DNA of 64,000 nt from contig NZ_CP019450.1 in NCBI RefSeq assembly GCF_001983995.1, positions 2,418,001 to 2,482,000 of the forward strand. Reading direction: 5' to 3'. Position 1 is the stretch's first letter. Each line of letters opens with the position of its first letter. The translations under genes and the position numbers were made by a program. The notes under the pieces were generated by a model. That model made no database searches. It was not told where the DNA came from and saw only the letters and a list, made by a program, of their open reading frames with translations. This DNA comes from Halioglobus japonicus. Lineage in GTDB: Bacteria; Pseudomonadota; Gammaproteobacteria; Pseudomonadales; Halieaceae. Shown in pieces: positions 1-64,000 of the stretch.

Positions 1-1
1 C

Positions 2-478
2 GCGCGCTTGCTGCAGGCGACCGGCATCGAAGACTATCTGGTGGAAATTGGCGGTGAGATGCGGGTCGGCGGTCTGTCGCCTCGCGGAGACGCCTGGCGC
101 ATTGCGATCGAGCAGCCGGAGGTGGGCGCCAGGTCGATTGCCCAGGCGATTGCATTGCGCGATGTGGCGATTGCCACGTCCGGAGATTACCGGAATTACT
201 TTGAGGCGGATGGCGTGCGTTACTCGCACAGCATTGATCCGCGCACCGGTCAGCCGGTTGCCCATGAACTGGTCTCAGTCACTGTGATTCACCCCAGTTG
301 CATGATGGCGGATGCCTGGGCCACCGCGCTCACCGTGCTGGGTGCCGAAGAAGCGATGGCAGTGGCGGAGGCGGCCGGTTTGGCGGTATATTTTATTCAG
401 CGCGAGGGCGAGGGTTTTGCAGACAGCCATACAGAGGCATTTGCTCCCTACCTCGGCTCAATAGGCGCAACCGAGTAG
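2..478 (+). CDS. apbE: FAD:protein FMN transferase ApbE, C-terminal part (5' truncated by window edge)
   Basis: ApbE attaches FMN covalently to threonines of the Na+-translocating NADH:quinone reductase subunits NqrB and NqrC, working on the periplasmic side. The frame is open from the first bases, so the N-terminus lies outside the window; about 158 residues remain. Recognisable family stretches are YSHSIDPRTGQP and the following segment MMADAWATALTVLG, which in ApbE proteins form the FAD/Mg2+ site and the C-terminal core. The next gene is nqrM, another Nqr maturation factor, 19 bp downstream, which fits the usual nqrABCDEF-apbE-nqrM order. The Nqr structural genes would then lie to the left of the window (inference). 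Confidence 0.93.
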   Translation, partial: ARLLQATGIEDYLVEIGGEMRVGGLSPRGDAWRIAIEQPEVGARSIAQAIALRDVAIATSGDYRNYFEADGVRYSHSIDPRTGQPVAHELVSVTVIHPSCMMADAWATALTVLGAEEAMAVAEAAGLAVYFIQREGEGFADSHTEAFAPYLGSIGATE

Positions 479-497
479 TTGGCGCCGGGAGAGACAG

Positions 498-734
498 ATG
501 GCAATTTTTATCATTACAACCCTGTTTATAGGTATCGTGATTGCTGCGATGGCGGTAGGTGTGATCGCTGGACGTGGGCCGATTAAAGGCTCCTGCGGTG
601 GCATGGGTGCGCTGGGTATCGATACCTCCTGTGATATTTGTGGCGGCGACCCACGGCGCTGCGATGAAGAGACCCGTGAGGGTGAAGTCGGCAAGGCCAA
701 CCCGGGCCTGTACTATCCTGCCGACCGCGAGTAA
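498..734 (+). CDS. nqrM: Na+-NQR maturation protein NqrM (DUF539)
   Basis: A 78-residue membrane-anchored protein. It has one N-terminal transmembrane helix (about residues 3-24), followed by a conserved cysteine segment, GSCGGMGALGIDTSCDICGG, and a further cysteine in DPRRCDEE. NqrM is known to deliver or assemble the iron centre between NqrD and NqrE, and these cysteines are the family hallmark. The start has a purine-rich GGGAGAGACAG just upstream. It directly follows apbE, so the pair belongs to the end of an nqr operon. Length and motif order match the family. Confidence 0.92.
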   Translation: MAIFIITTLFIGIVIAAMAVGVIAGRGPIKGSCGGMGALGIDTSCDICGGDPRRCDEETREGEVGKANPGLYYPADRE

Positions 735-748
735 CGGAATAAGCCGCT

Positions 749-2007
749 TTGACTAAGCCTGGCGGCTCGATCGCTAACTACGCCCCATTTATCGGCCTGC
801 GCTACAGCTTTAGCCGCAAACGCAGCCGTTTCACAGCCGTCATTTCTCTGGTGTCCATGCTCGGTATGGTGCTCGGTGTCGCCAGCCTGATCACCGTATT
901 GTCGGTGATGAATGGGTTTGCCGGCGAACTGCGCGGGCGTATCTTGTCGCTGGTGCCTCACGGTTATGTGTCTGCGCCGGACGGTGTTTCCGACTGGCAG
1001 GCCCTGGGTGATCAACTGCTGCAGGCCCGGGCATTGATGCCTATTCCCCCTATATTTCCGAAAAGGTGATCCTCGCCAGCGGCCGCTCGCTGCGTGGCGC
1101 TGTGCTCACCGCCATTGATCCCGCGTATGAACAGCGCGTGTCACGGGCTTCACAGGCGATGGTGCAGGGCGAGCTTGCGGCGCTGGCAGACGATAGTTTC
1201 AGCGTGGTGTTGGGCGGATCGCTGGCGCGTATGCTCGGCGTCAGAGTTGGGGACAGTGTGGAAGTCACCGTGCCGCGCTTAACCATGACGCCCCTGGGTG
1301 TATTTCCCCGCAGCAAGCGGCTTACTGTCGTGGGTTTGTTTGAAGTGGGCGCCCAGCCTGACACGTTTCAGGCTTACGTGGGCCTGGCTGCCGGACAAAA
1401 GCTGCTGGGCCCGCGGCGTTCTGTCGAGGGCCTGCAGCTGAAAACCGCCGATCTGATTTCGGCGCCGCAGACTATCGCCCAGCTGGCAGATCAGCTGCCT
1501 GAGGGTTACCAGTTGCAGGACTGGAGCCAGACCCAGGGCTCATTGTTTCGCGCGGTAAAAATGGAGAAAGTTATGGTCAGCCTGCTGTTGCTCAGTGTGG
1601 TAGCCGTGGCGGCCTTCAACATCGTCTCCACCCTGGTGATGTCGGTGGCTGAGAAACGTCGCGACATTGCGGTGCTCCGTACCATGGGCGCCCGGGCCAG
1701 CGGCGTCATGGCTATTTTTGTCGCCCATGGGCTGGGACTTGCGCTGGTGGGTATTACCGCAGGCGCAATCATCGGCGTATTGTTGGCTACCAATATTTCC
1801 GCGATTACCCTCTTTATTGAAAACCTGTTCGGAGTGAAATTGTTCGATCCCTCTGTGTATTTCATCAGTGAGTTGCCCTCGGTATTAATGCCGGGTGACG
1901 TGCTTATGGTGACGCTTGCTTCGCTCGCACTGAGCCTGCTGGCGACGATTTATCCCGCATGGCGGGCCGCCAACGTGGCGCCTGCAGAGGTACTGCGCTA
2001 TGAGTGA
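749..2007 (+). CDS. lolC: Lipoprotein-releasing ABC transporter permease LolC, broken by one frameshift as read
   Basis: Inner-membrane permease that with LolD and LolE extracts outer-membrane lipoproteins for hand-over to LolA. A TTG start at 749 opens the first piece: N-terminal helix with SLVSMLGMVLGVASLITVLS, then [17 protein letters not shown]. The second piece (from about 1021) carries the periplasmic domain and three C-terminal helices with VAAFNIVSTLVMSVAEKRRD. The reading frame jumps at the CCC run at 1026-1028. Restoring one C gives Q-A-P-G-I-D-A-Y across the joint and a 419-residue protein, the normal LolC/E size. The gene overlaps lolD by 8 bp and is paralogous to the intact lolE downstream. 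LolC is normally essential, so a sequencing error is the likeliest explanation; real decay is less likely. Confidence 0.88.
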
Positions 2008-2680
2008 GCCGGTATTGTGCTGCGAATCGCTGGTGCGTGATTACGCCGATGGAGACAAGGTGGTGCGGGTGCTCGATGGTGTTGAACTCACACTGATGCC
2101 CGGTGAAAAAATCGCCGTGGTCGGTGCCTCCGGCTCCGGCAAGTCTACGCTATTGAACCTGCTCGGTGGCCTGGATCATCCCACGGCAGGGCGGGTGGTG
2201 CTCGATGGGCAGGACATGGCTGCCCTAAGCGAGGCGCAGTTGTGCGCAGTGCGCAATCAGCAGCTGGGCTTTGTGTATCAGTTCCACCATTTGTTGCCGG
2301 AATTTGATGCCCAGGAAAATGTCGCAATGCCGCTTCTCATCGCGGGGGTGTCGCGCCGCGACAGTGCTGCAGCTGCCGAGGAAATACTGACCCGCGTCGG
2401 TCTCCAGCACCGTCTTCGCCACCGCCCCGGGCAGCTGTCCGGCGGCGAGCGACAACGGGTGGCCATTGCCCGGGCACTGGTGACATCGCCGGATTGTGTG
2501 TTGATGGATGAGCCCACGGGTAATCTCGACCCGGAATCCGGCGCCCAGGTACTGGCGCTGATCGACGAACTCGGCGAGTCCAGTGCCGCGTTTATTGTGG
2601 TTACCCATGACCCTGAGATCGCTGCCCATATGCACCGCACCCTGGAGCTGCGCGGCGGCGTACTCGAGGCGCGCCAGTGA
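2000..2680 (+). CDS. lolD: Lipoprotein-releasing system ATPase LolD
   Basis: Cytoplasmic ABC ATPase that powers LolC/LolE. At 226 residues it is the usual size. Walker A is GASGSGKST (residues 42-50), the ABC signature [15 protein letters not shown] begins near residue 146, Walker B is [12 protein letters not shown], and the switch histidine lies in VVTHDPEIA. The LolD-type Q-loop region reads [12 protein letters not shown], which matches the LolD/MacB subfamily. The ATG at 2000 lies inside the end of lolC and the stop overlaps the GTG of lolE, so the three genes are translationally coupled in the order C-D-E. Confidence 0.96.
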
Positions 2681-3921
2681 ATTGGGCCGACCGGGGCAGG
2701 GTGGCACGTCGCTACACGTTTGCCTTCGGCCAGGGGCACTTGTCCACGTTTCTCTCGTCGCTGTCGATGCTTGGCCTGGTGCTTGCGATTGCATTGCTGA
2801 TTATTGTGCTGAGCGTTATGAACGGTTTCGATCGGGAAATGCGCGAGCGTATTTTGTCTCTGGTGCCTCACATTACTGTGTATTCGCACGAACCCATGGA
2901 TGACTGGCCGGACCTTTCGCTGTCGCTTGAGCAGCATCCGCAGGTGCGGGAGGTGGCGCCGTTCAGTCAGTTCGATGCGCTATTTATGCGCGGGAACGAG
3001 ATTGAGACTGCCCAGGGCATTGGTTTGCCAATGGACTCACCCGCGACCCGACGCCTGCTCGAGTCCTTGGATGACGAACAGTATTCCGCCTTTGCTGCGC
3101 GCGATGACGGTATTGTCCTTGGCGTGGGAATTGCTCGCCGCCTCGGTGTGGCCGCCGGCGATATGGTGACGCTTATTGTGCCCGGCGGCGGGTTGACCGG
3201 TGATACGGGGCGCACCCGTTTCGAATCGCTGTATCTCGCCGGTGTTATCGCTACCGGTACCGAGCTGGACGAGGCCATGGCCCTGTTGCATCTCGACAAG
3301 GCATCGACGCTTGCCGGGTTGGGTGATGCAGTGAGTGGCCTGCGGGTGGTGACCTCGGATGTGTTCTCCAGTTCGCGATTGGCCTGGGAATTGGTCAACC
3401 AGTTGCCAGTGGGCCACTACGCAACCCATTGGAAGATGACGCACGGCAACCTTTACGCAGCGATCCAGTTGTCCCGGGACCTCGTGAGTATCCTGTTGTT
3501 CTCAATCATTGCCGTGGCGGCATTTAACGTCGTCTCCTCGCTGGTGCTGGTGGTGTTCGATAAGCGCGACAATATTGCCATCCTGCGTACCCTCGGTGCT
3601 TCGGGTGGCGATATTGCCTGGATCTTTGTATTGCAGGGGGCCATGATCGGCCTGGTCGGTGTGGCGCTGGGCAGTTCGCTGGGTGTGCTCGGCAGTCAGC
3701 TGGTGCCCGGCTTTGTCAGCGCGCTGGAAGCGGCCCTGGGAACGCAGTTCCTCGATACTGACGTGTACCCGGTATCTTTTGTGCCGGTGGATTTGCTCTG
3801 GCGGGATGTGGCCGCTGTTGCCGGGATTGCATTGGTGATGTGCCTGGTCGCTGCCATTTACCCGGCGATACGCGCCGCGCGCCTGGCGCCGGCGGCGGTG
3901 TTGAGCCAGGAGCTTAGCTGA
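2677..3921 (+). CDS. lolE: Lipoprotein-releasing ABC transporter permease LolE
   Basis: Second permease of the Lol complex, 414 residues and intact. Its N-terminal helix (about residues 25-50) precedes [18 protein letters not shown], a large periplasmic domain follows, and three helices close the protein around residues 270-400, with [20 protein letters not shown] before the last pair. The GTG start overlaps the lolD stop by four bases (GTGA). It is called LolE rather than LolC from gene order and its similarity to the first permease; the C/E assignment within the pair is by position. The 3' end overlaps the convergent DUF2062 gene by 8 bp. Confidence 0.93.
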
Positions 3922-4441
3922 GTTTTGCCTGGCGACGTTTTTTGCGTTCGCGCCACATGCGTGCCACGCGCATTCGCCACAGAATACTGATCACAAAGTA
4001 CCCCACCGATCCGAAAAACAGACCGCAGATAAAACACCCGGTGAGAAACGGTAACCAGATTGCGCGGGTGCTGGTTGAGAGCCAGTAAAAGCTCAATTCA
4101 AACTCAATGGGCTGCATGGGGACGTCGATAATCATTGCGCCCACCTTGTAGGCCAGATAAAAAATCGCCGGCATGGTCACCGGATTGGTAATCCACACCA
4201 GGCCCACAGACAGTGGTAGGTTGCAGCGCAATAGCACGGCCAGGCATGCCGCTATCAGCATTTGCCCGGGGACGGGCATAAAGGCCACAAACAGGCCGAC
4301 AAAGAACGCCATTGCCGAAGAATAACGATTGATATGCCACAGGTTGGTGGCGTACACCCAGTCACCCAGAACCCGCAGCGACTTGATGGAGCGTATCCGT
4401 TCAGGGCTGGGTGTAATAGATTTAAGCGTATCCTTTGGCAT
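3914..4441 (-). CDS. DUF2062 membrane protein
   Basis: A 175-residue inner-membrane protein of the DUF2062 family. Visible features are the segment FMPVPGQMLIAACLAVLLR, then LVWITNPVTMPAIFYLAYKVG, which holds the family's N-P-x-T motif, and a further helix pair near residues 125-155. The C-terminal tail is strongly basic (RMWRERKKRRQAK). No biochemical role is established for the family. The gene is convergent with lolE (8-bp overlap) and divergent from comEC, with roughly 120 bp between the two start regions. Confidence 0.87.
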   Translation of the reverse strand: MPKDTLKSITPSPERIRSIKSLRVLGDWVYATNLWHINRYSSAMAFFVGLFVAFMPVPGQMLIAACLAVLLRCNLPLSVGLVWITNPVTMPAIFYLAYKVGAMIIDVPMQPIEFELSFYWLSTSTRAIWLPFLTGCFICGLFFGSVGYFVISILWRMRVARMWRERKKRRQAKLS

Positions 4442-4562
4442 ATCTCTGGTGGTCGGAATCGGTGTTCAGGTGCCAATTCTGCCGTGCTCTACTGCACGCA
4501 TGAAAGTCGGACCCCCGTTTTTGCGCCCCGGTATTATGCCTGCTCCTGTCGCGGTTCTCTAT

Positions 4563-6830
4563 ATGCGTACGGCGATGTCCGGATTCGTTGCCGGCATCGT
4601 TCCCGCGCCCTTTGTGCCGCATCTCGGCTACCTGGCCGCGGTTGCATTGCTGCTGTTGATGCTGGCGTGGTGGCTGCGCCGTCGGCCCATGTTGTCTGTA
4701 GCAGCATTGTTCGCCGCGTTGGCCGCGGCCTGCAGCCTCATGCACAGTGGCTTTTGGTTGTCTGCCAAACTTCCGGTGTCCTGTACTCGTGTGCCGGTAT
4801 TGGTTGAGGGCACCGTCGTGTCACTGCCGCGCCGACAGCGCGGCTATACCGGCAGCGATAGCCAGCGCTTTGAGTTTGCAGTAGGCAGGCTGGCGCCACT
4901 TGCCTGTGACGCACCCCGCAAATTGTTGATTACCTATTACGGCCCAGAGGTGATAGCGCCGGGGCAGGGCTGGCGGTTCAGGGTGCGGTTACGTCCACCC
5001 CGCGGTCAGGTGAATCCGGGGTCGGGCGACTTCGCACGGTGGTATGCCCAGAGTCGTATTCATGGGGTTGGCAGCAGTGGTCAGTATGCGCAGCGAGCCC
5101 CGCAGTGGAATCGCCCCTGGCGCAGTAGCCATCACCGGTTGCGCGCCCGCTTGAGCGCGGCAGTGACAGCGGCGCTGGCGCCTGGTATGGCATCCGCTGT
5201 AATGCAGGCGATTACGGTGGCTGACAAGAGCGGCATTCGTCATCGTCTCTGGGTGATGCTGCAACATCTGGGTATCAACCATTTACTGGTGATCTCCGGC
5301 CTTCATGTGGGCATGGTGGCTGGCCTCGGCTGGTTGCTGGGGGCGCTGCTGGCGCGCTGGCTAGCAGCCTTCTGGCCTGTCAATCCTCGCTATTGCGGGG
5401 CACTGTTGGCACTGGTATTTAGTGGCTTTTACACCGCTTTGGCAGGCTTTTCAATGGCCACCACCAGGGCTTTCCTGATGATTGCTATCGCGGTCATCGC
5501 TGTGGTGACGGCTCGTCGGGTAACACCGTGGCAGGTGCTGTTGGCGCTGGTACTGGTGTTGGCGGCCAATCCCCTGGCAGTGTTCGGCAGCGCGCTGACG
5601 CTGTCGTTTGGCGCTGTGGCAGCGCTGCTATGGCTGGGGGGATGGTCCCGGCACGCATATGCCTGGCAGCGCTGGTCGTCGGTGCACGCCTATATGAGCC
5701 TGGTTATGTTGCCGCTGGGTGCCATCTGGTTTGGTGGTGCGAGTGCGATTGCCGCGCCGGTCAATTTTCTCTCGATACCGTTTTTTACCTTTTTTCTTGT
5801 GCCCCTGGCGCTGGCTGGCAGTGCAGCGGTGTTGCTCGGAGCGACAGGGTGGGGCGCAATGTTGTGGCAATGGGCTGCCGCGCCGTTGCAAGTTGTGATG
5901 CAGTGGAGCCAGGGCCTGGAGTTGGAGCGCGGGTTTGTTGCGCTGACACCGTCGGCGCCTGCGATAGCGTTGGCGGTGTTTGGTCTGGTCGCCGCCGTTG
6001 TGCCAGGTGGGCGCGTCAGGCGGATACTCAGCCTTGCCATTGTCGTGCCCCTGTTTCTCGCACCGCGTCCACCAGTGCCCCCGGTCCTGGCGCTATTGGA
6101 TGTCGGGCAGGGCACGGCGGTGGTGTTTATGGCCGCGGGCAGGGCGCTGTTATACGACACCGGCGGTGGCGACCCTGAGGGGCCCAATCAGGCCCAGCGG
6201 GTGGTGATTCCCTATTTGCGGGCCAGCGGTATTCGTACACTGGATACGCTGGTGATCAGTCATGGCGATCTCGATCACGCCGCCGGTCATCAGGCCGTGG
6301 CTGCTGCCATGGCACCGGCCCGAACTTGGTACGGTGGCCTGCATAGCGCCGGGCACGATGTCTGCCGCGCCGGGCAGCGGTGGCGCTGGGCAGATGACAT
6401 TGTGTTTCAGTTTCTGGCTCCCGGCGCAGCCTGGGGCAGCAGCAACAACCGCTCCTGTGTGTTGCTGATCGACGTCCGCGGGCAGCGAATTCTGCTCGCC
6501 GGTGATATCGAGTCGGCCATGGAGCGCGAACTGATTCGCTACTGGGGCGCGGCTCTGAGTGCAGAGGTATTGTTGGTCGGACATCACGGCAGCGCCACGT
6601 CCACGTCGCAGTCCTGGCTGAATCGGGTCGATCCGGACCTGGCACTGTTGAGCTACGGCTATGGCAATCGTTTTGGGCACCCTGCGCCGGTGGTATTGCG
6701 GCGGCTGCAGGCCCAGGGCGTCGTCGCGCTGGCTACTGCCCGTCACGGCGCCCTGGAACTGGAGCTGTCGACATCGAATCAGTGGCAGATTCGCGCGCAT
6801 CGGAAATATCCGGAAAACTGGAGGTTGTGA
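4563..6830 (+). CDS. comEC: ComEC/Rec2 DNA-uptake channel
   Basis: Polytopic inner-membrane protein that passes single-stranded DNA into the cytoplasm during natural transformation. Three parts are seen: N-terminal helices with an OB-like region, a competence core (HLGINHLLVISGLHVGMVA and several helices), and a C-terminal metallo-beta-lactamase-like domain with LDVGQGTAVVFM, VISHGDLDHAAGH, LLAGDIES and LLVGHHGSATSTS. The open frame extends back to 4329, but that overlaps the divergent DUF2062 gene; in-frame ATGs exist at 4500, 4536 and 4563. I prefer 4563 because MRTAM followed by a hydrophobic helix is how related ComEC proteins begin. The product is then about 755 residues. Whether the cell is transformable cannot be told from this gene alone. 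Confidence 0.9.
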   Translation: MRTAMSGFVAGIVPAPFVPHLGYLAAVALLLLMLAWWLRRRPMLSVAALFAALAAACSLMHSGFWLSAKLPVSCTRVPVLVEGTVVSLPRRQRGYTGSDSQRFEFAVGRLAPLACDAPRKLLITYYGPEVIAPGQGWRFRVRLRPPRGQVNPGSGDFARWYAQSRIHGVGSSGQYAQRAPQWNRPWRSSHHRLRARLSAAVTAALAPGMASAVMQAITVADKSGIRHRLWVMLQHLGINHLLVISGLHVGMVAGLGWLLGALLARWLAAFWPVNPRYCGALLALVFSGFYTALAGFSMATTRAFLMIAIAVIAVVTARRVTPWQVLLALVLVLAANPLAVFGSALTLSFGAVAALLWLGGWSRHAYAWQRWSSVHAYMSLVMLPLGAIWFGGASAIAAPVNFLSIPFFTFFLVPLALAGSAAVLLGATGWGAMLWQWAAAPLQVVMQWSQGLELERGFVALTPSAPAIALAVFGLVAAVVPGGRVRRILSLAIVVPLFLAPRPPVPPVLALLDVGQGTAVVFMAAGRALLYDTGGGDPEGPNQAQRVVIPYLRASGIRTLDTLVISHGDLDHAAGHQAVAAAMAPARTWYGGLHSAGHDVCRAGQRWRWADDIVFQFLAPGAAWGSSNNRSCVLLIDVRGQRILLAGDIESAMERELIRYWGAALSAEVLLVGHHGSATSTSQSWLNRVDPDLALLSYGYGNRFGHPAPVVLRRLQAQGVVALATARHGALELELSTSNQWQIRAHRKYPENWRL

Positions 6831-6865
6831 GATTTCACCAGTACCACCGGAATATGGCCTGTGCG

Positions 6866-6871
6866 TATAAT
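6866..6871 (+). promoter_or_regulatory. Possible -10 box upstream of exbB
   Basis: A perfect TATAAT lies 32 bases before the exbB GTG, with TGTGCG just upstream of it. No convincing -35 hexamer is present at 16-18 bp, so this is a suggestion only. Confidence 0.35.
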
Positions 6872-6903
6872 GGAACCACCGAATTTACTGTCGAGATGTC
6901 CCT

Positions 6904-7527
6904 GTGCTGGAACTTTTGACCGCTGGCGGTTGGCTGATGATACTCATTGTGTTGAGTTCAGTCGTCGCGCTGGCTATCTGTATCGAACGACTCTATACCC
7001 TTAACCCGAAAAAAATCGCGCCTCCGCATCTGCTGGCCACGGTCTGGAAGCAGCTCAAGGCGGGTGAAATGGATGCCAACCGGCTCAAGGCGCTGAAGCA
7101 GTCATCGCCTCTGGGGCGTATTCTGGCCGCGGGTCTGGGCAATGCCTATCACGGCCGTGAGGTGATGAAGGAGAGCATCGAGGAAGCGGCATCCCACGTG
7201 GTGCACGACCTTGAACGCTACCTCAATACCCTCGGTACGATCGCAGCCATTGCACCGCTGCTAGGCCTGCTGGGCACCGTGGTGGGTATGATTAAAGTGT
7301 TTGCCGAGATCATGGCCCAGGGCACTGGCAATGCCAGTGTGCTGGCCGGCGGAATCTCCGAGGCACTGATTACTACCGCTGCGGGACTGACCGTGGCGAT
7401 TCCTGCGCTGGCTATGCACCGCTACTTCATCGGCAAGATCGATGCGATTGTGGTCGAGCTGGAGCAGGAGACCATCAAGTTGGTGGATGCCCTGCACAGC
7501 GAAGACAACGCGGAAGAGAACCGTTGA
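6904..7527 (+). CDS. exbB: ExbB/TolQ-type proton-channel subunit
   Basis: MotA/TolQ/ExbB family inner-membrane protein, 207 residues. It has an N-terminal helix (LMILIVLSSVVALAICIERL) and the characteristic channel helices around TIAAIAPLLGLLGTVVGMIK and EALITTAAGLTVAIPALAMH. With ExbD it converts the proton gradient into energy for an outer-membrane or envelope process. The GTG at 6904 is the earliest reasonable start. The stop overlaps the exbD start (TTGA). Because the pair sits directly before msbA-lpxK without tonB or tol genes, its partner is unknown; this arrangement next to msbA is common in gammaproteobacteria. Confidence 0.92.
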   Translation: MLELLTAGGWLMILIVLSSVVALAICIERLYTLNPKKIAPPHLLATVWKQLKAGEMDANRLKALKQSSPLGRILAAGLGNAYHGREVMKESIEEAASHVVHDLERYLNTLGTIAAIAPLLGLLGTVVGMIKVFAEIMAQGTGNASVLAGGISEALITTAAGLTVAIPALAMHRYFIGKIDAIVVELEQETIKLVDALHSEDNAEENR

Positions 7528-7958
7528 AATTTCGCCGCCAACGCCTGGACGACGTCAACGTCAACCTGACGCCGCTTATCGACGTTGTCTTTCTGTTGCT
7601 CATTTTTTTCATGGTGTCTACCAGCTTTACCCGCGAGACGTCACTGAGTATTGATCTCCCTGAGGCCAAGGGCGAGATCAAGGAAGTCGTCGAGGAAGAG
7701 ATCGAAATTCTGATCGATGAAGGCGGCACCTATCGTGTCAATGGCCAAGGCCTGGTAGACAACAGCATGCGAACACTGCAGGCTGCGATATACAAGATAT
7801 CTGCCGGGGATACGACCATGCCCATGATTATTACCGCCGATGCCCAGGCCGCCCATGAGGATGTGGTGCGGGCCATGGACGCTGCCGGTCAAATGGGCTT
7901 TGTACACCTGAGTATCACCACCCGCCAGCCGGCAGGGGCTCCGCGCAGCGATGGGTAG
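7524..7958 (+). CDS. exbD: ExbD/TolR-type biopolymer transport protein
   Basis: A 144-residue protein with one N-terminal helix, VVFLLLIFFMVSTSF, preceded by LTPLIDV, which carries the proton-accepting aspartate typical of ExbD/TolR. A periplasmic domain follows. A TTG start at 7524 overlaps the exbB stop and has GGAAGAGAA upstream at proper distance. The 3' end overlaps the first msbA codons, so exbB, exbD and msbA are likely cotranscribed. Confidence 0.92.
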   Translation: MKFRRQRLDDVNVNLTPLIDVVFLLLIFFMVSTSFTRETSLSIDLPEAKGEIKEVVEEEIEILIDEGGTYRVNGQGLVDNSMRTLQAAIYKISAGDTTMPMIITADAQAAHEDVVRAMDAAGQMGFVHLSITTRQPAGAPRSDG

Positions 7959-9792
7959 CAAGTCCCGCCATCCCGGTATTCCGCGCCGCGGAGAGATGAG
8001 CGACTGGCAGCTTTATGGCCGCCTGCTGCGCTACATCGTGCCTTACTGGTGGGTCTTTGCCTTCAGCCTGGTGGGCTACATCGTCTACTCACTGGGCAGC
8101 GTACTGTTTGCGGACATGATGCAATTCCTGCTCGATGCGCTGAATAACGACGAGGCAGTGGACAGCGGTATTGTGTCCGGATTTGCCTACCGTCTTTTTT
8201 ACGAGCCGGGCATGGATACGCTGGAATTTACCCGGGTGGCATTCCCGGTGTTTCTGGTGGCCATCGCGTTTCTGCGAGCCATGGGCTTTTTCGTCGGCAC
8301 GTATTTCATGAATCATGTGGCGCGCAATCTGATCCATGAATTGCGCTGCCAGTTGTTCGACAAAATGCTCGTGGCGCCCAGTGCCTACTACGATGCCCAC
8401 AACCAGGGTGTTTTGATTTCCAAGATTACCTTTAACGTCGAACAGGTGTCCGGGGCTGTCACCAAGGCCCTGAAGATTATTGTTCGCGAGGGTCTGCTGG
8501 TGATTGGCCTGCTGACCTACATGCTGTATCTCAACTGGCGCCTGACCCTGGTGTTCTTCCTGGTGGCGCCCTTTATCGCCGGCGTCGTGGTCGTCGTGGG
8601 CAAGTATTTCCGGCGCTACAGCCGGCGCATTCAGTCCTCCATGGGCGACGTGACCCAGGTCTCCAATGAAAGCATTGGCGCCTACAAGGAAGTGCGTATC
8701 TTCGGCGGGCAGGAGCAACAGTCCGGCCGGTTCCATAAAGCCTCGGCCTACAACCGCACCCAGAGCCTCAAACTGGCGCTGGTGGATGCCGCCAGCACAC
8801 CGGTGATTCAAACCCTGTTGGCGGTCGCCCTGGGCGCGTTGGTCTGGTTTGCGCTGGATCCGCGAATTCTGACCGACTTCAGTGGCGGTAAATTGGTGGC
8901 GTTTCTGACCGCAGCAGGGCAGTTGGGCAAACCGATACGCTCTCTCAGTGGCGTGCAGGCCATGGTACAACGCGGTCTTGCTGCCGCCGAGGATATCTTC
9001 GCGCAACTGGATCAGCCCGGTGAGCCTGACAGTGGCAGCTATAGCACCGACAGAGCGCGCGGCGACATTGAATTTACAGACTTGAGTTTTGCCTATCCCG
9101 CCAGTGATGCACCGGTGCTGCGGGATTTGTCACTGGCCATTCATGCCGGTGAGACCGTCGCGTTAGTCGGCCGCTCCGGCAGTGGCAAGAGTACGCTGGT
9201 GCAATTGCTGATGCGCTTTTATGACCCCGCCAGTGGTGCTATTACCCTCGATGGCAGAGAACTCAGCGACTATCAGCTGGCGAACCTGCGCGATCAGATC
9301 GCCATGGTGTCGCAGAATGTGACCCTGTTTCACGACACCGTTTACAACAATATCGCCTACGGGACACTGGCTGAGAAGGGCGAGGCCGAGGTCATGGCCG
9401 CGCTCGATTCTGCGTATGCGAGCGACTTTATTGAACGCATGCCTGAGGGTGTCAATACCATGCTCGGTGATGATGGCGGCGGTCTCAGCGGCGGCCAGCG
9501 CCAGCGCCTGGCGATCGCCAGGGCAATTCTCAAAGATGCCCCGATTATTGTTCTCGATGAGGCTACCTCGGCGCTGGACAATGAATCGGAACACCGGATC
9601 CAGAAGTCGCTGGACGGCATCATGGAAGACCGTACCACCATTATTATTGCCCATCGCCTGTCGACGGTGGAGCGCGCCGACCGCATCGTGGTGATGGACA
9701 GCGGCGAGATTACCGCCGTGGGAACCCACCAGGAGTTGCTGGCGGCAGGGGGCATTTACGCGCAGCTGTATCACCAGGAGTTTGCAGACTGA
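7951..9792 (+). CDS. msbA: Lipid A export ATP-binding/permease MsbA
   Basis: Half-transporter flippase that moves lipid A-core across the inner membrane. The 613 residues contain six N-terminal helices (about 30-330) and a C-terminal ATPase: Walker A GRSGSGKST near residue 407, signature LSGGQRQRLAIARAI near 512, Walker B IIVLDEATSALD and the H-loop IIIAHRLSTVERAD. An alternative start is ATG 7996 (MSDWQLYGRL), which has GGAGAG immediately in front but too close for ideal spacing; I keep ATG 7951, which overlaps exbD. The stop and the lpxK start overlap (TGATG), the classic msbA-lpxK pairing. Confidence 0.95.
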   Translation: MGSKSRHPGIPRRGEMSDWQLYGRLLRYIVPYWWVFAFSLVGYIVYSLGSVLFADMMQFLLDALNNDEAVDSGIVSGFAYRLFYEPGMDTLEFTRVAFPVFLVAIAFLRAMGFFVGTYFMNHVARNLIHELRCQLFDKMLVAPSAYYDAHNQGVLISKITFNVEQVSGAVTKALKIIVREGLLVIGLLTYMLYLNWRLTLVFFLVAPFIAGVVVVVGKYFRRYSRRIQSSMGDVTQVSNESIGAYKEVRIFGGQEQQSGRFHKASAYNRTQSLKLALVDAASTPVIQTLLAVALGALVWFALDPRILTDFSGGKLVAFLTAAGQLGKPIRSLSGVQAMVQRGLAAAEDIFAQLDQPGEPDSGSYSTDRARGDIEFTDLSFAYPASDAPVLRDLSLAIHAGETVALVGRSGSGKSTLVQLLMRFYDPASGAITLDGRELSDYQLANLRDQIAMVSQNVTLFHDTVYNNIAYGTLAEKGEAEVMAALDSAYASDFIERMPEGVNTMLGDDGGGLSGGQRQRLAIARAILKDAPIIVLDEATSALDNESEHRIQKSLDGIMEDRTTIIIAHRLSTVERADRIVVMDSGEITAVGTHQELLAAGGIYAQLYHQEFAD

Positions 9793-10766
9793 TGGGTACT
9801 CTGGAGGCAGCCTGGTACCGCGGTGCCGTCTGGCTCTGGCTGTTGCGCCCACTGGAATGGCTGTATCGTATTCTCACCGCCCTGCGTCGCGGCGCCTATG
9901 GACGCGGCCTGATTCGCGCCTATCGTTGCGACCGGCCCCTGGTTATCGTCGGCAATATCACGGTGGGCGGTACGGGAAAGACGCCGGTGGTGATTGCGCT
10001 GGTTGAAGCGCTCAAGCAACGCGGCCTGCGCCCCGGCGTGGTCAGTCGTGGTTACGGTGCCACCGCCCATATCTCCGCATTTCCACACCAGGTCTCCCTG
10101 TCTTCCAACGCTAGTGATTGCGGTGACGAACCGCTGTTAATTTATCGCCGTACTGGCGTACCGGTGGTGGTGGCTCCGCGGCGCGCCGAGGCGATCAAGG
10201 CCCTGCTGGCGAACGCCGATATTGATGTGGTTATCAGTGATGATGGCTTGCAACACTATGCCATGGCCCGGGACCTGGAAATTGCCGTCATCGATGCAGA
10301 GCGTGGCCTGGGCAATGGTTTCTGTCTGCCCGCCGGGCCGCTGCGCGAGCCAAAGTCGCGTCTGAAAACGGTGGACCGGGTCATCTATCGCGGCGGCGAC
10401 GTCAGCGATTCGTCGGTGACCTACCAGCCGCAGTGCTGGGTGAATGTCAGCAGCGGGGCCATGCGCCCCCTCGATAGTTTTGTTGACGCGGCCACGTTAG
10501 CGGCGATTGCGGGTATTGGCCAGCCGCAGCAGTTTTTCGACACGCTGACCGACTTGTCGATTGCCGCCGCACAGATGGTTTTCCCTGATCACCACGACTA
10601 CTCCGCCGAAGACTTTGCCTCCCTTGAGGGGCAGACCGTTCTCATGACCGAGAAAGACGCGGTAAAATGCGCGTCGCTGGCTGGAGATGATGCCTGGTTC
10701 CTCCGTATTGATGCGGTGCTGCCGCAGTCCCTCATAGAGCGCGTCGCCGAACTCGCCCAGCGCTAA
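9792..10766 (+). CDS. lpxK: Tetraacyldisaccharide 4'-kinase LpxK
   Basis: Phosphorylates the 4' position of the lipid A disaccharide at the inner membrane. The 324-residue protein has an N-terminal amphipathic or membrane-associated segment, then the P-loop [12 protein letters not shown] near residue 54. [19 protein letters not shown] holds the catalytic aspartate region and [10 protein letters not shown] is the C-terminal family motif. It is coupled to msbA by TGATG and is followed 23 bp later by kdsB, so lipid A export, lipid A phosphorylation and KDO activation are encoded together. Confidence 0.96.
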
Positions 10767-10789
10767 GCCAACAACGACCTGGAGTGTCT

Positions 10790-11554
10790 ATGTCTTTTTC
10801 TGTCGTCATCCCCGCACGCCATGGCTCTACCCGTTTGCCGGGCAAGCCACTGCAGGACATTGCCGGCAAACCGATGGTGCAATGGGTGTGGGAGCAAGCC
10901 TGCCAGAGCAGCGCGAGCGAGGTAATTGTCGCGACGGATGACGATCGTATCCATGCGGCGGCGATCGCCTTTGGTGCCCAGGCCTGCATGACGGACCCCG
11001 ATCACCCCTCAGGTACGGATCGCCTTCAGGAAGTGGCCGCGCTGCAGAACTGGCCCGATGAGCACATTGTGGTCAATGTGCAGGGCGACGAGCCCCTGAT
11101 TCCCCCCGCGCTGATTGATCAGGTGGCGGGCAATCTTGCCAGCCGCAACGACGCCGGTATCGCCACGCTTTGTGAGCACGTAACCAGCCTCGAAGAACTC
11201 AAGAACCCGAACGCCGTGAAGGTGGTGACTGACCAGCAGGGCATGGCGCTGTACTTCAGCCGCGCCACGCTGCCCTGGCCCAGGGATGCCTTTGCCGCCG
11301 ATGCGACGACCATGCCGGAAGGGCAGTGGTGGCGCCATATCGGTATTTACGCCTACCGCACCGCATTTTTGCATCAGTACGTGACCTGGGCGCCAGCGCC
11401 CCTGGAGCAGTTAGAGCAACTGGAGCAGTTGCGCGCCATGTACAACGGTGTGCGCATTCATGTGGAACTCGCGCAGGAGCCTGTCCCGGCTGGTGTTGAT
11501 ACACCGGAGGATCTCGACGCGGTGCGCGCCCTGTTAAAGGAGCGCAAGCTATGA
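10790..11554 (+). CDS. kdsB: CMP-KDO synthetase (3-deoxy-manno-octulosonate cytidylyltransferase)
   Basis: Activates KDO with CTP for inner-core LPS synthesis in the cytosol. The start ATG at 10790 is preceded at 6 bp by GGAG; a GTG two codons earlier is less well placed. Family motifs are [15 protein letters not shown] at the N-terminus, [19 protein letters not shown], and [12 protein letters not shown]. The product is 254 residues, normal for KdsB. A small in-protein repeat, [10 protein letters not shown], occurs near residue 206 from nearly repeated codons. The stop overlaps the next gene by four bases. Confidence 0.96.
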
Positions 11555-12030
11555 CCCGTGTACTCTTTGTTTGCCTGGGTAATATTTGTCGTTCGCCGAC
11601 GGCCCACGGCGTCTTTCAGTCGATGGTGGACTGTCGCGGATTGCAGAGCCGAATTGCTGTGGATTCCTGTGGCACCGGCGACTGGCATATTGGCCATGCG
11701 CCGGATAAGCGTGCAACTGCTGAGGCGGCCGAGCGCGGCTACGACCTAACGCCCCTGCGTGCCCGCCAGGTGACCGCGGCGGACTTTGACGAGTTTGATT
11801 ACATTGTGGCCATGGATAACCAAAACCTGGCCGATCTGCGCGCCATGTGTCCCACGCATTTCAGTGGTTACCTCGGCTTGTTTTTGCCCTTTGCCGCGGT
11901 AAACATCGTGGATGAAGTCCCCGACCCGTACTACGGCGGTCCGGAGGGCTTTACCCAGGTGCTCGACATGGTAGAGGCTGCCAGCGAGGGTTTGTTGGCG
12001 GAGATTGAGCGTGCAGATTCTTCACGCTGA
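11551..12030 (+). CDS. Low-molecular-weight protein tyrosine phosphatase
   Basis: A 159-residue phosphatase of the LMW-PTP family. The active-site loop CLGNICRSP (Cys9, Arg15) sits at the N-terminus and the general-acid aspartate lies in VPDPYYGG near the C-terminus. [14 protein letters not shown] is also typical. Such enzymes dephosphorylate tyrosine kinases in polysaccharide export or small phosphometabolites; the substrate cannot be read here because no bacterial tyrosine kinase gene is nearby. It overlaps kdsB by 4 bp upstream and murB downstream, so it is in the same transcript. Confidence 0.93.
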
Positions 12031-13033
12031 GTCACTCAAACAGCGCAATACCCTGCATCTGGATGCCCGTGCGCAGCTATTGGTGAGCGCCGCTGATGAG
12101 CGGGAAGTGATTGCAGCGCTGGATTACGCCCGGGCCCAGGGGCTGCCTGTGGTGCCGATGGGTGAGGGCAGTAACGTGGTGTTGGCCGGTGATCTCGCCG
12201 CACTTGTGCTGTGCCAGAGCGCGCAGCAGATTCAGTTGCTGGCTGAGCACACTGACGCGGTGAGACTGCGGGTCAGCGCCGGTTACGGATGGCATGCGCT
12301 GGTGCAGGCTTGTCTTGCGCGCGGCTGGCATGGCCTGGAAAACCTGGCCCTGATTCCGGGGCAGGCAGGTGCGGCCCCCATCCAGAATATTGGGGCCTAT
12401 GGCGTAGAGGTTGAACGCTTTGTCGAAGCTGTGCACGGCGTGTACATTGAAACCGGTGAGGCGTTTGTGTTCTCGACTGGCGAATGTCAGTTCGGCTACC
12501 GGGACAGTATTTTCAAGCGCAACTTACGCGACAAAGCGGTGGTCACCGCCATCGATTTGCGCCTGTCTACGCGCCGCCAGGTACACGTGGTGTACCCGGC
12601 CCTGGAGCAGGAACTACAGAGTAGGGGCGTCGATGATCCCGCACCGGTCGATGTTTTCGATGCGGTGGTGGCGGTGCGCAGCCGGCGCTTGCCCGACCCG
12701 GCGCGTGAGCCCAATGCCGGTAGCTTTTTTAAAAACCCCGTCATCGGTGGCGATCAGGCCCATGCCTTGCGCCAGGCCGCGCCGGCCATGCCCGCATACG
12801 AGCAAGCCGATGGCAGCGTTAAACTGGCCGCAGCCTGGTTGATCGAGCAGTGTGGTTTCAAGGGACATCGCGAGGGCGACGTGGGTATGCACGGCGATCA
12901 CGCACTGGTGTTGGTGAACTCAGGTAGTGCTACCGGCAAAGAAGTTCTGGCTTATGCCGGCGTTGTGATTGACGCGGTGCGAGAGCGTTTTGGCGTTGCC
13001 TTGGAGATGGAACCCAGGGTGTACGGCACCTGA
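12011..13033 (+). CDS. murB: UDP-N-acetylenolpyruvoylglucosamine reductase MurB
   Basis: FAD enzyme that reduces the enolpyruvyl group to give UDP-MurNAc for peptidoglycan. GTG at 12011 is chosen because GGCGGAG lies 7 bp before it; a TTG at 12005 is also in frame. Motifs are VPMGEGSNVVL, LIPGQAGAAPIQNIGAYGVE (FAD binding), CQFGYRDSIFK, NAGSFFKNPV with the catalytic serine, and AAWLIEQCGFKG. The protein is about 340 residues and resembles the type I (E. coli-like) MurB. The start lies inside the phosphatase gene. Confidence 0.95.
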   Translation: MQILHAESLKQRNTLHLDARAQLLVSAADEREVIAALDYARAQGLPVVPMGEGSNVVLAGDLAALVLCQSAQQIQLLAEHTDAVRLRVSAGYGWHALVQACLARGWHGLENLALIPGQAGAAPIQNIGAYGVEVERFVEAVHGVYIETGEAFVFSTGECQFGYRDSIFKRNLRDKAVVTAIDLRLSTRRQVHVVYPALEQELQSRGVDDPAPVDVFDAVVAVRSRRLPDPAREPNAGSFFKNPVIGGDQAHALRQAAPAMPAYEQADGSVKLAAAWLIEQCGFKGHREGDVGMHGDHALVLVNSGSATGKEVLAYAGVVIDAVRERFGVALEMEPRVYGT

Positions 13034-13034
13034 T

Positions 13035-14861
13035 ATGAGCAGCTTTGATCACAAGGCATTCCTGAAAACCCTGACCACGCGGCCGGGGGTTTACCAGATG
13101 TACGATGAGGCGGCTAAGTTGCTGTACGTGGGCAAGGCCAAGAACTTGCGCAATCGCGTGGGGAGCTATTTTCGCGCCAGCGGGCTGACCGACAAAACCG
13201 TTGCATTGGTTAATCGCATCGCCGAGATCCAGGTGACGGTGACCTCCACGGAGGTGGATGCGCTGCTGCTGGAACACAACCTGATCAAGACGCACCAACC
13301 GCCTTATAACATCCTCCTCAAGGATGATAAGTCCTACCCCTACATTTACATGAGCGGCGACACGTTCCCGCGCATCAGTCTGCACCGGGGTGCCCAGCGC
13401 AAAAAAGGCCGCTACTTCGGCCCTTATCCTAGTGCGGGCGCTGTGCGTGAATCCCTGCATTTCATGCAGAAAGTCTTCAAGGTGCGGCAGTGCGAAGACA
13501 GCTACTTTCGCAATCGTTCCCGGCCGTGCCTGCAATACCAGATCGATCGCTGTACGGCACCCTGTGTCGACCTGGTCAGCGAGGCCGACTACGCCGAGCA
13601 GGTAGAGAACACCAGCCTTTTCCTCAAAGGTAAGTCGCAGCAGCTTATGGTGCGGTTGGCGGACGATATGGAAAAAGCGGCGGCAGAACTCGAGTACGAG
13701 AAAGCCGCGGTGTTTCGCGACCAGCTGGCGCAGCTGCAACAGGTTCAGGCCAGCCAGGGCATTGAGGGCGTACAGGGCGACTTGGATATCATGGCGGCGG
13801 CGGTATCTGCCGGGCGCGCCTGTGTGCAGGTGTTGTTCGTGCGCGGCGCAAGAGTGCTGGGCAGTAAAACCTACTATCCGCCCCTGAAACTGGAAGAGAC
13901 CCCGGCCATGGTGCTGGAGGCCTTTTTGCCGCAGTACTACCTGAACGGTTCGCGCGCGATACCCGGTGAAGTGATCGTCAACGCCTTGCCCGACGACGCC
14001 GAAACGCTCGCCGAGGCGCTGTCTGTGCAAGCGGAGCGCAAGGTAAAGCTGCGCAGCCGCGTGCGCGATGCCAGGGCGCGCTGGCTGCGCCTTGCCGTGC
14101 AAACCGCGGAGACCAATCTCCAGTCGCATCTCGCTGACCGCCAGACGGTGCTCAGCCGCCTGGAGAACCTGCAGGACATTCTGCAACTGCCGGAACTCCC
14201 TGAACGCATGGAGTGTTTCGATATCAGCCACAGTTCGGGTGAAGCCACCGTGGCGTCCTGTGTGGTGTTTGACCAGAACGGCCCGCGCAAGAGCGATTAC
14301 CGCAAGTTCAATATTGAGGGCATTACCGGTGGCGACGATTACGCCGCCATGCAGCAGGCCCTGGAGCGCCGCTTCAAGCGCCTTAAGTCAGGCGAGGGCG
14401 CCCAGCCGGATATCCTGTTTATCGACGGCGGTAAGGGGCAGGTCACCCAGGCCATGGAAGTGCTGCAGGAGCTGCAGATCTCTGGTGTAGAGGTGATTGG
14501 CGTGGCCAAGGGCGTGACACGCAAGGCAGGCTTTGAAACGCTCATCGATGGCAGCACCGGGCGCGAGTGGCAATTGCCAGGTGACAGCCCGGCGCTGCAT
14601 CTGATTCAACAGGTTCGCGACGAGGCACACCGCTTTGCGATTACCGGACACCGCGCGCGGCGTGACAAGAGCCGGCAGCGGTCAGTGCTGGAAGATATCC
14701 CCGGCGTGGGGGCCAAGCGCCGGCGGGAATTATTGCGGCACTTTGGCAGCGCCCAGGGTGTGGTGAACGCCAATGTTGAGGAACTGCAGAAAATTTCGGG
14801 AATTAGTGCCACAATGGCGCAACAGATATACGACCACTTGCACGGGAATACGGGGCATTGA
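13035..14861 (+). CDS. uvrC: UvrABC excinuclease subunit C
   Basis: Makes the two incisions around bulky DNA lesions during nucleotide excision repair. ATG 13035 directly follows the murB stop; an upstream in-frame start (12969) would lie within murB and is not needed. Order of domains: GIY-YIG nuclease (PGVYQMYDEAAKLLYVGKAK), the cysteine region around QCEDSYFRNRSRPCLQYQID, UVR motif for UvrB contact (LEYEKAAVFRDQLAQL), RNase H-like nuclease with ECFDISHSSGE and FIDGGKGQ, then helix-hairpin-helix repeats (IPGVGAKRRRELLRHFGS). About 608 residues, normal length. It overlaps pgsA by 4 bp, the common uvrC-pgsA arrangement. Confidence 0.96.
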   Translation: MSSFDHKAFLKTLTTRPGVYQMYDEAAKLLYVGKAKNLRNRVGSYFRASGLTDKTVALVNRIAEIQVTVTSTEVDALLLEHNLIKTHQPPYNILLKDDKSYPYIYMSGDTFPRISLHRGAQRKKGRYFGPYPSAGAVRESLHFMQKVFKVRQCEDSYFRNRSRPCLQYQIDRCTAPCVDLVSEADYAEQVENTSLFLKGKSQQLMVRLADDMEKAAAELEYEKAAVFRDQLAQLQQVQASQGIEGVQGDLDIMAAAVSAGRACVQVLFVRGARVLGSKTYYPPLKLEETPAMVLEAFLPQYYLNGSRAIPGEVIVNALPDDAETLAEALSVQAERKVKLRSRVRDARARWLRLAVQTAETNLQSHLADRQTVLSRLENLQDILQLPELPERMECFDISHSSGEATVASCVVFDQNGPRKSDYRKFNIEGITGGDDYAAMQQALERRFKRLKSGEGAQPDILFIDGGKGQVTQAMEVLQELQISGVEVIGVAKGVTRKAGFETLIDGSTGREWQLPGDSPALHLIQQVRDEAHRFAITGHRARRDKSRQRSVLEDIPGVGAKRRRELLRHFGSAQGVVNANVEELQKISGISATMAQQIYDHLHGNTGH

Positions 14862-15430
14862 AACTCAACATACCGAACGCACTGACACTGCTGCGAATCT
14901 GCCTGATCCCGGTGTTGGTGGTGGTGTTCTATCTCCCGTTCAACAATCACCTGTTGGTGGCAGCCGTCATCTTTGCCGTCGCGGCCATTACCGACTGGGT
15001 TGACGGCTACCTTGCCCGGCGGCTGGGACAGACCACGGCATTCGGCGCGTTTCTCGACCCCGTCGCCGACAAGCTCATGGTGGCCGTGGCACTGGTACTC
15101 CTGGTGGAACGCCACGACACGCTGCTGTTCACCCTGGCGGCTTGTGTCATCATCGGCCGGGAAATTGTGGTGTCGGCATTGCGGGAGTGGATGGCCGAGC
15201 TAGGGGCGCGTACTTCGGTGGCTGTGTCCTACGTCGGCAAGGTGAAAACCGCCTTCCAGATGGTGGCGATTACGGCCCTGTTGGCCATCAATCCGCAGAC
15301 GAATGAGAGCTGGTTACTGGCCCTCAGCTACGTGGTGCTGTATATCGCCGCGATTCTGACCCTGTGGTCCATGTTTATCTACCTGAAAGCGGCCTGGATC
15401 GTGATGAAAGAGCGCGATAATTCTTTTTAA
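14858..15430 (+). CDS. pgsA: CDP-diacylglycerol-glycerol-3-phosphate 3-phosphatidyltransferase PgsA
   Basis: Integral membrane enzyme making phosphatidylglycerol phosphate. The CDP-alcohol phosphotransferase signature is visible as DWVDGYLARRLGQTTAFGAFLDPVADK, with the expected aspartates (D-G-x2-A-R-x8-G-x3-D-x3-D). Further helices follow and the basic residues near the C-terminus fit the family. The start is TTG at 14858 overlapping the uvrC TGA; the N-terminus then reads MKLNIPNALTLLRI as in homologues. 190 residues. Confidence 0.94.
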   Translation: MKLNIPNALTLLRICLIPVLVVVFYLPFNNHLLVAAVIFAVAAITDWVDGYLARRLGQTTAFGAFLDPVADKLMVAVALVLLVERHDTLLFTLAACVIIGREIVVSALREWMAELGARTSVAVSYVGKVKTAFQMVAITALLAINPQTNESWLLALSYVVLYIAAILTLWSMFIYLKAAWIVMKERDNSF

Positions 15431-15464
15431 TTCAGCGCCTTGCAGGATTTTTTTGGATAATTGG

Positions 15465-15492
15465 TTGACACCGGGCGCCCGGTGCATACAAT
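15465..15492 (+). promoter_or_regulatory. Sigma-70-type promoter for the tRNA-Gly/tRNA-Cys unit
   Basis: TTGACA at 15465-15470 and TACAAT at 15487-15492 with a 16-bp spacer, followed by a GC-rich discriminator (AGGCGCC) typical of stringently controlled stable-RNA promoters. The spacer begins with a perfect 12-bp palindrome, CCGGGCGCCCGG (15471-15482). The first tRNA begins about 55 bp after the -10. Confidence 0.8.
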
Positions 15493-15546
15493 AGGCGCCT
15501 CTTGAACGTGCACGGTCTTACCGACACGCTTTAAGGAAGTTGAATT

Positions 15547-15622
15547 GCGGGAATAGCTCAGTTGGTAGAGCGCAACCTTGCCAAGGTTGAGGTCGCCGGT
15601 TCGAACCCGGTTTCCCGCTCCA
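15547..15622 (+). tRNA. tRNA-Gly (GCC)
   Basis: A 76-base cloverleaf: acceptor GCGGGAA pairing with TTCCCGC, D-arm with AGCTCAGTTGGTAGAGC, anticodon loop TTGCCAA (anticodon GCC), T-arm GGTTCGAACCC, encoded CCA end. It lies downstream of the TTGACA/TACAAT promoter. Confidence 0.97.
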
Positions 15623-15687
15623 ATTTCCTCGCATCTCTCCTGATGCAATGAGGGTTGAGGAGTTCGAAGTGGTCCGCCACCCCGGCC

Positions 15688-15706
15688 GTTTCCCACTCCA
15701 ATTTCC
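15688..15706 (+). repeat. Partial copy of the tRNA-Gly 3' end
   Basis: The last bases of tRNA-Gly plus its flank (15610-15628) recur here with 18 of 19 identical bases (one G to A change, inside the acceptor arm). The copy starts 78 bases after the original, about one tRNA length. It has no matching 5' half, so it is a remnant or an echo repeat rather than a second tRNA. Confidence 0.8.
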
Positions 15707-15736
15707 TTTCCCCAGACTGGTTCTCAGTCGCGATAT

Positions 15737-15810
15737 GGCTCGGTGGCAGAGTGGTTATGCAGCGGACTGCAACTCCGTGTACGCCGGTTCGATTCCGACC
15801 CGAGCCTCCA
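15737..15810 (+). tRNA. tRNA-Cys (GCA)
   Basis: A 74-base cloverleaf with acceptor GGCTCGG/CCGAGCC, anticodon loop CTGCAAC (GCA), T-arm GGTTCGATTCC and encoded CCA. It lies 114 bp after tRNA-Gly and is probably cotranscribed with it. Confidence 0.97.
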
Positions 15811-15865
15811 TATCTTTACTGGTTCCGACAGCGCGCAAGTATGCACGCCGGCCAGTGTCGGACCA

Positions 15866-15891
15866 TCGACCCCGACCCGAGCCTCCATATC
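15866..15891 (+). repeat. Partial copy of the tRNA-Cys 3' end
   Basis: Positions 15789-15814 (T-loop through CCA plus four flanking bases) recur here with 24 of 26 matches; the last 20 bases are identical. The offset is 77 bases, nearly the same as for the tRNA-Gly echo. No complete second cloverleaf can be folded. Confidence 0.82.
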
Positions 15892-16003
15892 CCTTTAGAA
15901 TTTCCCAAGATTTCGACACGGGTTTCTCCACCTGAGCCCCGCCATTTGCTGGCTGCTAAAAATAGACATAGTATATGCCAATAAAATCACAACGGAGAAA
16001 CAT

Positions 16004-16618
16004 ATGTCGTCTTTACCGCTGGCTGTACTCGAACAACAAATATCAGCCCAATTGATCGAGGGAGCCTACCTGGTGACCACAGGCCGGGAGCTCGTGATGG
16101 AGGTTGTCGATGCGGCTACGGGGCTGGTATGGATGTCCACCGTGCCGGTTACCGTAGAGTACTTTCATAATCTGGCACTCGATGAAGGCTTGTCCAAAGT
16201 GGGCATTGCCTCAGCCTCAATGGATAGCGCTGGTTTTCAATGCTCCCCCGGGCGTGAGGGCGAGGCGGTGCTGACACGAGAAATCGACGGCAAGAGCTAC
16301 ATTAACGTGGCGCGACCAATGGCGCCGAAAATGCCCACCAAGCCAGGTGGGCCGATAGAAATTGAGGTGGATAAGCACCACGTGCTTGGCTTCGAGGCGG
16401 GGCGCACGTTAGCCATATTGCGCCTGCCAGAGGGTGATTTCGTTGAAGTGGTAGGCGACAACGATCAAGACGACGCGCTGGTGCTGCCCGATGGCGCCGA
16501 ACTCATCACTATTGAGCTGGCGGCACCCTGGGTGGTAGCGCTGCCTGCACCGACCCGGGCCTTTTTCTGGATGGAACAGGGCATGCGCAGCTTTCAGGGG
16601 CCGGTGAGATTACCCTGA
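16004..16618 (+). CDS. Hypothetical protein, 204 residues
   Basis: I do not recognise the family. The start is well supported: CGGAGAA sits 6-7 bp before ATG. There is no signal peptide or membrane helix, and the composition is acidic to neutral with many beta-prone stretches, such as LVMEVVDAATGLVWMSTVPV. A proline/lysine turn, MAPKMPTKPGGP, lies in the middle. It looks like a soluble cytoplasmic protein of one or two small beta domains. It stands between the tRNA unit and another unknown gene on the same strand; the 120-bp gap to that gene suggests a separate ribosome entry. Confidence 0.78.
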   Translation: MSSLPLAVLEQQISAQLIEGAYLVTTGRELVMEVVDAATGLVWMSTVPVTVEYFHNLALDEGLSKVGIASASMDSAGFQCSPGREGEAVLTREIDGKSYINVARPMAPKMPTKPGGPIEIEVDKHHVLGFEAGRTLAILRLPEGDFVEVVGDNDQDDALVLPDGAELITIELAAPWVVALPAPTRAFFWMEQGMRSFQGPVRLP

Positions 16619-16738
16619 TTGCACTCACGCGGGCCTATGCCAGGTAAGTGCCGGGGAGATTGTGTAAAAAACAGACTTCTATACAATGCAGCGCTCGCTC
16701 AATGGGAGCTCAGGCCTCCCACAACGTGCCGATGCCCA

Positions 16739-17269
16739 ATGACCGATATCGTCCGAGAAACTGATCAAGCCAAGTACAATCGCGTGCTCGCCGCCATGGC
16801 CGGTGCAGGCGCCATTTACGTGGGCTCTGCCGCTGCCAATTCACAGATGGTGGTGACCCGCGATCGCCTGGGGGCGAACCCATTGAAAGCGCTGCTGGAA
16901 CCTTATCTGCGCGGACAGACTTCGCTTGCAGGGGTTATGTCACTGGCGGATGGCCGATTTGCGGTGTTCTGGCACAGCGATGTGCCGCAGGGGCCCTTAA
17001 GCGATGCGCTCGGTGATCGGGCGGATCACCTCTACTGGGACAGCGACGCGGGACAATTTATCGGAGCCGATGCTATATGGCCCGCTGACTATGTCTTTGG
17101 CCAGTTTCTGTTGCTGGTCAGTCTTGGGGAAATCAAGCTTCCCCAGGTGTCTGGTCAGGTGTTCTGCCCGTTCTGTGGCGATCATCACGAGCCCAGGGGG
17201 ACGGTGACGCATTGCCCTCGTATGCAGGATGATTTCGCCAAGTTTTCGGTGGTGCTAGACCTGCACTGA
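16739..17269 (+). CDS. Hypothetical protein with a C-terminal cysteine/histidine cluster
   Basis: Unrecognised 176-residue soluble protein. The open frame runs upstream to 16619, but ATG 16739 (MTDIVRETDQAKYNRVLAAM) gives the more natural N-terminus. The C-terminal part contains CPFCGDHHE and then THCP about ten residues later, a spacing that could bind zinc. The middle, LADGRFAVFWHSDVPQGPLSDALGD in sense, is unremarkable. The last 15 bases overlap the convergent sirtuin gene. Confidence 0.7.
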   Translation: MTDIVRETDQAKYNRVLAAMAGAGAIYVGSAAANSQMVVTRDRLGANPLKALLEPYLRGQTSLAGVMSLADGRFAVFWHSDVPQGPLSDALGDRADHLYWDSDAGQFIGADAIWPADYVFGQFLLLVSLGEIKLPQVSGQVFCPFCGDHHEPRGTVTHCPRMQDDFAKFSVVLDLH

Positions 17270-18076
17270 CGCAAACGCCTCGGCCGCTGTCTGGGCGATG
17301 CGCATATCGGCAATGTCGTCCGCGCGGGTCTTGCCGGGATTTACAATCACCAGCGGTAAGCCCAGCTCTTTGGCGCGGCGACAGAATCGATATCCCGAAT
17401 ACACCTGTAACGAGCTGCCCACCACGAGTAGGGCGTCTGCCCGATCCAGTGCCGCATTGCAGGAATCGTGACGTGCCGGCGGAATGCTGCCACCAAAGAA
17501 CACGACATCCGGAATCAGTACGCCGGTGCACCGTGCACAGGATGGAATTTCAAAACGTGCCAGTGTGTCATCTGGCAAATCCCGGTCGCCATCGGGGCGG
17601 GCCTCGCCGCTGTCTGCGCTCAGCCAGGGGTTGGCGCTGGCCAGTGTCTCCTGCAGGCTTTCGCGGCTGGCCAAGGCACCGCAATCCAGGCAGCGCACCC
17701 GGTCCAGCCTGCCGTGCAAGTCGATGACCCTGCGACTGCCGGCACGTTGGTGCAGCCGGTCCACATTTTGGGTAACCAGCAATTCCAGCTGGCCCTTTTT
17801 TTCCAGTTTTTGCAGCGCGCAGTGTGCCTCGTTGGGTGATGCATCGCGCACCGCGGGCCAGCCAAGGGTTGACCGCGCCCAGTAGCGCTTGCGGGTGCTC
17901 TCCCGGGTTAGGAAATCGCGGTGTTGAATGGGTTTGCGATACAACCAACTGCCATTCTCATCGCGATAGGTGGGGAGCCCCGACGGGGCGCTTATGCCTG
18001 CCCCCGTGAGCACCAGTAGATTGCTGTGTGCGGCAAGAAAATGTGCGAGTGCGTCGTGGCTGTCTGTCATTGTCAT
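17255..18076 (-). CDS. Sir2-family NAD-dependent protein deacylase
   Basis: Removes acyl groups from lysines using NAD+. The motifs are in order: GAGISAPSGLPTYRD (NAD binding), TQNVDRLHQRAGS, the catalytic-histidine loop LHGRLDRVRCLDC, and a zinc site of CLDC and CARC about 65 residues apart. VVFFGGSIPP and LLVVGSSLQVYSG follow. About 273 residues; the form resembles class II (SIRT4-like) sirtuins rather than E. coli CobB. The frame extends to 18238 but that overlaps the divergent epimerase gene. ATG 18076 or 18070 is preferred, though neither has a clear Shine-Dalgarno; a TATACT at 18088-18083 lies only 7 bp before it, so the mRNA might be leaderless (inference). Confidence 0.9.
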   Translation of the reverse strand: MTMTDSHDALAHFLAAHSNLLVLTGAGISAPSGLPTYRDENGSWLYRKPIQHRDFLTRESTRKRYWARSTLGWPAVRDASPNEAHCALQKLEKKGQLELLVTQNVDRLHQRAGSRRVIDLHGRLDRVRCLDCGALASRESLQETLASANPWLSADSGEARPDGDRDLPDDTLARFEIPSCARCTGVLIPDVVFFGGSIPPARHDSCNAALDRADALLVVGSSLQVYSGYRFCRRAKELGLPLVIVNPGKTRADDIADMRIAQTAAEAFASVQV

Positions 18077-18158
18077 ACTGTTAGTATACGTAGCGTTTCG
18101 ACAATGGATGCAGTGATCCACAGACGTGGGTTGACGTATAATTTCTCGAGGAGGATGT

Positions 18159-19046
18159 ATGCGAATTCTGGTTACCGGCGGCACAGGGTTTATCGGCGAG
18201 GCGCTACTGCCTGAACTGGTCGAAGATGGCCATGACATTGTGGTTTACAGCAGGCAGGTGAACCCATGTGAAGGCCGCTTTACATCCTTCACAGCGCTCG
18301 CCGACATCCCTTCATCCGAGACCTTCGACGCGTTCATCAACCTTGCGGGCGCATCCATGGCCGGCAAGCGCTGGAGTCGCAGTTACAAGCAGCAGCTGGT
18401 GAACAGCCGTATCGACACCACCCAGGCGCTGGTTGACCTTGCCAGCCGGTTGGCACAGCCGCCGGCGGTGATTCTCACGGCCAGCGCGATAGGCTATTAC
18501 GGCCATCACCAGGACGAAGCGTTGGGTGAAGATGGGCAGCAGGTACCCGGGTTTGCCCAGGACCTCTGCCAGCGTTGGGAAGAAACCGCGGCACAGGCGC
18601 GCGAGTTGGGCTGCCGGGTGACCATGCTGCGCCTGGGTGTGGTACTCGACCAGGGCGGTGGCGCGTTCGTCCAGATGGCCGGCTCATTCCGCTTCGGCCT
18701 TGGTACCTGGCTCGGGAGTGGTCGGCAGTGGCTTAGCTGGGTGCATCGCGCCGATGTGGTTGCCGCCATCAAATACCTGTTGCAAGACGATGCCGCCGAA
18801 GGCCCTTTTAACCTAAGTGCCCCCGAACCCGTCACAGCGCGCGAATTTTGCCGCGAGTTGGCGCATCACTATTCACCGCTGGTGTCGCTCCCTGTGCCAG
18901 GCCCGGTGGCCCGAATACTGGTGGGCGAAATGGCGGATGAACTCCTGCTGAATGGCCAGCGCGTAGTACCTAGCGCGCTGCAGGCAAACGGGTTCGTATT
19001 TCGCTATCCTTCACTGCGACAGGCAGTGACTGCAATCCAGCAATAG
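18159..19046 (+). CDS. TIGR01777-type NAD(P)-dependent epimerase (YfcH-like)
   Basis: Atypical short-chain dehydrogenase/epimerase of about 295 residues. The N-terminal Rossmann motif is VTGGTGFIGEAL and the active-site region reads ASAIGYYGHH. FINLAGASMAGKRWS and the C-terminal VPSALQANGFVFRYP are family hallmarks. The substrate is not established for this family. GAGGAGG stands a few bases before the ATG, and a TATAAT occurs at 18137-18142. Together with the next genes (flavin-type oxidase, DUF523/DUF1722 protein, MerR regulator) it forms a set often found in light- or stress-regulated clusters of marine gammaproteobacteria. Confidence 0.9.
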   Translation: MRILVTGGTGFIGEALLPELVEDGHDIVVYSRQVNPCEGRFTSFTALADIPSSETFDAFINLAGASMAGKRWSRSYKQQLVNSRIDTTQALVDLASRLAQPPAVILTASAIGYYGHHQDEALGEDGQQVPGFAQDLCQRWEETAAQARELGCRVTMLRLGVVLDQGGGAFVQMAGSFRFGLGTWLGSGRQWLSWVHRADVVAAIKYLLQDDAAEGPFNLSAPEPVTAREFCRELAHHYSPLVSLPVPGPVARILVGEMADELLLNGQRVVPSALQANGFVFRYPSLRQAVTAIQQ

Positions 19047-19055
19047 GAGAACGCC

Positions 19056-19529
19056 TTGAAGACCAATGGCCCCTGGGAATTAGCGGACATTCACAACTGG
19101 CTTGGCGACAGCCGCTACCCCCTGCGCGTGTCCTGTGTGGGCGAGGACGGCTACCCGCGAGTCGTGTCACTCTGGTACATCTTTCGCGACGGAAAATTCC
19201 ATTGTGTATCCCATCGCAATTCGCCGCTGGTAAAACTGTTGCGTAAATCACCCAAGGTGGGGTTCGAGGTGTCGCCGAACCAGCCGCCTTACTGCGGTGT
19301 GCGTGGGCAGGGCGACGCAGCGCTCACCGGCGAGGGAGCCGCTGACACACTGCTGCTGGCGATCGATCGCTATCTGGGCGGCGGCAGCCAGTCCCTGGCT
19401 CGCTGGCTGATGTCGCGAGTTGAGGATGAGGTCACCATTACGATAACCCCCGGGCGTTTTTTCAGCTGGGACTATCGCTACCGGATGGATGAACAGCCTG
19501 CACAGCGGGACCAGGTTCCCGTCACCTGA
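19056..19529 (+). CDS. Pyridoxamine 5'-phosphate oxidase-like FMN-binding protein
   Basis: A 157-residue split-barrel protein of the PNPOx-like superfamily. YPRVVSLWYIFRDGKFHCVS is the typical FMN-binding strand pair, followed by VGFEVSPNQPPYCGVRGQGDA. The C-terminal region, ITPGRFFSWDYRYR, is also characteristic. It starts with TTG at 19056, with AGGAGA 5 bp ahead, only 9 bp after the epimerase stop, so the two are likely cotranscribed. Members bind FMN, F420 or heme; the true substrate cannot be told. Confidence 0.87.
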   Translation: MKTNGPWELADIHNWLGDSRYPLRVSCVGEDGYPRVVSLWYIFRDGKFHCVSHRNSPLVKLLRKSPKVGFEVSPNQPPYCGVRGQGDAALTGEGAADTLLLAIDRYLGGGSQSLARWLMSRVEDEVTITITPGRFFSWDYRYRMDEQPAQRDQVPVT

Positions 19530-19538
19530 GTGCTAGCT

Positions 19539-20507
19539 CTAGGTGACGTTGCGGATTTGCAGCTGATCGGGGAACGGGCTTAAAAAGGCCTGCTGATCGA
19601 TATAGGCGTTGGGGTGATTGGCAAAGTGGTGCTTTAGCAGCGTGATAGGCACGATAAGCGGAACTGCACTGAGACGGTACTGTTCGATCAAATCGCTCAG
19701 GCGCTGGCGCTCCGGAGGGGCAATTTTCTTGCGTAGGTACCCGGCAATGTGAAACAACACATTGGCGTGGCTGCGGCGGCTGGTGCGTTTGGTGAGAGCC
19801 GTCATCAGTTCGGTGATAAATGCCTGGCCGAGTTCCTCAATATCTTCCTTGCCGGCGTTTGCCAGCATCTTACCTATCTTGCGATAACTCGGCACGTCGT
19901 GGGCCATGACCAGATATTTGTGCCGGCTGTAAAAAGACACCAGCTTGCCTGCATCCAGGCCCTCAGCACACAACTCGCGCCACTGGTGGTAGGTGAATAC
20001 CCGGGTGACAAAACTCTCGCGTAACCCGGGGTCATTCAGGCGCCCGTCGTCTTCCAACGGGAGTAGGGGATCGATGGTGGCCAGTGTTGCGGCAAATACC
20101 CCCTGGCTGTCCCGGGCGACCAGTCGGCCTTCTTTGTTGAAGCGCTTCACTCGGTCAAAGCCGCAGCTGGGGCTACCTTTCACCAGAATGTATCCGGCCA
20201 TAGTGGGGTTGTTGTTGAGCACCTGCTGAGCGAAGTCTTTGAGCGGCTGAGTGACGTCCTGCTGCCGCGTCGCAACGTCTACAACCCTGAGGTCATCCGG
20301 TTCCCCGGCAACCTGGATCGGGGGGCGCGGTACACCCAGGCCAATCGCCATTTCCGGGCAGAACGGGCGGGTGTCAAAGCATTCCCGCATGCGCTGTACG
20401 TGAATATTGGCGGCCTTGCTCTGGCCATCGTAGCGCACCTCATTGCCCGCCAGGCAGGAGCCGATACCGACCAGTGGTTGTGGGTGTTTGTCCTGTGCAG
20501 TTGTCAT
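19539..20507 (-). CDS. DUF523-DUF1722 fusion protein (YbgA-like)
   Basis: A two-domain protein of 322 residues. The DUF523 half shows GIGSCLAGNEVRYDGQSK, FCPEMAIGLGVPRPP and KGSPSCGFDRVKRF with conserved cysteines. The DUF1722 (YbgA) half shows YSRHKYLVMAHDVPSYRKIG and ends with SAVPLIVPITLLKHHFANHP. Function is unknown; DUF523 has been linked to thiouracil desulfuration. It is divergent from the MerR regulator, with a strong inverted repeat between the two, so control by that regulator is plausible. Confidence 0.9.
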   Translation of the reverse strand: MTTAQDKHPQPLVGIGSCLAGNEVRYDGQSKAANIHVQRMRECFDTRPFCPEMAIGLGVPRPPIQVAGEPDDLRVVDVATRQQDVTQPLKDFAQQVLNNNPTMAGYILVKGSPSCGFDRVKRFNKEGRLVARDSQGVFAATLATIDPLLPLEDDGRLNDPGLRESFVTRVFTYHQWRELCAEGLDAGKLVSFYSRHKYLVMAHDVPSYRKIGKMLANAGKEDIEELGQAFITELMTALTKRTSRRSHANVLFHIAGYLRKKIAPPERQRLSDLIEQYRLSAVPLIVPITLLKHHFANHPNAYIDQQAFLSPFPDQLQIRNVT

Positions 20508-20591
20508 GAGCGGCTCTCCTGAAGTTTGAAACTACGTGGTCACGAACGGGTATGCAATAGCTACGCAAAGTAGACGCCAGAGGATTGCGTA

Positions 20592-20614
20592 CGATAGGTA
20601 AATCCAACCTATCG
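20592..20614. promoter_or_regulatory. Inverted repeat, possible MerR-regulator operator
   Basis: A perfect 8-bp dyad, CGATAGGT (20592-20599) and ACCTATCG (20607-20614), with a 7-bp spacer, lies in the 151-bp divergent region between the DUF523/DUF1722 gene and merR. The dyad is flanked by TGCGTAC on both sides. MerR-type proteins bind dyads of this kind within promoters, so this is a good operator candidate. No T-run follows, which argues against a terminator. Confidence 0.6.
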
Positions 20615-20658
20615 GCAGCTGCGTACAGTTACTAAACAGTGGTAGAGGTTGCAAGCAA

Positions 20659-21600
20659 GTGACACAGATAGAGTTCCAATCCATGCCCCTTTATGGCATC
20701 GGTACCGTGGCTCGGCTGACGGGCGTAAAACCGGATACCTTGCGAGTGTGGGAGCGTCGTTATCACTTAGGCGCTAGCCACAAGTCACCTACTGGGCGGC
20801 GGCAGTATACGCAGACAGACCTGGATCATTTGCAGTTGATCTCAGCGTTGGTTCAGAGCGGCACTCGGATAGGCGAGATTGCCAACAGCGACCGCAAGAC
20901 GCTCGAGCATTTACTGGAAAGTAGCACAGGCACTGCTGCCGCGGCACCGCGGCCAAGGGTGACGTTTGTTGGACAGCGTCTGGCCGGTTGGCTGGAGGAG
21001 CACCAGGGCTATCTCGCCAAGTGCAATGCCCGGATTACATCCAGTAGCGTGATTGAATTTCTCGAAGCGGCAAGCTCACGGGAGTTTCAGTGCGACGCCC
21101 TTGTCGTTGAAAGCACCTCCCTGGGGCCTGAGGCGTGGCGCCGTTTGAACAGCGCCCGGGAATGTCTCGGTGATCCCTGCCTGATGATTCTGGCGGATAG
21201 CATCAGCGACCACTGGCGCGAGGAGCTGGATCGTGCCGGGGTGGCCTCGGCACCATTCCCTCCGGAGCCCACTGAGCTGGCTTACTACCTGGCCCACGGA
21301 ATTACCGAGCGTGAAACAGAAGCGGGGCACTCGAGCCTTGCTGATCTGGTGGCTCGCAGGCCGCATTCCTTCAGCGACAAGCAGTTGCGCGAGCTGCAAG
21401 AGGCGAGCCCTGACGGTTACCAGAAGCTGGTGAGTATGGTGCAGGATCTCAACGAACTCGAGGATACCTGTGCCTCCAGGGACGGTGACACCTGGCAGCA
21501 AGCTGCCAGCAACGCCGTGATCTATGCGCTGGTGCGCCAGGCCCGGTGGTTAACCGAACGTGCCCTGGAGACCGCAGTCAGCCCCCATGGGCGCTCCTGA
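20659..21600 (+). CDS. MerR-family transcriptional regulator, LitR/CarH-like layout
   Basis: The N-terminal winged helix reads YGIGTVARLTGVKPDTLRVW with ERRY following, then SPTGRRQYTQTD and a helix that recognises DNA. The remaining part (about residues 100-210) has the length and helix/strand pattern of a cobalamin-binding-like domain, but I do not see the D-x-H-x2-G motif needed for B12. It may therefore respond to another signal or work without cofactor (inference). 313 residues; the start is GTG at 20659, with AGAGGTTG upstream. It is divergent from the DUF523/DUF1722 gene across the inverted repeat. Confidence 0.85.
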   Translation: MTQIEFQSMPLYGIGTVARLTGVKPDTLRVWERRYHLGASHKSPTGRRQYTQTDLDHLQLISALVQSGTRIGEIANSDRKTLEHLLESSTGTAAAAPRPRVTFVGQRLAGWLEEHQGYLAKCNARITSSSVIEFLEAASSREFQCDALVVESTSLGPEAWRRLNSARECLGDPCLMILADSISDHWREELDRAGVASAPFPPEPTELAYYLAHGITERETEAGHSSLADLVARRPHSFSDKQLRELQEASPDGYQKLVSMVQDLNELEDTCASRDGDTWQQAASNAVIYALVRQARWLTERALETAVSPHGRS

Positions 21601-21646
21601 TCAATTGGTCTAGAATGTGACCCCACGATCTTGATGGTGGGGTGAC

Positions 21647-21811
21647 ATGGGTCAACTCGGTAGAAGTCTCGGCATGGCGGCAGCCATTGCTATGTTCCTG
21701 TTCAGCGCCTGGATGTACCAGCGCACAGGCGATTGGGTGGCACTGGTGTTTGCCAGCGGTAGCCTCGCCTACGGTGTGTTCTTCTTTACCCGCAAAGGGG
21801 AGGGCGGCTGA
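21647..21811 (+). CDS. Small membrane protein, 54 residues
   Basis: A short gene with GGTGGGG a few bases before its ATG. The product has two hydrophobic segments, LGMAAAIAMFLFSAWMY and WVALVFASGSLAYGVFFF, and ends in a charged tail (TRKGEGG), so a two-helix inner-membrane hairpin is likely. The stop overlaps the ATG of the following lipoprotein gene (TGATG), implying coupled translation. No family is recognised. Confidence 0.7.
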   Translation: MGQLGRSLGMAAAIAMFLFSAWMYQRTGDWVALVFASGSLAYGVFFFTRKGEGG

Positions 21812-22275
21812 TGGCCCAGCTGAGACCATTCTTCGTCATCGTTGTGCTGGCGCTGCTGTCAGGCTGCGCCAATATGATGGCCGAATACGATCCCCCCAAA
21901 GTGACCCTGGAGAGTTTCAAAGCACTGCCATCAAACGGCAGCACGCCACGCTTTGAATTTAAATTGAGAATCGCCAACCCCAATAAGGAAGCACTCGATA
22001 TCGCGGGCATCAGCTACAGTGTAGAGATACTAGACAAGGAACTGCTGAGCGGTGTGACTAACGACGTCCCTTATATCGACGGGTATTCCGAGGAGGTCGT
22101 TACTGTAGAAGCGGGGTTGCAATTGTTCCAGCTGGTGCGGCTACTGGCAGGCCTTACCCATGAGACCACCAGCAGCCTTGACTATAAATTCTCGGCCAAA
22201 ATCGATTTCAATGGCTTTCTGCCGACCCAGCGTATCGAGGAGACCGGCACTATTGATTTGTCAGCCCAGCAGTGA
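21811..22275 (+). CDS. LEA14-like (WHy domain) lipoprotein
   Basis: A 154-residue lipoprotein. Signal peptide FFVIVVLALLSGC has the lipobox LLSGC, giving a lipidated cysteine near residue 18. The mature part, FEFKLRIANPNKEALDIAGI in sense, matches the late-embryogenesis-abundant type 2 (WHy) fold, with N-P-N and hydrophobic pattern. Such proteins are linked to desiccation or envelope stress; the role here is not known. It overlaps the small membrane gene upstream and, convergently, the transporter gene by 15 bp. Confidence 0.85.
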   Translation: MAQLRPFFVIVVLALLSGCANMMAEYDPPKVTLESFKALPSNGSTPRFEFKLRIANPNKEALDIAGISYSVEILDKELLSGVTNDVPYIDGYSEEVVTVEAGLQLFQLVRLLAGLTHETTSSLDYKFSAKIDFNGFLPTQRIEETGTIDLSAQQ

Positions 22276-23613
22276 CTGGAGGAAAATCGCCAGAATAATC
22301 AGCGGGCAGACAAATTTCACATACCAGGGCCAGACCTTCCAGAACAGGCCCTGTTCTACCTCAGGGTTGCCCTTGCGCAATTCTTGCAAAATAGAATTGC
22401 GGTTCCACACCCACCCCGCGTAGATACAGAACATAAAGCCCAGTAACGGCTGGCTGTAGCGGGTGGTGACCGAGATCACGAGGCCGAACAGCGTGCCGAA
22501 ATTCAGCAGGATGGCGGTGCTCACCAGCGCAATGGCCCCGCCGATCATCCACACGGCCGTATGCCGTTTAATGCCGTGCTCTTCGATGGTGTACGCCACA
22601 GGTACCTCCAGCATGGAGATGGAGGAGGTCAGTGCGGCAATACTCATCAGGAAGAAAAAGGTAAAGCTGACGATCAGGCCGGTAGCGCCCATGGTGGAAA
22701 ACAGTTCCGGCAGTACAGTGAAGATCAGGGTGTCTTCCGAAATAAGTGCACCAGTATCAGTGAAAATCTCAACGCCGTTGTTCAGCGCAACATACATGGC
22801 CGGCAGCACCAGGAAGCCTGCCACCACCGCAATTGAAATATCCACCAGCGTGACCATGCCGCCAAGCACGGGGAGATTTTCCTTGTCAGATACATAGGAT
22901 CCGTAGATCAGCATGGTGCCCACCCCGAGCGAGAGCGAGAAGAAGGCGGCACCGAGCGCTGCGATAATCAGTTTGGGTTCCAATGCGCGTTCAAAGTCAG
23001 GCAGCAGATAGACCTTGAGGCCATCAGCAGCGCCGTCCAGGGTAAGGACGTAAATCACCAGCGCCATGAGAGTGAGTAGCAGGGCAGGCATCAGCCTGGC
23101 GGACCAGCGCTCAATCCCCTCGCGCACGCCGGCGCTGATAATGCTGATTGTCAGGCCCATAAAGAGCAGCATGAAAATGAGGTTGCGCACAAAGCCGAAC
23201 GACACCAGCCACTCGGAGGCGCCATCCATGCCCAGCAGGAGTGCCGCTGACGACAAACAGTGAGCAACCATCCATCCTGCGACTATGGCATAGAAACTGA
23301 GGATTAGGCTGGCGACCACAAATCCGGCGATACCGGTGGTGGTGCCGACTGTGCGCAACGCAGCGTTGGGGGAAATCAGGCGGAGCGCCGATACCGTGTT
23401 GGCGTGCGCGTGGCGGCCAATAATGAGTTCGGCCATGAGTGCCGGGTAGGCGAGCGTAAAGGCCAGGATCAGGTATACCAGCAGAAAGGCAGCGCCCCCG
23501 TTACTGGCGGCCTGGGTAGGGAACCCCCAGATGTTTCCCAAGCCCACTGCGCTGCCTGCAGCTGCCATTACAAACCCAAAGCGGGAGGTAAATTCACCCC
23601 GTGCTGTTGCCAT
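22261..23613 (-). CDS. Sodium-dependent neurotransmitter-type (NSS) transporter
   Basis: A 450-residue inner-membrane Na+ symporter of the SNF/NSS family (LeuT-like), with about 11-12 helices. TM1 carries the unwound ion-binding motif, AAAGSAVGLGNIWGFP. Other family stretches are YLILAFTLAYPALMAELIIG and FFFLMSIAALTSSISMLEV. Substrates are amino acids or amines; the exact one cannot be deduced. The upstream region between this start and the AsmA-like gene is only about 40 bp and convergent or tandem, with no clear promoter. Confidence 0.93.
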   Translation of the reverse strand: MATARGEFTSRFGFVMAAAGSAVGLGNIWGFPTQAASNGGAAFLLVYLILAFTLAYPALMAELIIGRHAHANTVSALRLISPNAALRTVGTTTGIAGFVVASLILSFYAIVAGWMVAHCLSSAALLLGMDGASEWLVSFGFVRNLIFMLLFMGLTISIISAGVREGIERWSARLMPALLLTLMALVIYVLTLDGAADGLKVYLLPDFERALEPKLIIAALGAAFFSLSLGVGTMLIYGSYVSDKENLPVLGGMVTLVDISIAVVAGFLVLPAMYVALNNGVEIFTDTGALISEDTLIFTVLPELFSTMGATGLIVSFTFFFLMSIAALTSSISMLEVPVAYTIEEHGIKRHTAVWMIGGAIALVSTAILLNFGTLFGLVISVTTRYSQPLLGFMFCIYAGWVWNRNSILQELRKGNPEVEQGLFWKVWPWYVKFVCPLIILAIFLQSLLG

Positions 23614-23654
23614 GTTTCACCTGAAATCGTTATTAATGCGCGGATTGTAGCAGG

Positions 23655-26600
23655 CTACTGGACGGCCTCACAGGGTCGTTGTTGTTTGTTGCGAGACTTG
23701 ATGCCAAACAGCTTGCGGGTAATCTTAGGAACCAGGGCCAGAACCTCTGCATAGGCATCGAAGGCGGCCGCAATCGGCGAAACGGTGGTCCTAGGGTCGT
23801 CGAATTTCCCTTTGAGCCGCACCGAAGAAGGGACCTGCAGTGCGCGGGATTTAGAACGGGGGGTGATCTTTACATCCATGAGCTGGTTCACCATGTCCAG
23901 CTCGGCTTCTCCGGTGGCTACCATGCGCCGGGTCTCGACGTAGAGGCTGTCGCTGCTGGCGACACCGTTCAGCAACTTGAACTTGGCCATGGTGCAGTCG
24001 ATGTGGGTGGATTTTTTGGCGGAGGCCCGGTGTAAAACCAGGCCAATAGATCCGTCGCCAGCAGGTCGTAGGCAGCGCCCTGAACTTCCGCATCCTCCAG
24101 CGCCAGCGCCAAGCTGCCATCCAGGTCGCCGAGCAGCTGATCCATATCAGTGCCCTGTGAGCTGATGCCGCCACGCAGGGTCAGTTCGCCGCGTACGTCG
24201 GCATCCATGCCCATATCCCGGCCGAGGGTGTTCAATGGTAACGCTACGGCCTCGCCCGCGAGGCTGACGAAGGGCGGTTGCGCATTGAGGTCGACTATGC
24301 CGCGCACCTCCCCGACGGTATCTGCATATCCCACATTGAACTCCCGCAGGGTATAGCGATTGTTCTGTCCAGTGACGTGGATGTCGAGCCGGTTAATATT
24401 GGTGCGTTTGCCGGAGATGCCGCCAAAATTTACCCGCAGATCGGTGGGCATTGAAGCGCGCCGGCCCAGGATATGTTCGATAAAGTCACGTGGCTCGGCC
24501 CGGTCGAGCTTTTCGACCGGGCTATAGCCTTCAGCAGCGACTTCTGCCTGCAGACCCAGGTCGCTCAGGTAAAGCAGTGGGCTGTTTAGTGCGGCCGTCA
24601 GGCCCGTAAGCTTGCCAGCGCTCAAACTTGCTCTGGCATCAAGCTTGGCTACCGAATCGCCAATTTCACCGGTATGGGATAAAACAAATTCTGATGGTGA
24701 AAGCTGGATCTTGCCCTGACCCTGCAGCGGGTTCATGCGCAGCCCGGTCAGCGCCTCAAGCAGGTCTGGGTCGCGCAGGCGGTAATCAATATCACTTTGC
24801 ACATTTAGCCTGCCGGTGATGTCCAGGCTCTTGCCAGAGACAGTAAGTAATAGCGGCCCCTGTTTGTCGTCGGATTCGATGGTGAACGAGGGAATATTGA
24901 GTTTCCCGCCGCTGTAGTCGACGGTAAATCTGCCCGATAGCATGCCGAGTGGTTTCTGATAGTCGAGTCCGTCCAGCGCACGATTGAGTATGCGAGCGGT
25001 GGGAATGTCGCTGAACCGGCCTTTCAGCTTTATCCCATCGAGTGGTACCAGGTGATCAACCTCACCGGTGGCCCATAACTGTAGTTCATTGCCGTCTACA
25101 ATCATTTTGAGATTGTTCAGCGCCAGGCGTTCCCCGTACTGGGTAAGTTCTGCCTTGCCGTCGAGTCGTCCCCGGGCGGGAATATCCACATCGATATATT
25201 CAGAGAGGGCGCTCACGTCGTCTAGGGTAATGGCCACGCTAGCGAGCGTATCCGTGATTACAGGGTGGGCCATTGGGGTGACCTTCGCAGCGTGAGGCAC
25301 GAAGATGAAATCCAGTTTGGGGCTGCGCGCTGTGAACAGGCCATTAACCGGTTCGAGTATCGCACCAGTACCTTTCAGTGTCAGCTCGCCGTCAAGCACG
25401 AAGCCGGCGGGAATCGGTATGTCGAGCATCTCACCCAGGTAGCGGCTGTCGGGGGAATCGACGCTCAAGGTGAGGTCCAGGTCGCGGGCTGCGGCAATGC
25501 CTTCGCTGTCCATACCATCCAAGCTGCCGGCACTGCCGGTGAGCCTGAAGATCAGCTCGTCCGGGTCACCCACTTCGACCACGAGATCTCTCAATGACAC
25601 GCTGCCATGGCGTCCTACTAGCAGGCCAGATGCAGAAAACGCGCCGGGCTCAAAAGGCAGCGGGCCGGTCCACTGCTCCAAGGTTGCGATTGACGGCCCA
25701 GCAACATCCAGTCTAACTTTGTTTTCGGCGTCCCCCATGCGGAAGGGATCTACACGGCCAATGGCGTTCACCACCAGGCCGCTGTCGGCCTCGCTGCGCA
25801 GCATGAAGCGATCAATCATCGGGTTGCGAACGGTGCCGGTAATCACCGCGTTGCCGCTGGCCCGGCCCAGGCTGTGCAGGTCGACATCGAGCCAGTCCAG
25901 CACCACGTCCATGGAAGAGATTTCGCCGGCGGCATCGAGCCTTAACTCGCCGCCGCCGCTGATATCGTAGTCGAGGGTACCTGCGGCCTCGATGCCGTAG
26001 GCGGGCATATTGTCGAGGGTGAAAAGGGCGTTACTCAACACGAACCCATCGGCATCGCCGCGCATCTGTGCTTGCAGCAATAAGCGGCCCTCGAGCTCGC
26101 CACGGGCGTTAAAGCCTCGCAGAAATTCAGATACATCAGCGTAGTCCGCGTTGAGCTGCAGGTCGTAATTGAAGCTGTCGGCGGTGCCGTGCACGTCGCC
26201 GCGTAATTGCACGACACTATTGGAGACCGGTGCGCTGAACTCCCCGTTGAACTTGACGGCGGTGATGTGGCCCTCTTCGAGCAGGGCGTTCAGGCCGACA
26301 TTCAGGTCCAGCGGCTCACCCTCATACTGGGCGCGGGCTGAGGCGAGAAAGGTTTGGTCGTTAGGGCGGCCGCCCTTTACATTTTCCAGCGGAAAGATAA
26401 AGACCTCTTCTCTCGCGGTAACCAGGTGGAACTGGCCGATACTGAGCTCGGCCGGCAGCCAGCCAATGTACTTCAGCCACTCTCTGGGAGCGGGGTCGCT
26501 GGTACTGTCCGTATCAGATGTATACAAAATGACCTGTTGCGCCTTCAAGCGGGTGTCCACGAGGTTTGTCGTGTACAGATCGGTCCAGCCAATATTGCCC

Positions 26601-26845
26601 TCGAAGTCCAACACCGTGAGAAAGGGCGGCGCGTCATTATCCTCGGGATAGACGTGGATCTCCGCCGCGGATACGTTGCGCTCGAAAGGCCGCAACACCG
26701 GTGATACCAGCTTGAGGCGATAGTCGGTAAAGGTATCGACAGCCCAGTGTGCCAGAAACGCCAGGGTCCGCTCAGAGCGCATCGCCAGCAGTGGCAGTGC
26801 AAGCAGCACAGACAACAGCAGGGCGACAATGAGCAGTTTTCGCAT
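23655..26845 (-). CDS. AsmA-like envelope protein, broken by one frameshift as read
   Basis: A very large protein of the AsmA/YhdP-like class, anchored by one N-terminal helix (MRKLLIVALLLSVLLALPLL) and otherwise periplasmic with repeated beta-strand stretches. The AsmA-type end is visible: LLGDLDGSLALALEDAEVQG followed by AYDLLATDLLAWFYTG. Such proteins are thought to help move phospholipid towards the outer membrane. The frame shifts at the CCC run at 24026-24028 (plus-strand numbering). Adding one base joins the main piece to the tail that starts STHIDCTMAKFKLLNG and gives 1,063 residues. The open frame upstream of 26845 runs into tRNA-Leu and is not coding. Confidence 0.83.
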
Positions 26846-26988
26846 GGAAAGTGGGCCGGCACATGTAGGTGTAGAGAAGTGTAGCACGCGTTCAAAGTGA
26901 TCTGATGACCTCTCTCTTGGCTGCGGCCATGCCCTGATGCTATGATGCGCTCCCTCCCAGAGGGCTGTAACTGCAGCCTGATCCCTCC

Positions 26989-27075
26989 GCCCGGATGGTG
27001 AAATTGGTAGACACAGGAGACTTAAAATCTCCCGCCTTAATCGGCGTGCCGGTTCGATTCCGGCTCCGGGCACCA
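26989..27075 (+). tRNA. tRNA-Leu (TAA)
   Basis: An 87-base class II tRNA: acceptor GCCCGGA/TCCGGGC, D-arm GGTGAAATTGGTAGACAC, anticodon loop CTTAAAA (anticodon TAA), a variable arm CCGCCTTAATCGGCG, T-arm GGTTCGATTCC, encoded CCA. Its 3' end is the left boundary of the accessory island. Confidence 0.97.
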
Positions 27076-27076
27076 T
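27061..27076 (+). repeat. attL-like copy: 3' end of tRNA-Leu
   Basis: CGGCTCCGGGCACCAT here is repeated exactly at 34789-34804. The 16 bp are the tRNA 3' terminus plus one base, the usual target of tyrosine-recombinase islands. The matches end at both sides, so this is the complete shared core. Confidence 0.85.
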
Positions 27077-27256
27077 AAATATTAGGTTGATCTGATTCTT
27101 TATGATCTTGAAATTTTTGGCTCTATGTGACGCAGAACCAATGTAGACATCATGATTAACTGGAGGGCTTGATGTACCATTCGTCCTTGATATAGAAAGT
27201 TACCCGACCTGAAAATCCTTTTAAGATCGAGTCTAAACCAACGGTCCGCTCCCACC

Positions 27257-27928
27257 TCAAAGCCGACTTCCGGCTCCAGCTACTTTGTCCAAATCAACTT
27301 GCAAGCGAAACAGAATCATCGCGATTAGCACCAGAAATTCCGCGCCGGATTCAAAAATCTCTTCGAATACCTGGCCCGTCACATTGTGGAAAACGGGTAT
27401 CTGGTCGATCGCTTGCGATAGGAAAAACACAACCGCCCAGGCGAAGGCAAATATAGCCCAGGGTAGCTGCACCCGGAGCGAGCGCAGGAACACAGGTAGT
27501 TGTGCTTTCAGGTAACGGTACATTACGACGAGGAACAGGATGACGATCGCTGCGAGGAAGAGCTTTGTCGACAAGGGGATCATTTCATGTGAAAAGAAGC
27601 GCTTGAACTGAGTCGCCTTGGCGTGATCCGAGAGCTCGTAGTGATAATCAGCCTCGCGTAGTGCGTAGAACATCAGCAGATAGCTCAACTGCACATACGC
27701 TACCCTGCGCTCGCGGTCGAGTAGGGCAAACAGGCAGGCGAGGCCGAACGCAGTAAAGATTGCCGACTGTCCCGCCAGCTGAACTGGCCCCGCATCCTCG
27801 ATCAGTCGCTTAATTTCAAAGGAGTCTGGGATGCTGAGGAGCTGCCAGCCCGTAACTGCCATTGCAGCAAGCACTGCGCCCAGAACTAATATTGCCGCCA
27901 GCCGGGATGGACGAGGCGTCTCGTTCAT
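27257..27928 (-). CDS. Multi-pass membrane protein of unknown function
   Basis: A 223-residue protein with about six hydrophobic segments, among them LAAILVLGAVLAAMAVTGW, AIFTAFGLACLFALL, LFLAAIVILFLVVMYRYL and FAFAWAVVFFLSQAI. Conserved-looking polar residues between them are LREADYHYELSD and FHNVTGQVFEEIFESGAEF. I do not recognise the family. It is the first gene of the island after tRNA-Leu, pointing back towards it, with no obvious partner. Confidence 0.72.
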   Translation of the reverse strand: MNETPRPSRLAAILVLGAVLAAMAVTGWQLLSIPDSFEIKRLIEDAGPVQLAGQSAIFTAFGLACLFALLDRERRVAYVQLSYLLMFYALREADYHYELSDHAKATQFKRFFSHEMIPLSTKLFLAAIVILFLVVMYRYLKAQLPVFLRSLRVQLPWAIFAFAWAVVFFLSQAIDQIPVFHNVTGQVFEEIFESGAEFLVLIAMILFRLQVDLDKVAGAGSRL

Positions 27929-28100
27929 ATTATTTGGGTTCCCATAAATACTCGGGCTGCTTGATACAACTATAAAATATCAGCTGCATTATGTTTCAGC
28001 ACGATATTGCGGCTGCTTGCAGGCGAAAGCGGGCATTGAAGTGCTTAACTGGCCTAGGTATCCAGAAAGGTCCGCTATCACCTCTTAGCCGCCACTCATT

Positions 28101-28478
28101 TCACGGCGCTTGGAAAACGCAGTGCTCTTCGGTGAAGAATATGGTAGACCGCTCCATATCGATGAAACGAGCCTCATCTTCAGCCAAAATGGCGCTTGCC
28201 GCCTGTCCATTTTCTGTTTGTAGCGCTAGATCCAGTTCTTTACGGCTATCCCACCAAATCTCGGCGATACCGTCGAAACCTGAAATTTTCATCCCGCGTG
28301 CAGCGGAAACCTCATGTCCGAACTCACCGTCAACCGCATGACTTTGGACATAGCGTTTGATATTCAACGAAATTGTTTGAGAGGCTACAAGGGGACCATG
28401 ACTTTTGAGCCAGTAATCAAAGAATTCCTCATCTGAAAGACCTTTCTTCTTTCGTACACAGAAGATCATTTTCAACAT
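28101..28478 (-). CDS. EthD-domain protein
   Basis: A 125-residue dimeric ferredoxin-like barrel protein. The EthD pattern is visible: an N-terminal strand, LKMIFCVRKKKGLS, then DEEFFDYWLKSHGPLV, and later FDGIAEIWWDS and RSTIFFTEEHCVF. EthD proteins occur in ether or polyketide degradation and as monooxygenase-like enzymes; here there is no metabolic context. It faces left, divergent from the cassette region that begins some 200 bp away. Confidence 0.8.
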   Translation of the reverse strand: MLKMIFCVRKKKGLSDEEFFDYWLKSHGPLVASQTISLNIKRYVQSHAVDGEFGHEVSAARGMKISGFDGIAEIWWDSRKELDLALQTENGQAASAILAEDEARFIDMERSTIFFTEEHCVFQAP

Positions 28479-28588
28479 GTCGTTTTTGCTGCCTCGCTGT
28501 CCAGTCCTAGACTGTTCTAAAGATAGACCTAAGTCTGATTATAGGTGAAAGCGGTCGTTCTGGGTTGGGCTGGCTGATGTCAGCTTTC

Positions 28589-28631
28589 GTCCACAAAGCT
28601 GCCATTCACGTTGAAAAGGATTTTCGATGCA
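28589..28631 (+). repeat. Dispersed 43-bp repeat, copy A
   Basis: Starts GTCCACAAAGC and ends GGATTTTCGATGCA. It matches copy C (30498-30540) at 39 of 43 positions with no gaps. It lies just before the first cassette-type gene. Confidence 0.75.
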
Positions 28632-28672
28632 TGTAACACAGTTTTCTTTCCTCACCCGGATGGCAGGCTTCG

Positions 28673-28996
28673 ATGAACCCTGCCATTGATAAGCTGAAAG
28701 ACTATCTGGTCGAGCTTCAATCCACTGAGGTACTTGGCTCGATAGCCGACAGGGCTGAACACATAGGGTTAATCAATAGAATTGACACTGCTATTCAGCA
28801 ATTAGAACTATGCGAGAGTTACGGCATAACGGGTGGCTCCAAGTTCTTTACGCTGCCAGGTACTGGTGATCCAAATTATGACAATTATGTCGTTGCACAT
28901 GATTGTGAGTCACATAGGCCTGAGAATTGGGAGGAAGTTTTATTTGATGGAAGATCAATCAGACTTCAACAGGGCGACCTGGTCATCCAGAAATGA
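28673..28996 (+). CDS. Hypothetical protein, 107 residues (cassette-type gene)
   Basis: Unrecognised soluble, acidic protein; no signal or membrane segment. The first half is helical, with a pattern consistent with a coiled coil (KLKDYLVELQSTEV, HIGLINRIDTAIQQLELCE). The second half is beta-like and contains FFTLPGTGDPNYDNYVV. ATG 28673 has only a weak purine tract upstream. It is followed by repeat copy B and a GTTATGC junction box at 29073, so it is probably the first cassette in the array, although its own R'' box cannot be found. Confidence 0.6.
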   Translation: MNPAIDKLKDYLVELQSTEVLGSIADRAEHIGLINRIDTAIQQLELCESYGITGGSKFFTLPGTGDPNYDNYVVAHDCESHRPENWEEVLFDGRSIRLQQGDLVIQK

Positions 28997-28999
28997 CAG

Positions 29000-29046
29000 C
29001 TTTTGGCCCCAAAGCGGCCTCTCGGATTGAAAGGAATTATGATGAA
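29000..29046 (+). repeat. Dispersed repeat, copy B (diverged)
   Basis: Begins CTTTTGGCCCCAAAGCGG and continues with a GATTGAAAGGAATT stretch that aligns with the GTTGAAAAGGATTT part of copies A and C. About 25 bases later it reaches AGCTGTTATG, which also ends the segment after copy C. Confidence 0.6.
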
Positions 29047-29072
29047 CGCTGACTGTCTCCAAGTAACCAGCT

Positions 29073-29079
29073 GTTATGC
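29073..29079 (+). repeat. Cassette junction box GTTATGC (R')
   Basis: Opens the cassette that carries the 133-residue gene. The R'' box at the end of that cassette (GCATAGC, near 29492) matches its reverse complement at 6 of 7 positions. Confidence 0.55.
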
Positions 29080-29095
29080 GCCCGGAGAGTAAGCT

Positions 29096-29497
29096 ATGCA
29101 CCTGAATTATCAATACGCACATCATTCTCATGACGAGTCGGAAGAGGCTGGATTAGTCGATGCTGCTGGAGCGCTCGAAGCCTTTGATACCTTTGATTGG
29201 GAAGGTCAGTCTGCTCTGGCTGAGGAGCTAGAGAAATGCTCTCCAACACTATCCCTGATTACGCTCCCCAAAAAAAATATGATATGGGTTTCTTCTTTCA
29301 AAAATGGCTCAAGCTTAACGTTTGTTTCACAATGCCTTTTCCCTGGCGAGAAGAAGCGTTGGTTTGGTCTTGGCACTAAACTCGGAACTATTAGTGTGGA
29401 TACTCAAAATTTTTCGACCGAAGAAGCTCGTAAGGCAATCGAACTATACGTTTCGGGCAACATGAACGAGCTAAGGTCTCTGTATGAAAGCGCATAG
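29096..29497 (+). CDS. Hypothetical protein, 133 residues (integron cassette gene)
   Basis: Unknown soluble protein. The N-terminal third is very acidic and histidine-containing (HHSHDESEEAGLVD), the middle is beta-like (LITLPKKNMIWVSSFKNGS), and the end is helical (FSTEEARKAIELYVSGN). GGAGAG stands 7-8 bp before ATG 29096, only 17 bp after the cassette junction, as is usual for cassette genes. It ends at the start of the next attC site. No family recognised. Confidence 0.65.
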   Translation: MHLNYQYAHHSHDESEEAGLVDAAGALEAFDTFDWEGQSALAEELEKCSPTLSLITLPKKNMIWVSSFKNGSSLTFVSQCLFPGEKKRWFGLGTKLGTISVDTQNFSTEEARKAIELYVSGNMNELRSLYESA

Positions 29498-29560
29498 CAA
29501 GGCGAGGCTTCGGGCAAAAGTACGCTCAGCGAACTTTTGCCGCAGCTCGCAGCGTTAAGT
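29490..29560 (+). repeat. attC site A
   Basis: Runs from the R''-like GCATAGC to R' GTTAAGT (29554-29560). Inside is a strong hairpin, GGCAAAAGT against ACTTTTGCC with an inner CGCT/AGCG pair. It follows directly on the stop of the 133-residue gene. Confidence 0.68.
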
Positions 29561-29603
29561 GTCTGGTGTGTTCATAATCATCAAATTCAGAGAGCTTGCA
29601 TAC

Positions 29604-29852
29604 ATGATCAATGTCTTCCTGTATGCATTGCGCGACGACTGGGAAAATGACCCGCCTGACTGTAGCCATTCATGGTGGGTCTACTCTACAGCGACGGATG
29701 ATCAAACCCTTGAAGTAGAATGTATAAAGTGCAAGACCCTAGGCAGGGTACTAGACCCGACCGAAAGTGAATGGAAAAAGGCTTTCTATGCGCCAGAGTG
29801 CCCCTATAAATGGCGGCAGGCAAACCGAGTCGATTTTTACCATAGAGGCTAA
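29604..29852 (+). CDS. Hypothetical protein with possible zinc site (integron cassette gene)
   Basis: Unrecognised protein of 82 residues if started at ATG 29604 (MINVFLYALRDDWEND); an earlier start at 29559 lies almost inside the junction box and is less likely but would add 15 residues. It contains DCSHSW, VECIKCKTLG and a further APECPY, an arrangement of cysteines and a histidine that could bind one zinc. It sits between attC sites A and B. Confidence 0.6.
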   Translation: MINVFLYALRDDWENDPPDCSHSWWVYSTATDDQTLEVECIKCKTLGRVLDPTESEWKKAFYAPECPYKWRQANRVDFYHRG

Positions 29853-29868
29853 TGGTGACCGTTGAAAC

Positions 29869-29961
29869 ACTTAACAAGGGCAGGCAGTACGCCCCTTTGG
29901 GGCCGGACGCCCAACCAGTGGCTTCGCCACTGCTCGGTCGCCGCTGCTGCAAGCGTTAGGC
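29869..29961 (+). repeat. attC site B
   Basis: R'' ACTTAAC (29869-29875) and R' GTTAGGC (29955-29961), 93 bp. The R'' box is exactly the reverse complement of the GTTAAGT box that opens this cassette at 29554. The centre folds on GCCCCTTTGGGGC and AGTGGCTTCGCCACT. Confidence 0.85.
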
Positions 29962-29973
29962 ATAAGGAAGAAC

Positions 29974-30381
29974 ATGGAATTTAGTTGGTCAGAGCTAGTA
30001 ACTGAAGTAGCAGGACTGTTTATGTCGGGTTCGAGTGCAGCCGATATATCATCTAGATTGGCTGGCTCGATATTAGTAGCAAGCGGTTCTGTGGTTCGTA
30101 TAGAAACAGATTCCACTATGAATTCTCCTTTTATCCAACTCAAGATGCCGCGAATAGAGGTGCCATTCAAAGATAAGTTCTTGATAGGTGACTTCTTGGC
30201 TTTAAACTTCACGGAACTAGATGACGATATGGTTAGAGACATAGGTGTTGGAGATCCATTGAGTTTTAAAACTAGAATCATTGAATCGAATGGACCATTT
30301 CCCGGCGTTGAGGTATCTGAGTTCGAAGATGAGCCAGAGATTTTAATAATGCTGGGCACGAGGGAATCGGAAATTGCCTAA
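29974..30381 (+). CDS. Hypothetical protein, 135 residues (integron cassette gene)
   Basis: Unknown soluble protein, strongly acidic at its C-terminus (FEDEPEILIMLGTRESE). The middle is predicted beta: SGSVVRIETDSTMNSPFIQL, then FKDKFLIGDFLALNFTEL. AAGGAAG lies 6 bp before ATG 29974, itself only 13 bp after the attC B R' box. The stop codon is inside the R'' box of attC C, as in compact cassettes. Confidence 0.66.
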   Translation: MEFSWSELVTEVAGLFMSGSSAADISSRLAGSILVASGSVVRIETDSTMNSPFIQLKMPRIEVPFKDKFLIGDFLALNFTELDDDMVRDIGVGDPLSFKTRIIESNGPFPGVEVSEFEDEPEILIMLGTRESEIA

Positions 30382-30470
30382 CAGGGCAAGGCAGGCGGAC
30401 TGGCTTACTGCCAGCCGTTGCTCGCGACGGTAGCGAGTGTCCGCTATTGGCCCCTTAGCTGCCGTTGGGG
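30376..30470 (+). repeat. attC site C
   Basis: R'' GCCTAAC (30376-30382) is the exact reverse complement of the GTTAGGC that opens the cassette at 29955. The site ends in CTTAGCTGCCGTTGGGG with an R' of GTTGGGG, which departs from the GTTRRRY consensus in its last base. A second candidate R' (GTTATGG) follows at 30567 after copy C of the dispersed repeat, so the true 3' limit is uncertain. Confidence 0.78.
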
Positions 30471-30497
30471 AATGTGGTAAATTTGAGGGCAAATAAC

Positions 30498-30540
30498 GTC
30501 CACAAAGCGGACATTCACATTGAAAAGGATCTTCGATGCA
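30498..30540 (+). repeat. Dispersed 43-bp repeat, copy C
   Basis: Starts GTCCACAAAGCGGAC, a small hairpin, and ends TTCGATGCA. It is 39/43 identical to copy A at 28589 and lies between the two candidate R' boxes (30464 and 30567). It could be an insertion in attC C or a gene-less mini-cassette. Confidence 0.75.
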
Positions 30541-30566
30541 CACTGACTTTTTCCATATACCTAGCT

Positions 30567-30573
30567 GTTATGG
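30567..30573 (+). repeat. Cassette junction box GTTATGG (R')
   Basis: Opens the cassette with the 74-residue gene. The R'' at the end of that cassette (CCATAAC, 30828) is its exact reverse complement. Confidence 0.75.
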
Positions 30574-30583
30574 TGCCTAAGCA

Positions 30584-30808
30584 GTGACTCACGACGCCAT
30601 AGATAGGGACTTCTATGAAGGGAAGAGAAGCGAGAGCTTCCCATTCTGCATAAATGACTCTGTAGCAATAAGGCGGGGACCTGGCATCGGTAAGGGTGCA
30701 GCTGTCGTAAGTATCGCTTCATACGCCAATCCGGTGGAATATCTAGTGGAGCCAGGAGATGGCTCTGGAGATCTAGTCGTTCCAGTAACTGATTTAGAGG
30801 CAATCTAA
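30584..30808 (+). CDS. Small KOW/SH3-like protein, 74 residues (integron cassette gene)
   Basis: GTG start at 30584, 11 bp after the junction box. The C-terminal two thirds look like a small SH3-like barrel: INDSVAIRRGPGIGKGAAVV then VEYLVEPGDGSGDLVVPVTD, the G-x-G-K-G pattern and strand lengths recalling KOW or related domains that bind nucleic acid or ribosomal partners. This is inference from pattern only; no exact family is recognised. The protein is acidic at its N-terminus. Confidence 0.6.
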   Translation: MTHDAIDRDFYEGKRSESFPFCINDSVAIRRGPGIGKGAAVVSIASYANPVEYLVEPGDGSGDLVVPVTDLEAI

Positions 30809-30827
30809 TCCTATGAAGAACCGGCCC

Positions 30828-30902
30828 CATAACAAGTCAAGGCAGCAAGGGCCCTGCGGGCCGGGACCGCTTTACAGCGGCCCCTGCTTGAAGCGTTATG
30901 TG
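30828..30902 (+). repeat. attC site D
   Basis: R'' CCATAAC (30828-30834), R' GTTATGT (30896-30902), 75 bp. Classical shape: AACAAGTCAAGGCAGCAAGG on the left pairs with CCTGCTTGAAGCGTT on the right, with GGCCCTGCGGGCC and CCGCTTTACAGCGG in the centre. Confidence 0.9.
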
Positions 30903-30917
30903 CCTGGAGATTAGTCC

Positions 30918-31181
30918 ATGAACGAAGCTTTGGGATCACTTAAGTGGATTGTAGGTTCCATCATTTTGTTTGTAGGGCTTTATCTCGGGGTTGAGGCCTA
31001 CAAATCTGGTGAGAGTGTTCTTGCCTCCCTTGGCGTGGCTGGTGCGGGCGTGGTCTGGCTTGTAGTAGCGGGCTTGCTTGGTGGTTCCGCGAGTTCTGGT
31101 GACGGTATCAGCCAAGAGGAATCCGAATATTATCGCTCGTCAGATGAAGATTCTCATCATGGTGACGGCTGGAATGTCTAA
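30918..31181 (+). CDS. Small two-helix membrane protein with acidic/His-rich tail (integron cassette gene)
   Basis: 87 residues with two hydrophobic helices (IVGSIILFVGLYLGVEAY and LASLGVAGAGVVWLVVAGLL), then a polar tail SQEESEYYRSSDEDSHHGD. GGAG precedes ATG 30918 at proper spacing. The cassette is framed by GTTATGT (30896) and its exact reverse complement ACATAAC (31185). No family recognised; a role in the inner membrane is the only safe statement. Confidence 0.68.
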   Translation: MNEALGSLKWIVGSIILFVGLYLGVEAYKSGESVLASLGVAGAGVVWLVVAGLLGGSASSGDGISQEESEYYRSSDEDSHHGDGWNV

Positions 31182-31184
31182 AGC

Positions 31185-31259
31185 ACATAACAAGTCGGTG
31201 TTGCCGCCTTTGGCTCGGACGGCCCACTGCGTGGTCCGCCGCAAACCGAGGCGTTAAAG
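31185..31259 (+). repeat. attC site E
   Basis: R'' ACATAAC (31185-31191), R' GTTAAAG (31253-31259), 75 bp. Left arm AACAAGTCGGTGTTGCCGCC and right arm GGTCCGCCGCAAACCGAGGC give the usual imperfect pairing with extra-helical bases. Confidence 0.88.
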
Positions 31260-31271
31260 TGCCTTAGTCCT

Positions 31272-31430
31272 ATGCTCGTAGCAAAGAGAAAACGTAGACT
31301 CCTCCTGTACGCGATGCTTGTCGGGCTATTGGCTCCATTCGCATACATTTTCTTTGCATCTGAGGGACAGCACGTAAACGAAGCGGCTCTCGAGCCTCAG
31401 CTGATGGACTCGCTGCCCCGAGAGAACTAG
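31272..31430 (+). CDS. Small membrane protein, 52 residues (integron cassette gene)
   Basis: Short gene beginning 13 bp after the R' box of attC E. It has a basic N-terminus (VAKRKRRL), one hydrophobic helix (LLYAMLVGLLAPFAYIFF) and a polar tail (ASEGQHVNEAALEPQL). The lysine/arginine cluster before the helix predicts an N-in orientation. No clear ribosome-binding site, but position and length fit a cassette gene. Confidence 0.5.
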   Translation: MLVAKRKRRLLLYAMLVGLLAPFAYIFFASEGQHVNEAALEPQLMDSLPREN

Positions 31431-31450
31431 AGGGCTATGTCTCAGATCGG

Positions 31451-31594
31451 ATGCTTCCTATGACGTTACCTCAAAAACTGTGGGCAAGTGCTGTAGTTTC
31501 CGTCGAGTTCTGGAAAATATATCTTACGTCTAGCGTCGTTGTAGGGCTTGTGGTTTGGGGTGCACTGCTACTTATTGTAAAGAGGGAGTCATGA
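31451..31594 (+). CDS. Small membrane protein, 47 residues (second gene of the same cassette)
   Basis: Follows the previous small gene by 20 bp and ends 7 bp before R'' of attC F. One helix, SSVVVGLVVWGALLLIV, flanked by a short N-terminal domain (LPMTLPQKLWASAVVSVEFW) and a KRES tail. Two tiny membrane genes in one cassette may act together. Coding status is inferred from length, hydrophobicity and placement only. Confidence 0.45.
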   Translation: MLPMTLPQKLWASAVVSVEFWKIYLTSSVVVGLVVWGALLLIVKRES

Positions 31595-31600
31595 TCGGCA

Positions 31601-31675
31601 CATTAACAAGTCAAGGCTGCAAGGGCGCTTTGCGCCGGGACGGCCTCACGGCCGCCCCAGCTTGAAGCGTTATAT
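31601..31675 (+). repeat. attC site F
   Basis: R'' CATTAAC (31601-31607), matching the expected CTTTAAC at 6 of 7 bases; R' GTTATAT (31669-31675). 75 bp, with AACAAGTCAAGGCTGCAAGG pairing with CAGCTTGAAGCGTT and a GC-rich centre GGGCGCTTTGCGCC. Confidence 0.88.
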
Positions 31676-31684
31676 GGCCTCGCT

Positions 31685-31975
31685 ATGATCTACTTGCAAT
31701 TTGAAGTAGAACCAAAATATGACTCTGATGAGAATGCGCAATATGGGGGCGCATACGTAAACTGCTGGATTAACCAGGCAATGCCAAAATCTGCTGAGGA
31801 GCAGGCTCGTCTAGATATTGAAAGCCATGGTTGGGCGATTCGCACACTCGAAGAGAAAAGTTTAGTTGCACGCGAAGATTATGCTGAAAGCGATAACCTC
31901 GAATACTATGAGCAGGCACTAATAGATGGTGAGGTCTATGTATTTCATACGTTTCCGCCGGAGATTTGCCACTAG
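31685..31975 (+). CDS. Hypothetical protein, 96 residues (integron cassette gene)
   Basis: Starts 9 bp after the junction box. Acidic soluble protein with an N-terminal strand (IYLQFEVEPKYDSDEN), a helix (SAEEQARLDIESHGWAIRTL) and a C-terminal strand ending YVFHTFPPEICH. The alpha/beta order suggests a small ferredoxin-like fold. I know of similar short proteins in integron cassettes but cannot assign a function. Confidence 0.65.
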   Translation: MIYLQFEVEPKYDSDENAQYGGAYVNCWINQAMPKSAEEQARLDIESHGWAIRTLEEKSLVAREDYAESDNLEYYEQALIDGEVYVFHTFPPEICH

Positions 31976-31996
31976 TGCGCTCTAAAATAGGCGGCC

Positions 31997-32057
31997 ATAT
32001 AACAAGCACAAGCAATCGGGGCCGCTGTACCAGCGGCCCTTGTTGTGGGCGTTATGA
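31997..32057 (+). repeat. attC site G (last of the array)
   Basis: R'' ATATAAC (31997-32003) is the exact reverse complement of the GTTATAT opening this cassette (31669). R' GTTATGA is at 32051-32057. 61 bp with a central GGGGCCGCTG/CAGCGGCCCT hairpin. No later R'' matches GTTATGA, so the array ends here. Confidence 0.85.
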
Positions 32058-32059
32058 AC

Positions 32060-32084
32060 GTCCGCTTTTGGCCCCAAAGCGGAC
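32060..32084 (+). repeat. Hairpin repeat related to the dispersed element, copy D
   Basis: Perfect 9-bp inverted repeat GTCCGCTTT / AAAGCGGAC around TGGCCCC. The same TTGGCCCCAAAGCGG core appears at 29003 and 34188. Confidence 0.75.
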
Positions 32085-32441
32085 ATCTGACTTACGGCAA
32101 TGCGTGCCCATTTTAGGCGAAAGTGGACAATATGTGAGGCTTTTTTCGTCGATCATTGAACTATACATGCCGTATAAACGGTATATACATTCCATGCCGT
32201 TAAAACTGTTTTGACGCGTCCTTTAGGGGCTAACGCTTATCACTGATGGGCGAAGCCCGCCAGATACCGCTTTGGATTGAGCAGGTGTGATGCTCTGAAT
32301 GCCTTTCTTCATCTTCATTCCCTCATTGGGATTTATATTTCGCGACTTGCAAGAGATCGAACATCCACCTTTCATCGCATGTAGCAATATTCAAGAATAT
32401 TTTCTCTAGTATTCCTATTAAAATTACCGCCGTCCCTCAAG
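32085..32441. other. Non-coding AT-rich stretch after the cassette array
   Basis: No supported gene. It holds the tail of repeat copy D, then AT-rich sequence with a GTATAAACGGTATATAC imperfect palindrome near 32170 and a short GGGCGAAGCCC hairpin near 32250. A GCTAAC near 32229 resembles an R'' box but no partner box is found. Confidence 0.5.
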
Positions 32442-33245
32442 CTACTGCATTTTCAAAAAGAGTCTGTTGTGCGTAAACAGCAAAACCGCTTTTGCCGGCG
32501 TCTTTCGGAGGATCAACAGTAATGACATGAAGTCTCCTCCGCAGCTCATAGCATGCCCAAGAGCAAAGGCAGCGATAAAGTACGCGGTTTCATGGCTAGT
32601 AAAGGCTGTAGCGATCATTGGCAGGACCGTAAGGAGCAGAAACGGCAGCATGAGGATGTAGGCCATCCTGCCGACTGAGAGCTCTGCAGAAAAGAACACA
32701 TACATCAGCAGACGCTTAGGCCAAACACCAAACCATAGACTCTCTCTAAAACGCGCAGGAACTGCAGCTGCATGGATACCCTCATGAAAGGGCGCCATCC
32801 AAAAGCCACCGATACCGGCTATCACATAATAAACCGGCTCATTCGGTGGAAGAATCCCGAGTAATTTAGATAAAACTGCGATCGGTGCGGCTACAAGTAC
32901 GCCTGCTGCGGTGCAAAGTACAACAAATGTTTTCGTTGAGACATCGTACGCGAGGGGCTTGCAGTTCTCGGGAACTTCCGGAGTTGGTATCGGCTCTGTT
33001 GTAATCTCACCCCATCGAAAATGAATCTCATCAGGTATACGAGGACTGAGAGGAATAGCTAGCACCAGAGCAACAAGTGCGGCAGGAATGTAAAAAGACC
33101 ACATCTGGAAGACAGCACCCCAGAGCTCTTTTATTTCAGGCGAGTCAAGACCAATGGTAAAGATGACGTGATAAGGCCCACACAGTATCTGATAAAAACA
33201 ATACAGAAAAGCCACTCTTGCTACCCATATTACTGCAACTTTCAT
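32442..33245 (-). CDS. Putative M50/DUF3267-like membrane metalloprotein
   Basis: 267 residues with about six membrane helices. A zinc-type motif H-E-x-x-H is seen in MAPFHEGIHAAAVP within a hydrophobic region, and a later GGDFMSLLLIL resembles the second motif of site-2-type or DUF3267 proteins. Between lies WFGVWPKRLLMYVFFSAEL. The family is thought to include membrane proteases, but activity here is inference. The gene lies on the opposite strand to the cassettes, beyond the last attC, so it is not itself a cassette. Confidence 0.66.
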   Translation of the reverse strand: MKVAVIWVARVAFLYCFYQILCGPYHVIFTIGLDSPEIKELWGAVFQMWSFYIPAALVALVLAIPLSPRIPDEIHFRWGEITTEPIPTPEVPENCKPLAYDVSTKTFVVLCTAAGVLVAAPIAVLSKLLGILPPNEPVYYVIAGIGGFWMAPFHEGIHAAAVPARFRESLWFGVWPKRLLMYVFFSAELSVGRMAYILMLPFLLLTVLPMIATAFTSHETAYFIAAFALGHAMSCGGDFMSLLLILRKTPAKAVLLFTHNRLFLKMQ

Positions 33246-33366
33246 CCTGAACTCCCAAGATCATTACACGCGCTACACTGGACGAGTACCTATATCGCAC
33301 ACTCTCATTTATATCTGCCTGATTAACTATTAAATAGCGGCACATGTAAAAGAAAGAAGGCGTCCT

Positions 33367-34094
33367 ATGAAAATAGCACTGCTTTCAAGCAAAAAAGCTT
33401 CGTCATATTGGCCACATAGCCCTGCGCTAAACGTCATTGTGAACGGAGATCTCATGCAGAGCTGCCGCTGTGTCTTCTGCAGTTCGATGAACTGACAGAG
33501 ATCCTCCGCTATGAGATCGGGCCTCTGCAGGGGAGCCTAAACGATCTATGCACGCTCGGAATCGGGAGTTGTTTTTCAGTACCGCTGGGCCGGGCGGCTG
33601 CGATTTTCCAATCCTTAGAATGCGCACACGCTATGGAAGCTATCGAAAATTTGGTGGTGTCGATTGTAAGTCTATTTGCTATCGCAATACACATAGCATT
33701 TTTGGTTGTACTCACTGTTCTCGTTGCGGGGCGATTACCCGTTATTGAAGGCGACAAAGTTGTGCTTTCAGGTGACGCTTATGTTTTCCCCATAGGGGAT
33801 AGCTAAGATCAAGTGCTGGCCGTCACCAAAGAAAAATACAGAGGGGAAGATCACTGTTTACAGATTCTATGGCCAATATCCGCTGAATACGCTGATGTGC
33901 TTGGACCTTACGAAAATACCCCCTAGAAAGAATATTCGGCTAAGGAGTTCGCAGAGCATAGAATCGGAGTCAGTAGAATAGAAGGAATGTTGGTACCCTT
34001 GATCTACAGCGATAGATGCGACAAAGATATGCACGCCACATGGGTTGACTCGACCTACTTAAATTTTGAATGCGAAGTACTATCAGGAATATAG
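33367..34094 (+). pseudogene. Decayed gene encoding a one-helix protein
   Basis: ATG 33367 with AAGG upstream opens a frame (MKIALLSSKKASSYW) that stops after 42 codons, but the neighbouring frame is open from 33420 and carries a convincing continuation: EILRYEIGPLQGSLNDL, a membrane helix SLFAIAIHIAFLVVLTVLVAG, then DKVVLSGDAYVFPIGDS. It is interrupted by TAA (33804) and TAG (33924), each followed in the same frame by protein-like sequence (QVLAVTKEKYRGEDHC; KEFAEHRIGVSRIEG), and ends at TAG 34092. One frameshift plus two stops in a single direction argue for a decaying gene. Family unknown. A shorter intact 57-residue piece (ATG 33633 to 33806) could still be translated. Confidence 0.55.
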
Positions 34095-34340
34095 AAGAGT
34101 ACGTGCTTGTTTGAGCGACCATAGTGATAGCAATCTCAGGCTACTTTGTTCGCAAGTGCTTTTGCGAGAAATATCAATGACTGCTATTGGCCCCAAAGCG
34201 GAACTTGGTGGGCCTGCATTCTAATCCCCGCTACCCGCCGCCAAGCCCAAGCCATGCCGCGGTATTACCCGGTGTAAAGCCACGGGGGCTTAGAGGTGGG
34301 TTCGAATGGGGCAGGGTTGGCGGCAATTGAGTGCGGGCCA
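34095..34340. other. Non-coding gap with repeat copy E
   Basis: No gene seen. CTGCTATTGGCCCCAAAGCGG at 34181-34201 repeats the core of the dispersed hairpin element. The remainder is GC-rich and without a supported reading frame. Confidence 0.55.
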
Positions 34341-34574
34341 CTAAGCCATATAGGTCACAATCCAGCCAGTTACGATTATCGCCCACAGGTACGTTATTCC
34401 TAGTTCGAGCGCGCGAATATTTTCACTCGTCTGAGTCAACCTTAAGCCGTCGATCGTTTCCAATTCAGCAAGCTTCTCGAAAAGATCGTCGACCTTGTCA
34501 ACTGACTCGCTTTGGCCTCCGGTCAGCTCCTTGACCTGGGATCCCAATTCTCTATTGCGCAAGCCTTTGCCCAT
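34341..34574 (-). CDS. Small C-terminally anchored membrane protein, 77 residues
   Basis: ATG 34574 is preceded by AAGGAG at 7-8 bp, so I prefer it over the longer frame that begins at 34754. The protein has a helical, coiled-coil-like middle (SVDKVDDLFEKLAELETIDG) and one C-terminal helix (ITYLWAIIVTGWIVTYM), a tail-anchored layout. Function unknown. It is the last gene of the island, 215 bp from the right-hand direct repeat. Confidence 0.65.
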   Translation of the reverse strand: MGKGLRNRELGSQVKELTGGQSESVDKVDDLFEKLAELETIDGLRLTQTSENIRALELGITYLWAIIVTGWIVTYMA

Positions 34575-34788
34575 CACTACTCTCCTTACTAGTGGTTGGT
34601 CACAGATAGCGTAAGGGGGTCGGGCACGCTCGAACATGTCCGTGGGCGACAAAAGGGTGTCCAGACACGCCAGCCGGTCATCCCGTACATGTGCGCACAT
34701 CCGCCCGCGCAGCGTGTTGCGCCGCATATCTATTGTCAGCATCCGTAACTTCATGTTCTCATCATCGAAGTCTTCAAGTTGCTAGGGG

Positions 34789-34804
34789 CGGCTCCGGGCA
34801 CCAT
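34789..34804 (+). repeat. attR-like copy of the tRNA-Leu 3' end
   Basis: Exact 16-bp duplicate of 27061-27076 without any tRNA in front. It defines the right end of the island, about 60 bp before the dUTPase start. Confidence 0.85.
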
Positions 34805-34862
34805 TCACACAAAATCTGTTATTCTTCCTGCCTTTCCACATCCAGAATTCGCGAGGCTCTCC

Positions 34863-35489
34863 TTGAAACAAGCGCTGATTAACATGCTGACCATGCAGGA
34901 CAAAATGAATACCCGGGTGCATCCGCAGTGGGTGGAGCAGCACTTTGAGTGGTATCGCGCTGCATGGATCGAGTGCGGCGAGTTAATCGACCACTACGGC
35001 TTCAAGTGGTGGAAGAAGCAGGAGCCGGACCTTGAGCAGGTGCGCCTGGAGGCGATCGATATATGGCACTTCGGTATGTCGGCGCTGTTTGTGGAAGGCA
35101 AATCCATCGACGCCATAGCCACCGAGATGGAAACCGACATTCAGGCCCACCAACCTAGCGGTGAAGGCGTGCGTGAGGCCACTGAGGCGCTGGCGCTGAA
35201 CTGCCTTCAGACCAAAGGGTTTTCCGTGAGCCTGTTCTGGGATTTGATGCTGGCCTCGGAACTCGATTTTGACAGCCTCTACACTGCATACGTTGGCAAG
35301 AACGTGCTGAACTTCTTCCGCCAGGATCATGGTTACAAGGACGGCACCTACATCAAGAACTGGTCGGGCAAGGAAGACAACGAGCACCTGGTTGAAGTGG
35401 TAGACGCGCTGGATAAAGGCGCCGAGGACTTTGCATCCCAGGTGTATTCTGCACTGGAAAAACGCTACCGCGAGCTCGCCCTGGACTGA
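34863..35489 (+). CDS. dUTP diphosphatase, dimeric all-alpha type (dUTPase_2)
   Basis: Hydrolyses dUTP to dUMP and PPi, keeping uracil out of DNA. This is the MazG-like all-alpha family, not the trimeric Dut. ECGELIDHYGFKWWKK holds the metal-binding acidic residues and QVRLEAIDIWHFGMSAL the second set. NVLNFFRQDHGYKDGTYIK is the conserved C-terminal stretch. A TTG start at 34863 has GAGG at 6 bp; ATG 34884 (MLTMQDKMN) is an alternative. About 208 residues. The gene is the first chromosomal gene right of the island. Confidence 0.9.
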   Translation: MKQALINMLTMQDKMNTRVHPQWVEQHFEWYRAAWIECGELIDHYGFKWWKKQEPDLEQVRLEAIDIWHFGMSALFVEGKSIDAIATEMETDIQAHQPSGEGVREATEALALNCLQTKGFSVSLFWDLMLASELDFDSLYTAYVGKNVLNFFRQDHGYKDGTYIKNWSGKEDNEHLVEVVDALDKGAEDFASQVYSALEKRYRELALD

Positions 35490-35493
35490 ACAC

Positions 35494-36387
35494 GTGGCCG
35501 ACGACGACAGCAAACTCTCCACCACAGCGCTGGCCAAAAAGCTGGATATCCCCGTTCAGCAGTTATTTGCCACGCTGCGCGACTACGGCTGGATACGTCG
35601 CAGCGGCGACGCCTGGACGCTGCTCCCAAAAGGCGAGTTTGAAGGCGGCTCCTACCAGAACAGCCGTCGCTATGGCCGATACATTGTCTGGCCGCAAACG
35701 CTGGACCACCACCCGTTGCTAGCGGCTATTGAATCCAATCAGCGTATTACGGCTGCGTCCATGCGCCGTTATTACCCCCGTCTGCACGCGCGCCAGATTA
35801 ACCGGGCGCTGGCAGAGATCGGCCTGCAGCATCACTCCATTCTCGGATGGGAGCTGACCGAGCTGGGTAAGTCGCTTGGGGGTAAGCAGGAAGAAAGCGA
35901 ATCCAGTGGCGCCTACTACGTGACCTGGCCCCACGAAATTATTGATCACGCGGTGATTCATCGCGAGCTGACTCGTCAATCGGACCAGATCCCGACAGCC
36001 GAACCCGCGGACGCGGGGGCTGAGCCGGATCTTTTTGCCAGCCCGGCTGAATCCGTGAGCTGCGTGGGTGTTGATGGGCACCAGCTTGATACACCGCTGC
36101 AAATGCGCGTGTGTAACTGGCTGTACCTCGCCCAGCTTGCGCACGCGTTCAAGCGGGCACTGCCCACAGAAGAACTTATTACCGCGGATTTTTATATCCC
36201 GGCGGGCAATGTCTATATCGATTGCTGGGACAGCGATATCAGCGCCGGGGAAATTTCGCAGCGGCTGCGCAAGCGCGAGCTGTATCGGGAGCTCGGCCTG
36301 CACAGTCTCGAGGTCAACGCCGCCGACGCAGAGCGGCTCGACGAAGTGCTGGGGCGTGGCTTACTGGCGCTGGGTATCCGTTGCTAA
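35494..36387 (+). CDS. Winged-helix protein with a possible nuclease-like C-terminal domain
   Basis: 297 residues from GTG 35494, four bases after the dUTPase stop. The N-terminal part (STTALAKKLDIPVQQLFATL, then YGWIRRSGDAW) looks like a winged helix and is followed by RRYGRYIVWP. A second similar unit appears around residues 70-140. The C-terminal part reads ITADFYIPAGNVYIDCWD, a strand pattern recalling PD-(D/E)XK-type folds, though a clear catalytic lysine is not obvious. I do not know a function. It is probably cotranscribed with the dUTPase and converges on trmA one base later. Confidence 0.72.
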   Translation: MADDDSKLSTTALAKKLDIPVQQLFATLRDYGWIRRSGDAWTLLPKGEFEGGSYQNSRRYGRYIVWPQTLDHHPLLAAIESNQRITAASMRRYYPRLHARQINRALAEIGLQHHSILGWELTELGKSLGGKQEESESSGAYYVTWPHEIIDHAVIHRELTRQSDQIPTAEPADAGAEPDLFASPAESVSCVGVDGHQLDTPLQMRVCNWLYLAQLAHAFKRALPTEELITADFYIPAGNVYIDCWDSDISAGEISQRLRKRELYRELGLHSLEVNAADAERLDEVLGRGLLALGIRC

Positions 36388-36388
36388 T

Positions 36389-37498
36389 TTACTTCCGCTG
36401 CAGGAAGGCACCGCACTCCATGTGGTCGGTGTAGGGGAACTGGTCAAACATGGCAAAGCGCTGCACCTGGTGTGTTTCGCTCAGCACCGCCAGGTTGTCC
36501 GCCAGCGTGTGCGGATTGCACGAAATGTAGATGATGGCATCGAAACGCTGCACCATTTTCACCGTGGCATCGTCCAGCCCCGCCCGGGGTGGATCCACAA
36601 ATACCGTGCGCAGGTCGTAATCCTGAAGCGGCTTGGGGATATCGCGCAAGCGCCGGAATTCCCGTTCATCCTGCATGGCCTGGGTAACTTCCTCCGCGGC
36701 CAGGCGAATGATTTGTACGTTGTCGCTGGCATTGGCTTCGATATTTTCTCGGGCTGCGCGCACCGATGTTTTGGCGAGCTCGGTGGCGATGACCTCGTCG
36801 AAATGCCTGGCCAGGGGCAGGGTGAAGTTGCCATTGCCGCAGTAAAGTTCCAGTAGGTCGCCGTCCAATTCAGCGGCACGCTCGCAGGCCCACTCAATCA
36901 TGTTGATGTTGACCCGGGCATTGGGCTGCGTGAAGGCCTGCTCATACTGGTTGTAGGAGTACGTGCGCCCCTCGATGTTGAGTTGTTCTGTGACCCAGTG
37001 ATTGCCCAGCACGATTTTCTGTTTGCGGCTGCGGCCGATGATCGAAAGACCGAGAGAGTCGGTTTGCAGTTGCTGCCGCAGCGCTTCGGCCTGCTGTTCC
37101 CAGTCTTCCTCCAGTTTGCGATGGTAGATCAGGGTCACGAGCATTTCGCCCGAGAGTGTGGCGAGAAACTCCACCTGGAAAAGTTTGCGCCGAAGCGCCT
37201 CGTTGCCCGCCAGCGCCGCTCGCATTATCGGCATCAGTGCCTGGATACTGTCGCAGGCGATGGGAAAGCTCTCGATGGGCACAGGCGTTTTGGGGTCGTC
37301 CTTGCGGAACATCACATAATCGAGCGCGTCGCCCTCGTGCCACATTCGAAACTCGGCGCGCATCCTAAAACCGGTCGGTTGGGAAGGGTACACATCGGGC
37401 TCGCCCTGACACCAGGGCGAGAGCAGTGCCTGTACCGTGTTGCGCTTTGCCGCAAGGAGCTGATCGTAGTCCTGCGGCTTGACGTTGCTCATGGGCAT
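36389..37498 (-). CDS. trmA: tRNA (uracil-54-C5)-methyltransferase TrmA
   Basis: Makes ribothymidine at position 54 of tRNAs. ATG 37498 or 37492 is the likely start (about 367-369 residues, matching the E. coli enzyme); the longer frame to 37708 overlaps ybiB. Motifs: PTGFRMRAEFRMWHEG, SAM site LLELYCGNGNFTLPLA, VFVDPPRAGLD, and the catalytic cysteine in IIYISCNPHTLADNL. It is last in the tusDCBE-ybiB-trmA run, one base from ybiB, so sulfur modification and methylation of tRNA are encoded together. Confidence 0.95.
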   Translation of the reverse strand: MPMSNVKPQDYDQLLAAKRNTVQALLSPWCQGEPDVYPSQPTGFRMRAEFRMWHEGDALDYVMFRKDDPKTPVPIESFPIACDSIQALMPIMRAALAGNEALRRKLFQVEFLATLSGEMLVTLIYHRKLEEDWEQQAEALRQQLQTDSLGLSIIGRSRKQKIVLGNHWVTEQLNIEGRTYSYNQYEQAFTQPNARVNINMIEWACERAAELDGDLLELYCGNGNFTLPLARHFDEVIATELAKTSVRAARENIEANASDNVQIIRLAAEEVTQAMQDEREFRRLRDIPKPLQDYDLRTVFVDPPRAGLDDATVKMVQRFDAIIYISCNPHTLADNLAVLSETHQVQRFAMFDQFPYTDHMECGAFLQRK

Positions 37499-37499
37499 G

Positions 37500-38510
37500 T
37501 CAGATCTGCTCCTTGTTGCGTGCGTCCCACAGTGCCTGCGCACGCAGCTCACAGGCAGGCAGGTCGTCGGCATAACCGAGTGCCAGCAGTGCAGCGGCGG
37601 TGGTTGCCAGGGTTGCATCAAGGCCGTAGTTGTCGTGACTCTCGCCGCGCCACAGAGCCTGTAAGGGTGCTGTGGTCGGGTGTTCCACCGCGGGTGCTTT
37701 GCCATCAATCGTGCGCGCCATCAGCTGCTCGGATTCCTGCTCGCCGTCTAACAGCAGCAGGCGGGTTTTGGCCTGTGGCTTGATCTCCACCTCGCCGCTA
37801 TCGCCTTTGAAGACCAGTGAGCGCGGCTGTCCGAGCAATTTGTCAGCGGCGTGATGCAGGGCGCCATACGCCGGGTGAAAAATACTGTGAATACTGGCGG
37901 ATGCACCCAGGGGGTTGAGCATGCGCGTCAGGGTGTTTACCGGCGAACGCAAGCCCAGTAGGGGGCGCAGCTGCATGAGCTGATTCAATGGCGCGCAGAA
38001 GTGGCGCAGGGGCAGGTAGCTAAGCTGATCAGTGTCGAGTTGCTGGGCCGCCTGGGCCCAGTCGTCTGCCACGGGCAGGCCCAGCGCGCGCATGGCCTGT
38101 TCTGTGTACAGCCGGCCCTGGGTGTGACCATCGCCGCCGTGCAGGAATACGCGGTATCCGGCCTGGGCCAGCAGGCTCACTGAGAGCAGGAACCACGGGT
38201 GTTGGGCCCGTTTACCGGCATAACTGGGCCAGTCCAGGTCGGCGTTGAGGGAGGCGGGGGGCGCTGTCATCACGGCGCGACAGGCGTCCACAAAGCCGGC
38301 GAGCTCTTCACCAGTCTCTTCTTTTACCCGCAATAACATGAGGAAGGCGCCAACTTGCATGGGGTCGGCTTCGCCGCGCAGCAGCATGGTAAATGCGGTG
38401 CGCGCCTCGTCGCGATCCAGCGAGCGGCTGCCGGTCTTGCCTTTGCCGAGTATGCGAATGTAGGGCGCGAAGGGGTGTTCTTCGCGAGGAATTTGAAAGT
38501 CAGTGGTCAC
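37500..38510 (-). CDS. ybiB: YbiB/TrpD2-like protein (anthranilate phosphoribosyltransferase fold)
   Basis: 336-residue member of the glycosyltransferase family 3 that lacks TrpD activity in characterised cases; E. coli YbiB binds nucleic acid. Seen: RDEARTAFTMLLRGEADPMQ at the N-terminus, HGGDGHTQGRLYTEQAMRAL, PLRHFCAPLNQLMQLRPLLG, LRSPVNTLTRMLNPL and FKGDSGEVEIKP. It lies between tusE (6 bp) and trmA (1 bp) and is likely in their operon. Its exact role is unknown. Confidence 0.9.
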   Translation of the reverse strand: MTTDFQIPREEHPFAPYIRILGKGKTGSRSLDRDEARTAFTMLLRGEADPMQVGAFLMLLRVKEETGEELAGFVDACRAVMTAPPASLNADLDWPSYAGKRAQHPWFLLSVSLLAQAGYRVFLHGGDGHTQGRLYTEQAMRALGLPVADDWAQAAQQLDTDQLSYLPLRHFCAPLNQLMQLRPLLGLRSPVNTLTRMLNPLGASASIHSIFHPAYGALHHAADKLLGQPRSLVFKGDSGEVEIKPQAKTRLLLLDGEQESEQLMARTIDGKAPAVEHPTTAPLQALWRGESHDNYGLDATLATTAAALLALGYADDLPACELRAQALWDARNKEQI

Positions 38511-38516
38511 AGTAGC

Positions 38517-38834
38517 TCAGAGACAATTTTCAGGTTTTGGCAGGCCGGCAATTTTACTGCCCAGTTTGGCCGGCGAGCCGGGAAACAGGCTCATCAGGTA
38601 AATACTCTTGCCCTTGTCAGGCCCGAGCTTGAGTGCGCAATATTTTACCAGAGGGCGCATGGCGGGAGAGGCGTCGAATTCGCGGTAGTAACTGCGTACT
38701 AGCTCGATGACTTCCCAGTGGCCGTCACCGAGTGCGATATCTTCAGCGGCGGCAATCTGCCGGGCGACATCTGGAGACCAGTCATCCAGGTTCAGCAGGA
38801 AGCCTTCTTGGTCGAATGCCGAGGCGGAAAGCAC
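38517..38834 (-). CDS. tusE: Sulfur relay protein TusE (DsrC family)
   Basis: Takes sulfur from TusBCD and passes it to MnmA for 2-thiolation of tRNA wobble uridine. 105 residues; the DsrC/TusE pattern DQEGFLLNLDDWSPDVAR, then ALGDGHWEVIELVRSYYREF, and the penultimate active cysteine in the C-terminal PENCL. TusE has this single cysteine, unlike dissimilatory DsrC with two. It directly follows tusB. Confidence 0.94.
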   Translation of the reverse strand: MLSASAFDQEGFLLNLDDWSPDVARQIAAAEDIALGDGHWEVIELVRSYYREFDASPAMRPLVKYCALKLGPDKGKSIYLMSLFPGSPAKLGSKIAGLPKPENCL

Positions 38835-38837
38835 AGG

Positions 38838-39119
38838 TCAGTACCAGGCCAGCTGACGAGGGTATTCCTCGGTCAGTGCCACAAAGCCGGCCATGTCGGT
38901 AGCGGGGAAGGCCAGCAGTTCCTGGGCAATACCCGCGGAGCTGGCATCGCTCTCCATAACCTCGATCCGAAGCCCACTGGCCTTGAGCGTCTGGCTGAGC
39001 TCGCTATTGGCCAATGCCGCGTAAACGCCATCACCCATGAGTAAGATGCTGTCGTCGGCGCCGGCTACCGCCAGGCAATCTGCGAGAGTACTGAGTGTGG
39101 CAACGGTATGCAGAATCAT
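38838..39119 (-). CDS. tusB: Sulfur relay protein TusB
   Basis: Subunit of the TusBCD heterohexamer. Start at ATG 39119 (MILHTVATLSTLADCLAV), since the frame that reaches 39146 overlaps tusC. 93 residues, typical length, with the DsrH/TusB strand pattern DSILLMGDGVYAAL. Gene order tusD-tusC-tusB-tusE matches other gammaproteobacteria. Confidence 0.92.
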   Translation of the reverse strand: MILHTVATLSTLADCLAVAGADDSILLMGDGVYAALANSELSQTLKASGLRIEVMESDASSAGIAQELLAFPATDMAGFVALTEEYPRQLAWY

Positions 39120-39120
39120 G

Positions 39121-39486
39121 TCAGCAGCCCACCAAGTGATCAGCATCGGCGAGCAGTGCCCTGATGCCTTCAGCTTCGAGGGCGTGTACCGGCAGTATCA
39201 AATCCTCTGCGCAGAGGCCGTAGCGCTTGAGCGCATCCGCTTCCACATAGACAGATTCAATATCCACCAGAGGCAGTGATGACAGTGCACGGCCAACATT
39301 TTTCTGGCCGATGGCCTCGCTGGCTTGCTCGCGCTGCAGCTGCAGTACGCCCTGGCCCATAAACACGAGATCAAAGTCTTGTTCAAAGGCGCCGAGTGCC
39401 AGAGCGAGATCAACCGAGGCGCGCGCCAGACTGCTGCCGTAAGGCGTGCGCCGTATCAGTACCACGTAGCGCTTCTTGTCAGCCAT
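39121..39486 (-). CDS. tusC: Sulfur relay protein TusC
   Basis: DsrF/TusC family, 121 residues from ATG 39486, which lies one base after the tusD stop; a GTG at 39495 is an alternative. Characteristic: LIRRTPYGSSLARASVDLAL near the N-terminus and ADALKRYGLCAEDLILP. It forms the middle of TusBCD. Confidence 0.93.
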   Translation of the reverse strand: MADKKRYVVLIRRTPYGSSLARASVDLALALGAFEQDFDLVFMGQGVLQLQREQASEAIGQKNVGRALSSLPLVDIESVYVEADALKRYGLCAEDLILPVHALEAEGIRALLADADHLVGC

Positions 39487-39487
39487 A

Positions 39488-39880
39488 TCAGCCACCGAAG
39501 GTTACCAGTCGGTCGGCACCCGCGCCGGCGTCTACCAGCTGGCCCAGGCCGGATACGGTGAATGCGGGATGTACGGTGGCCGCGTTGCGCTCATAGCGTT
39601 CCGCCTCGGTGTTGTCGAGCATGCCGCGTTTGAGGGCAGAGGAGATGCACAGCACCAGGTCGACATTGTGATTGTCGGCGAGCGCCACCCAGGGCGCGAG
39701 GCGGTCAGTCTCATCCTGGGGAAATACCGCCATGGCTGAGCCGGTGGTGGTGCCTTCATCGAGGAAAAAGACCCGGTTGATCTGGTGGCCCCGGGCAATG
39801 GCCGCCTGGGCGAACGCGCAGGCGCTGCGTGCACCCGAGCCTGAGGCGGGTGAACTGTTGACCAGCAGGGTATAGATCAA
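39488..39880 (-). CDS. tusD: Sulfur relay protein TusD
   Basis: DsrE/TusD family, 130 residues. The sulfur-carrying cysteine sits in DLVLCISSALKRGM near residue 78, as in E. coli. The N-terminus IYTLLVNSSPASGSGARSA is the usual DsrE-type strand and loop. First gene of the tus operon; it begins just beyond the terminator of the preceding yccA-like gene. Confidence 0.94.
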   Translation of the reverse strand: MIYTLLVNSSPASGSGARSACAFAQAAIARGHQINRVFFLDEGTTTGSAMAVFPQDETDRLAPWVALADNHNVDLVLCISSALKRGMLDNTEAERYERNAATVHPAFTVSGLGQLVDAGAGADRLVTFGG

Positions 39881-39892
39881 AATCGGATCCTC

Positions 39893-39924
39893 GAAAACAA
39901 AAAACCCCGGCCAGGGACCGGGGT
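39893..39924 (-). terminator. Rho-independent terminator of the Bax-inhibitor-like gene
   Basis: On the minus strand a 7-bp stem (ACCCCGG / CCGGGGT, 39904-39924) is followed by TTTTTTGTTTT. It lies between the end of the yccA-like gene and tusD. Confidence 0.82.
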
Positions 39925-39943
39925 CTTCATGGGTTGGCTGCGC

Positions 39944-40618
39944 TTAGTCGTCGCCGCCCATGGCGGTGAGCAGGTGCAGCATGTGGATGAACAGGTTGTA
40001 AATGTTCAGGTACAGGCTGACGGTGGCGCGGATATAGTTGGTTTCACCGCCGTTAATGATGCGGCTGGTATCAAACAGAATCAGGCCGGACATGATCATA
40101 ACGATGGCCGCGGAAATGGTCAGCGACAGCGCGGGAATGCCCATGAAAATATTGGCGATAGACGCTACCACGGCGACCAGCAGACCTACCATCAGGAAGC
40201 CGCCCATATAGGAGAAGTCCTTACGGGTGGTCAGGGCGTAGGCAGACAGGCCGAAGAACACCACCGCGGTGCCACCGAGAGCCTGCATAACCAGCGCAGG
40301 GCCGCCGGGCATGGACATGTAGTAGTTGAGCATAGGGCCAATCGAGGCACCCATGACGCCGGTAAAGGCGAAGATGGCGGGCAGGCCCTTGGCAGTGTCG
40401 GCCATTTTGTGGACGACGAACAGCAGGCCGAAGCCGACCAGGCTCAGGATCAGGCCAACGCCGTGGGACAGGCCCATGGCCATGGAGATGCCGGCGGTTA
40501 CCGCAGAAAACGCCAGGGTCATGCCGAGTAGCATGTACGTGTTCTTGAGCACCTTGTTGGTGGCCAGGACACTGTCCACGCCAGTAGTGTTCATGTTGTA
40601 CAGACTCTTGTCTTGCAT
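39944..40618 (-). CDS. Bax inhibitor-1/YccA-family membrane protein
   Basis: 224-residue inner-membrane protein with seven helices. The start is ATG 40618, with CGGAG 8 bp ahead; the longer frame to 40690 is not needed. Sections such as NTYMLLGMTLAFSAVTAGIS, LFDTSRIINGGETNYIRATV and the C-terminal LYLNIYNLFIHML are typical; the aspartate-containing last segments correspond to the pH-sensing region in bacterial BsYetJ. E. coli YccA interacts with FtsH. Followed by a terminator. Confidence 0.92.
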   Translation of the reverse strand: MQDKSLYNMNTTGVDSVLATNKVLKNTYMLLGMTLAFSAVTAGISMAMGLSHGVGLILSLVGFGLLFVVHKMADTAKGLPAIFAFTGVMGASIGPMLNYYMSMPGGPALVMQALGGTAVVFFGLSAYALTTRKDFSYMGGFLMVGLLVAVVASIANIFMGIPALSLTISAAIVMIMSGLILFDTSRIINGGETNYIRATVSLYLNIYNLFIHMLHLLTAMGGDD

Positions 40619-40781
40619 CGTTAACTCCGTTGTGTGGTGCACTTTACGTGCGAGTATCGTTTGGACAAATAATAAGGGTGAATAGTTCAAATTTAAAGGG
40701 TTGTTAGCCTTGAATTTAGTAGGGTTATCTTGCTGAATTTACAGGAATTTTTGTAGGGTTATTGGCATAACAGGGGGAAAT

Positions 40782-41246
40782 ATGTCCGAACAGATCGTGG
40801 TGTCGTCCGACACCTTCACCATAGAGGCCCCGGCAGCACTGGTCTGGCAGGTAGTTGTCGACTTCGCCAACTATGGTGAATGGAACGCATTCTGCCCCTC
40901 AATGGAGGCGGAGCTGGTGCTGGGTGCGCCGGTCGTGATGAAGGTCGATCTTGGCTTCGGCCTCAGTGACCAGGTTGAGTACATGTCCTGTATTGAGGCC
41001 CCGCACCGCATTGCCTGGGCCATGGAAAACAAGCCGGGAGATCCTATTCACGCCGAGCGCTGGCAGGTGATTGAGCCTATCGACGACAACCGCTGCACCT
41101 ATGTCAGCTACGACGAATTCACCGGCCCCGAGGTACAGGGCATGGTCGAGATGATGGGCGAAGCGGTTCGCAAGGGATTCAATATTTGCGGTGAAGGTCT
41201 CAAAGGCAGGGCAGAACAACTGTACCGTGAGGGTAATGAAAGTTAA
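40782..41246 (+). CDS. SRPBCC (START-like) domain protein
   Basis: 154-residue soluble protein of the polyketide cyclase/dehydrase type. The START-like opening is SDTFTIEAPAALVWQVVVDF with ANYGEWN; later the strand IAWAMENKPGDPIHAERWQV and the long C-terminal helix VRKGFNICGEGLKGRAEQL. Such proteins hold hydrophobic ligands. GGGGGAAAT precedes ATG 40782. The ligand is unknown. Confidence 0.85.
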   Translation: MSEQIVVSSDTFTIEAPAALVWQVVVDFANYGEWNAFCPSMEAELVLGAPVVMKVDLGFGLSDQVEYMSCIEAPHRIAWAMENKPGDPIHAERWQVIEPIDDNRCTYVSYDEFTGPEVQGMVEMMGEAVRKGFNICGEGLKGRAEQLYREGNES

Positions 41247-41304
41247 CTCTGATTGCTGCTGTTCCGTCTGGTTACTTTACCAAAAGCATTATCACTGAGA
41301 CCGG

Positions 41305-42285
41305 TTAGTTCTGCCGAGATTCAATTAACAGCTCGAAAGAGCGCTGGCGGTCCTCGAAGTAGTACATATTCGTCACCGCCATGATTTCGTCCGCCTGGTG
41401 CAGCTGTGCCAGGTGGTTAATCTGCTCCCAAACCTGCGCCGGGGTGCCCACGGCGCGGCTGTCTTCGCGGCTGCGAATAAACGCCATTTCACGTGGTCCC
41501 AGCGGGTACGCGCAGGCTTCTGCCGGGGTCAGTGACCTGCCGTCGCTCTCGCCAGTGAAAAATCGAAACAGGTTCAGGTCGTGGGCCAGGCAGAGGGCCT
41601 TGGCCCGCTCTTCGTCGTCGGCACAGAATACGCTCAGGGTCAGAATGGCGTGTGGTTCGGGCTGTAATTCACTGGGTTGGAAGTGCTGTTTGTAGTGCCC
41701 GATCAGCCGGTGGTCTGCCTGCGGATTAATGAACAGACCGAGGTTGTAGGGCAGGCCGCGCTGTGCCGCCAACACGGCGCTGTCGGCGCTGGAGCCGAGC
41801 ATCCACAGGGGAATGCCGGGTTGCGGCCGCGGGCTGACCACAGGACGGGTGTTGTCGTCCCAGAGGTAGTGGCTGAGTTGCTCGGTGAGTTCCGGAAAAC
41901 GTTCAAATTTTGGCCTGCCATCGGTCGCCAGTGCCACAGCCGTCGACATATCGGCGCCCGGCGCCCGGCCGATGCCCACATCGATTCTGCCGGGGTAGAG
42001 GTTGCTCAGCAGCGAGAATACCTCGGCTACTTTGTAGGGGCTGTAGTGGGGCAGCATGATACCCCCGGAGCCTATGCGAATACGTTCGGTGGCCGCGCCC
42101 ACTGCGGCCAATAGCACTTCGGGCGCGCTGCCGGCGACGGTGGCAAAGGCGTGGTGCTCCGACAGCCAGAAACGGTGATAGCCCAGCATTTCGGCGAGCC
42201 TGGCCATTTCGATGGTTTCTTTCAGGGCGGTGGGTGTTTCCGAGGGTTGTCTTGCCAGAGATTGGTCAAGAATCGATAACTGCAT
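41305..42285 (-). CDS. Luciferase-like flavin monooxygenase (LLM family, MsnO8-type)
   Basis: 326 residues from ATG 42285. Motifs: LGYHRFWLSEHHA near residue 36, IRIGSGGIMLPHYSPYKVAE, and YPGRIDVGIGRAPGAD, the hallmark of the group resembling bacterial luciferase alpha chains. The C-terminal AVTNMYYFEDRQRSFELL also fits. These enzymes use reduced FMN supplied by a reductase; the substrate is unknown. Divergent from the carboxymuconolactone-decarboxylase-like gene with about 90 bp between. Confidence 0.92.
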   Translation of the reverse strand: MQLSILDQSLARQPSETPTALKETIEMARLAEMLGYHRFWLSEHHAFATVAGSAPEVLLAAVGAATERIRIGSGGIMLPHYSPYKVAEVFSLLSNLYPGRIDVGIGRAPGADMSTAVALATDGRPKFERFPELTEQLSHYLWDDNTRPVVSPRPQPGIPLWMLGSSADSAVLAAQRGLPYNLGLFINPQADHRLIGHYKQHFQPSELQPEPHAILTLSVFCADDEERAKALCLAHDLNLFRFFTGESDGRSLTPAEACAYPLGPREMAFIRSREDSRAVGTPAQVWEQINHLAQLHQADEIMAVTNMYYFEDRQRSFELLIESRQN

Positions 42286-42377
42286 ATTTGCTCTGCGCAC
42301 TGGCTACAAAGACGCAAGTTTAAGCTATGATCGCCGCCACTTGCTATGACCGCTAGTTACCTTGTTGGAGCCTTTGT

Positions 42378-42755
42378 ATGAGCCTGGAAGATATGAAAGC
42401 CGGCGAAGTTATTCGTCGCGAAGTGATGGGTAGTACCCATGTGGATGCCTCCCTGGGCAACGCCACGGAGCTGGATATGCCGCTGCAGGAAGCCGCCATG
42501 GAGCATGTGTGGGGTGGGGTATGGACCCGCGACGGGCTGGATCGACGGACCCGGAGCATTGTCACCGTCTCCATGCTGATTGCGCTGCAGGCTCACGGCG
42601 AGCTCAAGGGGCATGTGCGCGGAGCACTCAATAACGGTGTGACGCCTGAAGAAGTGCGCGAGATCATCATGCACGCCGCCGCTTATTGCGGCTATCCGCA
42701 GGCCCTGTCTGCCATGCGCGTGGCGCGCGAGGTGATTGATCAGTACGAGGGCTGA
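42378..42755 (+). CDS. Carboxymuconolactone decarboxylase-family protein
   Basis: 125-residue protein of the CMD/AhpD fold, close in pattern to PcaC: DMPLQEAAMEHVWGGVWT, RTRSIVTVSMLIALQAHGEL, HVRGALNNGVTPEEVREI and HAAAYCGYPQALSAMRVA. No other protocatechuate genes are nearby, so a direct role in aromatic breakdown is not supported. A redox-type cysteine pair (CxxC) is absent, against an AhpD-like peroxidase. Confidence 0.88.
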   Translation: MSLEDMKAGEVIRREVMGSTHVDASLGNATELDMPLQEAAMEHVWGGVWTRDGLDRRTRSIVTVSMLIALQAHGELKGHVRGALNNGVTPEEVREIIMHAAAYCGYPQALSAMRVAREVIDQYEG

Positions 42756-42758
42756 TCC

Positions 42759-43394
42759 TTATTTGCGGTCCACGATGCCGTGGGCCGCAAGATCCCCCAT
42801 AAAAGAGTCGATAAAGGCAGAGCGCATTTGTGCGATGTCATCGCTCTCCTCAATGCCGGCTGACGCTTCCCAGAGCCGATCTGCCGTGCTGACCTCGTAG
42901 AGTTTCGCCGTGAGGTGGACTGAGGTGTGTTCCGCCCAAAAGTCCTGGGTTTCCCCGACCTGGTAGGGAACGCCATAGACACGTCCACGTCCGTAATAAC
43001 CCGTGCCGTAAACCGGTGCGACACCGTAGTATTTGCGCCCCGGGTGGAGTACGGCAGTTTCATCGCGCCCCGCGAAGAGGGTGACCAGCACTGTGTCTAC
43101 ATCGGCCTCTGCTGCCATTTTTGCTACATCTTCCCGGGTAATCTCGGTTCCCGGATGCAGGGTGTAACTTGCCACTGCCTTGACGCCTTGTTTGTGCAGG
43201 GCCTCTGCGAATTCCTGCTCAAACGCCCTGCGGCCTGATTCGCTCGAGGCTGCGGTGTATACCAGTACGCCGCGCAGACCACGCTTGTCGGACAGGTTCG
43301 TGGCTGTCCAGGATTTGGTAACAGTGGCGGTAGGGGTGCAGGCGGCAAGCAGTGTGCTGACTAGTAGCGCAACAAAGGCAATGTGTTTGATGAT
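42759..43394 (-). CDS. Lipoprotein with no ordinary start codon in frame
   Basis: The reading frame contains a clear lipoprotein signal, KHIAFVALLVSTLLAAC, and a mature domain with RGVLVYTAASSESGRRAFEQ, DTVLVTLFAGRD and TSVHLTAKLYEVSTADRLWE. No ATG, GTG or TTG lies in frame between the upstream stop (43497) and the lipobox; the first GTG (43175) would remove the signal. GGGAG stands in front of two ATC codons (43394, 43391), and a CTG lies at 43409. I place the start at 43394 as the best guess. The mature part resembles small lipoproteins of unknown function seen in marine gammaproteobacteria. A single base error at the start is also possible. Confidence 0.6.
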   Translation of the reverse strand: MIKHIAFVALLVSTLLAACTPTATVTKSWTATNLSDKRGLRGVLVYTAASSESGRRAFEQEFAEALHKQGVKAVASYTLHPGTEITREDVAKMAAEADVDTVLVTLFAGRDETAVLHPGRKYYGVAPVYGTGYYGRGRVYGVPYQVGETQDFWAEHTSVHLTAKLYEVSTADRLWEASAGIEESDDIAQMRSAFIDSFMGDLAAHGIVDRK

Positions 43395-43589
43395 CTTATC
43401 TCCCGGCAGACGATGACGAAGGTTGCCGTCGAGTATACGCGAAACGCTGTGGCAGGGGGTTGGCAGTGACTGTGGCGATTCACAGCTGCATACGTTTCAG
43501 TCTTTATTGAATTCGCCGATAAATATTTACGTCTACCGCGCACCGGTGGGCTACGTTGTTTAACTCATCGAACGACAGGAGACCTGATA

Positions 43590-43862
43590 GTGAGTTTGAT
43601 TGATTTATTGAAACAGAAAGTGGAAAAACAGATGGCCGTATACGACGAGCAGCTTGAAGCAGCGCAGGCCAATGCGCGCGCTCGCAAAGCTCAGGCCGAG
43701 GCGGATCTGGCGGATGCTGACCTGGACGAGGAAATTCTCGGCCAGGTGAATGACATCAAGGAGAAGTTGGCAGAGGGGCAGGCGTATCTGAAGGAACTGG
43801 CCGATGCCAGTGAAGATAAAGCCGAGGAAATCAAAGCGCGTGCTGCGGCTTTTTTCCAGTAG
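43590..43862 (+). CDS. Coiled-coil protein, 90 residues
   Basis: GTG start with AGGAG in front at good spacing. Almost entirely helical and highly charged: QKVEKQMAVYDEQLEAAQAN, then ARKAQAEADLADADLDEE, and LAEGQAYLKELADASEDKAE. It looks like a soluble amphipathic or coiled-coil protein; no family is recognised. A perfect hairpin follows about 26 bp after the stop. Confidence 0.75.
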   Translation: MSLIDLLKQKVEKQMAVYDEQLEAAQANARARKAQAEADLADADLDEEILGQVNDIKEKLAEGQAYLKELADASEDKAEEIKARAAAFFQ

Positions 43863-43888
43863 GAAATTAAAGCTGGTTTGAGAGAAAG

Positions 43889-43912
43889 TGGCCTCTACCG
43901 AGGTAGAGGCCA
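43889..43912. terminator. Perfect hairpin after the coiled-coil gene
   Basis: TGGCCTCTAC / GTAGAGGCCA, a 10-bp perfect stem with loop CGAG. No T-run follows on either strand, so it may be a weak terminator or an RNA-stabilising structure. Confidence 0.55.
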
Positions 43913-44005
43913 TGCGAAGTCAGAGTTACCCGACGAGTATCGCGATTATCCTGCGATGCGTTCCGTTGGGTTTTTGTCGTTCACGCTTTCAGTTATCGCA
44001 TTGGC

Positions 44006-44152
44006 TTAGTCGCGCCGATCTTCCACGCGCTCGGAAGTGCGCGCTTCTGTTCTCGCTTCCACGCGCGCGTCTGAGCGCGATGTGGAACAAGCAGATAGAA
44101 GGGTAGAGCTGAAGATCAGGGCGACACAGGCCAGGGTGTAGAAAGTTTTCAA
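44006..44152 (-). CDS. Small lipoprotein, 48 residues
   Basis: TTG start at 44152 with GAGGA 7 bp upstream. The signal peptide FYTLACVALIFSSTLLSAC ends in the lipobox LLSAC, leaving a short, highly charged mature peptide (SRSDARVEARTEARTSERVE). A longer frame reaching 44410 would cross tRNA-Ser and is not real. Function unknown; entericidin-like small lipoproteins have this size, but there is no specific match. Confidence 0.62.
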   Translation of the reverse strand: MKTFYTLACVALIFSSTLLSACSTSRSDARVEARTEARTSERVEDRRD

Positions 44153-44322
44153 TGCTAAGTCCTCGCATTTGCACCTATACAGAGCATTCGAGTGCCATGT
44201 CGAACACGTATGACGACGATGTTCTGATATAGGCGAACAATAAAAACCACTCAGCCCACGACAACAAATAACATTATGGGCGTGTATTAAGCGTAGTAAG
44301 TGCCTGCGGTTTTTCAAGCGAG

Positions 44323-44355
44323 GAAAAAAAAGGGCACCCAAACGGGCGCCCCTTT
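44323..44355 (-). terminator. Terminator of tRNA-Ser
   Basis: On the minus strand GGGCGCCC GTTT GGGTGCCC (8-bp stem with one G-T pair) is followed by eight Ts. On the plus strand it also ends in TTTTT, so it may work both ways. Confidence 0.82.
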
Positions 44356-44363
44356 TTAGTATA

Positions 44364-44453
44364 TGGCGGTGGGCCAGGGATTCGAACCCCGGGAGGGGAT
44401 AAACCCTCAACGGTTTTCAAGACCGCCGCTTTCGACCACTCAGCCAGCCCACC
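44364..44453 (-). tRNA. tRNA-Ser (TGA)
   Basis: 90-base class II tRNA. Acceptor GGTGGGC with its complement GCCCACC, anticodon loop CTTGAAA (anticodon TGA), long variable arm, T-arm GGTTCGAATCC, encoded CCA. Confidence 0.96.
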
Positions 44454-44502
44454 GAAACTTACAAATTGTTTGCGCCTGTACCGCGGTACGGAGCAGGCGA
44501 GG

Positions 44503-44530
44503 ATTATACCGATTGGAGAGACAGGCACAA
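44503..44530 (-). promoter_or_regulatory. Promoter for tRNA-Ser
   Basis: Read on the minus strand: TTGTGC (44530-44525), 16-bp spacer, TATAAT (44508-44503). A perfect 12-bp palindrome GTACCGCGGTAC follows at 44478-44489, between the promoter and the tRNA. Confidence 0.65.
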
Positions 44531-44568
44531 GGGCCCAAAGCCGCTTGCGTCTGTTTTCTCCGGTCTTT

Positions 44569-47505
44569 TTAGCCCTGTGCGGCCTCTGACTCCTTCTTGG
44601 GTTCAGCTGTCGCCTCCACTGCAGCAGGCTGTGCGTCTGTCTCGGAGGTGGCCTCCGGTGCAGGTGCTGCAGCCTCGGCAACGGGCGCTTCACTGTCCGC
44701 CGCTTCTTCAACGGCAACTTCTTCAGTCGGGGCTGCTTCAGCAACCGGTGTTGCCGTTGTCAGTGGGCCGCGGGGATCGTTGGCCGCACGGGGCACGACG
44801 CGCCCGCTGTGCGCGGCGGCAGGGGCCACGGTGTCATTGAACAGAGCGAAGGTATTGGTGCTGATCGCCAATGCAGTCACCGGTTTGGCGGCGACGCGCG
44901 GGTCGTTAATCGCACGGCCATCGCCAGTAATGCCGGCGGGCGGTATTGCGGGTGTAGCAGGCTCGGCCTTGACGACTTTCTCGACAGTCTTTTCGGTAGT
45001 TCTTTCGACAGTTTCTTCGACAACCTCGGCTGTCTCTGCAACTGCCGGGGCAGCTTCAGCGACTTCCTCTGCGGGTGCAGCGGTAGCTTCGGTGGCGGGA
45101 GCCGGTGCCGGAGTCTCCGTCTTGGGCTGTTCAGCCTTCGGCGCCTCGGCTTGAGGTGCTGCAGCTTGAGTTGCTTCAACTGGCGCAGTGTCAGCCTGAG
45201 CCACTTTGGGCTGCGCTTCTGCCTGCGGTGCCGGAGCCTCGGCTTCGGCTTTAACGGCGGGCAGTGATGCCAGCGCCTGAACGTTGCCTGCTGCCTGTTC
45301 ACCGTCGGCCTTGCGGCTGCGGTTGCGGCGACGGCGCGGTTCGCCACGCTTCATATCAGATGGGCGCTTGCGCGGTGCATCTTCGCGACGATCGCCACCC
45401 TGGGCTGCTGCATCCTGCTGCTGATCCTGGCTGTTAGCTTCAACCGCCTGGTCCTGCTTGCGACGATCATCGTTGTTACGACGACGGTTGCGGTTGCGAT
45501 TGCGGTTGTTGCCGCCTTCTTCGCTGCGCTGACGCTTCTGCTGGTTGTCACCGGCTTCCGACTTGCGCTGCTGATCGCCATCACGATTTTGCTGGTTGCG
45601 GTTATCGCCGCGCTGCTGGCTGTCGCCATTCCAGTTCCGGTTGCGGTTGCGGTTGCGGTTGCGATTCCGATTGTTGCCGTTACCGCCAGATTTCTGCTCG
45701 CCACCCTGACGCTGTTGGGGTTTGCTCTTGCCTTTGCCCTTGGCAGGTTTTTGTTCCTGCTCAGGCTCGCCAACAATGGCGGCCCAGATACGCGCGAAGA
45801 GTCCTGGCTTGGGCTCAGGCTTACGCTGCTTGCCACCGCGCTTGCGGTTTTGGGGCTGCTTCTGCTGCTTGGGCTTTTCTTCGCGTGGCGCGGCTTCAGG
45901 CGCAGGAGCGGAAGGTGTTACCGCCTGGACGGCAGCCTGTTGCACGGGGATGGCCGCCTTGTGGCTGTCGGTGATGGCATCCATGTCGGGTTCAGCCATG
46001 TCGATCTTGTAGCTGATCTCGTGACCTTCGACTTCGTCGTCGCGCAGGCGCTGCACTTCGAAGTGGGGTGTCTCTAGGTTGGGGTTGGGCACAACCAGTA
46101 CCCGTACCTTGGTGTCGATCTCGATACCGTTTAAAGCACCGCGCTTCTCGTTGAGCAGGTAGGCAGCCACGTCGACAGGGACGATGGCGCGCACCTCGGC
46201 GCTGCGATCCTTGATGGCCTCTTCTTCGAGCAGGCGCAGAATCGACAGGGCCAGCGACTTGGTGTCGCGAATGGTGCCCTGGCCGTTACAGCGGGGGCAG
46301 ACTTTGCCACTGGTCTCACCCAGAGAGGGGCGCAGACGCTGGCGTGACATTTCCAGCAGACCGAAGCGGGAAATACGGCCCACCTGAACTCTGGCGCGGT
46401 CAATGCCCAGCGCTTCGCGCATGCGGTTCTCAACCTGGCGCTGGCTCTTGGAGGCCAGCATGTCGATAAAGTCAATCACCACCAGGCCGCCCATGTCGCG
46501 CAGGCGTAGCTGGCGGGCTATTTCGTCAGCGGCTTCAAGGTTGGTCCTGAGGGCGGTTTCCTCAATGTCCTTGCCTTTGGTAGCGCGCGCCGAGTTGATG
46601 TCGATGCTCACCAGTGCTTCGGTGGGGTCGATGACAATCGAGCCGCCAGAGGGCAGGCGCACTTCACGCTGGAAGGCGGTTTCGATTTGGCTCTCGATCT
46701 GGAAGCGGTTGAACATGGGGATGTTGTCGTCGTACTGGCGCAGGCGGCTCTTGTATTGCGGCATTACCATGCCTACGAAGTCCTGGGCCTGTTTGAAGGC
46801 TTCAGGGGAGTCGATGAGTACCTGGTCGATATCGTCGCGCAGGTAGTCGCGTACTGCGCGGATGATGACATTGCTTTCCTGGAACAACAGGGTGGGGGCT
46901 TTGACTTCGCCGTTGGCCTCGCCAATTTTCTCCCACAGTGACAGCAGGTAGTTCAGGTCCCACTGCAGCTCTTCGGTGGAGCGGCCGACGGCAGCGGTGC
47001 GTACGATGACGCCCATGCCGTTGGGAATTTCCAGGTGCGACATGTTCTCGCGCAGTTCGCTGCGCTCGTCGCCCTCAATGCTGCGGGAGATACCACCGGC
47101 GCGAGGATTGTTGGGCATGAGCACCATGTAGCGGCCAGCGAGGCTGATAAAGGTGGTCAGGGCTGCGCCCTTGTTACCGCGCTCTTCCTTATCGACCTGC
47201 ACGATAACTTGAGTGCCTTCCTTGACCACATCCTTGATCTTGAGGCGGCCGTCACCTTCCGGCTTGCGGTAAAAATATTCGCGGGCGATTTCCTTAAGCG
47301 GCAGAAAGCCGTGGCGCTCGGCGCCGAAGTCGACAAAGGCGGCTTCAAGAGAGGGTTCAACGCGGGTGATCTTGCCCTTGTAGATGTTGGATTTTTTCTG
47401 GATACGGGTGCGATTTTCGATATCCAGGTCGTACAGACGCTGGCCGTCAACCAGCGCGACACGTAACTCTTCAGGTTGAGTTGCGTTAATCAGCATTTTC
47501 TTCAT
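44569..47505 (-). CDS. rne: Ribonuclease E
   Basis: Central endoribonuclease of mRNA decay and rRNA/tRNA processing, membrane-bound degradosome scaffold. 978 residues from ATG 47505. N-terminal half: S1 domain ([20 protein letters not shown]), DNase I-like catalytic region with [13 protein letters not shown] and [11 protein letters not shown] (the two metal-binding aspartates), and the zinc-link [13 protein letters not shown]-terminal half is disordered: Arg/Asn repeats ([13 protein letters not shown]) encoded by a tandem hexamer, then Ala/Pro/Glu-rich stretches, and two NDPR motifs ([10 protein letters not shown] and RAANDPRGP), a motif also found in Pseudomonas RNase E. Divergent from rluC with a long leader between. 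Confidence 0.96.
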
Positions 47506-48052
47506 AGATGTGCCATTAGCCTTAAGAGCAGGCCTGGCGGGGCAGGGAATACAGTTAGAGAGCAGGCAATCAAGCCTGTTAAGGGAGGGGCTGCAGCAGA
47601 GCTGCGTTGCACCGGGCGTCTGCCCTGTATCGGTAAATGCCTCTCCCGGCATCGAGTTCCAGGGACGCCGCCATCCGGCGGAGCCTTGCAGCGTCGGCGG
47701 GGGTACTTGTGGTACTGACTCCGCCTTTTTGTTAGTGTCGCAGCACCTGGGGCTTGCGACGACGCTGGTATATCTCGTTAACTGATTCGGTGTCCCGGCA
47801 GTCACTGCTGCTCGGTTACATTTTATGTCGATTCAGGCGCTTGGCTGGCGGAATATTCGGACCGCGGTTGAAGCCATCGCCTCGACATCCTCAATATGTG
47901 ATCTGTCTGGCGGTACCTTGCAATTTCATCGGCAGGCCCACACTTCGCCAGGAATGTTACTCACCGGCACCGGAAAAACTCACGGGCGGGTGCGATCACA
48001 GCGGGCGGACTATACCAGCAATTCAAGGAAAATTAAACGATTTCCGTAGCTT
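47506..48052. other. Divergent rne-rluC intergenic region (rne 5' leader)
   Basis: 547 bp without a gene. In E. coli the rne mRNA has a long structured leader through which RNase E limits its own synthesis, and this gap has the matching position and size. A hairpin CCGCC/GGCGG (47668-47681) and several other GC-rich stems are present. rluC has ATTAAACG and an AT-rich stretch just before its ATG. Confidence 0.6.
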
Positions 48053-49003
48053 ATGTCAGATAGCGAACAATCAAAGCCAACTGTGCGATTTGTTACCGTG
48101 GGTGAGGACTACTCCGGGCAGCGCCTGGACAACTTCCTGACCCGCGAACTGAAGGGTGTACCCCGAACCCGGCTCTATAAAGCGCTGCGCAAGGGCGAGA
48201 TCCGGGTCAACAAAGGACGAGTCAAGGCCGACTACCGCCTTGCGGCCGGCGACAAGGTGCGAATTCCCCCGCTGCGTACGCCAGCGCCCAGCGAGCCGCC
48301 TAAGGTGCCTCGTTATTGGGCCGCGCAGTTGGGCGAGCGGGTAGTCTACGAGGACGGCAGCCTGCTGGTGATCAACAAACCCTCGGGGCTGGCGGTACAC
48401 GGCGGTTCCGGCCTGAACTACGGCATGATTGAGTGTCTCCGGCAGTTGCGCCCGGAGGATCGATATCTGGAACTGGTACACCGCCTCGATCGCGATACCT
48501 CGGGGCTGATCATGGTCGCCCGCAAGGCGTCAGCGCTGCGCGAGCTGCACCGCCAGTTGCGCGAGGATAGGGTCGACAAGCGCTATCTGGCCCTGGTGCC
48601 GGGCAAGTGGCCGCGCAATCTGCGCAAAGTAGAGGCGCCACTGGAGAAGAATACCCTGAAGTCTGGCGAGCGAATGGTGCGGGTGTCCCGCGAGGGCAAG
48701 CCATCGATCACCGAATTTTCGGTCGTGGAGCGTTTCGATCGCGCCACGCTGGTTCAGGCCAAGCCGGTAACGGGTCGCACCCACCAGATCCGGGTGCATG
48801 CCCTGCATGCCGGTTTTCCACTGCTGGGGGATGCCAAGTACGGTTCGGAGAAGGGGGAGCAGCTGTGTCGTGAGCTGGGTCTCAAGCGGCTCTTTCTGCA
48901 CGCCCATGAGCTGCGTTTCAAACTGCCGGGAGTAGGTCGTCTGGAGCTCCAGGCTCCCCTCGATGAAGACCTTGAAATGGCTTTAGAAAAACTGCGTAAT
49001 TAA
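48053..49003 (+). CDS. rluC: 23S rRNA pseudouridine synthase RluC
   Basis: Makes pseudouridines 955, 2504 and 2580 (E. coli numbering). S4 domain at residues 17-75 (QRLDNFLTRELKGVPRTRLY), then the RluA-type catalytic motif HRLDRDTSGL with its aspartate, and VTGRTHQIRVHALHAGFPLLGD in sense. 316 residues. Position opposite rne supports RluC rather than RluD or RluA. Confidence 0.95.
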   Translation: MSDSEQSKPTVRFVTVGEDYSGQRLDNFLTRELKGVPRTRLYKALRKGEIRVNKGRVKADYRLAAGDKVRIPPLRTPAPSEPPKVPRYWAAQLGERVVYEDGSLLVINKPSGLAVHGGSGLNYGMIECLRQLRPEDRYLELVHRLDRDTSGLIMVARKASALRELHRQLREDRVDKRYLALVPGKWPRNLRKVEAPLEKNTLKSGERMVRVSREGKPSITEFSVVERFDRATLVQAKPVTGRTHQIRVHALHAGFPLLGDAKYGSEKGEQLCRELGLKRLFLHAHELRFKLPGVGRLELQAPLDEDLEMALEKLRN

Positions 49004-49010
49004 TTGAAAT

Positions 49011-49649
49011 ATGATTATATTTGATTGGGATGGAACCCTGTGCGACTCGGTCGCTCAAATTGTGGTCGCGGTACAGCAGGCAGCGACGGGTATGGGGCTG
49101 GAAGCACCCAGTGATGCCGCCGCAGCCAACATTATCGGTCTCGGCTTGCGCGAGGCGCTCGCCCGGCTTTACCCCGATATTCCGGAGGAGGAGCTGGTGG
49201 CGATGATAAAGGCGTATTCCGCCACTTATGTGGCCAATGAGGAGGCCCCGCCACAGTTGTTCCCCGGCGCCCTGGACACGCTGCAAGCCCTGCGGGACAG
49301 CGGCTATGCGCTGGGTGTCGCCACGGGTAAAAGCCGTCGGGGCCTGGATCGGGTGCTGGCGAGATTGGGCATGGAGGAATTCTTCGAAATTACCCGTTGC
49401 GCCGACGAAACCCGTTCCAAGCCACATCCCCAGATGCTTCAGGAGATCATGGCGGTGCAGCAAGTGGCGCCCCATGAGGTCATTATGGTGGGCGATACCG
49501 AGTACGACCTGGAAATGGCGGCCAACGCGGGTGTGGCCTCAGTGGGGGTGAGTTTCGGGGTGCACAGCGTCTCCCGCTTGCAAAAACACGGCCCCCTGGC
49601 GGTGGTGGATTCTCTGCCTGAGCTTATCGCCGTCATCGGCGCTCGTTAG
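49011..49649 (+). CDS. HAD-superfamily hydrolase (phosphoglycolate phosphatase-like)
   Basis: 212-residue phosphatase, subfamily IA. Motif [11 protein letters not shown], motif [15 protein letters not shown], motif III lysine in SKPHPQM and motif [17 protein letters not shown]. It follows rluC by 7 bp, as in many related genomes. Natural substrate unknown. Confidence 0.9.
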
Positions 49650-49714
49650 CGCTGGACTCCGCTGCCCTTGGGCAAGTAAAATGCGCGCCAATTCAAGCAC
49701 TAACGGCCGAAATC

Positions 49715-50560
49715 GTGCGCGAACTATCACGCAAGGAAAAAACTGAATTCAACAAGCTGCAGAAGCGTCTGCGGCGGAACGTGGGTAACGCCATCGTCGA
49801 TTACAATATGATCGAGGAAGGCGACAAGGTCATGGTGTGCCTGTCCGGGGGTAAAGACTCCTATGGCATGCTCGACATACTCATGAATCTGAAGCAGTCG
49901 GCGCCAATCTCCTTTGAGCTGGTGGCGGTGAACCTGGATCAGAAGCAGCCGGGCTTTCCGGAAGAAGTGCTACCTGAGTACCTGTCCGGTCTCGACATTC
50001 CTTATTACATTCTCGAGAAAGATACCTACAGCATTGTCAAGGAAGTGGTACCTGAGGGTAAAACCACCTGTGGGCTGTGTTCGCGCCTGCGCCGCGGCAG
50101 TCTGTATGGCTTTGCGCAAGATATTGGTGCGACCAAGATAGCCCTGGGGCACCATCGCGATGACATTGTCGAGACCCTGTTCCTGAACATGTTCTTTGGC
50201 GGCAGCCTCAAGGCCATGCCGCCCAAGTTGCTCTCGGACGACAAAAAGAACGTGGTGATCAGGCCCATGGCCTACTGCAAGGAAGCGGACCTGGCAGAGT
50301 TTGCCCAGTACAAGGAATTTCCGATCATTCCCTGCAACCTGTGCGGTTCGCAGGAGAATCTGCAGCGCCAGCAGGTCAAGCAGATGCTTCACGACTGGGA
50401 GCGACAGTATCCTGGCCGCACTGAAACCATTTTCCGCAGCATTCGCAATGTGGCGCCGTCGCAGCTGGCTGACGGCGAACTGTTCGACTTCAACAGCCTC
50501 AAGGCCGACCAGATCGACACCGATCTGCACATCCCTGTGGTCAACGTGGTGAACCTCTGA
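49715..50560 (+). CDS. ttcA: tRNA 2-thiocytidine synthetase TtcA
   Basis: Thiolates cytidine 32 in tRNAs using ATP and an iron-sulfur cluster. 281 residues from GTG 49715. PP-loop [13 protein letters not shown] near residue 46; cluster cysteines in [12 protein letters not shown] and [15 protein letters not shown] (both C-x2-C). The 3' end overlaps the ccmA CTG start by 4 bases. Confidence 0.95.
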
Positions 50561-51174
50561 CCAACGCCTCTTCCAGCGCACCGCTGCTCGCAGCGGACAA
50601 CCTGTCCCTGGAGCGGGGCGGGCGTCAGCTGTTTGAAGGATTGTCTTTTGCTATTCAGGCCGGTCAGTTGGTCCAGGTGGCCGGTGCTAACGGTGCTGGT
50701 AAAACCAGCCTGCTGCGGATATTGGCGGGGCTTTCCCGCTACGGTTATCTCGGGCGCGTGGAGCGCTCGGCGCCACTGCTGTATCTCGGTCACCAGAGCG
50801 GTGTTAAGGGCATGCTGACGCCGCGTGAGAACTTGTCCTGGCATGTCGCCGGTGAGGGTATCTACAGCGACGCTGCGATCGAGAGAGCGCTCGAGCAGGT
50901 GGGGCTTTATGGCTTCGAGGATGTGCCCAGCCATGCGCTGTCGGCGGGGCAGCACCGTCGGGTCAATCTGGCGCGCCTGTACCTGTCGCAAAGTCCTTTG
51001 TGGTTGCTCGACGAACCCTTTACTGCCATTGATGTTGACGGCGTCGCTGCGCTCGAGGCGTTAATGGTGGCCCACGCTCGCGAGGGTGGCGCGGTCGTAT
51101 TGACCTCGCACCAGGTAATCAATGCCGCCTATCCCATGCAGCAACTGTCACTCAGCACTGGTTTGAGCCAATGA
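50557..51174 (+). CDS. ccmA: Heme exporter ATP-binding protein CcmA (CTG start likely)
   Basis: ATPase of the CcmABCD complex that releases holo-CcmE. Walker [10 protein letters not shown], signature [14 protein letters not shown], Walker [13 protein letters not shown]. If the first TTG in frame were used, the protein would lack its first strand and part of the fold. Upstream in frame there is no ATG, GTG or TTG, only a CTG at 50557 that overlaps the ttcA stop as CTGA, like the ATGA overlaps in this operon; starting there gives 205 residues (E. coli 207) and a normal N-terminus, [15 protein letters not shown]. Confidence 0.9.
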
Positions 51175-51857
51175 CGGCTCCGGGTACGGCTGCGTTCTGT
51201 CTTCGGTTGCTGCGGCGCCAGCTGGTGCTGGCCGTGCGCCGCCCCATTGAGATTGCCAATCCGCTGTTGTTCTTTGCCATGGTGGTGGCGCTGTTCCCGC
51301 TGGGCCTTGGCCCGGCACCGGATTCGCTGGCGGAATTTGCGCCGGGGATTCTCTGGATTATCGCCTTGCTGTCCAATCTGCTCACATCGGATACGGTCTT
51401 TCGCAGTGATTATGATGACGGCAGCCTGGAGCAGTTGCTGCTGTCGCCGCAGCCGCTGTTTCTGTCGGTGCTTGCCTATGTGGGCGCCCACTGGCTGGTA
51501 ACCGGGATGCTGCTGGCAGTGGTCTCGCCGGTGTTTGCGCTCATGCTGGGCCTGCCCGGGCAGGCGCTCGGGGCGCTGTTCCTGAGCCTGCTGATTGGCA
51601 CCGCAGTGCTCAGCCTGGTGGGGGGCATCGGCGCTGCACTCACCGTGGGGTTAAAGCGCGGCGGCATGCTGATTTCATTGCTCATACTGCCGCTGTACAT
51701 GCCCGTACTCATTTTCGGCAGTGCGGCCGTACAGGCGGCGGTTAGCGGGGCGCCCGCCGTGCCCTATCTGGCGATACTTGGCGCCATGCTCTCGCTGGCG
51801 ATTGCGCTGGCTCCCATTGCTATTGCCGCAGGCCTGAGGATAAGTATTGATGCCTGA
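51171..51857 (+). CDS. ccmB: Heme exporter permease CcmB
   Basis: 228-residue protein with six helices. The family stretch PLLFFAMVVALFPLGLGPAP and LLSNLLTSDTVFRSDYDDGSLE are recognisable, followed by LEQLLLSPQPL. Forms the membrane part of the CcmA/B transporter. ATG overlaps the ccmA stop (ATGA). Confidence 0.94.
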   Translation: MTAPGTAAFCLRLLRRQLVLAVRRPIEIANPLLFFAMVVALFPLGLGPAPDSLAEFAPGILWIIALLSNLLTSDTVFRSDYDDGSLEQLLLSPQPLFLSVLAYVGAHWLVTGMLLAVVSPVFALMLGLPGQALGALFLSLLIGTAVLSLVGGIGAALTVGLKRGGMLISLLILPLYMPVLIFGSAAVQAAVSGAPAVPYLAILGAMLSLAIALAPIAIAAGLRISIDA

Positions 51858-51935
51858 TAATGTCCTGATCAAAATACCTGAACTTGCGCCTGTGCAGTTG
51901 TTCGCTGCACCCGCGACTGTATAATCACCGCCGTT

Positions 51936-52675
51936 ATGTGGACCTTCTTCCATAAACTCGGATCGCCGCCCTGGCTGTACGGAATTTCCGGCAGCATTCT
52001 GCGTTACCTCCTTCCTCTCACGCTGCTCGCGCTGACAATGGGTGTGGTCTGGGGCGTGTTGTTTACCGAACCCGATTTTCGCCAGGGTAACAGTTACCGG
52101 ATTATCTATATCCACGTGCCCGCCGCGGTAGTGGCTCTGGCCGGTTACTACGTGATGGCGATTGCCGGCGGCATCAGCCTGATCTGGAAAATGAAGATGG
52201 CGGACGTGGCCATGCGCGCCTGTGCCCCGGTGGGGCCGCGCTCACGTTTATAGCGCTGGTCACCGGTGCGATTTGGGGTAAGCCGACCTGGGGTACCTAC
52301 TGGGTCTGGGATGCCCGGCTCACGTCCATGTTGATCCTGTTCTTTCTCTATCTGGGGGTGGTGGCGCTCTACGAGGCCTACGACAACAAGGAGGCCGCGG
52401 GCAAAGCCTGTGCCGTGCTTAGCCTGGTCGGCACAGTTAACATCCCCATTATTTATAAGTCGGTGGACTGGTGGTACAGCCTGCACCAGCCCGCGTCCAT
52501 CAAGTTCACCGGTGAGTCGACCATTGATCCCAGCATGTTGTATCCCTTGCTGCTGATGATTACAGCGTTCTATGCGCTGTTCACCTGTTTGTTGCTTATG
52601 AACATGAGGGCGGAGATTCTGGAGCGTGAGTCGCGCACCAAGTGGGTCCGCAAGCTGGCGCAGGAGGCACGGTAA
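51936..52675 (+). CDS. ccmC: Heme-handling protein CcmC, broken by one frameshift as read
   Basis: Loads heme onto CcmE. N-terminal part [16 protein letters not shown] segment ([19 protein letters not shown]) and, after the break, the WxWD heme motif [17 protein letters not shown], then helices to [15 protein letters not shown]. The frame jumps at the GGGG run 52232-52235; one additional G joins CAPVG to [15 protein letters not shown] and gives 246 residues (E. coli 245). Overlaps ccmD by one base (TAATG). Confidence 0.9.
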
Positions 52676-52878
52676 TGTACTTCGACAGTTTCCAGACGTT
52701 AATGCACATGGATGGCCACGGTCCCTATGTCTGGGCCGCCTACGCGATAACTCTTGCCGTAATTGTGCTCATGTTGCTATTGCCCGGGCGCAGGGCCAGG
52801 GCGCAATTGCGCCAGGTGGCCGGGGAACTTCGGCGCCAGCAGGGCGCTCCAAATACCGGGACCACAGAGGAAACCTGA
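52675..52878 (+). CDS. ccmD: Heme exporter protein CcmD
   Basis: 67-residue small membrane protein. ATG 52675. Family pattern: [20 protein letters not shown], one helix, then a basic tail [18 protein letters not shown]. Needed for release of heme-loaded CcmE from CcmABC. Overlaps its neighbours at both ends. Confidence 0.92.
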
Positions 52879-53327
52879 TGCATCCTGTTCGCAAACAACG
52901 TCTGATCCTGGTGCTGTTTATTGTTGTGTTTTCCAGCGCGGCGATTGGCCTGGTGGCCTATGCGCTGCGCGGCAATATCAACCTGTTTTTTCCGCCGGCA
53001 GAAGTGGCTGCGGGCAAGGCCCCGATCGGTCAGGCGATCCGGGTCGGCGGTATGGTGAAAGAGGGTAGCGTTACCCGCAGTGATAACAGTCTCGAAGTGT
53101 ATTTCGTGATCACCGATTTCAGCGCCGATGTGCCGGTCACTTATGAAGGGATTCTCCCGGATCTGTTCGATGAAGGGCAGGGGGCGGTTGCTTCCGGGAA
53201 GCTCGACGCCGATGGGGTGTTGCGTGCCACGGAGGTGCTCGCCAAGCATGACGAGAACTATATGCCGCCGGAAGTGGCGGATGCGCTGGAAAAGTCAGGC
53301 TTTGACCACAAGGGGGTGAAACAATGA
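52878..53327 (+). CDS. ccmE: Cytochrome c-type biogenesis heme chaperone CcmE
   Basis: 149-residue periplasmic chaperone with N-terminal anchor ([20 protein letters not shown]). It binds heme covalently through a histidine; here His124 in [14 protein letters not shown]. Preceding [11 protein letters not shown] and [16 protein letters not shown] are hallmarks. ATG 52878 overlaps the ccmD stop. Confidence 0.95.
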
Positions 53328-55297
53328 TCCCTGAGTTAGGGCTGTTCTCCCAGATCGTTGGTCTGGGCATGGCGATTGCGCTCACCCTGATTCCTGCCTG
53401 GGGCGCCTGGCGCGGTCATCAGGCGTCTATGCAGTTGGGCCCCGGGCTCGCTGCGGGTATGACCTTCTTTATCACGCTGTCCTTTATCTGCCTGAGTATT
53501 GCTTTTGTGCAGGACGACTTTTCTGTGGCCCTGGTGGCCAATAACAGCAATACCCTGTTGCCAATGGTGTACAAGCTTTGCGCGGTGTTTGGCAACCATG
53601 AGGGCTCGATGCTGCTGTGGAGTCTGATCCTGTGTTTGTGGACTCTTGCGGTCGCGATTTTCAGTCCCTCGTTGCCGCTGGTGTTCAAGGCGCGGGTGCT
53701 TTCGGTCATGGGCGCCATTGCGGTCGGTTTCCTGTCATTTTCGCTGTTCACCTCCAATCCATTTGCGCGGCTCCTGCCAGGCATTCCCGCCGAGGGCAGT
53801 GACCTCAATCCCTTGTTGCAAGACCCGGGCATGATTATTCACCCGCCTTTGCTTTACATCGGTTACGCGGGTTTTTCGGTAGCCTTTGCCTTCGCCATTG
53901 CGGCGTTGCTTGGTGGTCGACTCGATGCTGCCTGGGCTCGCTGGTCGCGGCCCTGGACCAATGTTGCCTGGGCGTTTCTCAGCCTCGGTATCATGCTCGG
54001 CAGTTGGTGGGCTTACTATGAGCTGGGCTGGGGCGGCTGGTGGTTCTGGGATCCGGTAGAAAATGCGTCGTTTATGCCCTGGCTGGCAGGGACGGCACTT
54101 ATTCACTCGCTGGCGGTGACCGAGAAGCGAGGCCTGTTCAAGAGCTGGACGGTACTGCTGGCGATCTTCGCCTTTTCGCTGTGTCTGTTGGGTACCTTCC
54201 TGGTGCGCTCCGGGGTGATTACCTCGGTGCACGCCTTCGCCAACGATCCCGAGCGCGGCGTCTTTATTCTGGTATTCCTGGCCATTGTGGTCGGCGGGTC
54301 ACTGACCCTGTACGCGCTGCGCGCGCCGGCCGTGGCCAGCCGGGTAACGTTTGCCTGGGTGTCGCGGGAATCCCTATTGTTGCTCAACAATGTCGTGTTC
54401 TTGGTGGCAACGCTGACAGTTTTGTTCGGTACCTTGTTCCCGCTGCTGATGGATGCTCTGGGCGGTGGTAAGTACTCGGTGGGGCCACCTTATTTTAACG
54501 CGGTATTTGTGCCGCTGATGGCGCTGTTGGTGCCCTTTATGGGGGTGGGCCCGATTTCCCGGTGGAAGAAAGACACGCCGGCGCGGTGGCGCAGTGAATT
54601 GTTGCTGCCCCTGGCGGTGGCCGTGGTCTGCGCTCTGACCCTGCCGCTGTTCGGCGCAGATTACAACCTGTGGGTGGCGCTGGCGGTGCTGCTGGCAGGG
54701 TGGTTGGTGTTCGGTTTGGCCAGAGACTGCTGGAACCGGGTGAAAACTGCCAGCGATATTGGCCGCGGATTCCGCCGTCTGCCTGCCAGTTACTGGGGGA
54801 TGGTGACCGCCCACCTGGGCTTTGCCGCATGCATCGTCGGCGTTGTTGCCACCAGTCAGTACAGTGTTGAACACGACCTCAAAATGCAGCCGGGCGACGT
54901 GGAAACGGTCGCCGGTTATGAGTTCCGCTTTGTCGAAGTTGCGCCGGTTCGCGGCCCCAATTACGTCGCCGATGAGGCCCGCTTCGAGGTGAGTCGCGAT
55001 GGCAAGTTTGTGGCCCGGTTGGCGCCCCAGAAGCGCCGCTACCTCGCCGGTGGCTCGATCATGACTGAGGCGGCCATCGATCCCGGCCTGTTCCGCGACC
55101 TCTACGTGGCCATGGGTGAGCCCATTGGTGCGGACGGTGCGTGGGCCATCCGCCTGCACTACAAGCCGATGGTGCGCTGGATGTGGCTGGGCGCCATACT
55201 GATGGCACTGGGTGGCTTTACGACCGTGGCAGACAAGCGCTATCGCACTCGCAGGGCCGTGACTGCACCTGTCTCTGGAGCCCAGTATGCCGGCTAG
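53324..55297 (+). CDS. ccmF: Heme lyase subunit CcmF
   Basis: 657-residue membrane protein joining heme to apocytochrome c with CcmH and CcmI. The WWD domain reads [20 protein letters not shown]; other matches are [16 protein letters not shown] and [21 protein letters not shown] periplasmic loop near the C-terminus holds [20 protein letters not shown]. Fourteen or so helices. Overlaps ccmE by 4 bp. Confidence 0.96.
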
Positions 55298-55829
55298 ATT
55301 AAAGCTGTTTTTGCCGCTGATTTTGTTTGCGGTGCTGGCAGCGTTTCTGCTCCGTGGCCTGCAACTGGATCCTACGGAATTGCCCTCGGCCTTGATAGAT
55401 CAGCCCTTGCCCGCGTTTTCTCTGACTGCGTTGGGGAGTGGCGAAGCGCTCACCCGTGAATCTGTGACCGGCCAGGTGGCACTGTTTAATGTGTGGGCCA
55501 CCTGGTGTGTGTCCTGTCGGGTGGAACACCCTTACCTGACCGACCTGGGTGCCGCCGGTGTAGCTATTTATGGCGTTAACTACAAAGACGATGACGCCGC
55601 TGCCATCACCTGGCTGGAGCAGCTCGGCGATCCCTATATTCTCAGCATCGCCGACCGCGAGGGCACTCTGGGGCTGGATCTGGGGGTCTACGGCGCCCCT
55701 GAAACCTACCTGGTGGATGCAGCCGGTGTTGTGCGTTATCGCCATGTGGGTGTGGTTGATGAGCGGGTCTGGACCACGATTCTGGCGCCCATTTACCGGG
55801 AGCTGGGTGGACAGGGAGGCCCTCAGTAA
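55287..55829 (+). CDS. ccmG: Periplasmic thiol:disulfide reductase CcmG/DsbE
   Basis: 180-residue membrane-anchored thioredoxin-like protein reducing apocytochrome or CcmH disulfides. Active site WATWCVSCRVEH (C-x2-C), with YGVNYKDDDAAA and the cis-proline region LGVYGAPETYLVD, typical of CcmG. Starts inside the end of ccmF. Confidence 0.94.
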   Translation: MPARLKLFLPLILFAVLAAFLLRGLQLDPTELPSALIDQPLPAFSLTALGSGEALTRESVTGQVALFNVWATWCVSCRVEHPYLTDLGAAGVAIYGVNYKDDDAAAITWLEQLGDPYILSIADREGTLGLDLGVYGAPETYLVDAAGVVRYRHVGVVDERVWTTILAPIYRELGGQGGPQ

Positions 55830-56290
55830 TGCGTTTTGTTATTGCCTTGTTGGTGTTTGTCAGTATTGCTGCCCAGGCGGTGATCGAAACCTATGAGTTC
55901 AGCGATCCGGCGTTGGAAGAACGCTATCGGCAGCTCAGCGCCGAATTGCGCTGCCCCAAGTGTCAGAACCAGAATATTGCCGATTCCAATGCGCCGATTT
56001 CCCAGGACTTGCGCCGGCTGCTCTATGAGCAACTGGAGGCAGGCGCATCCGACGAGGAAATTCTTGAGTACATGGTCGCGCGCTACGGCGAGTTTGTGCG
56101 CTATCGGCCCAGCTACGATGGCGCCACCCTGATTCTGTGGCTGGCCCCCCTGGGGTTGCTGGTGCTCGCGCTGGTGGGTGTGGTGGCGACCCTGCGTGGG
56201 CGCCGCAGCATGAGTGAGGAAGCGCTGCTTGACCCCGGTCAGCAGCAGCGACTGGATGAACTACTGGAGCAGGCAGGGCAGGATAAATGA
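55829..56290 (+). CDS. ccmH: Cytochrome c biogenesis protein CcmH
   Basis: 153 residues with a signal sequence, the thiol motif LRCPKCQNQNIADSNAPI (C-x2-C) and a C-terminal helix (LILWLAPLGLLVLALVGVVA). This is the short form of CcmH with CcmI encoded separately, unlike the E. coli fusion. ATG shares the last base of ccmG stop. Confidence 0.94.
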   Translation: MRFVIALLVFVSIAAQAVIETYEFSDPALEERYRQLSAELRCPKCQNQNIADSNAPISQDLRRLLYEQLEAGASDEEILEYMVARYGEFVRYRPSYDGATLILWLAPLGLLVLALVGVVATLRGRRSMSEEALLDPGQQQRLDELLEQAGQDK

Positions 56291-57477
56291 CGCTGTTTTT
56301 GGCGGGCTGTGTTGCCCTGGTCTTGTTGTCGGGGCTGTTCTACCTGCGCCCGCGCGCCGTTGAGAGCAGTGCCGAGGACCTGCAGCAGGCCAATCTCGAA
56401 GCGTATCGCCTGCGCCAGCAGGAGCTGGCCGAAGAGGGTGCTAGCGACCTTTTGGACGACGCCAGGTTGCGCCTGCTGGAAGACGATGAGTCTGCCATCG
56501 GCGAGACTGCTACCGCGCCGGACGTTGGGCGTTTTCCCGCCTGGGTCCTACTGCTGGCCCTCGCGGTATTCAGCGGCGGTGTTTATCTCCAGCTGGGTGC
56601 CATTGCGGATGTGCAGATCACTAGCGAATTGCGCGGTCTGGGCGATCAGAGTTCGCCGGAGCAAATGCAGTCGCTGATACGCTCCATCGAATCTCGCGCT
56701 GCTTCGCGCCCGCAAAATCTGCACTACCGGGCTTTGCTGGGCCGTTATTACATGGGACAGCAGGACTACCCCAAGGCAGCTGAGGTCTACGACGCGCTGT
56801 CGATGGCGGCACCCGAAGATGCCCAAGCGCTGGCCTACGCGGCCCAGGCACACTATCTGGCGGCGAATCGACAGCTCGACGACAGTGCACGGATGCGCGC
56901 CGAGCGCGCGCTGGCCATAGACCCGCACAATCGCACGGCGCTGGGGCTGTTGGGAATGGCCTCTTACGAACAGGCGCAGTACCGTGCTGCCGTGGAGTAT
57001 TGGCAGCGATTGATCGCTGTAGAGCCGCCCGGTTCGGAAGCAGCCCGCATGATCGAGGGCATTATCAATCAGGCCCGTGCCAAGCTGGGTGAGCCGGTAC
57101 CGGAATTGCCTGAGCCAGAGGTCGCGGCGGTATCGGGTGCCGGCGTATCGGTGCGGGTGGTTGCTCCGGAGGGGGCCGGCATTGCCCCCGGTGACAGCGT
57201 GTTTGTGCTGGCGCGCAACGCGGAGTCTGACAGCCGTATGCCAATTGCAGTACAGCGTCGCAGTGGCGCTGAATTGCCACTCGAATTGCGCCTGGACGAT
57301 GGCAGTTCCATGGCTGGACAGAAGCTGTCAGAAGCTGCTTCGGTCGTGGTTGTCGTCCAGGTGTCGCCCTCGGGCCAGCCTGGTGAGGTTAATGCAAGCT
57401 GGATCGGGCAGGCCGGACCCCTGGCGCCCAGTGACGCGGCCGACATGGTCGAGATCGTGCTCGCACCCCGGGGCTAG
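56287..57477 (+). CDS. ccmI: Cytochrome c biogenesis factor CcmI (TPR protein)
   Basis: 396 residues. Two N-terminal helices, a leucine-zipper-like cytosolic loop and periplasmic TPR repeats (YRALLGRYYMGQQDYPKAAE; HNRTALGLLGMASYEQAQYR in sense), then a C-terminal beta domain with VRVVAPEGAGIAPGDSVFVL. It holds apocytochromes for CcmF. Last gene of the ccm operon. Confidence 0.92.
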   Translation: MTLFLAGCVALVLLSGLFYLRPRAVESSAEDLQQANLEAYRLRQQELAEEGASDLLDDARLRLLEDDESAIGETATAPDVGRFPAWVLLLALAVFSGGVYLQLGAIADVQITSELRGLGDQSSPEQMQSLIRSIESRAASRPQNLHYRALLGRYYMGQQDYPKAAEVYDALSMAAPEDAQALAYAAQAHYLAANRQLDDSARMRAERALAIDPHNRTALGLLGMASYEQAQYRAAVEYWQRLIAVEPPGSEAARMIEGIINQARAKLGEPVPELPEPEVAAVSGAGVSVRVVAPEGAGIAPGDSVFVLARNAESDSRMPIAVQRRSGAELPLELRLDDGSSMAGQKLSEAASVVVVVQVSPSGQPGEVNASWIGQAGPLAPSDAADMVEIVLAPRG

Positions 57478-57642
57478 CCCCTGTAGCTATCGCTAAATTT
57501 CAGCCTTTTTGCCCTCTGGGCATAGTGTTGTACCAGCAAAGCCTATACACTACATCTTGTGTTTCCAGGGAAGGGTGCATTTATCCAATTCCCCGGGAAA
57601 AGTTATAAAAAACAGCAAGATAGGGCGGGCACCTAAAGTTCT

Positions 57643-60600
57643 ATGAGACTCAAGTCGATCAAGCTGGCAGGGTTCAAGTCTTTCGTCGATCCCACGACGG
57701 TGAATTTCCCCAGCAATATGTGCGCTGTCGTAGGCCCGAATGGCTGCGGAAAATCCAACGTAATTGACGCCGTGCGGTGGGTGATGGGCGAGAGCTCCGC
57801 CAAGAACCTGCGCGGCGAATCGATGACGGACGTTATTTTCAACGGCTCCGTGAATCGCCAGCCGGTGGGCCAGGCGTCCATCGAACTGATTTTCGACAAT
57901 ACCGATGGTGGCGTGGGCGGCGAATATGCCAGCTATGCGGAAATTTCCATCAAGCGCCAGGTCAGCCGTGAGGGCCAGTCCGAGTACTTCCTCAACGGCA
58001 CCAAATGCCGTCGCCGCGATATTACGGACATCTTCCTCGGCACCGGTCTCGGACCCCGCAGTTACGCGATTATTGAACAGGGCATGATCTCGCGCCTGAT
58101 TGAGTCCAAGCCCGAAGAGCTGCGGATTTTCATCGAAGAGGCGGCGGGCATCTCCAAGTACAAGGAGCGTCGCAAGGAAACCGAGAGCCGGATGCGGCGT
58201 ACCCTCGAGAACCTGGAACGTCTCACCGATCTGCGCGAGGAGCTGGAACGCCAGCTTTCACACCTGAAGCGCCAGGCAGCGGCCGCCGAGAAATACGCCG
58301 AATACAAGGAAGAGGAACGCAGCTACAAGGCGCAGCTGCAGGCCCTGCAATGGCAGGAACTTGACGGCCAGGTTCGCGAGATCACCCAGGCGATCGGCGA
58401 GTTGGAGGTCAAGCTTGAGGCGGTGCACGCGGAACACCAGAACGTCGATACCTCAATCGAACAGTATCGCGTGGAGCACACCGATCGCACCGACGCCTTT
58501 AACAAGGTGCAGGGCAATTACTATGCGCTGGGCTCAGAAGTGGCGCGCATAGAGCAAACCATCAAGCACCAGCAGGAGCGCAGCAGCCAGTTGCAGGAAG
58601 ATTTGCAGCAAACGTCCACCAGTTTGCAGCAGGCCGAAGGGCACCTCGGCGAAGACCGCGACAAGCTGGTGGTCTGGGAAGAGGAAATCGAAACACTCAG
58701 CCCGGAACTGGAAATGCTCCAGGAAGTGGAAGAAGCCTCAGCCGAGGCCCTGGTGCAGGCCGAGGAGGCCATGCACACCTGGCAGAACCAGTGGGATGAG
58801 TTTAACCACACCGCCGCGGCCCGCGCCAGCAGGCAGAAGTACAGCAGTCACGCATTCAGCATCTGGAGCAGGTTTTGCAGCGGCTCCAGGATCGCACCGG
58901 TCAGCTTGAGCAGGAGAAGGAGGCGCTCGCCCCGGGCCCTGCGGACGACGAGATCGAGACTCTGGGCGAGCAGATCGCCGAGATCGAGCTGGTCATGGCG
59001 GAGCACGAAAACAGCAGCGACACCGTGGTGGAGCAGATCAACAGCAACCGCCAGCGCAGCGGCGAGCTGTCTGGCGAATTGAACGATATTCGCTCCAGCT
59101 TGCAGCAACTGCGCGGCCGCCAGGCTTCCCTGGAAGCACTGCAACAAGCGGCGATGGAAGACGGTAGCGCCGACGTCGGCGAATGGCTGCAGGCCCAACA
59201 GGTGGCGGACAAACCCGCCTGCTGGAGCAGTTGCAGGTCGATGATGGTTGGCAGCTGGCAGTAGAAACCGTGCTGGGCGACTACCTGCAGGCTGTTTGTG
59301 TCGATGACCTGGGTGCGCTGGGAACCATGTTGGGCTCACTCGAGCAGGGTCAGCTGGCCCTGGTGGAAGGAGGTGCAGAGACACCTGCGGGCGGTGACTA
59401 CCTACTGTCCAAGGTGCGCAGCAGTGGCGCGGCCTCGGCCTTGCTGGCCGGCGTGAAGGTTGCCGATGACCTGGCGCAAGCCATGGCTATGCGCGCTGCT
59501 TTGACTGCCCAGGAATCTATTATTACTCGCGATGGCGTCTGGGTCGGACCGAACTGGTTGCGTGTTACGCGCCTGAGTGACCAGCAGGGCGGGGTGATTG
59601 CCCGCCAGCAGGAGCTGGAAGAACTAGAGCAGCAGATCGCTGCCTCCGATGCGCGCGAAGAACAGGTACAAGCGGAGCTGGCGCGTTGCCAGGAAGAGCA
59701 GAAACGCTGCGAAGAACAGCGCGAGAACAGCCAGCGCGAATTGCAGGTGGCCACCCGTCAGCACGCTGAGTTGGGTTCGCAGCTGTCCGCCATGCAGGCC
59801 AAAGTAGAGCAGATAAGTGCCCGGCGCGAGCGGCTCAACGCGGATATCGATGACGCCCGCGCGCAGTTTCGCAACGAGCAGGAATCCATTGCCGAGGCGA
59901 GGCAATTGCTGTCTGAAGCCATTGAAAGCATGGAGTCAGATTCACAGCGGCGAGAAGACTTGTTGTCGGTTCGCGATGAAACCCGAGGCACCCTGGATAC
60001 CTGTCGCCAGAAAGCGCGGCATGACAAGGACGCCTCGCATCAGGCGGCCATGCGTCATCAATCCTTGCGCACGCAACTGGATTCCATGCGCGACTCTATC
60101 GACCGCACCAATCGGCAGGTGGCCCAGCTGCGTGAGCGGCGCGACCAGCTGCAACAGACCATGCGCGACAATGACAACCCCCTGGACGAACTGCAGGAGC
60201 AGCTCGAGGCGCAACTGGAATTGCGCCTGCAATCAGAGGGCGAGCTGACCGAAGCCCGCCAGGCTGTGTCGGAGGTGGAGCACAAACTGCGCGAAGCCGA
60301 GCAGCAGCGCGCTGGTATCGAGCACCGCGCCGAGTCGGTGCGCAGCCAGTTGGAGAAGCAGCGCCTGAGCAACCAAAGCCTACAGGTGCAGCGCGAGAAC
60401 ATTCACCAGCAGCTGCGTGATGCCGAGCAGGATCTGGAGGCCGTGCTCAGCGGTATGCCGGAGGAGGCCAATCAGGAAGCCTGGCAGCGCGAGCTGGAGC
60501 GCATTGCTAATCGGATTGCGCGTCTCGGCCCGATTAACCTGGCAGCGATTGATGAGTACAACCTGCAGTCAGAGCGCAAGAACTATCTCGACGCGCAGAA

Positions 60601-61138
60601 CGACGATCTAGAAACCGCGTTGAATACCCTGGAAAATGCCATTCGCAAGATCGACAAGGAAACGCGCAACCGTTTCCAGGAAACGTTCGACAAGGTGAAT
60701 ACGGGGCTTCAGGAACTCTTCCCCCGCGTGTTTGGCGGCGGTAGTGCCTACCTGGAGATGACGGGCGAGGATCTGCTCGACACGGGTATCTCCATCATGG
60801 CCAGACCACCGGGTAAGAAAAACAGCACTATTCACCTGCTGTCCGGTGGCGAGAAAGCACTGACAGCTATCGCCCTGGTATTCTCCATCTTCCAGCTGAA
60901 CCCGGCACCTTTCTGTATGCTGGATGAGGTTGATGCACCGCTGGATGATGCCAACACCGGTCGCTATGCGCGAATGGTGAAAGAGATGTCAGAGAAGGTG
61001 CAGTTTATTTACATTACCCATAACAAGATCTCCATGGAACAGGCGGATCAACTCATGGGTGTCACCATGCACGAGCCGGGGGTTTCGCGCCTGGTGACTG
61101 TAGACGTAGAAGAAGCAGCAGAACTGGCAGCGAGCTGA
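57643..61138 (+). CDS. smc: Chromosome partition protein SMC, broken by two frameshifts as read
   Basis: ATPase that organises chromosomes with ScpA/B. Head N-part: Walker A VGPNGCGKSNVIDAVRWV near residue 32; long coiled coils; hinge around LLEQLQVDDGWQLAVETVLG; head C-part LLSGGEKALTAIALVFSIF and FCMLDEVDAPLDDANTGR. The frame changes at the CCC runs 58820-58822 and 59214-59216. With one C restored at each the three pieces join as a 1,165-residue protein, the normal SMC length; the joints read HTAAAPRQQAEVQQS and VADKPRLLEQLQ. Directly precedes zipA, a common order in gammaproteobacteria. Confidence 0.92.
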
Positions 61139-61144
61139 TAAAGC

Positions 61145-64000
<2,856 letters not shown>

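Follow-up and report, generated by a model that had tools for sequence, protein, structure and literature searches.

An integrase-less cassette array with two attI-like starts, probably carried by a second, palindrome-bounded array on a tRNA-Leu island of Halioglobus japonicus

Introduction

CALINs are already known, as are the gene units that lie between short tyrosine-recombinase sites with inverted arms in the pdif/dif modules of Acinetobacter plasmids. It is still debated how cassettes get to places distant from any intI. The first-pass annotation of the window (the whole stretch of 64,000 nucleotides of Halioglobus japonicus DNA analysed here) described a CALIN-like array of seven attC-like sites. 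The CALIN assignment stood, but the cassettes proved to form two sub-arrays, each with an attI-like start of its own, and a surrounding repeat-bounded array had been overlooked (Table 1). We think it probable that this CALIN was built by an integron at the attI-like sites and is cargo of the surrounding palindrome-bounded, cassette-like array.

Results

Both arrays lie within an island at tRNA-Leu

The cassette array and the palindrome array are located entirely inside a 7.7-kb island with a GC content of 0.46-0.52, compared with approximately 0.59 outside. In Halioglobus maricola, the dUTPase gene directly follows the 3′ end of tRNA-Leu and the island is absent, which demonstrates an empty site in a congener; the two host genes adjoining the island show 72-79% identity within the genus. 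An Rfam scan gave nothing beyond four tRNAs, and a Pfam search with another seven small ORFs, of which six lie on the right side of the island, revealed no recombinase.

Table 1. Positions of the features in the window
Feature	Coordinates	Strand	Remarks
tRNA-Leu (TAA)	26989..27075	+	last 14 bases form the island's left direct repeat
Left 14-bp direct repeat GGCTCCGGGCACCA	27062..27075	+	3′ end of tRNA-Leu
7.7-kb island, tRNA-Leu to dUTPase gene	27076..34803	.	empty site in H. maricola
Class 2 palindrome, centre CGTCCAC	28579..28603	+	first of the array
107-aa ORF	28673..28996	+	inside recurring unit 28588-29023
Class 1 palindrome, centre TGGCCCC	28995..29019	+	
attI-like end of leader A	29058..29079	+	opening box GTTATGC at 29073-29079
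Cassette 1 ORF, 133 aa	29096..29497	+	no Pfam/NCBIfam match
attC 1	29492..29560	+	folding, R1 model
Cassette 2 ORF, 97 aa	29559..29852	+	
attC 2	29868..29961	+	folding, R1 model
Cassette 3 ORF, 135 aa	29974..30381	+	
attC 3, left part (R′ GCCTAAC and L′)	30376..30435	+	right part replaced by repeat element
Dispersed element	30436..30573	+	palindromes of class 1 (30439) and class 2 (30488), leader B
Leader B end, attI-like box GTTATGG	30567..30573	+	right end of dispersed element
Cassette 4 ORF, 74 aa	30584..30808	+	
attC 4	30827..30901	+	folding, R1 model
Cassette 5 ORF, 87 aa	30918..31181	+	
attC 5	31185..31259	+	folding (weak), R1 model
Cassette 6 ORF, 52 aa, uncertain	31272..31430	+	
attC 6	31601..31675	+	folding, R1 model
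Cassette 7 ORF, 96 aa	31685..31975	+	
attC 7, last of the array	31997..32057	+	folding, R1 model; class 1 palindrome 2 bp past R″ box
Class 1 palindrome, perfect GTCCGCTTTTGGCCCCAAAGCGGAC	32060..32084	+	
Right 14-bp direct repeat of tRNA-Leu 3′ end	34790..34803	+	

The cassette array is a CALIN with six attC sites

The first-pass annotation had seen no IntI gene in the window, and none was found in the four contigs of the genome either. The IntI model TIGR02249 gave six matches genome-wide, none above the cut-off; they come from four proteins, namely XerD, XerC and a further two tyrosine recombinases. Of the eight genomes of the genus, a number that counts the present one, four have an intI above the cut-off (four of seven congeners), and one further congener has a partial copy. 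The arrangement of a complete integron, with intI beside attI and an array, is absent here, and CALIN is the correct label.

Six of the seven proposed attC sites, lying within 2.6 kb, are textbook attC hairpins. Folding of the bottom strand gave z values of −1.5 to −5.1 against shuffled sequences, the weak folder being 31185-31259, which 14 of 200 shuffles equalled; all six have R′ and R″ boxes, paired L arms and an extrahelical base. The exception is the site at 30376-30470 (z −0.55, equalled by 54 of 200 shuffles), which does not show the full set of these elements and is missing from the matches of a covariance model, R1, that lists the other six. Folding and model reject a long attC ending at 30470; in this site the left portion of an attC abuts the dispersed repeat.

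R1 was constructed from nine attC sites (six from the window and three from an array elsewhere in this genome) with a hand-written structure, and its recovery of its own six sites in a whole-genome search is therefore expected. Searches of the congeners identified 25 sites near intI that have no overlap with the training set, at E values up to 0.1: 14 in G001, 5 in G005 and 6 in G007. No sites were detected close to the intI genes of G004 and G006, whose contigs stop on the attI side, or in the seven stretches of congener sequence that surround the dUTPase gene. The nine-site alignment showed double-sided changes at all 8 inner-arm pairs; four of five covariation measures were reached by none of 500 shuffles, and 27 of the 500 reached the fifth, which counts further pair types.

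The first-pass annotation had also reported seven R″/R′ pairs of opening and closing boxes, and the pairing was confirmed, with five exact pairs and two matching at 6 letters (47 of 49 letters in total). Among the 5040 permutations of box order, which include the true order itself, one reaches this total and two reach the count of exact pairs. One could envision that hairpin-rich intergenic DNA merely resembles attC by chance, as the failure of the site at 30376-30470 and the moderate folding of 31185-31259 might suggest, but the covariation in eight inner-arm pairs, the box pairing and the R1 sites beside congener intI make this hardly credible.

Searches of Pfam with eight array ORFs and of NCBIfam with seven revealed no confident family. 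The cassette 3 protein had two database matches, of which one is apparently this genome's own protein and the other is an outside relative with 56% identity.

The two sub-arrays start at attI-like sites on a dispersed repeat

Two of the opening boxes, at 29073 and 30567, are not ends of attC sites; they are the attI-like starts of the two sub-arrays, and both lie at ends of a dispersed repeat, for which BLAST with the copy at 30436-30573 gave 17 matches across the genome, counting the self-match. The 19-base core of leader B shares 17 bases with the G005 attI, a score that none of 149,992 background positions equalled. Its agreement with the attI of G004 and G007 is 13 of 19, and with that of G001 and G006 it is 10 of 19, no better than background. 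Leader A agrees best with G004 and G007 (14 bases; again none of the 149,992 background positions), followed by G005 (13), G006 (12) and G001 (10). The attI-like core recurs at 12 leaders, with 11 to 17 of 17 bases retained.

The leader box pairs with the R′ box of the first cassette at 7 of 7 letters for leader B and at 6 of 7 for leader A. In 12 leader/attC pairs, a set that left out the runs in loci L039, L102 and L103, 67 of 84 letters paired and 4 pairs were exact; 1 of 20,000 permutations reached this total and 22 reached the exact count. Pairing was poor at five of the 12 leaders (5, 5, 5, 4 and 2 of 7). None of the fetched loci contained an empty leader site; the one match obtained when looking for an empty leader-palindrome junction was unrelated.

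An alternative interpretation of the leaders is that the integron integrase inserted the cassettes off target and that the leader is merely a favoured attG. Cassette insertion at attG is within the capability of IntI, according to PMC12901181 and to a primary paper cited in PMC11023631, and the resemblance of the leaders to attI spans only about 19 bp and is close in only one congener (G005). The recurrence of the core at 12 leaders, together with the match of leader B to the G005 attI, argues against this interpretation, as random attG sites would not share a core, and we consider it unlikely.

Palindromes bound a second array of mostly one-gene units

The palindrome is a 25-bp sequence, GTCCGCTTT-N7-AAAGCGGAC, which bounds mostly one-gene units and occurs in two types that differ in the centre, TGGCCCC in class 1 and CGTCCAC in class 2. 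Using a matrix trained on the same fetched host regions, we counted 78 palindromes in these regions and none in shuffles; the 56 kb of the window outside 27-35 kb contains none. Orientation was uniform, with a class 2 palindrome first, in all 12 arrays (11 loci with three or more palindromes), and 19 of 26 palindrome intervals in loci L031 and L035 hold one ORF. A palindrome follows attC by 2-3 bp in 11 of 27 attC rows, each the last of its run, although one of these palindromes (L047) is degenerate; in L095, L098 and L099 the runs end in an attC with no clear palindrome behind it.

Two further arrays of this genome contain copies of the unit at 28588-29023 (99% and 95% identity), and its ends lie inside palindromes. 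Of 93 block ends, which are not mutually independent, 47 fall within 20 bp of a palindrome centre, compared with 16% of random points; by our own assessment, the other 46 belong mainly to composite-transposon, flank and ~370-aa-ORF blocks. Four blocks common to another genus have both ends within 16 bp of palindromes; their identity across the genera is 92.8-98.7%, as against the 72-79% seen inside the genus for the two host genes next to the island. Because palindrome-bounded units thus recur as discrete blocks in this genome and in another genus, we regard the CALIN as cargo of the second array.

Four composite transposons that encode a 605-aa Zn-ribbon protein carry several of the arrays, so transposition also moves units. 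The protein has a Zn-binding domain of IS1/IS1595 type (NF050000; score 28.8 bits, cut-off 28). It heads only four of the arrays seen and was dropped as a candidate for the general array enzyme. A search of genome contigs with the protein identified one named relative, in Kangiella spongicola, where neither attC nor convincing palindromes were seen.

The composite transposons would also fit another account, in which an ordinary CALIN has lost its intI. The palindromes would then be nothing more than inert REP-like repeats, and arrays would share units through homologous recombination or transposition between the repeats. CALINs after intI loss are known in other genera, according to PMC12444791, and repeats of 25-130 bp could permit rare homologous exchange. 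This account leaves unexplained the uniform orientation with class 2 first and the mostly single ORF per interval. It likewise does not explain why block ends coincide with palindromes across genera, why the attI-like sequences are repeat ends, or why palindromes occur beside a tyrosine recombinase in distant lineages, with an array detected blind at both G163 loci (see below). We consider it rather doubtful.

A small tyrosine recombinase is associated with palindromes in some lineages

A ~207-aa tyrosine recombinase is flanked by palindromes in some distant lineages. The gene is intact in H. maricola (G002) and in G163, and this genome has a broken copy. Among eight genomes with relatives outside the family, palindrome arrays were found in one, G163, where they were detected blind at both recombinase loci. 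The unit ORFs of G163 run opposite to the recombinase gene, whereas those of H. maricola run in the same direction, on one side; at the second G163 locus, only three of six intervals contain exactly one ORF.

Most of the relatives seen lack such arrays, the motif GCGGWCATT was found within 400 bp 3′ of the recombinase gene at only 7 of 43 loci, and the proposal that every relative lies beside palindromes was rejected. Palindromes of any kind 3′ of the relatives numbered 16 over 42 loci, compared with 1.95 in shuffles, and many may be terminators. The recombinase has thousands of relatives, with 7,991 proteins at E ≤ 1e-30 among the 8,000 scored, and matches occur in 357 of 72,556 plasmid records.

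Discussion

The demonstrated attC structure, box pairing and attI similarity to one congener, along with the unit boundaries and the order and orientation of the palindromes, lead us to propose the following course of events. At both leader boxes (29073 and 30567), integron recombination would have joined cassettes to the G|TT, the enzyme being an integron integrase like that which some congeners still carry. The dispersed element has a palindrome close to AATGTCCGCTTT-N7-AAAGCGGACATT as its left part and an attI-like site as its right end. In the second array, the palindrome with centre CGTCCAC may serve as the start site and that with centre TGGCCCC as the unit site; these palindromes may be crossover sites on which the ~207-aa tyrosine recombinase, the likely second enzyme, acts. 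The whole set would have arrived here within the tRNA-Leu island. The coexistence of two palindrome centres is not what a plain tyrosine-recombinase crossover would be expected to favour.

More broadly, one could envision a second integron-like system in Pseudomonadota, consisting of the ~207-aa recombinase and AATGWCCGCTTT-N7-AAAGCGGWCATT sites, with mostly one-gene units in uniform arrays that have distinct start and unit centres and no attC, and nested with integrons in Halioglobus-group genomes, where its units bear attI. We judge the chances of this generalization to be about even. If a small tyrosine recombinase does use the palindromes for crossover, they would represent a second natural cassette system, and if its units do carry attI, then integron cassettes can spread as its cargo. 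Scattered arrays with common attI-like starts and one repeat family suggest a testable route, namely attI copies on other mobile units. Among the literature matches listed, we found no description of such a system or of the recombinase relatives, and those listed for the palindrome motif look unrelated.

A second cassette-like system carrying a CALIN would be new, its enzyme being a candidate. Like known CALINs, the locus combines at least two attC sites with small ORFs that share a strand, and it lacks intI, but it differs in its attI-like starts on a dispersed repeat, its two sub-arrays, and palindromes that also bound attC-free units. With the chromosomal integrons of G001, G005 and G007 it shares the attC family, recognized by the same model, and the attI core of G005 is similar; here, however, there are several loci with short arrays and no intI, and the G001 attI is unlike the leaders. 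Delta-attI cassettes and attG insertions, as presented in PMC12901181, likewise involve a partial attI off-platform in cassette exchange, whereas the partial attI described here is found at run starts, belongs to a family of dispersed repeats and occurs in a genome that lacks intI.

IS1/IS1595 transposases are much shorter than the 605-aa protein. Passenger transposons of this type share the Zn-binding domain with it, but its elements carry palindrome-bounded cargo. The pdif/dif modules are similar in placing gene units between inverted-arm sites. Here, in contrast, the sites have one orientation per array and are chromosomal, their arms are not dif-like (judged by eye), and the candidate enzyme is the ~207-aa recombinase rather than XerC/XerD.

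attC sites and box pairing of the cassette array

The first-pass annotation had proposed seven attC-like sites in the window. Six of them are supported by bottom-strand folding and by alignment; they are also, as they must be, among the matches of R1, a covariance model of nine attC sites (these six included) that was trained on the window genome only. The remaining site, ending at 30470, did not hold up as an attC, as it gives no fold (z −0.55) and no R1 match. This truncated site retains the L′ arm and a good R′ box, GCCTAAC, which pairs with the GTTAGGC of the preceding cassette. From about 30436 onward, its sequence is that of a dispersed repeat, for which BLAST gives 17 matches in the window genome (self included), and cassette 3 is thus left without the right half of its attC.

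attC sites of the window array (window positions)
Feature	Position	Basis
attC	29492-29560	bottom-strand fold and alignment
attC	29868-29961	bottom-strand fold and alignment
attC	30827-30901	bottom-strand fold and alignment
attC	31185-31259	bottom-strand fold and alignment
attC	31601-31675	bottom-strand fold and alignment
attC	31997-32057	bottom-strand fold and alignment

The six good sites were aligned with three from another array in the same genome, and pairs were counted in a hand-written structure. Double-sided changes are present in all eight inner-arm pairs, and 96.3% of the inner-arm cells are paired, a level reached by none of 500 shuffles. When the partner was slid by 1-3 columns, inner-arm pairing fell to 29-40%, although this control is lenient because the attC structure was derived from the tested sequences themselves. 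The count of further pair types, one of five covariation measures, was equalled by 27 of 500 shuffles. The proposed pairing between the R″ box and the R′ box of the same cassette was confirmed: across the seven opening and closing boxes, taken in order, the letters agree at 47 of 49 places, and five of seven pairs are exact. Permutation of the box order equalled the total in 1 of 5040 cases and the number of exact pairs in 2 of 5040.

No integron integrase gene had been seen in the window, and the same now applies to the whole genome (four contigs, 99.98% complete), in which all six matches to TIGR02249 fall below the cut-off; the proteins behind them are XerD, XerC and two other tyrosine recombinases. 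CALINs, clusters of attC sites lacking an integron integrase, are an established category, and with six attC sites and no intI over the cut-off in the entire genome, the window array almost certainly is one, as had been proposed. Four of the eight genus genomes, counting that of the window, carry intI over the cut-off, and congener G007 has a partial match; no match at E ≤ 1e-50 was found in the window genome, in G002 (taken to be Halioglobus maricola) or in G003. R1 detected 14 sites near intI in G001, 5 in G005 and 6 in G007, and none in the intI stretches of G004 and G006, whose contigs end on the attI side.

attI-like leaders of the two sub-arrays

Neither of the opening boxes at 29073 (GTTATGC) and 30567 (GTTATGG) is an attC end; both are the right end of a dispersed element, the left part of which is GTCCGCTTT-N7-AAAGCGGAC. 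We refer to these attI-like ends, each of which starts a sub-array, as leaders A and B. The element end at 30567 reads ...CCATATACCTAGCTG/TTATGG, and the G005 attI reads ...CTATATACTTAGCTG/TTAAAG. Leader B matches the G005 attI at 17 of 19 bases, and none of 149,992 background positions of genus DNA is as good; its matches to the attI regions of G004 and G007 (13/19) are followed by those to G001 and G006 (10/19), which are no better than background. Leader A matches G004 and G007 at 14 of 19 bases and G005 at 13.

Twelve leaders with an attC after them were chosen by hand, eight from four window-genome loci and four from G002, G004 (two) and G024, a genome of another genus; the plus strand of locus L037 and L047 contribute copies of one unit, and the set does not include the runs of L039, L102 and L103. 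In this set, the leader box agrees with the first R′ at 67 of 84 letters, with 4 of 12 pairs exact. The total was equalled by 1 of 20,000 permutations and the exact count by 22 of 20,000. Five of the 12 pairs are poor, at 5, 5, 5, 4 and 2 of 7 letters.

Palindrome arrays

The palindromes are 25 bp long and have two centres, TGGCCCC (class 1) and CGTCCAC (class 2). A weight matrix, trained on the same regions in which it was counted, gave 78 palindromes in the fetched host regions. Shuffled sequence gave none at thresholds of 12 and above and two at threshold 10, and none was found in the 56 kb of the window outside 27-35 kb. Three or more palindromes occur at 11 loci, one of which (L037) holds two divergent arrays, making 12 arrays. 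In 12 of 12, all palindromes share one orientation and class 2 comes first; the arrays are not all independent, because the composite-transposon head is common to four of them and one unit is present in both L037 plus and L047. Internal class 2 sites, present at four loci, always lie 49 bp downstream of a class 1 site. Exactly one ORF (at least 60 aa) occupies 19 of the 26 intervals of L031 and L035; three of the others are empty (two being 49-bp gaps), two hold two ORFs and two hold seven.

A palindrome follows the attC by 2-3 bp in 11 of 27 attC rows, that of L047 being degenerate, and each such attC is the last of its run; the last attC of the runs in L095, L098 and L099 has no palindrome at that distance. 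The CALIN is probably nested in an array of units. Among 120 family genomes, BLAST found the element or leader in six (G102 weakly) and the palindrome pattern was found in six, the window genome being included in both counts. Another short inverted repeat (ATTCCCGCnTTCGCGGGAAT) adjoins palindromes in L032 (about 6290 and 4905), L039 (about 6040) and L041 (about 5150).

Apparent mobility of the units and the tRNA-Leu island

The palindrome regions of the window genome, G002, G004, G006 and G024 were compared all against all by BLAST; with a minimum of 150 bp and 80% identity, this yielded 47 blocks with 93 usable ends, which are not independent. A palindrome centre is no more than 20 bp away from 47 of these ends, compared with 16% of random points, and no more than 40 bp away from 50, compared with 25%. 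By our reading, the remaining ends mostly belong to the four composite transposons, to blocks with a ~370-aa ORF and reverse-transcriptase fragments, and to host flanks. The window unit at 28588-29023 recurs in two other arrays at 99% and 95% identity. In four blocks common to the window genome and G024, each end is at most 16 bp from a centre (92.8-98.7% identity); a fifth starts at an attC (94.8%), and further blocks have no palindrome ends (82.8-97.9%). Because the identity of the units across genera exceeds the 72-79% seen within the genus for two host genes adjoining the island, the palindrome-bounded units appear, judging from sequence comparison, to move between genera.

Each of the four composite copies (L031 889-12921, L035 15301-6008, L036 2061-5938 and L038 12286-7737) is headed by a 605-aa protein with a Zn ribbon (IS1/IS1595-type Zn domain), carries palindrome-bounded cargo and closes with a ~180-bp tail that includes a terminator. 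By eye, the L036 copy has inverted-repeat ends, and a host transcription terminator appears to carry this copy in its loop. In several arrays, fragments that resemble reverse transcriptase (YMDDW or neighbouring residues; L032 8377-8793, L039 8189-8761, L103 13365-13769) adjoin the repeated ~370-aa protein, which has a hydrophobic segment of the PVPIPSLLL type.

The dUTPase gene directly follows tRNA-Leu in H. maricola, and 7.7 kb separate it from tRNA-Leu (26989-27075) in the window. The right end of this island repeats the tRNA 3′ end over 14 bp (34790-34803), and no recombinase gene was recognised among the island ORFs searched. A class 1 palindrome at 34179-34203 lies near this end, outside the cassette array. 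The gap varies in G003, G004, G005 and G007, whose fetched stretches contain no palindrome or attC matches; in G006, palindromes lie upstream of the dUTPase gene (L100), and the G001 stretch has no tRNA match.

A 207-aa tyrosine recombinase as candidate enzyme

An intact 207-aa recombinase (PF00589) is flanked by two divergent CGTCCAC palindromes in H. maricola. At 1.62 Mb of the window genome, a pair of divergent arrays encloses a broken copy (L037 9526-10148, minus strand), the pieces of which were searched apart. At E ≤ 1e-40, relatives are present in 9 of the 274 genomes of the class and in 57 of the 398 of the phylum, the window genome being counted in both. In G163, from another family of the same class, both copies (L159, L160) stop about 28 bp short of a palindrome whose centre is CGGCGCA, and seven same-orientation palindrome matches then follow each. 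One ORF is found in 6/6 intervals at one locus, 3/6 at the other and 8/9 in the opposite array at the first, with the small unit ORFs oriented against the recombinase gene. The attC model had no matches in three G163 stretches.

In a blind test, 25-mers from the 250 bp 3′ of the recombinase gene were counted across each locus. Both G163 loci gave 7 copies, against a shuffled maximum of 1; seven other distant genomes gave 2 or 3, H. maricola 2, and the two pieces of the broken window-genome copy 4 and 2. GCGGWCATT occurs within 400 bp 3′ of the gene at 7 of 43 loci, from six genomes including that of the window (shuffles 0.12, maximum 2), and AATGWCCGC within 400 bp 5′ at 5 of 43 (shuffles 0.16, maximum 2). 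On the strength of the G163 blind test and the motif counts, the association of recombinase and palindromes is real in some lineages; it is not seen in most. As to whether the 207-aa protein is the enzyme of the palindrome arrays, we consider the question evenly balanced. Around a relative in genome G773, four minus-strand attC-model matches (L162 3618-6437; E 5e-6 to 1e-3) are possibly another co-occurrence of attC sites with this family.

Relation to known systems

Among the literature matches listed, none described an attI-like site multiplied on a family of palindrome-bounded units, or palindrome arrays with a 207-aa recombinase. The term CALIN is in use in PMC12444791, and cassettes inserted away from the platform are already known from PMC12901181, in the form of attG insertions and of cassettes with a partial attI.
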